In this document: positions 1 through 37,873 of the stretch, in pieces
Numbering within the stretch: position 1 is the first letter of the stretch
How the letters are laid out: each line of letters starts with the position of its first letter
Assembly: GCA_030607735.1 (NCBI GenBank)
Contig: JAUWJK010000004.1
Coordinates: forward strand, 1 to 37,873
Length of the DNA: 37,873 nucleotides
Direction: 5' to 3'
Source of the DNA: Candidatus Bathyarchaeota archaeon
GTDB lineage: Archaea > Thermoproteota > Bathyarchaeia > Bathyarchaeales > Bathycorpusculaceae
Notes under the pieces: model-generated
What the model was told of the DNA's origin: nothing
The model's database searches: none
What the model saw: only the letters and a program-made list of their open reading frames with translations
Position numbers and translations under genes: made by a program

Positions 1-2960
<2,960 letters not shown>

Positions 2961-3396
2961 TCAGATTAGGTAGTATCTGAGCGATATTTGGTGAATATAT
3001 CATGGTACTTATCGAAAAGTGTGTTTTTTATTGGTCTATGTATGGTTAATTGCTGATCGACAACTAAACTAGTTATACATTTTATTTTTTTTCATTAGTT
3101 ATCTTTTTTTTACAAATGTGGGTGGTGAGGCTATTCGCTTATTATTTTATAATTGTTATTTATTTGCAAAAATTTAGCTACATATCTTTATGATTTCATG
3201 TTAACTGAACTATTTGTTACTATCAATTTTTTAGACTATTTTTTACCTGCTTTTCTCTATTTAAAAAATTGGTTTATTGTTGCCACAAAATTAGCTTTTT
3301 TTTAGATATCATTTTACATATTTTTTGGAACAACTTGTACTCTACTCTGGTAAAAATTCTCCTTAAATATACTGAACTGTTTTGCACTTATTTTCT
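2961..3396. other. Gene-free AT-rich spacer after the 23S gene
   Basis: This lies between the 3' end of the 23S gene and the convergent PhoU-like gene. It is very AT-rich with many T-runs (for example near 3023-3030 and 3078-3090) that could end transcription in either direction. No G+C-rich block resembling 5S rRNA or a tRNA is visible, so the 5S gene must be elsewhere. The only ORF here is low-complexity and runs into the 3' end of the PhoU-like gene. Confidence 0.6.
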
Positions 3397-4503
3397 TTAT
3401 TTTATCTCAAAGGAATTGCATATTTCTTCTACGGTTCTATTCAAAGTTAATTCTGCAATATCTTGACTATAATCAAGTATTCTTCTAGAACTATCCATAA
3501 CTAATCTGAACATAGCTGCGTTATTAGGATCCAATTTCTTTATAGTCATAAGTCTAATGAGCTCATTTTCAAGTGGAATAAATGTTCCACGTTTTGCAAT
3601 TATTTTCTCTGCATCATTATATTCTCTTTTAAACATGGCTTTCATGACATCTTCAAATAATTCATGTGCTTTTGAATTGAAATTGAGTATTTGTAAATAA
3701 ACTTCTTCATCTAATGGTGCTTTTATAAAAATAACTTCTTCCTCAATTTGTTTTTTCAAATTAGATAGATTATTGATAATATTTAATGCGTTTTCGGTGA
3801 TATTTTTAATATCATTAACAATAATTCTATATAGCAAAAATTCCTTAGGGGTCTTAAAACCTAGTTCTCTAAACATATTTCTGGATATTCCAAACTTTAA
3901 TTGGCGGACAATATACAAACCCAGTCTATTTGCATCATTACGAGCATTTATCACGCTCTCGAAAAATTCTTTTTTCTGATTTTTTAATGCCAAAATAGTC
4001 TCTCTATTAGCAGAAAGTGCTATTATTGCCATTCTTCTGACAGCTTTCTCAATAGGAAACTCGGAGTGTTTTATTAGAGTTTGCAAAACGATTTCATCTG
4101 GAGTTTCATCAATTATTTCTGCGCCTAGCAAAGTATTTCTAGCAAATTTCTTTATTTCATTTTTGCTTTTGGTTGCGTCCTCAACACCCTTAAAATGAAT
4201 TCTTATTATATCTGCACTGATAACATACAGAGCTTTTATCATCCTAAGTGTTGCATGTAAATCTTCTTTTGCAGGTTCTACATTGATATAGTATTCTTTC
4301 AACTTGGAGCTATCAATATCTCTGATGTTTTCTTTGATTTTTCTTGGAATCAGTGTTATTGTTGAATCGGTGTGAAGGTTAAACGCGATTTCACTACCTT
4401 TTTTTAATCCTAAATCTTTTATCCAGTTTTTTGGGAGCGATATTATATATGAACCTCGTCCAGTGCTTTGAACTCTTCTATATCCTAAATCTCTTTTTGC
4501 CAT
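3397..4503 (-). CDS. AbrB/SpoVT-type DNA-binding and PhoU-domain regulator
   Basis: The N-terminus (about residues 1-50 from MAKRDLGYRR) carries a SpoVT/AbrB-like swapped-hairpin DNA-binding domain: GRGSYIISLPKNWIKDLGLKKG, followed by a strand ending in ITLIP. The rest (about 90-365) is helical and PhoU-like, with two repeats. Archaeal proteins of this architecture are annotated as PhoU-type phosphate-uptake regulators and act as cytoplasmic DNA-binding proteins. I start at the ATG at 4503 because MAKRDLGYRR is the family-like start; an ATG at 4518 is also in frame. A TATA box lies at 4555-4562, and repeats between it and the start could be an operator. The gene is divergent from the glutamate synthase operon rather than beside phosphate-transport genes, so its target here is open. 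Confidence 0.85.
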   Translation of the reverse strand: MAKRDLGYRRVQSTGRGSYIISLPKNWIKDLGLKKGSEIAFNLHTDSTITLIPRKIKENIRDIDSSKLKEYYINVEPAKEDLHATLRMIKALYVISADIIRIHFKGVEDATKSKNEIKKFARNTLLGAEIIDETPDEIVLQTLIKHSEFPIEKAVRRMAIIALSANRETILALKNQKKEFFESVINARNDANRLGLYIVRQLKFGISRNMFRELGFKTPKEFLLYRIIVNDIKNITENALNIINNLSNLKKQIEEEVIFIKAPLDEEVYLQILNFNSKAHELFEDVMKAMFKREYNDAEKIIAKRGTFIPLENELIRLMTIKKLDPNNAAMFRLVMDSSRRILDYSQDIAELTLNRTVEEICNSFEIK

Positions 4504-4518
4504 GAGCCTTATCATCAC

Positions 4519-4546
4519 TATGTTTCATATATCATGTATGTTTCAT
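4519..4546. promoter_or_regulatory. Possible operator: direct repeats and imperfect palindrome
   Basis: TATGTTTCAT occurs at 4519-4528 and again at 4537-4546. The imperfect palindrome CATATATCATGTATG at 4526-4540 lies between them. The element covers the predicted transcription start of the AbrB-PhoU gene, where a repressor would block initiation. Autoregulation is an inference. Confidence 0.35.
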
Positions 4547-4554
4547 TACTTTGC

Positions 4555-4562
4555 ATATAAAT
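4555..4562 (-). promoter_or_regulatory. TATA box of the AbrB-PhoU gene
   Basis: On the minus strand this reads ATTTATAT, preceded by the purine-rich GTCGAAAATC, which fits a BRE. Transcription should start about 26 bases downstream, near 4533, giving a leader of roughly 15-30 bases. Confidence 0.6.
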
Positions 4563-4722
4563 GATTTTCGACAAGATTATATGTAATATATGACATCAAT
4601 ATGATGGTTTTAATTTAAGATTGATCAAACTTTCGATAATTCGTTGATGAGACTAACGGGACTTAGTGGTTTGTTGAGAATATTGTTTTATCACGTCAAT
4701 TATTTACAATGAAGGGAAAAAA

Positions 4723-5163
4723 ATGAAGAAAATATTAGCAAAAGAACAATTGTGCATGGGGTGTGGCCTTTGTGAAGTTTATTGTACAGTTGCACACTCT
4801 AAAACGAAGGATATAATTAAAGCTTATACTCGAGAACAACCCCGACCGACAAGTCGAGTAAATTTAGAAATTCATAAACCTGTTTCTTTTGCGATTCAAT
4901 GTAGACACTGTGAAGATGCACCTTGTGTTATCGCATGTCTATCCGGTGCAATGACAAAAGATGAAGAATCAGGCTTGGTAGTGCATGACTCTGAACGATG
5001 TATAGGTTGTTGGACATGCATTATGGTTTGTCCTTATGGTGCTATTATAATGGATTCTTCAGGAAAAGCTGTTTCCAAATGTGATCTTTGTTCCGACTTA
5101 GATGAACCTGCATGTGTGAGTAATTGTCCTAATAATGCCCTAATCTATAAGGAGGTAAAATAA
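4723..5163 (+). CDS. Four-cluster [4Fe-4S] ferredoxin-type subunit of split glutamate synthase
   Basis: A 146-residue protein made of four cysteine groups: CMGCGLCEVYC (from C11), CRHCEDAPCVIAC, CIGCWTCIMVC and CDLCSDLDEPACVSNC. This is the DmsB/HybA-like pattern for four [4Fe-4S] clusters. There is no signal peptide or membrane segment, so it should be cytoplasmic. In Thermotoga and methanogens similar proteins sit beside an NADH-oxidase-like flavoprotein and separate glutamate synthase subunits, as here. The likely role is electron transfer between the flavoprotein and the FMN synthase subunit. Its 3' end carries the GGAGGT ribosome-binding site of the next gene, and the stop codon overlaps the proposed start of that gene, suggesting translational coupling. 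Confidence 0.88.
   Translation: MKKILAKEQLCMGCGLCEVYCTVAHSKTKDIIKAYTREQPRPTSRVNLEIHKPVSFAIQCRHCEDAPCVIACLSGAMTKDEESGLVVHDSERCIGCWTCIMVCPYGAIIMDSSGKAVSKCDLCSDLDEPACVSNCPNNALIYKEVK
5151..5156 (+). promoter_or_regulatory. Strong ribosome-binding site deciding a non-AUG start
   Basis: GGAGGT, the strongest Shine-Dalgarno sequence in this operon, ends six bases before ATT at 5163. It sits inside the last codons of the ferredoxin gene and supports initiation at AUU. Confidence 0.7.
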
Positions 5164-6440
5164 TTCTATCAAAATATGTAATTATAGGCGGTTCTGCTGC
5201 AGGAATGGGAGCTATAGAAGCTATTAGAGAAGTCGATAAAGTAGGTGCAATCACCTTAGTTTCTGAAGAAGAATGTCCTTATTATTCTCGTCCAATGATC
5301 TCCGAGTTAGTTAGTGGAAAAGCTAATTTTGACAAAATGAAATGCCGTGAAGATACTTTTTGGAAATCACATAATGTAAATGCTCTAACTGGTTACAAAG
5401 CAATATCTGTAAACATGTCCCAAAAACTTGTTAAATTGGATAAAGGAGACCCTGTTAACTTTGATAAATTACTTATTGCTACTGGAGGGAAACCATTTGT
5501 TCCAATTATTGAGGGCGCAAATAGAAAGGATGTACTTACTTTTACAACTTTATCAGATGCTAAACTTTTAGATTCAAAACTCAAGACAGCTAAAAGTGCA
5601 GTTGTTATTGGAGCTGGTCTAATTGGAGTTAGTGTCACTGAGGCACTTGTAGATCGCGGATTAAAGGTCACGATGGTGGAATTAAAAGACTTTATTTTAA
5701 ATTTAATTTTAGATGAACACTCTTCTGAAATGATTCAAAATGTTATCACAGAAGCTGGAGTTACGATTGTAACAGGTCAAACTGTAAAAAAAATAATAGG
5801 TAAACCTGAAAACTCTCAATTAGTTGGTGGAGTAATTCTGACTAATGGAGATCAAATAAACTGTGATTTAGTCATAGTTGCTATAGGTGTAATACCTCGT
5901 AAAGATCTTGTAGCAAATACTAGTGTGAAAACAAATAGAGGTATACTAGTTGACAAAACAATGAGCACAAATATTTCTGACGTGTATGCCAGTGGAGATG
6001 TCGCTGAGGCCTATGATTTTCTTATTAAAGAGAATCGACTTCTACCGCTTTGGCCTTTAGCTCATTTAGAAGGCAAAATTGCAGGATACAATATGGCTGG
6101 AAAAAAAGCGCTTTATGAAGGGGGCACTGCAATGAGTTCACTAAAATATTTTGACATGCCAATAATTTCATTTGGTATTACTAATCCAAAAGAAAAAGAC
6201 CAATATGAAATTTTAGTAGAATGTGATCAAGAAAAGAAAATCTACAAGAAAATATTACTAACGAATAATGTAATTGTAGGATTGACTTTTGTTAATGATA
6301 TAAAAAAAACTGGCATATTTTTCCATCTTCTAAAGAATGCAGTGAATGTGAAAAAATTTAAATCGAGTCTTCTTTCGGAGAACTTTGGATTAGCCAATTT
6401 GCCACCATCTTTAAGAAAAAAAATTTATGAGAGACAATAA
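5163..6440 (+). CDS. FAD/NAD(P)-dependent oxidoreductase, NADH oxidase-like, with AUU start
   Basis: A flavin oxidoreductase of the NADH oxidase/rubredoxin reductase family. It has an N-terminal FAD fold (KYVIIGGSAAG, residues 4-14), the CPYYSRP segment, ATGG (about 106-109), an NAD-binding fold (VIGAGLIG, about 148-155) and the second FAD motif (YASGD). The likely role is to feed electrons from NAD(P)H into the neighbouring Fe-S and FMN subunits. The first ATG (5205) falls inside the FAD motif and would remove its first strand. Between the in-frame stop at 5148 and that ATG there is no ATG, GTG or TTG. ATT at 5163 lies six bases after GGAGGT (5151-5156) and overlaps the upstream TAA, so I take AUU as the start; ATA at 5160 is too close to the Shine-Dalgarno sequence. 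A sequencing error is the alternative. Confidence 0.85.
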   Translation: MLSKYVIIGGSAAGMGAIEAIREVDKVGAITLVSEEECPYYSRPMISELVSGKANFDKMKCREDTFWKSHNVNALTGYKAISVNMSQKLVKLDKGDPVNFDKLLIATGGKPFVPIIEGANRKDVLTFTTLSDAKLLDSKLKTAKSAVVIGAGLIGVSVTEALVDRGLKVTMVELKDFILNLILDEHSSEMIQNVITEAGVTIVTGQTVKKIIGKPENSQLVGGVILTNGDQINCDLVIVAIGVIPRKDLVANTSVKTNRGILVDKTMSTNISDVYASGDVAEAYDFLIKENRLLPLWPLAHLEGKIAGYNMAGKKALYEGGTAMSSLKYFDMPIISFGITNPKEKDQYEILVECDQEKKIYKKILLTNNVIVGLTFVNDIKKTGIFFHLLKNAVNVKKFKSSLLSENFGLANLPPSLRKKIYERQ

Positions 6441-6441
6441 A

Positions 6442-7581
6442 ATGCGAAATTTAACAAAAACCAATAATCCTTATGGTGATGATAAAGACTTCTCGGGGTG
6501 TTCAATATTTGGAATGATGAATCTTGAAGGAAATCTATTCTCATCAGATAAAATAGTGAAAGCTATTACTAATATGCATGATAGGGGCAACGGGCAGGGT
6601 GGGGGCTTTGCAGTTTATGGTATTTATCCAACTTTTAAAGATTATTATGCATTTCATATAATGTATCTATCACGACATGCAAAAGAAAAAACTGACAAAA
6701 CACTAGCTGCATATTTTAATATAATTTATGATGAAGAAATGCAAACCAAACCAGCAAATGTGAGTAATCCTCCATTGGTTTGGAGATATTTTGTTCAACC
6801 TCGAAAGATACGCCCTAAAGGTAAACTTATTGAAGATTATGTCCTTGAAACTGTAATGAAAATTAACACGGAAATAAAGAACTCTTTTATTTTTTCAAGT
6901 GGCAAAAACATGGGCGTTTTTAAGGGAGTAGGATTTCCTGAAGATGTTGCTGATTTCTTCTGTTTGGAAGATTACAAAGGCTATTTATGGACAAGTCATG
7001 GACGTTTCCCAACTAATACTCAAGGCTGGTGGGGTGGAGCTCACCCTTTCAATATTTTAGATTGGACTGTTGTCCATAATGGAGAACTCTCTTCATATGG
7101 AATCAACAAGCGATATTTGGAGATGTATGGTTACAAATGTACCATGCAAACTGACACTGAAGTTCTAGCTTATGCTGTTGACTTACTTATGAGAAAACAA
7201 AATCTTCCAATAAACATAGTTACTAGGATATTAGCTGCTCCTCTTTGGAATGAAATAGATTTAATGAAACCAAAAGAACAAGAAATGCTTCGTACCTTGC
7301 GTCAAACTTATAGCAGTTTATTGATGAATGGTCCATTTAGTGTCATTATCGCTCATCACGGTGAGATGATAGGACTAACAGATAGAATAAAACTTCGTCC
7401 TCTAGTAGCAGGGACTAAGGCTGATATTTTATATCTCTCATCTGAAGAAGCCGCAGTACGTCTTGTTTCTCCAAAGTTGGATAAGTTCTGGTCTCCAAGA
7501 GGAGGGGAACCTGTTATTGGTAAATTAACAAATCCATTATTATTCGCAGAATCAAGTATTTTGGAGGAAAATCGTACATGA
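6442..7581 (+). CDS. Glutamate synthase glutaminase subunit (class II amidotransferase)
   Basis: Ntn-type glutamine amidotransferase that would release ammonia from glutamine for the FMN subunit encoded next. Family features are visible: a candidate nucleophile in SGCSIFGM (C20 from this start), HGRFPTNT (about 186-193), HNGE (212-215) and QTDTE (236-240). The catalytic Cys must become the N-terminal residue, so about 19 residues would have to be removed, as with the propeptide of bacterial GltB. The ATG at 6442 follows the previous stop by one base; an ATG at 6427 overlaps the previous gene and has no clear ribosome-binding site. The 3' end overlaps the next gene by ATGA. Confidence 0.88.
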   Translation: MRNLTKTNNPYGDDKDFSGCSIFGMMNLEGNLFSSDKIVKAITNMHDRGNGQGGGFAVYGIYPTFKDYYAFHIMYLSRHAKEKTDKTLAAYFNIIYDEEMQTKPANVSNPPLVWRYFVQPRKIRPKGKLIEDYVLETVMKINTEIKNSFIFSSGKNMGVFKGVGFPEDVADFFCLEDYKGYLWTSHGRFPTNTQGWWGGAHPFNILDWTVVHNGELSSYGINKRYLEMYGYKCTMQTDTEVLAYAVDLLMRKQNLPINIVTRILAAPLWNEIDLMKPKEQEMLRTLRQTYSSLLMNGPFSVIIAHHGEMIGLTDRIKLRPLVAGTKADILYLSSEEAAVRLVSPKLDKFWSPRGGEPVIGKLTNPLLFAESSILEENRT

Positions 7582-9089
7582 AGACCTATTTATTGTCTGA
7601 ATACCTTGTTGAAAGAGATCAAGATAGGTGCATTCGATGCAAAGTATGTGTAAATCAATGCACATATGAAACTCATTATTATGACGAAGAAGATGATCTT
7701 ATTCGCTGTATCGATGAAAATTGTGTAAACTGTCAACGGTGTGTTACTTTTTGTCCCACGCATGCAATTACAATAAACAAGAATTCTAATCAGAGTCCCA
7801 CTAACGCAAATTGGAGCTCTGAGGCTATTAGCGACCTCAAAAAACAAGCTGAATCTGGAGTAGTAATTCTCACAGGTATGGGTTGTGATAAACCATATTT
7901 GACTTATTGGAATCGTTTACTATTAAATGCCAGTCAAGTAACTAATCCATCTATTGATCCTTTAAGAGAACCCATGGAAATTAGAACTTATTTAGGCTCA
8001 AAACCTGACAGATTGGAAATGAAGTTAGAAAATGACAAAGTTGTTTTAAAAACAAAACTCTCTCCCCAATTATGTCTCGAAACACCAATAATGTTTTCTG
8101 CTATGTCTTATGGTGCAATAAGCTTAAATGTACATGAAGCTCTCGCACGTGCTGCAAAGGAATGTGGAACTTATTTCAATACAGGAGAAGGTGGTTTAGA
8201 CAAGAAACTCTACAAATATGGTCCTCATGCAATTGTTCAAGTCGCATCGGGACGGTTTGGAGTACATTCTGAATATCTTGCTTCAGGCGCAGCTGTTGAA
8301 ATCAAAATAGGACAAGGCGCAAAACCAGGTATAGGTGGGCATCTCCCAGGTGAAAAAGTTACCTCACATGTGGCTAAAACTCGAATGATTCCCACGGGGA
8401 CAGATGCTCTTTCTCCTGCTCCTCAACATGATATTTATTCTATCGAAGATCTAAGACAGTTAATATACGCTTTGAAAGAAGCTACAAATTACAAGAAACC
8501 TATTTTAGTAAAGATTGCTGCAGTTCATAATTCTCCAGCTATTGCTACGGGTATGGTTCGTGCAGGGGCTGATATAATTGCTTTAGATGGAGTAAGAGGA
8601 TCTACGGGGGCTGCACCAAAAGTTATCAGAGATAATGTAGGAATTCCTATTGAATTAGCTCTTGCACGTGTAGATCAACGTTTGCGAGATGAAGGGATCA
8701 GAAATAAAGCATCTGTAGTGGCTGCTGGTGGTATAAAAAGCAGTGGTGATGTCATAAAAGCTATCGCTTTAGGAGCTGATGCTGTTTACATTGGTACTGC
8801 TGCTTTAGTCGCTATTGGTTGTACAGTTTGTCAAAGATGTTATACTGGAAAATGTCCTTGGGGAATTGCCACATGTGATCCTTGGATTTCTAAAAGAATT
8901 AATCCCGATATAGCTACAGAACGACTTGTGAATTTGTTACATGGTTGGAGTCTAGAGATCAAAGATATTATGGGAGGTATGGGAATAAACGCTATTGAAA
9001 GCTTGCGGGGCAATCGATTAGCTCTTCGAGGAGTAGGTCTGACTGATACTGAATTGAAAATATTAGGAGTAAAAATGGCTGGAGACTAA
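7578..9089 (+). CDS. Glutamate synthase FMN subunit with N-terminal 2x[4Fe-4S] domain
   Basis: 503 residues. The N-terminal ferredoxin domain has two clusters (C18, C21, C24, C28 and C49, C52, C55, C59). The FMN-binding glutamate synthase barrel follows: MSYGAIS, GEGG, GQGAKPGIGGHLPG, VKIAAVH, ALDGVRGSTGAAP and AAGGIKSSGD. The CTVCQRCYTGKCPWGIAT segment (C415-C426) corresponds to the 3Fe-4S loop of the family. It would catalyse reductive transfer of ammonia to 2-oxoglutarate. The ferredoxin domain fused in front is typical of archaeal enzymes and gives an entry point for electrons from the two upstream redox proteins. Its ATG overlaps the previous stop. Confidence 0.93.
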   Translation: MKTYLLSEYLVERDQDRCIRCKVCVNQCTYETHYYDEEDDLIRCIDENCVNCQRCVTFCPTHAITINKNSNQSPTNANWSSEAISDLKKQAESGVVILTGMGCDKPYLTYWNRLLLNASQVTNPSIDPLREPMEIRTYLGSKPDRLEMKLENDKVVLKTKLSPQLCLETPIMFSAMSYGAISLNVHEALARAAKECGTYFNTGEGGLDKKLYKYGPHAIVQVASGRFGVHSEYLASGAAVEIKIGQGAKPGIGGHLPGEKVTSHVAKTRMIPTGTDALSPAPQHDIYSIEDLRQLIYALKEATNYKKPILVKIAAVHNSPAIATGMVRAGADIIALDGVRGSTGAAPKVIRDNVGIPIELALARVDQRLRDEGIRNKASVVAAGGIKSSGDVIKAIALGADAVYIGTAALVAIGCTVCQRCYTGKCPWGIATCDPWISKRINPDIATERLVNLLHGWSLEIKDIMGGMGINAIESLRGNRLALRGVGLTDTELKILGVKMAGD

Positions 9090-9094
9090 GTTTC

Positions 9095-9898
9095 ATGATT
9101 GAAGAAAAGAAAATAATTGCAGCAATCGATCCTGATTTGTGTTCTTTTATTAAATTGGAAAATCATGTATGGAAAATAAATGCTAAAGAAATGTATTACA
9201 AAGATCTTAACAGTATTCTAAGAATTATTGTTCAAAATGGAGCAAAAAAAGTTGAGATATACAATGTATGCGGTCAGCGATATATTGGAACTGATTTGAA
9301 TTCAGATGTTCAAATAAAAATATTTGGGACTCCTGGAAATGATTTGGGTGCTTTTATGAATGGCCCAAAATTGATTGTTAATGGAAACGCACAAGATGGT
9401 TGTGGGAATACTATGAATAATGGAGAAATAGTAATTCATGGCCAAACTGGGGATCTTCTAAGTCATTCTATGCGAGGTGGAAAAATCCTTGTTCGTGATG
9501 ATGTGGGATATCGTGTGGGTATTCACATGAAAGAATATCATGATAAAAAACCAAATATTGTGATAGGTGGTACTGCCCAAGATTTCTTAGGCGAATATAT
9601 GGCTGGTGGAGTTATCTTAGTTTTAGGTTTGAATTTAACTAAGGGGGATTGTTGCAAGGCCAGGTTTGTTGGTACAGGTATGCATGGAGGCATTATTTAT
9701 GAACGTGAAAAAATCCTTGAAGTAGGGGCCGGAACAAAAATTATGAACACTGGCAAAAGAGACAAACTTACAATTGAGACTTTAGTTCAAGAATTCTGCA
9801 AAAATTTCAATTTGGATTTTGACAATGTTATGAATGCAAAATTCTACAAGATTGTGCCAATATCAAAAAGGCCTTATGGAAAACTTTATTCTCATTAA
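9095..9898 (+). CDS. Glutamate synthase GXGXG (C-terminal) subunit
   Basis: 267 residues forming the right-handed beta-helix domain that is the C-terminal part of bacterial GltB. Gly-rich turns repeat along it: GTPGNDLGAFMNG, GNAQDGCGNTMNNG, HGQTGDLLSHSMRGG, GGTAQDFLGEYMAGG and GTGMHGG. In large glutamate synthases this domain holds the glutaminase and synthase domains together; here it is a separate subunit. It follows the FMN subunit by five bases and is the last gene of the operon. A T-rich stretch lies directly after it, before the convergent rpoN gene. Confidence 0.9.
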   Translation: MIEEKKIIAAIDPDLCSFIKLENHVWKINAKEMYYKDLNSILRIIVQNGAKKVEIYNVCGQRYIGTDLNSDVQIKIFGTPGNDLGAFMNGPKLIVNGNAQDGCGNTMNNGEIVIHGQTGDLLSHSMRGGKILVRDDVGYRVGIHMKEYHDKKPNIVIGGTAQDFLGEYMAGGVILVLGLNLTKGDCCKARFVGTGMHGGIIYEREKILEVGAGTKIMNTGKRDKLTIETLVQEFCKNFNLDFDNVMNAKFYKIVPISKRPYGKLYSH

Positions 9899-9925
9899 TT
9901 TCTTCTTTTTTAAAAAAAATTAGTA
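9896..9925. terminator. Bidirectional T-rich terminator between glutamate synthase operon and rpoN
   Basis: TTCTTCTTTTTT runs into AAAAAAAATT, so each strand ends in a T-run after its last codon. Oligo-T is the main termination signal in archaea. The two operons converge here with about 21 bases between stops. Confidence 0.5.
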
Positions 9926-10150
9926 GAAGCTATGAGCTTCTTTTCTTTTTTCTATCTCTATGTTGAATCGAAGTACGTCATCGATTATTTCCACATTTGA
10001 TAACAGCATTCGTCTGCAACAGTATTTTTTAAGACCTAAACTGTCTAATACGTCACTGGCATTTTCACCTGTTTTTATCCTTCGAGCAAATATTTCCCAT
10101 TTGTCGCCAACAAGTTTTCCGCAAGTAAAGCATCTTACAGGAATTATCAT
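9920..10150 (-). CDS. rpoN: DNA-directed RNA polymerase subunit N (Rpo10)
   Basis: 76 residues, homologous to eukaryotic RPB10. The zinc site is C7, C10, C44 and C45 (RCFTCG and KKYCCRRM). [12 protein letters not shown] is the invariant N-terminus. It is the last gene of the S13-to-RpoN series. In many archaea rpoK, enolase and S2 come next, but here the cluster stops and meets the glutamate synthase operon. Confidence 0.97.
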
Positions 10151-10163
10151 TTATTTTATTCCC

Positions 10164-10574
10164 CTATCTATAGCTCTTTTGATTTCTAGCTCTAGCGCCA
10201 GGGCCACCAAACTTCTTTGTTTCTTTTCTTCTTGAATCCCCTACGATCATTGTTCTATCATATTCAGCATATACCGTGCGTAAATGACTGCTCTTTGTCC
10301 ATTTTAGTAGTCCATTAGCAACTGCCATACGAACAGCTTCTGCTTGTCCCATATAGCCGCCACCTGAGGTTTTTACATCCATATCTACTTGTTTCCAAAC
10401 TTCTTCGCCAGCTTGGAATAATGGCTCCATCATTTTTTCTCTAGCGATTTCAGGTTCAACAATTTCAATGGGGATTTTGTTTATTCTAATTCTACCAATA
10501 CCTGGTTTAACGATTGCTCTTGCAAGAGCTGTTTTTCTTTTTCCACTAACAACTATAACTTTTTTGCTTGGCAT
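10164..10574 (-). CDS. rps9: 30S ribosomal protein S9 (uS9)
   Basis: 136 residues with the invariant C-terminus [11 protein letters not shown], which reaches toward the P-site tRNA in the ribosome, and the central [19 protein letters not shown] segment. Starts with ATG two bases after the L13 stop. Length is normal for an archaeal S9. Confidence 0.97.
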
Positions 10575-10576
10575 AA

Positions 10577-11020
10577 TTATCTACCTGTATTCCATCCGAT
10601 TTCTTTTGCTAGTTCTCCAAGAGTTAAGTATGGTCCAGTAAGTTTTGATGCATTGGCATCTTTTAATGTTATCATTTGTTTTTCCTCAAACTCTTTTGGG
10701 ATACCTAGGAAAACCTTTAGTTTTTTATAGGCAGTCCTTCCTTTAGGTTGCCTGTGTGGTAGCATTCCTCTTACAGTCTTTTTTAACATTTTGTCTGGTC
10801 TCCTATAATGAAATGGTCCTCTTTTTGGTGAACCAACTTCAAGAAACTCCATAGCTTCAGATACTTTATTCTTTTTCTTTCCTGAGATTATGGTTTTTTC
10901 AGCGTTAATTATAACTACTTTATTTCCATTTAGAAGCAATTTGGCAACTTTACTAGCCATTCTACCCATTATTAGGCCTTCAGCGTTTACTATATTAATT
11001 GAATTTTGTGTAATTTGCAT
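10577..11020 (-). CDS. rpl13: 50S ribosomal protein L13 (uL13)
   Basis: About 147 residues with [40 protein letters not shown] and [17 protein letters not shown], typical of archaeal and eukaryotic L13. I start at ATG 11020, because GGTGA lies five bases upstream; the GTG at 11029 overlaps the L18e stop and lacks a ribosome-binding site. Confidence 0.96.
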
Positions 11021-11025
11021 TGAAT

Positions 11026-11388
11026 TCACCTGATTATTTTAACTTTTGTACCCTTAGGATTTTTTCCTATAAGTTCTTGAATAGTAACATATTTTGCTTG
11101 TGCAGCTTTGATTTTTTCTTTTGCTTTTTCAGATGTATTAAAAGCAGCTATTGTTACTGGGTGATCTAACTTTCCTGTTCCTAAGATTTTTCCAGGTACG
11201 ATTATCATATCATTTTCTTGTGTATATCTGTTTATTTTACTTAGATTAACGCTTGTTCTTTGGGGATGTGACTTACCTAAATACTTTGCTACATCAATCC
11301 AAATAGGAGCCTTGTTTTCGCGGTTTTGTTTTTTCAGAAGACGGATAATTTGAATACGTTCTGGATTTGTTGATTTGGTTTGTTTCAC
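11026..11388 (-). CDS. rpl18e: 50S ribosomal protein L18e (eL18)
   Basis: 120 residues, an archaeal/eukaryotic ribosomal protein with no bacterial L18 relationship. Recognised from IWIDVAKYLGKSHPQRTSVNLSKINRYT and VPGKILGTGKLDHPVTIAA. GTG start overlaps the RpoD stop (GTGA), indicating translational coupling. Confidence 0.95.
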   Translation of the reverse strand: MKQTKSTNPERIQIIRLLKKQNRENKAPIWIDVAKYLGKSHPQRTSVNLSKINRYTQENDMIIVPGKILGTGKLDHPVTIAAFNTSEKAKEKIKAAQAKYVTIQELIGKNPKGTKVKIIR

Positions 11389-12212
11389 TTCTTTATAGCC
11401 TCTACTTCTTCTTTAAATTCTATAAGTTGATCTTTCAATATTTTGCTTGCTTCCTGAAGTATTCTTTCTGGAGGAAGTGCACCTGTTGATTCTATATTCA
11501 TGATAAAGGTATTTTTTTCCCAACTGACTTTTAATGGTTGTGACTTTTCTGGACATTCTTCAACGCAATCCATACAAAGATTACACGCCAAAAGGTTTCT
11601 AATTTCGACTCTTTTTCCCTTCATTCCGAGGACTCGTTTTGGACATATGTTAACGCATTTTGAACAATCTTTGCATTCTTTGTTTGGTACGTCTATTTTT
11701 GGGAAATACTTGTAGGTACACGTTGAAACTGGTTGCCATTTTGCGTGTATTTTTCCTTTTCCGAGCCTAGCATAGGCTTCAAACTTTAGTTTTTGTCCTT
11801 TAGATAATTTCACAATGGGAACTTTATCTGAATATGGAATTACATTTGGATTTTCAGAAACAAGATCTCCTGAGTAAGCAGTTTTTGTTAAGTCTGTGGC
11901 TTCCGTGTCCATTGTTAAGGTCACTTGACAGAGATTGCAGCCAAATTCGCTTTTGCATGAACATTCTTCAGGAAGTTTGTAACCATCTAAATCTGTTTTT
12001 AAAGGTGTGAGTCCCAATCTATGCGCTATAATCTCATCTCGCAAAATTGAGGAGTTTTCAATCATGACAACTTCATCTATTGCCATACTTGGAACTTCAG
12101 CAAGCGCTATTCGTCTTAGCGTATTCATTAATGGAACATCAGCATCTCTAACAATTAACCGAATAATCATTTCGTCTTTTTCTAGGACTTCAATTTTCAC
12201 TTGCAAATTCAC
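11385..12212 (-). CDS. rpoD: DNA-directed RNA polymerase subunit D (Rpo3) with two [4Fe-4S] clusters
   Basis: 275 residues, equivalent to RPB3 and part of the polymerase assembly platform. After the dimerisation start (PLMNTLRRIALAEVP) there is a zinc-type set ECSCKSEFGCNLC (C84-C95). An inserted ferredoxin-like domain follows with two complete cysteine sets, C180, C183, C186, C190 and C210, C213, C216, C220. Some archaeal RpoD proteins keep both clusters, some one, some none. The longest start is GTG 12212; GTG at 12200 fits the Sulfolobus N-terminus and the TATA box position slightly better. The gene follows a 380-base gap after S11 and has its own promoter. Confidence 0.97.
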   Translation of the reverse strand: MNLQVKIEVLEKDEMIIRLIVRDADVPLMNTLRRIALAEVPSMAIDEVVMIENSSILRDEIIAHRLGLTPLKTDLDGYKLPEECSCKSEFGCNLCQVTLTMDTEATDLTKTAYSGDLVSENPNVIPYSDKVPIVKLSKGQKLKFEAYARLGKGKIHAKWQPVSTCTYKYFPKIDVPNKECKDCSKCVNICPKRVLGMKGKRVEIRNLLACNLCMDCVEECPEKSQPLKVSWEKNTFIMNIESTGALPPERILQEASKILKDQLIEFKEEVEAIKK

Positions 12213-12228
12213 TCCATACTATATGTCG

Positions 12229-12236
12229 TATATAAG
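12229..12236 (-). promoter_or_regulatory. TATA box of the rpoD operon
   Basis: CTTATATA on the minus strand. Initiation about 26 bases on (near 12206) would give an almost leaderless rpoD mRNA if translation starts at GTG 12200, and would exclude the GTG at 12212. Confidence 0.5.
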
Positions 12237-12304
12237 ACTGTGCGGTTCAATAGAAGTATTAGTGCATTATTTCAATTTTTCTATTAGAACTGGGTAAACT
12301 TTGT

Positions 12305-12330
12305 TATTTCAATCATTTGATATTGAAATA
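12305..12330. repeat. Perfect 9-bp inverted repeat upstream of rpoD
   Basis: TATTTCAAT (12305-12313) and ATTGAAATA (12322-12330) are separated by eight bases. It lies about 70 bases upstream of the rpoD TATA box and could be an operator, an RNA hairpin after S11, or chance in AT-rich DNA. Confidence 0.5.
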
Positions 12331-12592
12331 TTTTCTTTTACTTCTAATGTTTGAAGACGAAATGTAGGCTATGATAAAAATGTTTCGCAGTGTATGTTGA
12401 TTAACTGTCAACTCTTTCATGATAACTATTAGTTTGGTATTAAAAATATTTAGGTTTTCTAAAATGTTTTTGCAGCATATACAATTTATGCATGTTTACT
12501 TCAGATAGGTATATTTGTATCTAGATAACTCGCGTCTAGAAATATAAAAATAATAAAACTTGGTGTTTAAAAAAATGAAAGATAAGGAATTG

Positions 12593-12991
12593 TTAGACTC
12601 TTCTTCCTCTTCTGCCGCCAGGTCTTCTAGTTCCATCATGAGGAACAGGTGTGACTTCTTCGATTCGTTCTATGCGAAATCCTGATCTGGCGAACGCTCT
12701 GATTGCTGCTTGAGCACCTGGTCCAGGTGTCCTTGGTCCTGATCCTCCCGGAGCACGTACTTTAATGTGAATAGCTGTTATTCCTTTGTCCTGAGCCATT
12801 CCTGCTGCTGCAGAAGCAGCTCTCATTGCTGCATAGGGCGAAGATTCCATACGATCTGCTTTAACAAACATTCCACCACTTGTTCTTGCTATTGTTTCAG
12901 CACCCGATACATCTGTTATGTGGATAATTGTGTTGTTATAAGAGCTATAGATATGTACAACTCCCCATTTTTCGCCTTTTTTACTACTCAT
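12593..12991 (-). CDS. rps11: 30S ribosomal protein S11 (uS11)
   Basis: 132 residues. Recognised from [19 protein letters not shown], the conserved [18 protein letters not shown] segment and the basic C-terminus [16 protein letters not shown]. It forms part of the 30S platform. It follows S4 by two bases in the minus-strand operon S13-S4-S11. Confidence 0.98.
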
Positions 12992-12993
12992 TT

Positions 12994-13575
12994 CTATCTT
13001 CTTCTCCTTCCTCTTCTTCCTCTAGGTGGAGGTCTTAATTCGATTTCTTTAGCAACATAAGATAATGACTGCCTAAGTGCATGTTCCTCATTTATGAAAG
13101 AACTTTTAGGTGTGTAAGTAATCTGTTCTTCTTCTTTTTTTAGAACATTATATCCTGGAATAGTTATTCGTCTATTTCCAATTGTTATGTGGCCATGTGA
13201 TATCAACTGACGAGATTGAAAAATTGTTCTTGTTAATCCTTTGCGAAAAACTATTGTTTGAAGTCTACGTTCTAGAAAATTTTCTATTGTTAGGTCTAAA
13301 ACGTCATCTAGTACTGCTGTTTGCTGAAGTATACCCAATTTTTTTAGGCGCGCTAGTATCTCATTTTCCATTTTAGTTCTTTCTTCTGGAGTTTTGCCTA
13401 TTAATGATCGTGCTATTCCTCTAAATTTGGATAACTCAGTTTTTTTACGCCAAAGTTCATGTTTGTTTCTTAACCCATACTGGCCAAGAAGTTTTAGTTC
13501 TCCTTCTAATCCTTCTTTAGTCCAAGGATTGCGTGGCGTATCATATTTTTTCCGTTGTTTTTTTGGATCTCCCAT
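12994..13575 (-). CDS. rps4: 30S ribosomal protein S4 (uS4)
   Basis: 193 residues, a normal archaeal size. [18 protein letters not shown] at the N-terminus and an S4 RNA-binding domain ([22 protein letters not shown], then [19 protein letters not shown]) are both clear. The C-terminus is an Arg-rich tail ([12 protein letters not shown]). It follows S13 by 14 bases. Confidence 0.98.
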
Positions 13576-13589
13576 AATTAACTACCCCG

Positions 13590-14054
13590 TTATTTTGCTC
13601 CAGATCGGATTGATTTCTTCTTGACTCCCAGGGATTTTCCTGCTCTTCCAGTTGTTTTTGTGTGTTGACCTCTAACTTTTAAGCCATATGTATGGCGATA
13701 TCCACGCCAAGATCTAATTTCTTTTGCCAAGTCGATATCATTTTTTGTTCTAAAAATTAATTCTGAAGTAATTAGGTGAATATCTTTTCCTGTTTTGCTA
13801 TCTTTTCTTGTATTAAGAAGCCAAACAGGTAAACCAAATTTGATTGGATCTTCTATAATTTCCTCTATTTTAGCTATTTCAGTTTCTGAAAGAAACCCTG
13901 CTCTTAAGTTAGGGTTTATGCCAGCTTTTTTAAGAATGGCGTTAGCGAGGTTTAGACCTACACCTTTGATCCTTGCTACGCCATAAACTGTCTTTAGCGT
14001 ACCAGGTACGTTTGAACCCTTTATTCGGAGTATATATCTATATTCCTGTGACAT
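13590..14054 (-). CDS. rps13: 30S ribosomal protein S13 (uS13)
   Basis: 154 residues. Recognised from YRYILRIKGSNVPGTLKTVYGVARIKGVG, the RSWRGYRHTYGLKVRGQHTKTTGR segment and a basic tail. It is the first gene of the minus-strand ribosomal operon. A strong promoter lies upstream, with the TATA box at 14104-14113. Confidence 0.98.
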   Translation of the reverse strand: MSQEYRYILRIKGSNVPGTLKTVYGVARIKGVGLNLANAILKKAGINPNLRAGFLSETEIAKIEEIIEDPIKFGLPVWLLNTRKDSKTGKDIHLITSELIFRTKNDIDLAKEIRSWRGYRHTYGLKVRGQHTKTTGRAGKSLGVKKKSIRSGAK

Positions 14055-14463
14055 CTATTCTCATCCGTTCAAGCTTGAAGCTAACTACGAAAGGGAGTTA
14101 TAATTTATTTAAACCTTCCTTTCAAAAACTCTGCACATAATCATTTAATCAAGAGTAAGTACAATCAATTTAGTTAATGATTCGAATTTAAAAATGTTTG
14201 GAAGATAAATTGTTGCAGGTGAAAACTTTGTTAATTTATTCTTAATACGATCAAAAATATGGTGTAAGCTTATTTGTATTATTCTTGGTATTAACTTAGA
14301 TGTAGGAAAAAAAGTTATTTTTCGACTAGATTTTTTGCCCTCTATAACTATTTTTGAGATCTCCAAGAAAGCCTTTAAAACATGGAATAAATAGGAAAGG
14401 TTTTTAGTTAAGTTATCACATGAGAGACAGCAAAAGTGTATTGGGTAATTTGAGGTTGACATT
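14055..14463. other. Divergent promoter region between S13 and psmA
   Basis: It carries the S13 promoter on the minus strand and a BRE/TATA-like segment for psmA on the plus strand (GGAAAGG followed by TTTTTAGTTA, about 14394-14410). A GAGGT ribosome-binding site lies seven bases before the psmA ATG. The 105-codon minus-strand ORF filling the middle is not accepted as a gene. The RNase P protein genes often found upstream of psmA in archaea are absent. Confidence 0.5.
14104..14122 (-). promoter_or_regulatory. BRE and TATA box of the S13-S4-S11 operon
   Basis: On the minus strand AAAGGAAGG (BRE) is followed directly by TTTAAATAAA (TATA). Initiation near 14083 would leave a leader of about 29 bases. 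This is one of the best archaeal promoter matches in the window. Confidence 0.75.
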
Positions 14464-15192
14464 ATGTCTGTATTTGCGGCACCAGGAGCATATGATCGTG
14501 CAATAACCGTTTTCTCACCGGATGGACGACTATTTCAAGTTGAATACGCCATGGAATTAGTTAACCGTGGTGCAACAATTCTAGCAATTCAATGTGCTGA
14601 AGGAGTGGTTTTAGGCTCAGAAGAAAATGTAGAGCCTCTTGAGGAGGCTGAATCTTCATGGAAAATCTTCAAGATTGATGAGCATGTTGCTGTTGCTATT
14701 GTTGGTTTGAGTTCAGATGCCAGAGTATTAATAGATCAAGCACGAGTAAATGCTCAAAGTAATAAACTAACTTATGATGAACCTATAGATCTTGAGGTTG
14801 TAACAAAAAAGATTTGTGATATTATGCAAATGTATACACAACATGCAGGTGTTAGGCCATTTGGTGTTTCGATATTGTTTGGTGGAGTAGACAAGACCGG
14901 TGCGCGTGTTTTTGGTACACATCCTAGTGGTACTTATAGAGGTTATAAAGCAGCAGCTCTCGGAGCTGGAAGAGAAACAGTTTTACCAATTCTTAAAGAA
15001 GAATACCGCGATAACTTAAGTCTAGAAGAAAGTACAAAGTTAGCAGTAAAATGCTTAACAAAAGCTTTAGCAGAAAGACAATTGCCAACCAGAATAAAGA
15101 TAGCAGTAATTTCAAAGAAAACAGGAAAAATGGAAATGTTATCTGAAAAGAAAGTTGAAGGTTATCTGAAAGAGCTGGGTTTGAGCAAGTGA
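14464..15192 (+). CDS. psmA: Proteasome alpha subunit
   Basis: 242 residues forming the outer gating ring of the 20S proteasome. The alpha signature YDRAITVFSPDGRLFQVEYA is intact, and the start MSVFAAPGAY is the gate-forming N-terminal extension. GVRPFGVSILFGGVD and GTYRGYKAAALGAGRE are also conserved. Where most archaeal alphas have AVKRG it has LVNRGATILAI, a mild divergence. It begins the plus-strand psmA-SBDS-rrp4-rrp41-rrp42-L37Ae operon. Confidence 0.97.
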   Translation: MSVFAAPGAYDRAITVFSPDGRLFQVEYAMELVNRGATILAIQCAEGVVLGSEENVEPLEEAESSWKIFKIDEHVAVAIVGLSSDARVLIDQARVNAQSNKLTYDEPIDLEVVTKKICDIMQMYTQHAGVRPFGVSILFGGVDKTGARVFGTHPSGTYRGYKAAALGAGRETVLPILKEEYRDNLSLEESTKLAVKCLTKALAERQLPTRIKIAVISKKTGKMEMLSEKKVEGYLKELGLSK

Positions 15193-15199
15193 CAATTTA

Positions 15200-15889
15200 A
15201 TGAGTGAGAAGTACACCATAGCGCGGTTGACAAAAGATAAAGTGCATTTTGAAATCCTAGTGAAACCACAAAAAGCGCTAAGCTATCGTAATGGAAAACT
15301 ATCTGCGATTAGTAGTGTTCTAATAACAGATCAAATTTTTTCTGATGCAAACAAAGGTAAAAAAGTTTCAGAAGAACAAATGCTAACAGCTTTTGAGACC
15401 AAAGATCCCCATAAAATAGCTGATATAATTCTCAAGAAAGGAACACTTCAGCTTACAACTGAACAAAGGCGGAAGATGATAAATGATAAAAGAAAGCAAA
15501 TAATCGATTTTATATCTCGCCAAGCCGTGGATCCTAAAACTAGTCTTCCTCATCCGCCTTTACGAATAGAAAACGCGATGGAACAAATCAGATATCTTAT
15601 AGATCCCTATAAACCATTAGAGGAACAAGCTAGAGATATAGTGAAATTACTAAGGCCTATTTTGCCTTTGAAAATTGAACAAATATCTGTTAGTGTAACT
15701 ATTCCTGTGCAATACGCTGCAAGAGCTTATGGGACAATAAAGACTTTTGGAGACTTAAGATCAGAAGAATGGCGTGCAGATGGTTCATGGTGTGGTATAA
15801 TTGATCTTTCTGCTGGAGCTTATTCTTCATTCCTAAATAAGCTTGGGAACATCACAAAAGGAAATGGAGAAACAAAAATAATTAAATAA
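15200..15889 (+). CDS. Ribosome maturation protein SBDS (Sdo1)
   Basis: 229 residues, the archaeal homologue of the Shwachman-Bodian-Diamond protein. In eukaryotes it helps remove the anti-association factor eIF6/Tif6 from the 60S subunit. The N-terminal FYSH domain includes EILVKPQKALSYRNG and the QIFSDANKGKKVSEEQM segment; the QLTTEQRRKM motif opens the helical middle domain. Full-length, seven bases after psmA, in the usual position ahead of the exosome genes. Confidence 0.96.
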   Translation: MSEKYTIARLTKDKVHFEILVKPQKALSYRNGKLSAISSVLITDQIFSDANKGKKVSEEQMLTAFETKDPHKIADIILKKGTLQLTTEQRRKMINDKRKQIIDFISRQAVDPKTSLPHPPLRIENAMEQIRYLIDPYKPLEEQARDIVKLLRPILPLKIEQISVSVTIPVQYAARAYGTIKTFGDLRSEEWRADGSWCGIIDLSAGAYSSFLNKLGNITKGNGETKIIK

Positions 15890-15915
15890 AAATTTGAATT
15901 GAGGTTAGTATTTTT

Positions 15916-16617
15916 ATGCCAACATTTTTTGAAAATAAACAATTAGTAATACCTGGTGATTTACTCGCTGAGGGTGAATATTTTGCTGGAAATAATACCT
16001 ACAAAGAAGAAAATAAAATCTACGCTTCAAGAATTGGACTTGCAGACTATGCCAATAAGAAAGTGAACATCGTCGCTTTGAGAGCATTCTACTTCCCAAA
16101 AGTAGGAGATGTAGTTATTGGAACAGTTAAGGAAGTTGGATTTAGTGGCTGGACAATCAATATAAAATCACCTTACACTGCTATTCTAAGAGCTTCAGAT
16201 GTACTTAGTCGATCTTTTAAACCCCAAAATGATGAATTATCACAAGTTTTAACTACGGGAGATTTAATAGTTGCTAAAGTAGCTTCCTATGACAGATTCC
16301 ATGATCCACAGCTAACAGTCGGAGAACCAGGTTTAGGAAAGATAACTAAGGGTCAGATACTGAATATGACACCAACGAAAATCCCACGAGTTATTGGCAG
16401 ACAAGGATCCATGATATCCATGATTAAAAATGAAACAGGTTGCCAAATAATTTTAGGATTAAATGGAACAGTTTTAATCACTGGGAAAACACCAAAAAAT
16501 GAAGAACTTGCTGTGGCCGCTATTACTAAAATTGAAGAAGAATCCCATACAAGCGGCCTAACAGATCGTATTACTAAATTCCTTAAAGAAGAAAAAGCAA
16601 AAATGGAGAAAAAATAA
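15916..16617 (+). CDS. rrp4: Exosome RNA-binding subunit Rrp4
   Basis: 233 residues with an N-terminal domain, a central S1 domain (VGDVVIGTVKEVGFSGWTI) and a C-terminal KH domain (IPRVIGRQGSMISMIKNETG). In archaea Rrp4 sits on top of the Rrp41/Rrp42 hexamer and captures RNA. The order rrp4-rrp41-rrp42 is intact, with two bases to rrp41. Confidence 0.96.
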   Translation: MPTFFENKQLVIPGDLLAEGEYFAGNNTYKEENKIYASRIGLADYANKKVNIVALRAFYFPKVGDVVIGTVKEVGFSGWTINIKSPYTAILRASDVLSRSFKPQNDELSQVLTTGDLIVAKVASYDRFHDPQLTVGEPGLGKITKGQILNMTPTKIPRVIGRQGSMISMIKNETGCQIILGLNGTVLITGKTPKNEELAVAAITKIEEESHTSGLTDRITKFLKEEKAKMEKK

Positions 16618-16619
16618 TA

Positions 16620-17360
16620 ATGAAAGATAAAACTATAAAACTACTAAACAAAAAAGGTCTTAGACTTGATGGTAGGAAACTTGATGAATTAAGATCTGTA
16701 AAACTTGAAGTAGGTATCCTACCCAATGCTGATGGCTCAGCATATATTGAGCATGGAAAAAACAAAATTATAGCAGGTGCTTTTGGCCCTCGAGAGATGC
16801 ATCCTAAGCATTTGCAACGTGCTGATCGAATGGTGTTGAGATGTCGTTATCATATGGCCCCTTTCTCAGTACCTGAACGTAAATCTCCAGCTCCTTCAAG
16901 AAGAGAAAATGAAATATCAAAAGTAATCCGAGATTCTCTTTTGCCCTCATTATTTGTTGAAAACTATCCCCGAACAGGTGTGGACCTTTATATCGAAGTT
17001 CTACAAGCTGACGGTGGAACTAGATGCGCTAGCATAACTGCCGCTTCTTTAGCCTTAGCAGATGCTGGATTACCAATGCGTGATATAGTAGTTGCTTGTG
17101 CAGCAGGCAAAGTTAACGGGAAAATAGCGTTAGATCTTATGGATACTGAAGACAAAGTAGGTGATGCAGATGTTCCAGTAGCTTATATGCCTAATCTAAA
17201 TGCTATCACTCTGCTTCAAATGGATGGGAAGTTGTCTACAAAAGAATTTGAAGAAGCTGTTAAAATGGCAATTGAAGGATGTAAAAAGATTTCCAATATA
17301 CAAAAGGAAGCACTACAAACAAAGTATAAAGTCATTAAACAAGAGGAGGTTGAAGAATAA
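16620..17360 (+). CDS. rrp41: Exosome catalytic subunit Rrp41
   Basis: 246 residues of the RNase PH family. It holds the phosphorolytic active site of the archaeal exosome, degrading RNA 3' to 5' or adding tails. Visible features are GLRLDGRKLDELR, ADGSAYIEHGKNK, RCRYHMAPFS, the arginine-rich loop RKSPAPSRRE and the DLMDTEDKVGDADVPVAYM segment, whose acidic residues belong to the active site. The stop overlaps the rrp42 ATG by one base (TAATG). Confidence 0.96.
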   Translation: MKDKTIKLLNKKGLRLDGRKLDELRSVKLEVGILPNADGSAYIEHGKNKIIAGAFGPREMHPKHLQRADRMVLRCRYHMAPFSVPERKSPAPSRRENEISKVIRDSLLPSLFVENYPRTGVDLYIEVLQADGGTRCASITAASLALADAGLPMRDIVVACAAGKVNGKIALDLMDTEDKVGDADVPVAYMPNLNAITLLQMDGKLSTKEFEEAVKMAIEGCKKISNIQKEALQTKYKVIKQEEVEE

Positions 17361-18151
17361 TGTCATCACTATTAACTCGAGTAAAATTAAAACAAATTGA
17401 ACAATCAATTGAGAAAGGTCAACGACTAGATAAAAGAACGCTTTCTGATTATAGAGATTTTAAGATAGAACAAGGAGTTATTGAAAAAGCTGAGGGTTCT
17501 GCAAGAATTTTGTTAGGAAAAACTGAAATTCTTGTTGGTGTAAAAATTGAAACCGGAAAACCTTTTCCAGATACACCTGATAATGGAGTACTTACTGTAA
17601 ATGCGGAACTTGTACCTTTAGCTTCAGCGAAGTTTGAGCCAGGTCCTCCAGGTGAACAAGCAATTGAATTAGCAAGAGTTGTCGACAGAGGTATTCGTGA
17701 GTCAGGAGCTGTAGACACAGCTAAACTTTGTATTGAGTCTGGAAAGAAAGTATTTGTGGTGTTTGTTGATATTTATGTGCTTAATCACGATGGAAACTTG
17801 ATAGATGCTGCCGCTTTAGCATCTATTTCAGCTTTGATAAATGCTAAAATGCCTAACTATGAAATAGTTGATGATAAAATCGTGATTAAACAAGGATATA
17901 CTCCTCTTCCCATGAAAGATCATCCTGTAACAGTCACTATTGGAAAAATAAATGACAAATTAATCGTTGATCCAGGGTTAGACGAGGAAGATGTAATGGA
18001 TTCAAGAATTTCAATGGCTTTTACTGAAGATGGCAATGTTTGTGCTGTTCAAAAAGGTGGTGCGGGTTATTTCACACTTGAACAGACAATTGAAGCTACA
18101 AAATTGGCACAATCAACTGTTGAATCACTGCGGAAAAAACTTAAGTGGTGA
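17360..18151 (+). CDS. rrp42: Exosome structural subunit Rrp42
   Basis: 263 residues of the RNase PH family, the partner that forms the hexameric ring with Rrp41 and lacks its own active site. KGQRLDKRTLSDYRDF, ELVPLASAKFEPGPPGEQAIEL and VDPGLDEEDVMDSRISMAF are typical. Its start overlaps the rrp41 stop, consistent with matched production of the two subunits. Confidence 0.96.
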   Translation: MSSLLTRVKLKQIEQSIEKGQRLDKRTLSDYRDFKIEQGVIEKAEGSARILLGKTEILVGVKIETGKPFPDTPDNGVLTVNAELVPLASAKFEPGPPGEQAIELARVVDRGIRESGAVDTAKLCIESGKKVFVVFVDIYVLNHDGNLIDAAALASISALINAKMPNYEIVDDKIVIKQGYTPLPMKDHPVTVTIGKINDKLIVDPGLDEEDVMDSRISMAFTEDGNVCAVQKGGAGYFTLEQTIEATKLAQSTVESLRKKLKW

Positions 18152-18156
18152 AAAAT

Positions 18157-18450
18157 ATGGGAAAAACAAAAAAAGTAGGCCCCACTAGGGGTTTTGGAGC
18201 TCGTTATGGGTCTAGTCTTAGAAAACGTTACATAAAAGTGGTGGTTGAACTTAGGAAACCCCATAAATGTCCTCAATGTGGTTTTATGAGAGTAAGTCGT
18301 GAAAGCGTAGGAATTTGGAAATGCAAAAAATGTGAGTATACATTTACCGGAGGCGCATATACTCCAGTGACAAAGCTAGGCATCGTTGCTAAACGTGCAG
18401 CTAAAAGCGCAGCTACAGATATAACTGCCCAAAAATTAGTCGGTAACTGA
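18157..18450 (+). CDS. rpl37ae: 50S ribosomal protein L37Ae (eL43)
   Basis: 97 residues with a zinc ribbon (C38, C41, C56, C59: HKCPQCGF and WKCKKCE), preceded by TRGFGARYGSSLRKRY. I use ATG 18157, where GGTGA lies about five bases upstream; GTG codons at 18145 and 18148 overlap the rrp42 stop. Last gene of the exosome operon, followed by T-runs at 18472-18490. Confidence 0.96.
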   Translation: MGKTKKVGPTRGFGARYGSSLRKRYIKVVVELRKPHKCPQCGFMRVSRESVGIWKCKKCEYTFTGGAYTPVTKLGIVAKRAAKSAATDITAQKLVGN

Positions 18451-18469
18451 AAGGTTTAGTTCCTACTTT

Positions 18470-18490
18470 CAATCTTTTTTTTATTTTTTG
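18470..18490 (+). terminator. Oligo-T terminator after L37Ae
   Basis: Runs of eight and six T after the L37Ae stop, just before a separate pcc1 promoter. Confidence 0.5.
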
Positions 18491-18505
18491 TTACAAAATT
18501 AAAAA

Positions 18506-18513
18506 GTATATTT
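18506..18513 (+). promoter_or_regulatory. TATA box of pcc1
   Basis: GTATATTT preceded by A-rich DNA; initiation near 18536 would leave a leader of about six bases before ATG 18542, which supports that start over an upstream one. Confidence 0.55.
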
Positions 18514-18541
18514 GTTTCATCTGTTTATTATAGCAATTAGA

Positions 18542-18790
18542 ATGAATGCAAAAGCAACAATAAGCATCAATATATCTTCCGATAAACATCTAAGTTCGCT
18601 TCTTAATGCTTTAAAGCCAGAAACAAAAAAATCTGGTAATCGTTCGAAGGTAAACATAGATAAAAATGGATCCTTAATTATTCTTAATGTTGAAGCCAAT
18701 GACACAGTTGCTTTGCGGGCAGCTCTAAATACCTATTTGAGATGGATAGGTTCTGTAATTGGAGTTTTAGATGTAATATCAAATAAATAA
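18542..18790 (+). CDS. pcc1: KEOPS complex subunit Pcc1
   Basis: 82 residues. Pcc1 is the dimerisation subunit of KEOPS, which makes the t6A modification next to the anticodon of ANN-decoding tRNAs. The strand-helix pattern and the C-terminal segment LRAALNTYLRWIGSVIGVLDVI fit the CTAG/Pcc1 family. Its position just after L37Ae is the common archaeal order, although the small RNA polymerase subunit gene rpoP, often found between them, is absent. The ATG at 18542 is chosen over upstream TTG codons because of the TATA position. Confidence 0.85.
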   Translation: MNAKATISINISSDKHLSSLLNALKPETKKSGNRSKVNIDKNGSLIILNVEANDTVALRAALNTYLRWIGSVIGVLDVISNK

Positions 18791-18867
18791 CACTTTTAAA
18801 ATTAGTTTCAGTTTATAGATCAATAAGAATAGAATTCAATTATTTGATTTTTTGTATAATACTTTTT

Positions 18868-19488
18868 TTAATAAACTGCTGGTATGTATTCTCTTCTTCT
18901 AAATTTAATTCCTAATCTTTTTGTGATTTTAGCAATTTCTTTAATATCAATATCTGAAAAGGAGACTGCTGTTACTTCTACTAACAATTCGTTTTTTGCT
19001 TTTTTAATAAAATCAACAACCGCATTGTACGCGTTTTCAAATTGTGGTTGACATATGTCTGCATAATTTTTTTCGTTGCTAGCATTAAGGCTAACACTAA
19101 CCTTGTTTATGCCCGCTTCTTTTAATTCTTTAATAACGTTTCTACCTGGATTGAGCAAATACCCCTGACCATTAGTGTTAACTCTAAACAAAAGAGGTTT
19201 TCCACAATAACGTTTTATCCATCTCGTGATTTCTAAAAGTAAATCGAGCCTTTCAGTTGGTTCTCCAAATCCACAAAAAACAGCTTCAGTCCAGTTTTTT
19301 GTATTCAATACATCCTTGAGTTCATTAATAATTTGAATGGATGTGGGTTCTTGTAATAGTTCAAGGTAAAAACCTCCTACTCCTTTTCTGAAGTTTTTAA
19401 TGCAAAATTTACATCTATTTGAACATCTGTTTGTTATGTTCAAGTATAGTGTATCATCAATCCAATAGACAAATTTGGTTTTTTTGAT
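18868..19488 (-). CDS. TatD-linked radical SAM protein, likely AUC (or AUA) start
   Basis: Small radical SAM protein matching the TatD-associated family. It has LYLNITNRCSNRCKFCIKNF with the CxxxCxxC cluster motif, FCGFGEPTERLD, FRVNTNGQG, GRNVIKELKEAGINKVSVSLNA and a C-terminal KFRRREYIPA. The substrate of this family is unknown to me, and no tatD gene is visible here. The first usual start codon, TTG 19443, falls just before the cluster and would remove the conserved YWIDDTLY strand. The frame is open up to a stop at 19509 with no ATG, GTG or TTG. ATC at 19488 follows GGGAG (19497-19493) by four bases; ATA at 19503 is the other option. The likely TATA box (about 19543-19553) also places the 5' end just upstream. 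Confidence 0.8.
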   Translation of the reverse strand: MKKTKFVYWIDDTLYLNITNRCSNRCKFCIKNFRKGVGGFYLELLQEPTSIQIINELKDVLNTKNWTEAVFCGFGEPTERLDLLLEITRWIKRYCGKPLLFRVNTNGQGYLLNPGRNVIKELKEAGINKVSVSLNASNEKNYADICQPQFENAYNAVVDFIKKAKNELLVEVTAVSFSDIDIKEIAKITKRLGIKFRRREYIPAVY

Positions 19489-19778
19489 TCTGCTCCCTTC
19501 TATTTCTTAGTATTTTGATGTTGATCATCTACATAATGCTAACGTTAAATATTATTAGTTGGAATGTTGAAAAATAAGCTGTAATGAGTATTACCAAAAG
19601 CCATTAGGGTTCTTGTTATTTTTTTGCTTTTATTAATATTAACAATCACTACTGATAAATTCCGAATAGTTTTTGTTTTCGACTAATTATTAAATTTAGG
19701 TGAAATCTACTTCCATTACTTTCATAGCTTTATGGTAGTCTATCTTTATTGTCCTTTAATAATGGTGAAAGATCTTTG

Positions 19779-20849
19779 GTGACCTCTAGAATAATAATGC
19801 TCGTGGATTTGGATTACTTCTTTGCACAATGTGAAGAGCTTAGAAATCCGAATCTTAAAACTAAACCAGTTGTTGTGGGTGTTTATTCGGGAAGAACTGA
19901 AGATAGTAGAGCTGTTAGTACTGCCAACTATGTTGCTAGACGATTTGGTGTTAATTCAGGACTTCCATTACATTTAGCAATGAAAAAACTTCGTAATTTA
20001 GATGCAGTTTTTTTACCTGTTGATTTTAAATATTACAAACAAATTTCTGATGAAATAATGTTTTTTTTGAGATCTTATTGTGACATTTTTGAGCAGGTGG
20101 GAGTAGATGAAGCTTATTTAGATATTTCTTTGAAAGTGAAAGGAAACTTCAAAACTGGACAAGTTTTAGCTGAAAAAATAAGAACTGAAGTGAAAAAGAA
20201 GATAGGTATTAGTTTCTCTGTAGGTTTAGCTCCCAATAAACTAGTTGCAAAAATCGCTTCCGAGGTTAATAAACCGGATGATTTAACCGTTGTTGAACCG
20301 GGGAATGTAACTAGTTTTTTGGCGACTTTTCCTGTGATTAGGATTCCAGGTGTTGGAAAGAAAACTGCTGAAAAGATGAATATTATGAGCATAACTACTA
20401 TTGGTGATTTAGCGAGATATGATGTTCAGAGGTTAGTAGAATCTTTTGGTAGGAATATGGGTGTATATTTTTGTAATGCGGCTAATGGTAAAGATGCTGG
20501 TCCTGTTCATGAAGTTGTTAAAACAGAATCAATTAGTCGAACGTTCACTATGCGAGAAAATACGCGAGACTTAAACGTTTTGCTAGCTGAAACTGATCAT
20601 CTAATATTATCTATCCACAAAGACCTACTAAATAACAATTTTATTTTTAAAAGAGTTGGAATAATCATGATTATGGCTGATCTGAGTACCCGAAACAAAT
20701 CAAAGACACTGTCAATTTCTTCTGATAAACTATTTTTAATAACGAAAACTGTTAAGTTTTTGCTCGAATCTTTTCTTTCTGAATCTAAACTCAAAATTCG
20801 ACGAATAGGTGTTAAAATTTCTCAACTTATCATAACTTATCATAAATGA
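19779..20849 (+). CDS. Y-family translesion DNA polymerase (Dpo4/Dbh, pol IV-like)
   Basis: 356 residues from this start, aligned along its length with Sulfolobus Dpo4. Metal-binding acids lie in MLVDLDYFF and VGVDEAYLD. Other matches are YSGRTEDSRAVSTANYVARRFG, the helix-hairpin-helix IPGVGKKTAEKM, and the little-finger domain ending in KIRRIGVKIS. It would copy damaged templates with low fidelity. No canonical PCNA-binding tail is obvious. The start is uncertain: TTG 19749, TTG 19776 and GTG 19779 are in frame. The last two fit the Dpo4 N-terminus and follow a GGTGA. Confidence 0.93.
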   Translation: MTSRIIMLVDLDYFFAQCEELRNPNLKTKPVVVGVYSGRTEDSRAVSTANYVARRFGVNSGLPLHLAMKKLRNLDAVFLPVDFKYYKQISDEIMFFLRSYCDIFEQVGVDEAYLDISLKVKGNFKTGQVLAEKIRTEVKKKIGISFSVGLAPNKLVAKIASEVNKPDDLTVVEPGNVTSFLATFPVIRIPGVGKKTAEKMNIMSITTIGDLARYDVQRLVESFGRNMGVYFCNAANGKDAGPVHEVVKTESISRTFTMRENTRDLNVLLAETDHLILSIHKDLLNNNFIFKRVGIIMIMADLSTRNKSKTLSISSDKLFLITKTVKFLLESFLSESKLKIRRIGVKISQLIITYHK

Positions 20850-20865
20850 GGAAAAACAGAAAAAA

Positions 20866-20880
20866 CTCAGTTTTTTTTTA
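20866..20880 (+). terminator. Oligo-T terminator after the Y-family polymerase
   Basis: CTCAG followed by ten T about 20 bases after the stop codon. Confidence 0.45.
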
Positions 20881-20995
20881 AAATAAAATAATTTTGAGAT
20901 ATGTTGAATTGTGAATCTTAAATGCTGAGAGTATTACTCAGATGTTCGGTACTGTTGGATTTCGATTTTCTTGTAAATGTTTATTAAGTCTTACG

Positions 20996-21003
20996 ATTTA
21001 TGT
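20996..21003 (+). promoter_or_regulatory. TATA box ahead of a small ORF
   Basis: ATTTATGT; initiation near 21026 would place the transcript start about eight bases before ATG 21034, the start of a 58-codon ORF. Confidence 0.45.
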
Positions 21004-21033
21004 TTAGTGTGGTTCTAAAAGAGAAGATGAAAA

Positions 21034-21210
21034 ATGAATCTCATAGAAAAAGAAAAACTTGAAACAAGTAATGATCTGTCACTTCAAGTTATTACTGAAA
21101 ACTTTTCTGAAGATAGCTTTGACATTGCAACAGATAGTTACATAATGGATCTTTCTTCAGAGGAAAGACAAGAGATGGAAAATGAACCTATTTACTTAAC
21201 AAGAATATAA
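21034..21210 (+). CDS. Small acidic protein of unknown function (58 aa)
   Basis: An ORF encoding 58 residues, rich in Glu, Asp and Ser, from MNLIEKEKLETSNDLSLQ to NEPIYLTRI. I do not recognise it. It has no Cys, membrane segment or known motif; the middle looks disordered. A TATA box is well placed for this ATG, which is the main reason to believe it. Codon use resembles neighbouring genes. A nearby ATG at 21027 opens a much shorter frame. It precedes a DUF296 gene by about 90 bases and that gene has its own TATA-like sequence. Confidence 0.5.
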   Translation: MNLIEKEKLETSNDLSLQVITENFSEDSFDIATDSYIMDLSSEERQEMENEPIYLTRI

Positions 21211-21303
21211 ACTAATTTACAGACCTGCCCAACTTCAATAGAATTGTTTTATAGTAGTGTGTCCTCTCCATTTTCAGCATATTCAAAGAGGAGTTTATTT
21301 GTA

Positions 21304-21753
21304 ATGAAGTACAGTGAAGGAAAACTCGGTAGACTTTTTGTTTTAAGATTATGTGATGGTGATCGCGTTCATCAAGTTTTGGAATCTTTTGCTAGTGAGA
21401 AAAAAATTTCTACTGCTTTGTGCTTCTTTTTAGGTGGTGTAAAAGAAAAAAGCAAAATTGTTGTAGGACCCAAAAAAGGGGATTCTATTCCTCCAATACC
21501 TATTGTAACTCTTCTTGAAGGTGTTCATGAAGCACAAGGAATAGGTACAATTGTTAAAGATGAACAAGGAACACCAAAACTTCATATGCACACAAGTTTT
21601 GGGAGAAAACAGAAGACCATTACTGGATGTGTACGCATGGGCGTAGATGTTTGGCGTATAGGTGAGGTTGTAATGTTGGAATTAAATGATATTATAGCTA
21701 CTAGAATTAGAGATAAAGAAACTGGGTTTGAACTTCTGGAAGTTGGGAACTAA
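21304..21753 (+). CDS. DUF296/PPC-domain protein
   Basis: 149 residues from MKYSEGKLGRLFVLRLCDGD, aligned along its whole length with archaeal PPC (DUF296) proteins. Conserved parts are FFLGGVKEKSKIVVGP, LEGVHEAQGIGTI, LHMHTSFGRK and TGCVRMGVDVWRIGEVV; the histidines in LHMH match the metal-binding site seen in structures of the family. In plants the domain occurs in AT-hook proteins; the archaeal role is unknown. The ATG at 21304 follows AGAGGAG; the TTG at 21244 is too early. Confidence 0.85.
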   Translation: MKYSEGKLGRLFVLRLCDGDRVHQVLESFASEKKISTALCFFLGGVKEKSKIVVGPKKGDSIPPIPIVTLLEGVHEAQGIGTIVKDEQGTPKLHMHTSFGRKQKTITGCVRMGVDVWRIGEVVMLELNDIIATRIRDKETGFELLEVGN

Positions 21754-21790
21754 AATTGTTCATTGATAACTCATATTTTTATTTTGCTCA

Positions 21791-23425
21791 TTAACTGAAT
21801 AAAGAGATGAAAATTCTGGGAGTCTTTACTCCAAAATAAACTGTTTTATTAGTATTTTCATCTAATAATGTACTAAATCTTCCAGAGTCAAAAAGTTGAC
21901 CTTGTATTTCAGACCACTTTAAAGTTGAGTTAAAAAAAGATATTGCTTCTGCATGTTCATATAACAACACGAATTTAGTGTTCCGATCTTCACACAAATC
22001 AATAACTTTGGTTATATTAAAATCAAGGGTATAGGTGTCAACAGGTAATTCTGGATATTGCCACACTGTATTGTTTTTTGTTTCTTTAGCTTCCAAGAAG
22101 AATTTTACCATATCTTGGCTGAAAAGATTAAATGGAGCCAGAACCATTATCGATTCATCATAATCTAAGCGATCTACAATATAGTTTGTAGCTTCCCCAA
22201 CTTGAACTTGAATTTGGTCTTTTTCAACCCATGAATATGCGTCTAAACAACTTAAGAAGATTGAAACTGATATAAACAACACAAAAATAATTGCTACAAT
22301 CTTTATTCCTTGTTTATTCTTCCGATTTACTCGATTTGTTTTTAGACTTTCTTGAATTCTGGAGTAGATGAATATAATTAGATTCGATGCTGATATTGCA
22401 AGAATTGGAAATAGAGGAATCACATATCGCCAATGTTTGTTTGCAATTATTGTGAAGAATGTAAAAACCACTCCAAACCATATTAATAAAAATTTATCTT
22501 CAAATTTTCTTCTTAACGAAAATAAACCCAGACCTCCAAGACCAATCAGGTAGAGGAATAAGGAAATTGGATGAACGTTCTCATAGGGCCATGTCATTTC
22601 TATAAAATAGAATATTGGCGTTGGAAAACGCACGCTATAGAGTGATTTTTCAGGATTACCTATCCCTATAGCATATATCCACTGATCTAGCATTCCTGAA
22701 GTATAAATCTGGTAAGAAATAAAAATCCAAGGGATAACAACCAATGCTACAGCGAGTAATAAAAGAGGTATTCTGGAAAGTTTTGTTTTTAGGTAATTAC
22801 GACCTAACATGAAGATGCTTGTTAACATTATTAAGCCTGCGATTATCATTTGGTATTTGACTAAAAATCCGACTCCAAGAATTAATCCGCTTAAAATTAA
22901 ATCTTTATTTTTATGAAAACTCATCCAATTAAAGAAGAAATACATTGAAGTTGTGAAGAAGAAGACCAACATTGTTTCGATCATTGCTACTCTAGATAAC
23001 CAAACAAATCCAGGCATAACACCGAATAGTATGGTTGAAATTAGTGCAGTTTTTTGTCCATACATTTTGTTTGATATTTTGAACACAATAATTAGTGATA
23101 AAATTGCGAAAATCACTGATACAAGTCTTGCAGTAAATACACTTATGCCGATAATTCCGAATAAAGATGCTGTTGTTAGATCAAATATTGGCGGATAAAA
23201 AGCATATGAAGCAAAATACTTTTCATATTCTCCTCTTAACAGAAGAGAGCCACCGTTTAGGTGGGTGATTTCATCCCATTGTATGCCCATATAGGCCAAT
23301 TCTATCATTACTAGTACTGCAAAGACTAAAATGAAAATCAAAAAACCCAATTGCCACTTTGTAATTTTGTTTTCAAGCCACGCTGAAAACGATTTCAGCT
23401 TCAACTTTATTTTTAAACCTCTCAT
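21791..23425 (-). CDS. Membrane glycosyltransferase, GT39/ArnT-like
   Basis: 544 residues with about ten or more hydrophobic helices and a C-terminal domain of roughly 150 residues after the last helix (ending near 405). The acidic pair in the first outer loop (WDEITH, residues 50-55) and the later MIET segment are typical of the dolichyl-phosphate-mannose transferase/ArnT superfamily. These enzymes move a sugar from a polyprenyl phosphate to a protein or lipid on the outside of the membrane. The exact donor and acceptor cannot be read. A TATA box at 23466-23478 gives a leader of about 22 bases. It stands alone, without an N-glycosylation or S-layer cluster. Confidence 0.85.
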   Translation of the reverse strand: MRGLKIKLKLKSFSAWLENKITKWQLGFLIFILVFAVLVMIELAYMGIQWDEITHLNGGSLLLRGEYEKYFASYAFYPPIFDLTTASLFGIIGISVFTARLVSVIFAILSLIIVFKISNKMYGQKTALISTILFGVMPGFVWLSRVAMIETMLVFFFTTSMYFFFNWMSFHKNKDLILSGLILGVGFLVKYQMIIAGLIMLTSIFMLGRNYLKTKLSRIPLLLLAVALVVIPWIFISYQIYTSGMLDQWIYAIGIGNPEKSLYSVRFPTPIFYFIEMTWPYENVHPISLFLYLIGLGGLGLFSLRRKFEDKFLLIWFGVVFTFFTIIANKHWRYVIPLFPILAISASNLIIFIYSRIQESLKTNRVNRKNKQGIKIVAIIFVLFISVSIFLSCLDAYSWVEKDQIQVQVGEATNYIVDRLDYDESIMVLAPFNLFSQDMVKFFLEAKETKNNTVWQYPELPVDTYTLDFNITKVIDLCEDRNTKFVLLYEHAEAISFFNSTLKWSEIQGQLFDSGRFSTLLDENTNKTVYFGVKTPRIFISLFS

Positions 23426-23465
23426 TATGTTTACAAGTATTTGGGTTTTGTAGATGTGAAGAAGA

Positions 23466-23478
23466 CATATAAATAAAT
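23466..23478 (-). promoter_or_regulatory. TATA box of the membrane glycosyltransferase
   Basis: ATTTATTTATATG on the minus strand, about 45 bases before the ATG. Confidence 0.55.
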
Positions 23479-23549
23479 CTAAAGATTGGATTGATCTTTT
23501 ATTCCTACTATTTTAGGGCAATTGTTGAAATTAGGATTTATTGTTAGTT

Positions 23550-24521
23550 TTAGGGTAAGTTTATTGTACCAACTATTCTGAGTTTTCCCCCTTCAAGATG
23601 TGTTAAAACCGCCTTATCTCCTGAATGGTGAACAAGTTCTTTTTCTAGTTTTAAGTTAAGAATTGGTGTTCTCCAATTTTTGTTGTCGGTTATGCTTTCT
23701 ATTCTTGCAGGTAAAAATTGCATCCAATGACCAATATGGACTATCATTTCACTTTTTAATGGTGCTTGCCAATATCTGATTATTTCTGCTTGAGTTTTTA
23801 ATGATTTTGAAAGTTTTATTGTAGGATCATTTGTTAGAACTGTTCCCCTGTCTAGATTTTTTGTTTCAAAATTTTTTAGCGCAAGCCCAACTCTGTCACC
23901 TTTTTGGGCTATATTGTACTCGTCGTCATGTTTTTGTATTGATCTAATTTGAGTGGACTTGGTATTTGGGAGCACTCGTAATGTATCATGTTTTTTGATG
24001 ATGCCCTCTGCAACAATTCCTAATGCAACTGACCCTACCCCCTTAACTTTGAAAGCATGATCAATTGGAATGCTTCCAGTTGTTTCTTTTTCATTTATGA
24101 TCTCACTGTTTTCTTCTTTAGTAGCCTCTTTTAGAATTTGTTCTCTTATTTTTGAGGGTTCATCATCGATAAAATCATAATTTTCTAGAATAGTTCCTTT
24201 AATTAGTGATATGATTTTCTCAGGTTTAACATAGTTTCTAAGAATAAAGGATCCTTTTTCTATTCCGCAACATTGTAGCATTACCAGAGTTTCTCCAAAA
24301 AATGAATCAAGCTCATCTACAACTACTATTGCTTTTTTAGCTAAAGTTGTAGAATAGAAAAGAGGTGCCAATCTTTCAGGATATCGACTTGGTTCCAAGA
24401 AAGTCACAGTAACTTCCCCTTTTTTCAGATTATACAATGTTATGTCAGTAGAGGTTCCTTTTTTACCTAATTTGTCAGCATACCCTTTAGTTCCTAAAAT
24501 AGATACAATAAGATTCCCCAT
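23550..24521 (-). CDS. EF-Tu/SelB-like protein with a degenerate GTPase domain
   Basis: 323 residues. Residues from about 145 to the end form translation-factor beta-barrel domains: FKVKGVGSVALGIVAEGIIKK, DTLRVLPNTKSTQIRSIQKH, AQKGDRVGLALKNF, DRGTVL and GHWMQFLPARIES. These resemble domains 2 and 3 of SelB/EF-Tu. The N-terminal part keeps the fold order but no GTP-binding motif: the P-loop position reads GTKGYADKLGKKGT, the DxxGH position is lost, and NKxD is replaced by RNYVKPEK. Archaeal paralogues annotated as EF-Tu domain 2 proteins look similar. It probably cannot bind GTP. No selenocysteine genes are nearby. Confidence 0.8.
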   Translation of the reverse strand: MGNLIVSILGTKGYADKLGKKGTSTDITLYNLKKGEVTVTFLEPSRYPERLAPLFYSTTLAKKAIVVVDELDSFFGETLVMLQCCGIEKGSFILRNYVKPEKIISLIKGTILENYDFIDDEPSKIREQILKEATKEENSEIINEKETTGSIPIDHAFKVKGVGSVALGIVAEGIIKKHDTLRVLPNTKSTQIRSIQKHDDEYNIAQKGDRVGLALKNFETKNLDRGTVLTNDPTIKLSKSLKTQAEIIRYWQAPLKSEMIVHIGHWMQFLPARIESITDNKNWRTPILNLKLEKELVHHSGDKAVLTHLEGGKLRIVGTINLP

Positions 24522-24656
24522 TTCGCATAACCTGTGAATTTACCGCACGAAGCTACGTCGATAAGATAAGGGTTGTGGAAAAATCATAATCAAATCGATG
24601 ACTTATTGATACAAATGTTCTGCTGCTAACATACAATAATTGAAGTGCAGTGTTAT

Positions 24657-24917
24657 TTAGCCAAAAGTGTAGTGTTTTCTTATTTTTCGCTTAATTTCCC
24701 ATGTGCATTGTAGACCTATGGGAAACTCTACATAATCACCTTCACCAAACTCAACTTCTCCATCTGAAGTTTTAACAATTGCTTTTCCCTCAAGAATTAA
24801 ACATGTTTCTTTTGTATCATATTCCCAAGGGAAATTAGATTCTTCTTTTTCCCAGATTGGCCATGCTTTAGCTTCTGCAATTTCTTTGTTTGTAGGTTTT
24901 CTAATTTTAGGTTTCAT
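24657..24917 (-). CDS. Small cupin-domain protein (DUF861-like)
   Basis: 86 residues, a single conserved-barrel cupin. The order PIWEKEESNFPWEYDTKETC, LEGKAIVKTSDG and EFGEGDYVEFPIGLQCTWEI matches the EutQ/DUF861 group, in which small stand-alone cupins have no known substrate. The usual cupin histidines are replaced by Glu, Cys and Thr residues, as common in this subgroup. TATA at about 24949-24957 suggests a leader of roughly ten bases. Confidence 0.85.
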   Translation of the reverse strand: MKPKIRKPTNKEIAEAKAWPIWEKEESNFPWEYDTKETCLILEGKAIVKTSDGEVEFGEGDYVEFPIGLQCTWEIKRKIRKHYTFG

Positions 24918-25070
24918 TTGTTATCTCTTTTTTTCTGTTCATTTTCCATTTAATAAATCTTTAATCTAAAAACAAAATTTTTCGATGAAAATAAGTAATC
25001 ACCAGTTTTCTTAATTTAGTTAAAATAACTTCGAATCTTTAGCAAAAATAATTTTTTTGTAAAAACGAGA

Positions 25071-25292
25071 CTAATTTTCTAGATCTGGTATGTGTTCAAG
25101 AATTTTGGAAATTTGCTCAAGCAAGGATTTATCCGATTTTTGATTTAATTCTATATCTTCAAATGACATGCACTTCACAGACTCTTTTTTAATATTTCCT
25201 CTTTTTATAATTCTTCTCTTTGTTTTCACTTCGAACTTCGAAGTAGTTAATTCTACGTTTTTAAGAAATTGAATTATTGGTATAAAATTCAC
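25071..25292 (-). CDS. Hypothetical 73-residue protein
   Basis: Unrecognised. The N-terminal half is basic (KTKRRIIKRGNIKKES) and the C-terminal half is an amphipathic helix (SLLEQISKILEHIPDLEN). There is no Cys pair or membrane segment. The start is GTG at 25292. A TATA-like ATTTATGAC at about 25309-25317 would begin the transcript close to that codon, giving a leaderless mRNA. Residue composition is more like the real genes here than like shadow ORFs. A shorter product from the ATG at residue 42 is possible. Confidence 0.42.
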   Translation of the reverse strand: MNFIPIIQFLKNVELTTSKFEVKTKRRIIKRGNIKKESVKCMSFEDIELNQKSDKSLLEQISKILEHIPDLEN

Positions 25293-25389
25293 GTGTTTTT
25301 AAGTCATAAATTTAGGTATTTGTATGAATTATTGAAAAATTATTTTATTTTAATGATTCTATTATCAAAAACTGGCGGAAGATATTTAG

Positions 25390-25462
25390 TAGCCCGGGAG
25401 AGAATCGAACTCTCGTCTAAGGCTCCAAAGGCCTTTATGCTTGGCCGCTACACCACCGGGCT
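25390..25462 (-). tRNA. tRNA-Gln (anticodon UUG)
   Basis: The minus strand folds as a cloverleaf. Acceptor AGCCCGG pairs with CCGGGCT, followed by discriminator A. The D arm contains GTGTAGCGGCCAAGC. The anticodon stem AAGGC/GCCTT encloses the loop CTTTGGA, so the anticodon is TTG. The T arm is GAGAGTTCGATTCTCTC. The sequence is very close to known archaeal tRNA-Gln. CCA is not encoded and there is no intron. Confidence 0.95.
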
Positions 25463-25537
25463 TCTTTCAAATTAATAAAATTAATAGTAAGAACTATTAA
25501 ATTATGTTTTCTTCTCCGTTAAGATGTTCACGTTCTA

Positions 25538-25562
25538 ATAAGTATTCTCGATTGATACTTAT
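25538..25562. repeat. 8-bp inverted repeat (hairpin)
   Basis: ATAAGTAT (25538-25545) and ATACTTAT (25555-25562) flank nine bases. It is directly followed by the palindrome at 25564-25578. Function unknown. Confidence 0.5.
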
Positions 25563-25563
25563 G

Positions 25564-25578
25564 CAATGATAATCATTG
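25564..25578. promoter_or_regulatory. Fur-box-like palindrome
   Basis: CAATGAT-A-ATCATTG is a perfect palindrome. Its 13-base core AATGATAATCATT equals the core of the bacterial Fur box. A 12-of-13 match to the same core is at 37604-37616. It may be an operator of a Fur- or DtxR-family regulator; this is inference. Confidence 0.3.
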
Positions 25579-25711
25579 TTTTGGTTATTCATTAAAGCTA
25601 AATATGTTTAGATCAATACGCTTAATTCCAATTGAGAATGTTTTGAGTTGTTGATGTTTTGTTGCTATTTTATTGAACTATGTATGGAATGCCAATAGCA
25701 AAACAGTAAAA

Positions 25712-25719
25712 CTTATATG
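25712..25719 (+). promoter_or_regulatory. TATA box of tfb
   Basis: CTTATATG preceded by the BRE-like AGTAAAA. Initiation near 25742 would give an unusually long leader of about 80 bases for this window; a weaker TATA-like sequence lies just before the gene at about 25797-25806. Confidence 0.55.
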
Positions 25720-25820
25720 TGTGAACGGCGAATCGCTTAGTTTGCGTGGTCTTTGGACTGTTTTCTCTTAATTATTGAGAATAAAGTACAGGTCTACGTA
25801 TTATAATTGGAGCCAAAATT

Positions 25821-26759
25821 ATGAGTAAAAAAGAAACTGCCCCGCAAAATCGGCAGGCAAATAAATGTCAAGAATGCGGAAGCCCCAATCGTGTTCACGA
25901 TTATGATACTGGGGAAACTGTTTGCGGTGGCTGTGGTCTTGTCTTGTACGAGCAAATGATGGATAAAGGACCGGAATGGCGCGCATTTACACAGGAAGAA
26001 AAAACCTCTAGGAGCCGTGTTGGTGTGCCTACTTCTTATTCTGTTCATGATAAAGGATTATCTACCGCAATAAGTCAGGTTGATCGTGACGCTTTTGGAA
26101 GAAAACTGCCTCTAGCCACAAGATTGCAAATGTGGCGATTAAGGAAATGGCAAATACGTTCTAGAGTACATTCATCTATAGACAGAAACCTAGCTCAAGC
26201 AATGGCTGAACTAGATCGATTATCTGATAAAGTCTATATCCCATCTCAGATTAAAGAAAAAGCTGCAGTGATTTATCGTAAAGCGCTTGATAAAGGATTA
26301 GTTCGCGGACGATCAATAGCGGCAATAGCTGCTGCGTCTCTTTATGCTGCCTGTCGTGGAAGTGCAACACCAAGAACTTTACGTGAAATATCCGAAGCAA
26401 GTCTAGTAGACAAGAAAGACGTTGCAAGATGTTATAGGCTTTTGTTACGCGAATTGGATATTCACATGCCAATTGCTGATCCATTAACTTACGTTTCTAA
26501 AATTGCTGAACGAACAGGGATTTCAGGTAAAACACAAGGCTTAGCTATAGGAATTCTAAGAGACGCTCGAAGAAAACGTGCTGCTGCTGGAAAAGATCCC
26601 ATGGGATTGGCTGCCGCAGCTCTTTATATCGCTTGTTTACAAAACCATGAAAAGAAAACACAAAAAGATATTGCAGAAGCAGCTGGAGTAACAGAGGTTA
26701 CCGTTAGAAACAGGTATAAAACACTAAAGAAACAATTAAATTTGGTAACACCAGACTAA
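25821..26759 (+). CDS. tfb: Transcription initiation factor TFB
   Basis: 312 residues, the archaeal TFIIB. An N-terminal zinc ribbon (C16, C19, C35, C38) recruits RNA polymerase. The B-finger/linker follows, then two cyclin folds (about 120-205 and 215-305) that bind TBP and the BRE. The sequences RGRSIAAIAAASLYAACR and DPMGLAAAALYIACLQNHE mark the two repeats, and TEVTVRNRYK is the BRE-recognition helix region. GGAG lies eight bases before the ATG. Confidence 0.98.
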   Translation: MSKKETAPQNRQANKCQECGSPNRVHDYDTGETVCGGCGLVLYEQMMDKGPEWRAFTQEEKTSRSRVGVPTSYSVHDKGLSTAISQVDRDAFGRKLPLATRLQMWRLRKWQIRSRVHSSIDRNLAQAMAELDRLSDKVYIPSQIKEKAAVIYRKALDKGLVRGRSIAAIAAASLYAACRGSATPRTLREISEASLVDKKDVARCYRLLLRELDIHMPIADPLTYVSKIAERTGISGKTQGLAIGILRDARRKRAAAGKDPMGLAAAALYIACLQNHEKKTQKDIAEAAGVTEVTVRNRYKTLKKQLNLVTPD

Positions 26760-26779
26760 AGTTTTTACAACCCCTCTTC

Positions 26780-26977
26780 TTATTTTTTTTTGAGTTCTAA
26801 AAATATTGGGCCTATATATCCACATTTATCACAAACATACTTAGTAGGAGTTAGCCAACTATCAAAATAACTTGAAGTCATAATTTCAGGATTACAACAT
26901 TTTGGGCAAAAATTTTTTGTCGGCCTCCTATGTTTTAGATTTTTAAATAATTCACTAGTATTTCGCAAAAATTCCAT
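26780..26977 (-). CDS. Small zinc-ribbon protein
   Basis: 65 residues from ATG 26977, with one zinc ribbon: FCPKCCNPEI and YVCDKCGYIGPI around SSYFDSWLTPTK. Similar archaeal proteins with a tryptophan before the second CxxC are conserved but uncharacterised; the ribbon could bind nucleic acid or protein. It lies 26 bases after aIF1, or five if the TTG at 26998 is used, and is likely cotranscribed with it. It converges with tfb; the shared T-run at about 26785-26794 may terminate both. Confidence 0.75.
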   Translation of the reverse strand: MEFLRNTSELFKNLKHRRPTKNFCPKCCNPEIMTSSYFDSWLTPTKYVCDKCGYIGPIFLELKKK

Positions 26978-27003
26978 AGAAAATTGATACCTTAACAAAT
27001 AGC

Positions 27004-27315
27004 TTATTGAAGTTCAATATTTTCTTCTGGATAACCCATTTTCTTAATAAGAAATTCGCGAACTCTGTCACGGTGATCTCCTTGAAGCATTATTTGGCCA
27101 TTCTTTGATGTTCCACCACATGCGCAATAATTCTTTAATTTTTGTGCAATATCTGCGATTTTTGTAATCTTATCTTCCATGCCATCAACAACAGTATTAG
27201 ACCTACCAAACTTCCTGGTTTCAAGTCTAATGCGAATCCTTTGTTGCTCTTTTTCTATCTCACCACAAACGCATAAATCGTTTGGAAGTCCACATGTCGA
27301 ACAAACTTCACCCAT
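27004..27315 (-). CDS. Translation initiation factor aIF1 (SUI1 family)
   Basis: 103 residues from MGEVCSTCGLPNDLCVCGE. The N-terminal zinc-type cysteines (C5, C8, C15, C17) and the SUI1 core follow, including NYCACGGTSKNGQIMLQGDHRDRVREFL. aIF1 monitors start-codon selection on the small subunit and disfavours mismatched codons. The ATG at 27315 is chosen because the TATA box at 27344-27353 puts the transcript start about seven bases upstream, excluding the longer frame. This factor matters for the non-AUG starts proposed elsewhere in the window. Confidence 0.96.
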   Translation of the reverse strand: MGEVCSTCGLPNDLCVCGEIEKEQQRIRIRLETRKFGRSNTVVDGMEDKITKIADIAQKLKNYCACGGTSKNGQIMLQGDHRDRVREFLIKKMGYPEENIELQ

Positions 27316-27343
27316 GACGCTCAGAGCTACCATGGTCATTGAG

Positions 27344-27353
27344 ATATATAAAA
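27344..27353 (-). promoter_or_regulatory. TATA box of the aIF1 gene
   Basis: TTTTATATAT on the minus strand with the BRE-like GAAAC just upstream; initiation near 27322. Confidence 0.65.
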
Positions 27354-27449
27354 GTTTCAAATCTATTATCCAGAAAAAATCTTTTAATCAATTTATTTTT
27401 TTCGCTTATTACAGAAGAATTAAATCTGATCCGTTTTTAAGTATAGTTT

Positions 27450-28829
27450 ATGACTGACTTTTTTGATTTCATCAATGAACAAGACATGAGTTTGGTCACT
27501 GACTTTTATGAATTAACCATGTGCGCAAGTTATTTGGATAACGAGAAACTTGAACTAGCGACTTTTGACTTGTTAATACGCAATATGCCTAATAATCGGT
27601 CTTATTTCTTGTTTGCAGGTCTTGAGCAAGTTCTTTTATTCTTAAAAAATATTAGATTCACTGATAAAAATATTCGATACCTTAGAAAACAAGGATTTAG
27701 TACTAATTTTTTAGGTTATCTTCAAAATTTTAAATTTACAGGTGATGTTTGGGCTCTTCCAGAAGGAAGCATAGCTTTTCAGAATGAACCTCTTATTCGA
27801 ATTACAGCACCAATAATTGAAGCTCAAATAGTGGAAACTTTCCTTCTTAACACAGTTAACCTGCAAACCATGATTGCCACAAAAGCTTCTAGAATAGTTG
27901 AAGCAGCTAAAGGTAAGCCAGTTATAGAATTTGGTTTAAGACGAGAACATGGTCTGGACGCTGGTATGAAAGTTGCTCGTTGTAGTTTTATTGCAGGTTG
28001 TGAAGGAACATCTAATGTTTTAGCTGGGAAGCAATATGGTATTCCTCTATTTGGTACTATGGCTCACTCTTTTATTATGTCGTATGAAAAAGAAATAGAT
28101 GCTTTTCGTGCGTTTACAAAAACCTTTCCAAATAAAACTTCACTTCTGATTGACACTTATGACGAAATTGGAGGGATAAATAATGCTATTTTAATCGCTA
28201 AAGAACTTGAAAAGTTAGGACACAAACTGGGAGGGGTTAGATTGGATAGTGGTAATTTAGCGAAAACCAGCAAAAAAATTAGAAAATTGTTAGATAACAC
28301 TGATTTAGCTTATGTTAAGATATTTGCAAGTGGTGATTTGGACGAATTTAAAATTACTAAATTGAATGAGGAAAGAGCGGAAATTGATTTTTTTGGAGTT
28401 GGAACAAAATTAGGTACGTCTGCTGACAGGCCCTATTTGGATGTAATCTATAAACTGTGTGAGATTATGCACAATAAAGGTATTTTTTCACCCATAATGA
28501 AGCTTAGTGAAGCCAAAACAACTTTTCCAGGCAGAAAACAGGTGTACCGATTCAAAGATGGTTCTGGAAATTTTGCCTATGACATGATCGGTCTAGATGA
28601 AGAGAGCCTAACTGGTGAATCTTTACTCATTAAAGTAATGGAAAGGGGGGAATTAATCTATAATCTTCCTTCTATTACGAGAATACGCAATTACGCAAAA
28701 GCAAGCCTTCAGAAACTTCCAGCTAAATATAAACAAATTAATACTCCTCAAAAATATCCTGTAAAATTAAGTCAAAATTTAGAAACTCTAACAAGAAAGT
28801 TGCTTATAAAACTAGGAAAAAAAGGTTAA
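27450..28829 (+). CDS. pncB: Nicotinate phosphoribosyltransferase
   Basis: 459 residues. It converts nicotinate and PRPP to nicotinate mononucleotide for NAD salvage. The N-terminus (LVTDFYELTM), EFGLRREHG, GTMAHSFIMSYE (with the histidine that is phosphorylated in the family), LLIDTYDEIGG and GVRLDSGNL are all present. The last 60 residues are more variable and basic. ATG 27450 places TDFYELTM at the usual distance from the start. It is a single gene converging with the membrane-protein gene. Confidence 0.94.
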   Translation: MTDFFDFINEQDMSLVTDFYELTMCASYLDNEKLELATFDLLIRNMPNNRSYFLFAGLEQVLLFLKNIRFTDKNIRYLRKQGFSTNFLGYLQNFKFTGDVWALPEGSIAFQNEPLIRITAPIIEAQIVETFLLNTVNLQTMIATKASRIVEAAKGKPVIEFGLRREHGLDAGMKVARCSFIAGCEGTSNVLAGKQYGIPLFGTMAHSFIMSYEKEIDAFRAFTKTFPNKTSLLIDTYDEIGGINNAILIAKELEKLGHKLGGVRLDSGNLAKTSKKIRKLLDNTDLAYVKIFASGDLDEFKITKLNEERAEIDFFGVGTKLGTSADRPYLDVIYKLCEIMHNKGIFSPIMKLSEAKTTFPGRKQVYRFKDGSGNFAYDMIGLDEESLTGESLLIKVMERGELIYNLPSITRIRNYAKASLQKLPAKYKQINTPQKYPVKLSQNLETLTRKLLIKLGKKG

Positions 28830-28838
28830 CTCAAAGAA

Positions 28839-29378
28839 TTAGGTTATAATCCAGATCAGTAAATTAATAAATGCAACTTCTAGAACTGAAGCGATAAAAA
28901 ATACTCCATATACGCCAACAAGACTTTTTATTGAAAGCATCCTATTCAAAGTATTTTTAATAGCCAAATAAATTCCATAACCCTCAACAATTCCAATTGG
29001 CATACTAATTAACAGAATCATTGGCAAAAACTCAAGGTTTACTCTGCCGACAATTAAAGTTGCACCGCGAAGAATGCTAATAAAAACTATAATACAAGCG
29101 AAAATAAATGCAAAAGTCTTTGGATGAGTTACTATAATATCTGAATATTTCTCTCTCTTGAAAAAATCAAGGAAAACAAGTCTGACATAGAAAGACATAC
29201 CCAATACAATTAATGATACAACCAACCCATTATGAACAAACAACATAATAATAGCCAATAAATTATTTTGAAGAATTTCACCGAGAACTCCGAAGAAAAA
29301 AGTATTTTCTAAATATGCTAATGCCAAAAAAGCTACAAAAGCTAATCCTAATAATGCTGTATTTCTTTTGCTGTACAA
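28839..29378 (-). CDS. Membrane protein, possibly SpoIIM-like
   Basis: 179 residues with about five hydrophobic helices: near 8-30, 40-70, 88-108, 115-135 and 150-178. The order NNLLAIIMLFVHNG, MPIGIVEGYGIYLA and ASVLEVAFINLLIW recalls the SpoIIM/DUF95 family, in which a late Glu lies inside the membrane, but the match is weak and the function unknown. Start is TTG 29378 with GGAG eight bases upstream; the ATG at 29385 is out of frame. A TATA-like TTTTATGG lies about 45 bases upstream. Confidence 0.6.
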   Translation of the reverse strand: MYSKRNTALLGLAFVAFLALAYLENTFFFGVLGEILQNNLLAIIMLFVHNGLVVSLIVLGMSFYVRLVFLDFFKREKYSDIIVTHPKTFAFIFACIIVFISILRGATLIVGRVNLEFLPMILLISMPIGIVEGYGIYLAIKNTLNRMLSIKSLVGVYGVFFIASVLEVAFINLLIWIIT

Positions 29379-29593
29379 ATTTCATTCTCCAAGCATAGAG
29401 CAACTGTTCAGATAAAAAGACCATAAAAGTTTTGTGAACTCAATATTTTGAATAGACTTCAATAGCTAATTTTTTTCAACTTTTTTGTGCTATAATTTTA
29501 AATAAACTCGTTATTCATCCAAAAAACAGAATTGGCAAAGACTTAATAATCTTCTATAGGAAGCATATTTGCTATCAAAAAGGGGATTATATA

Positions 29594-30793
29594 ATGCAAA
29601 ATAACCCGGCTATAGTTTCTGTTGGTCGAACAAAATTTGGAGAGCATTATGGAAAAAAGCCCGAGAAACTTATGGAAGAGGCTTGGTTAGTGGCATCAAA
29701 TGAGTGCAACTTGGAACGAAAAAATCTGGAAGCGTGTTATCTTTCAGATTGTTTTCTCCCTATTACTAACAAACTAGGTTTAGAGGAAGGCTTTTTATCC
29801 GAACTTACTCAACTTCATGTTCCCATGGAGGTTACAAGTTCTGTTAGTGCTGCTTTGTTAGCTGCATGCAATGCAATCAAAGCAGGAACCTATGACACTG
29901 TTTTAGTTGGTGGAATAGAGAAGATGACTGATAGATGGGATAAAATCCGTGATGATCTTATGCTTCTAGAGGATCCTTGGAGTTATTATGCTGGTTGTAC
30001 ACCTGAGGCAAATCATGAACTCATGCTAAGGGCTTACATGAAAAAGTATCGAATAACTGGGGACGATGTAGAAAAACTAAATCTTGCTCTGGCAAAAGTG
30101 TCAGTTAAAAATCATGCTCATGCACTAAAAAACAAGTTTGCTCAATTTCACCGAAGAATAACGATAAAACAGGTTTTAAGTGCAAGGAAAAACGCTGGAA
30201 AACCATTAGGGTTGTATGATTTTGCACCAATATCTGATGGCGCTTCAGCATTAATACTTACTAGTGCAAATCTTGCGAAAAAAATGACTGATCATCCCAT
30301 TTATGTTTTGGGTGGTTCGTCCGCTACAGATTTTCTAACTTTTCCTTCTAGAGAAGACCTTACCGGTTTTTCTGCTACCCGAAATGCGATGAGAAAAGCT
30401 TTGAAGATGGCTAATCTTTCCCCCTTAGATATACAGTTAGCTGAAGTATATGACCAATCTACGGTTATGGAGCTCATTTCACTTGAAGACTTAGGGCTTT
30501 GTGAAAAAGGAACTGCTTGGTCATGTATACGTGGAAGCTGTGAAGATTACGATGGATACTATGAATCACGAGGAAAAAAAATATTTGTAAACATGAATGG
30601 GGGTCTAAAAGCAGATGGCAATCCTATAGGCGCAACAGGTGGCGCACAAATTTTTGAAATGTTTAAACAATTAAGAAATGAAGCTGATGAAAGCCAAGTG
30701 TTATTAAATGAGAATCCACCAAAAATTGGGTGCATTCAAGAACTTGAAGGCTTTGGCACTAAAGCGTATATTACCATTTTAGGAGACAAATAA
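29594..30793 (+). CDS. Thiolase-like protein without the catalytic residues
   Basis: 399 residues with the full thiolase fold of the archaeal acetoacetyl-CoA thiolase/SCP-x type: VGRTKFGEHYG, VKNHAHALKNKFAQF, APISDGASALIL, GLCEKG and GGLKADGNPIGATGG. Catalytic positions are changed. Where the family has ACASG with the acyl-accepting Cys there is TSSVSAA (81-87, no Cys). EVHD is EVYD (Tyr286). GHPxGATG is GNPIGATG (Asn343). It probably cannot form the usual acyl-enzyme. It is one base ahead of the DUF35-HMG-CoA synthase fusion, so it may be a scaffold partner or carry another chemistry. Translation starts at ATG after GGGGA. Confidence 0.88.
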   Translation: MQNNPAIVSVGRTKFGEHYGKKPEKLMEEAWLVASNECNLERKNLEACYLSDCFLPITNKLGLEEGFLSELTQLHVPMEVTSSVSAALLAACNAIKAGTYDTVLVGGIEKMTDRWDKIRDDLMLLEDPWSYYAGCTPEANHELMLRAYMKKYRITGDDVEKLNLALAKVSVKNHAHALKNKFAQFHRRITIKQVLSARKNAGKPLGLYDFAPISDGASALILTSANLAKKMTDHPIYVLGGSSATDFLTFPSREDLTGFSATRNAMRKALKMANLSPLDIQLAEVYDQSTVMELISLEDLGLCEKGTAWSCIRGSCEDYDGYYESRGKKIFVNMNGGLKADGNPIGATGGAQIFEMFKQLRNEADESQVLLNENPPKIGCIQELEGFGTKAYITILGDK

Positions 30794-30794
30794 A

Positions 30795-32303
30795 TTGAGT
30801 AGCGAACCTATTGAAAGAAGAGTTTCTTATATTGGAGATTGTTTAAGAGCCTGTCAATGTGGTATTTGTGGAAAAGAATACTTCGAAGTTAGAGACTATT
30901 GTGGTATTTGTGGAAGAAAAAGTTTAGGAAAAATGCGTAACATTTCCTTATTCTATGATAAAGGTAAACTTGAGCTATGCACTCTGATAACTGAACCTAC
31001 AAACAAATTTAGAAAATTAGGTAGTTATATCTATGGAATAGTATCGTTTCATAATGGAAAAATCAAAGTTCCTGGAAGAATAACCGACCAAATCCTAAAA
31101 AAAGATGAAATTGTTGATTTTTCAAAAATTGAAGGTCGTGAAGTTATTCCAAGGTTTCGGAGGCGTTATTCTGTAGGTGCTAGCGAGGTTATACCGACAA
31201 TTTCTTTAGCTTTTACTTTAGCTGATGAATATTATCCGTATCAAGAATACAAAATAATTGCTCCCAGTAAAGAATACAAGCTTCCAGGAATTGTTGGGTA
31301 TGGTGTTTATACTTCCAGGTTTAGGATCAAAGAAAATCGTATTGAACGTGCTGTTCCATTTATTGATGAGGACTCAATAACTGCAGCGGTTGAAGCGGGT
31401 AAGTTTGCTTTGATACACTCAGCAATTGATAGTGCATCTATAGGCAAAGTCTATGTAGGTTCTGAATCAAATCCTTATTCTGTTAAACCAATAGCATCAA
31501 AGGTTGCACAAGTCCTAAGGTTAGGCGAAGAAGTAGAGGATATGCAAGCTGTTGATGCTGTAGACACTGAATTTGCATGCAAAGCGGCTTCAAGCATGTT
31601 TAAAGATGCTGCTTCACTTGTTAATTATCCAGAATCTGGTATACAATATACCATGGTTATTGGTGCTGATAATTCTCAAGCTGCCCCTAGAGGTTGTCCG
31701 GGAGGCGAACTTGATGCTTTTGTTGGTTTTGGAGGAGCTGCCTATATTTTTGGGAAAGCTGATGTCATCGCTGAAATTGAAGGTTGGTACTCCGTTACTT
31801 CTGATACGCCTGATTTTTGGAGAAGAGATGGTCAACCTTTTCCTTTGCATGGAGGTCGTTTTACTGGTGATCCAGCTTATTTTAAACATGTAAAAAAAGC
31901 TACCACAAAACTTATGGAAAAATTCAATCTCAAACCAGAAGATATTGACTATTTTGTTACACATCAGCCTAATCCTAGTTTTCCAGTTAAGGTTGCAAAA
32001 CAGCTTGGTTTTAAAGAAGATCAATACTCAATCTCGCTTCAGGTGAACAAATTTGGGAATACTTATTCTGGATGTTCGCTTATAGGTTTGGCTGCGGTTT
32101 TAGATGTAGCTCAGCCGGACAATCGAATTCTTGTGACTAGTTATGGTTCAGGTGCAGGAAGCGATTCGTATTTGCTTAGAACCACTAACCAACTTGTAGA
32201 AAAAAGAAAACGTCAAAAGATAAACATAAAATCCCAAACAGAAAATCCGTTTATTGAGTTTGTTGATTACACAACTTATCGTCGACTTAAGTTGGGAATG
32301 TAA
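30795..32303 (+). CDS. DUF35 (Zn-ribbon/OB-fold) fused to HMG-CoA synthase-like domain
   Basis: 502 residues. Residues 20-40 form a rubredoxin-like zinc ribbon (C22, C25, C36, C39). About 45-130 fits the DUF35 OB fold. From about 164 (PGIVGYGVYTSRFRI) the protein matches archaeal HMG-CoA synthase: VGSESNPYSVKP, EFACKAASS with the acyl-accepting Cys262, SDTPDFWRRDGQPFP, HGGRFTG, HQPN (His390), GNTYSG and SYGSGAGSD. A stretch near 180 is about 14 residues shorter than in typical enzymes. In methanogens thiolase, HMG-CoA synthase and DUF35 are separate chains of one complex; here two are fused. Start is TTG with AGGAG ten bases upstream; the gap to the thiolase is one base. Confidence 0.9.
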   Translation: MSSEPIERRVSYIGDCLRACQCGICGKEYFEVRDYCGICGRKSLGKMRNISLFYDKGKLELCTLITEPTNKFRKLGSYIYGIVSFHNGKIKVPGRITDQILKKDEIVDFSKIEGREVIPRFRRRYSVGASEVIPTISLAFTLADEYYPYQEYKIIAPSKEYKLPGIVGYGVYTSRFRIKENRIERAVPFIDEDSITAAVEAGKFALIHSAIDSASIGKVYVGSESNPYSVKPIASKVAQVLRLGEEVEDMQAVDAVDTEFACKAASSMFKDAASLVNYPESGIQYTMVIGADNSQAAPRGCPGGELDAFVGFGGAAYIFGKADVIAEIEGWYSVTSDTPDFWRRDGQPFPLHGGRFTGDPAYFKHVKKATTKLMEKFNLKPEDIDYFVTHQPNPSFPVKVAKQLGFKEDQYSISLQVNKFGNTYSGCSLIGLAAVLDVAQPDNRILVTSYGSGAGSDSYLLRTTNQLVEKRKRQKINIKSQTENPFIEFVDYTTYRRLKLGM

Positions 32304-32309
32304 CAAACA

Positions 32310-32317
32310 TTTAATAA
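32310..32317 (+). promoter_or_regulatory. TATA box of the Yip1-like gene
   Basis: TTTAATAA directly after the HMG-CoA synthase stop; initiation near 32340 would start the transcript about four bases before TTG 32344. Confidence 0.45.
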
Positions 32318-32343
32318 ACTCAACTGCGGAAGAGCTAACTGAG

Positions 32344-33528
32344 TTGTCGGTCTTGGCAGTTAAAGAAGTACTTGGAGATATTCTTAGAGTTTTATATGCT
32401 CCTCGTAAGGTGTTCAAGGATGTAATTAAAAATCCTGGCTACTTGGGTCCAGTAATATTATTAATTATTTTCGTGTTAGCTCAAGTTGGGTCTTCTTACT
32501 TAGTTGCTTCAAGATCATATATTGAACAGACTAATCCTTTGGGTGATGTTGGTGATAGTTGGACAGCTAATGCGTTAAATTGGGAAGCAACTTCTGGCGT
32601 TGTTATTAGCAACAATACTGTTGATTTCATAAACAGTACATTGTATTATGGAGTTACCAGCATAGAATTTGTGGCTTCTGATTTACAGTCAATTAGTATG
32701 GGATTACCTGATTTTGGTGATTCTGTGAATTGTGGACCAGAAGGATTCAATAACGTTTCTTTGAGAGTGAAGATTATTTCTCCTGATTCTAATCCTGAGT
32801 CTGCATATTTAGTTTTATCTTCTTTAGATGAATCTAGTTTTGTTTATGACATAACTAACGAATTTAAAAACAACAATGATATTTGGACTAATTTGACTCT
32901 ACCCGTTGGTTTTGGAGATTGGACTGACATTGGGAATACAGCTGTTTGGGAAAATATAACTGGTTTAAACCTTGAATTTAGTTGGTCTGTTAACTCGACT
33001 GTAAATATGCTTGTTGATGGTCTCTTCTTTAGAGGTGATTTTAGAGGGCCTCTTGAATTATATGGTGTTTCTTATTTTGCTTCATCAGCAATTAATGCTG
33101 TTGCTCCATTTCTTTTTGAATGGCTTTTGTTAAGTGGTTTTATGTACTTGCTAATAAAAGGCTTAAAAAGTGAAAGCGAAGTGGTGTGGAGAACTTTAAT
33201 GGTTGCTGTTGGATACGCATTAGTTACAATAGTTATTCAAGCTCTACTATTGATGTTAGTGTATACTTCTTTACCTGACATTTATTATCCATTGGAAGTT
33301 CTTGCAGGTACTTCTGGAGAATTTCAAGTTGCCTACCAGGTTATTTTAGATAAAATTGCGTTTGTATCTAACGTTGGTAGCATAATACAAGTGGGTGTAT
33401 ACGTTTGGATAGTTGCCTTAGGGACATTTATTACTAACACAATGACTGACTTAGGTTGGCTGAAAAGTCTTTTGGTATCAGGAGTTAGTTTACTGTTAAC
33501 TGTGATTGTTCTAGGTTTTCTGCTTTAA
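32344..33528 (+). CDS. Yip1-like membrane protein with large external domain
   Basis: About 394 residues. The N-terminus (LGDILRVLYAPRKVFKDVIKNPGYLGP) resembles the start of Yip1-domain proteins. One membrane helix follows. A non-membrane domain of roughly 190 residues comes next, rich in Asn-X-Ser/Thr (NNT, NST, NVS, NLT, NIT), with a beta-rich look that recalls carbohydrate-binding modules. Four hydrophobic segments close the protein. The external domain inserted in a Yip1 fold is unusual. The start is not certain: TTG 32344 fits a leaderless transcript, while the longer frame begins inside the previous gene. Confidence 0.7.
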   Translation: MSVLAVKEVLGDILRVLYAPRKVFKDVIKNPGYLGPVILLIIFVLAQVGSSYLVASRSYIEQTNPLGDVGDSWTANALNWEATSGVVISNNTVDFINSTLYYGVTSIEFVASDLQSISMGLPDFGDSVNCGPEGFNNVSLRVKIISPDSNPESAYLVLSSLDESSFVYDITNEFKNNNDIWTNLTLPVGFGDWTDIGNTAVWENITGLNLEFSWSVNSTVNMLVDGLFFRGDFRGPLELYGVSYFASSAINAVAPFLFEWLLLSGFMYLLIKGLKSESEVVWRTLMVAVGYALVTIVIQALLLMLVYTSLPDIYYPLEVLAGTSGEFQVAYQVILDKIAFVSNVGSIIQVGVYVWIVALGTFITNTMTDLGWLKSLLVSGVSLLLTVIVLGFLL

Positions 33529-33532
33529 TTTA

Positions 33533-33577
33533 GGTTGGACATTAATCGTCCACCATAAGCACATTTTTTTTGTTTTT
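33533..33577 (+). terminator. Hairpin plus T-run terminator
   Basis: GGTTGGAC pairs with GTCCACC (one bulged T) at 33533-33554, and runs of eight and six T follow at about 33564-33578. It resembles an intrinsic terminator for the Yip1-like gene. Confidence 0.55.
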
Positions 33578-33633
33578 TGAAAGTTGAAAATCACATTTTT
33601 GCAATAAGCTCTCTATTCTGAACGGTTAGCAAG

Positions 33634-33642
33634 ATTTATATG
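33634..33642 (+). promoter_or_regulatory. TATA box of the OB-fold gene
   Basis: ATTTATATG; initiation near 33664 gives a leader of about 38 bases that contains the palindrome at 33683-33698. Confidence 0.6.
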
Positions 33643-33682
33643 GCTGAATGGTCCCTTTTGGAATTGCAAATTAACTTCTTTT

Positions 33683-33698
33683 GAGACAATTTTGTCTC
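33683..33698 (+). promoter_or_regulatory. Perfect palindrome in the leader of the OB-fold gene
   Basis: GAGACAA-TT-TTGTCTC, three bases before ATG 33702. In RNA it would be a tight hairpin covering the ribosome-binding region; in DNA it could be an operator. A control site for its own OB-fold product is an attractive guess. Confidence 0.45.
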
Positions 33699-33701
33699 GA
33701 G

Positions 33702-34022
33702 ATGAGAAATACGATTAGGAGATTTAAAAACTTGAAAATTAGTGAATTAAGGAATGGAATGAAAAGAATTAGTGTAGAAGCAAAAGTAGTTGAAAAAGGT
33801 GAACCTCGACAAGTTAACTCCAGATATAAAGATGAAACGTACACAATATCTGATGTTATGGTTGCAGACGAATCTGGAAGCATAAAACTTACACTGTGGA
33901 ACGAGCAAATAGATCAGGTAGAAGTAAACAATACTGTCAAGATTGAAAATGGCTATATAACAAGCTTTAGAGGCGAAATCCAACTCAATGTTGGAAAATA
34001 TGGAACTATGACTGTGGAGTAA
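33702..34022 (+). CDS. Single-stranded DNA-binding OB-fold protein (RPA/SSB-like)
   Basis: 106 residues, essentially one OB fold. LKISELRNGMKRISVEAKVVEKGEPRQV, then SDVMVADESGSIKLTLWNEQID and NGYITSFRGEIQLNVGKYGTM match the archaeal single-OB SSB type of Crenarchaeota and related groups. It lacks the acidic C-terminal tail of Sulfolobus SSB. It probably binds nucleic acid. I use ATG 33702; TTG 33681 and ATG 33759 are alternatives. It is a single-gene unit with its own TATA box and a palindrome before the start. Confidence 0.85.
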   Translation: MRNTIRRFKNLKISELRNGMKRISVEAKVVEKGEPRQVNSRYKDETYTISDVMVADESGSIKLTLWNEQIDQVEVNNTVKIENGYITSFRGEIQLNVGKYGTMTVE

Positions 34023-34126
34023 TCCTCTCACTTAGAAAATCTTTTTTTGTATTTATCTTTCTATTTATTTTTATTTCTATTGATATTTTTAAATGTCGAT
34101 TAAAAAAAGAAAGATGTTTTTGTCAA

Positions 34127-34783
34127 ATGGTTACTAAAAAATTGAAAGTAAAAGGTATTTTATTCGATTTAGACGGTACTTTGGTTGATTCAAAGCCTGC
34201 TTATTTGGAAGCTGCCCGAATTACCTTTAAAAAACTAGGACTAAATCCATTAACAGATGCAGCTGCTATTGAAATACCCAGACGACTTGAGCAAAAATTA
34301 CCTCTAAATCTGAATATTGAAAATAACCTATCTACTTTCTTAGAGATATATTTCAATTCTTTTTACTCAATTTCAGGATCAGAAACTAAACTCATATCAA
34401 ATGTTCCAAAAACATTAAACTCTCTCTCAAAAAAAATGAGCCTCTCTTTGGTAACCATGCGCTCAACTCCAAAAAAATCTCTCATTAAAGAATTGGAAAA
34501 AATTAACATAGCAGAATATTTTGATATAATAGTGACAGCGTTAGATACTTGTAAACCCAAACCATCTCCTGAGGCTTTGTTAAAATGTGTAGCAGCTATG
34601 AATCTTGACGTAAGTGATTGTATTATTGTAGGTGACTCAGTTAATGATATGAGGGCTGGTAGAGCTGCAAATGTAAGGACTGTTGCAGTTTTGTCTGGAA
34701 TTTTTTCTCTTCAAGAACTAGCTAAAGAAAAACCTAATCTAATCTTGCCAAACATCACTTTTCTTCCTGATTTTATTGAATAA
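34127..34783 (+). CDS. HAD-family phosphatase (phosphoglycolate phosphatase-like)
   Basis: 218 residues with all four HAD motifs: FDLDGTLVDS (nucleophile Asp near residue 14), SLVTMRS as motif II, Lys in CKPKPS as motif III, and IIVGDSVNDM as motif IV. A helical cap follows motif I, as in phosphoglycolate phosphatase and beta-phosphoglucomutase relatives. The substrate cannot be told. A TATA-like TTTTTAAA at 34086-34093 puts the transcript start about ten bases before the ATG. Confidence 0.9.
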   Translation: MVTKKLKVKGILFDLDGTLVDSKPAYLEAARITFKKLGLNPLTDAAAIEIPRRLEQKLPLNLNIENNLSTFLEIYFNSFYSISGSETKLISNVPKTLNSLSKKMSLSLVTMRSTPKKSLIKELEKINIAEYFDIIVTALDTCKPKPSPEALLKCVAAMNLDVSDCIIVGDSVNDMRAGRAANVRTVAVLSGIFSLQELAKEKPNLILPNITFLPDFIE

Positions 34784-34825
34784 TTCTTTTTCCTAATATA
34801 TCTGAGAGTGAAATATTGCTAAAAC

Positions 34826-35530
34826 TTGCCTAAAGCAGTTATATGCCGTAAGAAAATAAAGCTTATTAAAACCTCTGTACTAAATGAATGTGGAGAGGGC
34901 TTTAGGAGCGGATATTTCATGAATTTCCTAGAGATTATGTTAGGAGAAAAACTTAGAGACGAAGATTCAGCGTTGGAAATTAGAGGATCAGATCGTAAAG
35001 TTCTACAAGTTGCTTGTCAAGACTTTACAAATTTTCTTAAATACCACTGGGATTTGATAGGGAGGGAAGCTAGCGAATGCGATTTGGTAGAGAAACTTGA
35101 AAAACTCTATAAGGAAGATCCTGATGAACTAGAAGAGTTCTTGTCGGTTTGGATTGGTGTTTGGCTCAAGAAATGGAAACAACGTGTTAAACTGCTAATA
35201 GGATCTCAAAACTCTAGCAAATGGAATAAAGCTTCAAAAAACATTCATGATGCAGATTCAATTTGGAAAAAAATTGAGCGAAAAAAGGAAATGCAGGAAA
35301 TTGTGGTTTCAACTCTAATAAAAAATGGAGAGATATGTGGAACTGAAATCCTCTCTGAGAATCTTTTAAAAATGGCTCTTGGAGAAAAAAGCATGGAATC
35401 CCTTGATGACAAAGAACGAGTTTTTACTGCTGTAAATAACACTCTAAGGAAAGCCAGAGATATGGCTCAAAGCAGAGGTCCACTTATTTTTGTCAAAATT
35501 GATAAAGGATATTACGGTACAAGAAACTAA
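34826..35530 (+). CDS. Hypothetical protein (234 aa), probable DNA- or RNA-associated
   Basis: I do not recognise a family. The sequence is mainly helical and charged, with an acidic middle (EKLYKEDPDELEEF) and a conserved-looking tryptophan set (WIGVWLKKWKQR). The C-terminal 75 residues look like a winged helix: EIVVSTLIKNGEICGTEILSENLLK, followed by a helix with NNTLRKARDMAQSRG and a wing ending in FVKIDKGYYGT. The start is TTG 34826, and a TATA box at 34792-34801 would begin the transcript about three bases earlier, so the mRNA would be leaderless. ATG 34919 is a later option. Confidence 0.65.
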   Translation: MPKAVICRKKIKLIKTSVLNECGEGFRSGYFMNFLEIMLGEKLRDEDSALEIRGSDRKVLQVACQDFTNFLKYHWDLIGREASECDLVEKLEKLYKEDPDELEEFLSVWIGVWLKKWKQRVKLLIGSQNSSKWNKASKNIHDADSIWKKIERKKEMQEIVVSTLIKNGEICGTEILSENLLKMALGEKSMESLDDKERVFTAVNNTLRKARDMAQSRGPLIFVKIDKGYYGTRN

Positions 35531-35598
35531 GTGCTAACCTTTTTATTTTTAATATCAATTAGAAGAAAAAAAATAAAATTTTGTTAAGATAATGTTGA

Positions 35599-35787
35599 CT
35601 ATGCTATTCTTTGTCTTTGAATAGTCTTAGTTTGCCAACTGTATTTTCTTATTGTTGAAGTTTCTCCAAAACCACAGGCTGCACATCTCTTTTTGCGTAC
35701 ATGATAAGCGCGTCTTCCACATCTCCTACAACGTATATGAACAACTTTACCTGAATGTTTGCCAAAAGCTGGTGTTCCACTTCCCAT
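35599..35787 (-). CDS. rpl37e: 50S ribosomal protein L37e (eL37)
   Basis: 62 residues from MGSGTPAFGKHSGK. The zinc ribbon (HIRCRRCGRRAYHVRKKRCAACGFG) and the basic C-terminus (KYSWQTKTIQRQR) are diagnostic. ATG 35787 follows GGTGAG, which overlaps the end of the LSm gene; the pair LSm-L37e is a common archaeal order. Confidence 0.97.
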   Translation of the reverse strand: MGSGTPAFGKHSGKVVHIRCRRCGRRAYHVRKKRCAACGFGETSTIRKYSWQTKTIQRQRIA

Positions 35788-35792
35788 GATAC

Positions 35793-36029
35793 TCACCTAG
35801 GTGGGGGTGAAATAAGGACTACATTATCTCCACGTACTATGATAAGTCCAAGTTTTTTTGTGTTTTCTATATCTGTGGTATCATCGGTATCTTCTAAAAC
35901 AAGATTTAGATGCTGATCAAAACCCTTGAGTTTTCCACGTAGCTTCTTTCCTCCTCTCAAACGAACAAGTACAACTTTGTTAACATTCTGTTCAAGGATT
36001 TCAGTTGTCATTTCACTCATTTGTCGCAT
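35793..36029 (-). CDS. Archaeal LSm (Sm-like) RNA-binding protein
   Basis: 78 residues. The Sm1 motif (VVLVRLRGGKKLRGKLKGFDQHLNLVLED) and Sm2 motif (LGLIIVRGDNVVLI) are intact. Such proteins form ring oligomers that bind U-rich RNA. In-frame ATGs occur at 36029, 36020 and 36011; the first is used. A BRE/TATA pair upstream (TATA at 36069-36076) gives a leader of about 20 bases. It is cotranscribed with L37e. Confidence 0.95.
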   Translation of the reverse strand: MRQMSEMTTEILEQNVNKVVLVRLRGGKKLRGKLKGFDQHLNLVLEDTDDTTDIENTKKLGLIIVRGDNVVLISPPPR

Positions 36030-36068
36030 CTCATTTCCCTTTTATGTCATGTATACTTTACATTTTCA

Positions 36069-36085
36069 CATTTAAACCTATTCCC
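36069..36085 (-). promoter_or_regulatory. BRE and TATA box of LSm-L37e
   Basis: GGGAATAGG followed by TTTAAATG on the minus strand; initiation near 36048. Confidence 0.65.
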
Positions 36086-36229
36086 AATAAGTGATGATAT
36101 CCCCTGAACTCTCTTTTTCATCTTTTTTTATCATCTGTTTTAATACTTTGTTTTCTGAACTGAATTTTTCTGGAGTATCTTTTTTGAACTTTCTTTTTTC
36201 TTTACTTTAAATAATCACGATTTTGTTCT

Positions 36230-36364
36230 TTAGTCTAGACTTGTAATAGTATTGGTAATGTCTTGGTTATTTTTTCTTATGATGTTTTCTTTTATCCATT
36301 TCAAGCTATTGTACAGTTTTAGCGGAGTGCCATTTAGTTCTTTTAGAGAAGACCCTTGTTCCAT
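36230..36364 (-). CDS. Possible small protein (44 aa) or gene remnant
   Basis: ATG at 36364, stop at 36230. The product, MEQGSSLKELNGTPLKLYNS onward to TNTITSLD, is hydrophilic and not recognised. It follows the nuclease-like gene by 22 bases on the same strand, so it could be its operon partner. Residue composition looks coding, but the ORF is short and lacks a clear ribosome-binding site. Confidence 0.28.
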   Translation of the reverse strand: MEQGSSLKELNGTPLKLYNSLKWIKENIIRKNNQDITNTITSLD

Positions 36365-36386
36365 ATGACCAACAAATAAGTTTTGT

Positions 36387-36719
36387 TTATTTTTTTACGA
36401 AAGCGTCTGGTTCAATTTTTTGACGTTTTCCATTCTTGTCTAAAATGTAGAAGTGGAAGTCGTACTCGTCACAGTATGTTTTAAACTCAATAAACCTTTG
36501 TTTATCGCCTTCAAAGTCCTTCTCTGTTAATATTTCGCAGATTCGTTTTAAACCACCTTTTCTAGCCAGAATATCAGGTGTGAAAGCCCCAATTTTAGGC
36601 GGTTTCTCGGCTCCCTCAACATTCGCTTTGACTTCCCATTTGTCTTTTTTCAATTCATTAGCTAATGTTCGGATAGATTGATCATGATTCTTTTGCTCAT
36701 CTATCTTCTTTTTTCTCAA
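36387..36719 (-). CDS. Putative PD-(D/E)XK-fold protein
   Basis: 110 residues. The pattern of an N-terminal helix (HDQSIRTLANELKKDKWEVKANVEG), then KPPKIGAFTPDILARKGG, RICEILTEKD and QRFIEFKTYCDEYDFHFYIL follows the restriction-endonuclease-like fold. Pro48-Asp49 and Glu62 would be metal ligands. The usual ExK lysine is replaced by Leu (EIL), so activity is doubtful. Similar archaeal proteins are uncharacterised. TTG start at 36719; a TATA-like TTAATTAAA lies about 40 bases upstream. Confidence 0.55.
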   Translation of the reverse strand: MRKKKIDEQKNHDQSIRTLANELKKDKWEVKANVEGAEKPPKIGAFTPDILARKGGLKRICEILTEKDFEGDKQRFIEFKTYCDEYDFHFYILDKNGKRQKIEPDAFVKK

Positions 36720-36949
36720 TTAAAACACTAATAGTCGTAATGTTCGCAGTGTTTAATTAAGGATTTTAAAACATCCAATCGGAGTTGGGTTCGGGATTAT
36801 ATTTTATTTTTTTGAAGAAAAAAAGGTACATGTTATAGATCGAAATTGGTTTGAATTATCTCACAAAAATACAACAAATAGCATGAACATATCCCTTCCC
36901 TGAAAATGAAATGACAAATAAAAAGGGAAAGGTATAGTTGCTTGCTAGG

Positions 36950-37030
36950 ATGTCTTTGGTGGAATCAGCGTTTTCTTTTAGAGAACAGAACTTAGCAAAG
37001 GCAGTTCGAGCTTTGTCAGAAAGACTTTAA
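36950..37030 (+). CDS. Possible 26-residue peptide upstream of flavodoxin
   Basis: MSLVESAFSFREQNLAKAVR followed by ALSERL. The peptide would be an amphipathic helix. A TATA-like GGTATAGT lies at about 36931-36938, very close to the ATG. The flavodoxin TATA box overlaps its 3' end. It could be a real small protein, a remnant of a larger gene or chance. Confidence 0.25.
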   Translation: MSLVESAFSFREQNLAKAVRALSERL

Positions 37031-37032
37031 AT
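37025..37032 (+). promoter_or_regulatory. TATA box of the flavodoxin gene
   Basis: CTTTAAAT; initiation near 37055 leaves a leader of about 11 bases that contains AGG seven bases before the ATG. Confidence 0.5.
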
Positions 37033-37065
37033 TTGTTGTGACGTTTTGTTTGACAGGTTAATCTG

Positions 37066-37509
37066 ATGAATCCAGTTGTCATATACTCAACAAAAGGGGG
37101 TAACACTAAAAAAGTTGCACTTGAAATCGTCAAAGAATTAAATTGTAAAGTAATCAAAATTTCGGGAGACCTAGATTTTTCAACAATATCACTTAAGGAT
37201 TTTGACTTTGTGTTTATTGGTACTTGGGTTCGAGGTGGGGAACCAAGTCCAGATATGCTCAGGTTCTTAAAGCAATTGAATTTGGAAGATAACGATAGGC
37301 AGTTTGCTCTTTTTATGACTTGGGCAGGTGGCGGTATAAGTGATATTTTGACTTTTAATCGAGTAAAACAAATATTAGAAGCAAAAAACCAAAGGTTATT
37401 TGAAGACTGCTTCAAATGTTTTGGTAAGACCTTTGGTCTAGTAAGGCGGGGGCACCCAGATGCACAAGATTTAGCCAATGCCCGAAAGTGGGCTAGAAAT
37501 GTGCGTTAA
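37066..37509 (+). CDS. Flavodoxin-like protein
   Basis: 147 residues. The FMN phosphate loop (IYSTKGGNTKKVA), the first isoalloxazine loop (GTWVRGGEPS) and the TWAGGGISD segment fit a flavodoxin. It is a single-domain cytoplasmic electron carrier, possibly a stand-in for ferredoxin under low iron. A Fur-box-like palindrome lies about 95 bases after the gene, not before it. Confidence 0.88.
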   Translation: MNPVVIYSTKGGNTKKVALEIVKELNCKVIKISGDLDFSTISLKDFDFVFIGTWVRGGEPSPDMLRFLKQLNLEDNDRQFALFMTWAGGGISDILTFNRVKQILEAKNQRLFEDCFKCFGKTFGLVRRGHPDAQDLANARKWARNVR

Positions 37510-37603
37510 TGCAAGAGAGCTACACTGCTTAAAAAGAAGTCTGGGATTCACGGATAATAGAAACATGTTTTTTCCTTTCCTTATAAAGCAATTCTTATTA
37601 TCA

Positions 37604-37616
37604 AATGATAATCATA
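37604..37616. promoter_or_regulatory. Second Fur-box-like palindrome
   Basis: AATGATAATCATA, containing the perfect palindrome ATGATAATCAT (37605-37615), matches 12 of 13 bases of the core at 25565-25577. It is between the flavodoxin gene and the UspA gene, about 130 bases before the UspA start. Confidence 0.3.
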
Positions 37617-37643
37617 ACTCATCTTATTTTATTAACAAGCAGC

Positions 37644-37719
37644 AACTTTGATTGTTTCTTAATATTCTTTCAATTACTTTTTTTCTATAAATCATCAATA
37701 AACAAGAAGAATCAAAGTT
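37644..37719. repeat. 10-bp inverted repeat upstream of the UspA gene
   Basis: AACTTTGATT (37644-37653) and AATCAAAGTT (37710-37719) are exact reverse complements 56 bases apart, with a few more pairing bases inside. The right arm runs into the TATA-like GTTTAATAG that probably drives the UspA gene, so the arms could be operator half-sites. Confidence 0.45.
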
Positions 37720-37748
37720 TAATAGATCTTAATACTTATAATTAAATA

Positions 37749-37873
37749 ATGTCTATACCTGATTGTTTTAAGAATATTTTAGTTCCTGTTGATAGTTCAA
37801 CTTCCTGTCTTTACGCTAAACAATTAGCTGCTTTGATTGCGAAGAAGTTCCAATCTAAAATTAAAGTAGTACA
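37749..37873 (+). CDS. Universal stress protein (UspA family), 3' end outside window
   Basis: Only the first 41 codons are in the window. KNILVPVDSS is the UspA first strand with the conserved Asp, followed by the helix YAKQLAALIAKKF and a second strand beginning KIKVV. The ATG at 37749 is the only sensible start. A TATA-like GTTTAATAG at about 37716-37724 would give an almost leaderless transcript. Confidence 0.82.
   Translation, partial: MSIPDCFKNILVPVDSSTSCLYAKQLAALIAKKFQSKIKVV

Follow-up and report, generated by a model that had tools for sequence, protein, structure and literature searches.

A conserved thiolase without its catalytic residues beside HMG-CoA synthase in Bathyarchaeia

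The complex that archaeal thiolase forms with HMG-CoA synthase (HMGCS) is usually explained by channelling, acetoacetyl-CoA being passed from thiolase to synthase. What, then, is the thiolase for when its catalytic residues are gone? The question is posed by a locus of Candidatus Bathyarchaeota archaeon (contig JAUWJK010000004.1), where the gene for a thiolase-like protein, which we call the pseudothiolase, lies upstream of the gene for HMGCS. It occupies 29594..30793 of the window, by which we mean the whole 37,873-nucleotide stretch that was analysed, and encodes 399 residues plus a stop codon (features below are on the plus strand unless stated otherwise). The answer we favour, with a probability of about two in three, is that the pseudothiolase is a catalytically dead subunit of the HMGCS complex, kept for its structure and its share of the CoA site, with acetoacetyl-CoA supplied in trans.

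The thiolase fold and its altered active site

That this open reading frame encodes a thiolase fold had been claimed in an earlier note made from the sequence alone, and every comparison bears it out. Pfam recognizes Thiolase_C_1 (4e-28) and Thiolase_N (8e-10) in the protein; its top PDB relative by sequence is 6esq_A (1.1e-49, about 32% identity), and its AlphaFold model (pLDDT 91.5; 50 aligned sequences) finds 6et9_C first in a structure search, with a TM score of 0.91. The fold is of the SCP2/archaeal type. By fold and sequence family the pseudothiolase belongs with the archaeal acetoacetyl-CoA thiolases; its score against the curated equivalog NF053570 is 234 bits, below the cut-off of 600.

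Membership of the active acetoacetyl-CoA thiolases is another matter. The note had listed three active-site changes, and all are real, but the change at the nucleophile is not the simple substitution it described. Alignment with intact relatives reveals that four residues of the Cys-bearing EAACASSS loop have been deleted, so that the region reads VPMEVTS----SVSAALL (VTR----SFSSALL in most orthologues). What remains of the loop is TSS at residues 81-83 (29834..29842), and in the model strand 78-81 leads nearly directly into helix 84-96. The nucleophilic Cys of the (A)CAS/CGS loop is absent from 89 of 89 orthologues.

Both catalytic His are missing as well; they are present in 50 of the 50 intact thiolases compared. 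Residues 284-290 (30443..30463) read EVYDQST in place of EVHDCFT. Here the D is invariant and the replacement for His is not: Tyr286 becomes Asn in 16 of the 89 orthologues and Cys in one. The residue after YD is an invariant Gln (Q288), Cys in many intact thiolases. Since the intact thiolases linked to HMGCS mostly have Cys or Ala there, the change to Gln would not by itself be disabling. At residues 342-349 (30617..30640) GHPVGATG has become GNPIGATG, and GNP is found in all 89 orthologues. This substitution alone is no proof of inactivity because two HMGCS-adjacent thiolases of family f25, L093 (5020-6162, plus strand) and L095, also have N at the GHP His while keeping their Cys (ENACASSG and ESACASSG, respectively). 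These two, which combine GNPIGATG with HDS or HDN, are the sole thiolases of their genomes.

Conservation and new invariant residues

The earlier note took the losses to reflect selection for a role other than thiolase chemistry rather than decay, and here it was right. Nearly every genome of the order (Bathyarchaeia, including Bathycorpusculum and Bathyarchaeum) carries an orthologue, and several families belonging to other classes contain orthologues as well. The active-site losses are common to all 89 that were aligned, which come from independent assemblies; the deletion, Q288, S289 and N343 are each found in 89 of 89. Within the genus, dN/dS is 0.074-0.092 for the pseudothiolase, 0.057-0.070 for the HMGCS gene and 0.108 for an intact second thiolase. 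Such conservation, with such ratios, excludes chance, decay and assembly error: the pseudothiolase is a maintained protein under strong purifying selection.

The old active site has also acquired new, strictly conserved residues. Alignment and conservation single out two stretches. Residues 134-142 (GCTPEANHE; 29993..30019) align with G.TF..LYA of intact thiolases, and within the dead clade E138, H141 and E142 are invariant or nearly so. Residues 383-390 (ELEGFGTK; 30740..30763) replace the C-terminal N.GG.G loop, and E383, E385, G386, F387, G388, T389 and K390 are similarly constant. The new polar set standing in for the thiolase residues is E138, H141, E142, Q288, S289, N343, E383, E385 and K390. 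Of the 12 positions that tell dead proteins from intact ones, eight fall in five active-site loops, which together comprise 34 of the 399 residues (p 5e-7, an optimistic value, the loops having been picked from knowledge of thiolases and after viewing the alignment). The glycine-rich motif N..GG....G..GA.G is near-invariant in pseudothiolases. Across independent Cys-less lineages it is G107, K110, H174, D215, D287, E298, N333, G336, G337 and G342 that stay invariant, and the catalytic residues that diverge.

The new residues could plug the site with salt bridges, line a pocket for a ligand or make up a different active site. Whichever it is, an old active site that is not drifting, and in which new residues are invariant, counts against a pure scaffold, which need not require them.

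The HMG-CoA synthase partner and the supply of acetoacetyl-CoA

One nucleotide past the thiolase stop, a TTG codon starts a protein of 502 residues (30795..32303). The earlier note had seen that this HMGCS-like gene was tightly coupled and that its Cys and His were intact, both of which hold. What it overlooked, besides the deletion in the nucleophile loop and the recurrence of Cys loss in the phylum, was that a DUF35 domain is fused to the N terminus of the synthase. Residues 19-96 of the fusion match the DUF35 protein 6esq_E (8.9e-7). Pfam zf-ChsH2 falls below cut-off for the window protein and above it in relatives. The zinc-ribbon cysteines are C22, C25, C36 and C39 (30858..30911), the first three invariant among fused proteins and C39 conserved in 92%. 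The HMGCS part has 6esq_I (42% identical) as its top match by sequence and, for its model, by structure, and the catalytic Glu224 (31464..31466), Cys262 (31578..31580) and His390 (31962..31964) are invariant in 98 proteins plus 6esq_I. The locus thus has what the other two partners of a thiolase/DUF35/HMGCS complex should have, a synthase with its Glu, Cys and His and a DUF35 zinc ribbon with its OB domain. The same fusion adjoins the thiolase at the loci of close orthologues and in intermediate clades. Downstream follows a gene for a Yip1-domain membrane protein (32254-33528), its reading frame overlapping the end of HMGCS. Elsewhere the window carries an archaeal 23S rRNA truncated where the contig ends (1-2968) and, on the minus strand, a tRNA-Gln(TTG) (25389-25462).

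Could the pair run a condensation other than that of mevalonate synthesis, as the earlier note proposed? We think not. The genome, 96% complete, holds this single HMGCS, whose catalytic residues are invariant, and an HMG-CoA reductase, which together identify the locus as the mevalonate locus. From its genes, it presumably makes HMG-CoA for archaeal lipids.

The note's other proposal, that the synthase is fed by a different thiolase, has fared better. Its search for a second intact thiolase/HMGCS pair turns up half of one: there is no second HMGCS in the genome, but contig C94 encodes a thiolase (1001-2134) with EAACASSG, EVHDCF and GHPVGATG all intact, followed by its own stand-alone DUF35 (PF01796, PF12172). 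A further thiolase is present in 42 of the 44 genomes that carry a dead locus. All the second-thiolase sequences we read from such genomes keep the Cys, and all except one truncated copy have HD and GHP or the classical NEAF and GHP. More thiolase-like genes without the usual motifs (L183, L190, L184 and L189) adjoin intact second thiolases, some of them followed by zinc-ribbon proteins.

The association extends beyond the dead clade. Among 60 Cys-less loci, 57 (42/44 and 15/16) come with a second thiolase that has its Cys, and five of 35 intact loci come with any further thiolase (Fisher p 3e-16, a figure that ignores kinship). On the tree the data reduce to four independent contrasts, none in the opposite direction but too few for significance; the link between Cys loss and a second thiolase is therefore suggestive, not proven. 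Nor is supply by another thiolase universal. The two dead-locus genomes in which we found no further thiolase are G002, which is 91% complete and whose sisters have one, and G043 (97%), where searches with PF00108 and PF22691 returned nothing beyond L229/L273, its dead thiolase and fused HMGCS. To G043 must be added G108 (99%, one contig), which has a Cys-less locus and no Cys-intact PF00108 thiolase. Its only other thiolase-like protein, L257, is also without Cys (ENTSGSGG/ELHDMA/GHP). L257, a thiolase-like protein that is Cys-less in a second way, resembles ST0096 of Sulfolobus tokodaii (4yzo). ST0096 itself (DNTSGSGG) shares the want of a Cys with the pseudothiolase and differs in retaining HD and GHP; it branches apart from the fused clade, and its branch is long.

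Weighing the possible roles

The best guide to function is the complex of Methanothermococcus thermolithotrophicus (6esq, 6et9), which has the same three components encoded by neighbouring genes. Our locus, whose likeness to it we know from genes and single-protein models, differs in that the thiolase retains neither the nucleophile loop nor either catalytic His and in that DUF35 is fused to the N terminus of HMGCS, the order being thiolase then fusion. In the archaeal complex CoA is bound at the interface of all three proteins (PMC6392133), and thiolase and HMGCS have a common CoA site (PMC12329534). With a site so constructed, loss of the thiolase protein would damage the CoA site of HMGCS. 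We propose that the pseudothiolase still associates with HMGCS and its DUF35 domain, would complete a CoA site like that built by all three Methanothermococcus proteins and would no longer make acetoacetyl-CoA. That task would fall to the second thiolase, whose product would reach the HMGCS complex from solution. With another thiolase as supplier, the catalytic residues would become dispensable and the protein would not. A protein that is needed, with chemistry that is dispensable, would explain why the pseudothiolase is retained, why HMGCS is intact, why the losses are repeated and varied and why there is a second thiolase.

A precedent for an inactive yet indispensable subunit comes from the PhlABC acyltransferase of Pseudomonas protegens (5m3k), a homologous assembly of three parts that includes one dead member of the thiolase superfamily. 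It is the mirror image of our locus: its HMGCS-like PhlA is the dead subunit and its thiolase-like PhlC the active one, whereas our locus pairs a dead thiolase with an intact HMGCS. The inactive PhlA is still required (PMC6392133, PMC2954200).

The new invariant polar residues, which have supplanted those of thiolases across five active-site loops, are what most invites a different view, namely that the active site has been repurposed and the protein is another enzyme, an aldolase or acyl transferase for example, working with HMGCS. There are relatives to point to. The aldolases TcLtp2 (6ok1) and CtSal (9myr) are thiolase folds, bound to DUF35 and put to new use with other partners, in which the thiolase residues have been replaced, as in the pseudothiolase, and both have Tyr at the HD position (PMC12329534). 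Our protein has its DUF35 partner in the adjacent gene and most pseudothiolases have the Tyr, but it is unconserved among them (17 of 89 have Asn or Cys instead) and so unlikely to be an essential base, which led us to reject a Tyr-base aldolase like Ltp2 or Sal as the main reading. The second catalytic residue is Tyr344 in Ltp2; in Sal it is Cys304 of the YDCY motif (PMC12329534), which corresponds to the invariant Q288. The two aldolases are structurally more distant, ranking 42-49 in the structure search. Moreover, beside the same HMGCS other lineages have put quite different residues (D, E, Q, A or G) in place of the Cys, a pattern more readily explained by loss than by one new activity, and this locus holds the genome's only HMGCS. 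We consider a repurposed enzyme unlikely. Marginally less doubtful is a broader and bolder thought, that the dead clade built a new pocket to perform or gate some new step tied to HMG-CoA synthesis, turning a channelling complex into a different machine.

The pocket might instead serve as a putative sensor or gate, binding acetoacetyl-CoA, acetyl-CoA or CoA and regulating or feeding HMGCS without any chemistry. The near-invariance of the glycine-rich motif and of the new pocket residues is in keeping with this, and the common CoA site of the known complex (PMC6392133), if it is a fair analogy, would permit ligand binding; the charged residues could equally plug and close the pocket, and we give the idea only a small chance. 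That some other residue stands in for the Cys, so that acetoacetyl-CoA is still made, is very improbable. G043 and G108 must obtain acetoacetyl-CoA from somewhere, but the nucleophile loop has been deleted, both His positions are replaced and almost all genomes have an intact thiolase. The sole conserved Cys nearby, C92, which we considered as a displaced nucleophile and ruled out, lies in the middle of helix 84-96, and intact relatives conserve it as well. To have lost every catalytic residue is what one would expect of a decaying pseudogene, or of an artefact of assembly, but with an open frame, dN/dS below 0.1 and shared losses in 89 orthologues from independent assemblies, this is barely conceivable.

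Our preferred reading of a dead structural and CoA-site subunit gains from the evolutionary history. The thiolases whose partner is the DUF35:HMGCS fusion all group in one clade (support 100/100), which splits into an intact half (L089-L092 and L096-L098, with ACASSS or ACASGG, HDCF and GHP) and a dead half (100/100). L099, which has lost the Cys loop and kept both His, groups with the intact half. The AU test speaks against one loss common to L099 and the dead half (p 0.03); L099 sits on a long branch. Outside the fusion clade, many HMGCS-adjacent thiolases in further families of the phylum are intact. Others are Cys-less, with ENGDGSGG, ENGDASGG, EAGEASGL, EAAQASGG, DSGGASGG, EAGQISGH or SSGEVSGA where the Cys loop should be. 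From the tree and this phylum-wide survey, HMGCS-linked thiolases have lost their Cys independently at least four times.

We therefore regard the window locus as a variant of the known thiolase/DUF35/HMGCS system that recurs in the phylum and has a real, conserved pseudothiolase subunit. The open-access literature we searched, a scope outside which the 2018 paper on the complex falls, makes no mention of an HMGCS-linked dead thiolase. If whole lineages retain a thiolase subunit that is chemically dead, channelling is not the sole reason for the complex; the synthase would appear to depend on the thiolase fold as such, probably for the CoA site or for stability. The repeated losses amount to natural separation-of-function mutants. 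They also carry a caution for annotators, as genes labelled acetyl-CoA acetyltransferase beside HMGCS are often not thiolases. One record, CP070835.1, has two divergent pseudothiolase loci (L107 and L174), whose products share 74% and 64% identity with the pseudothiolase of the window.
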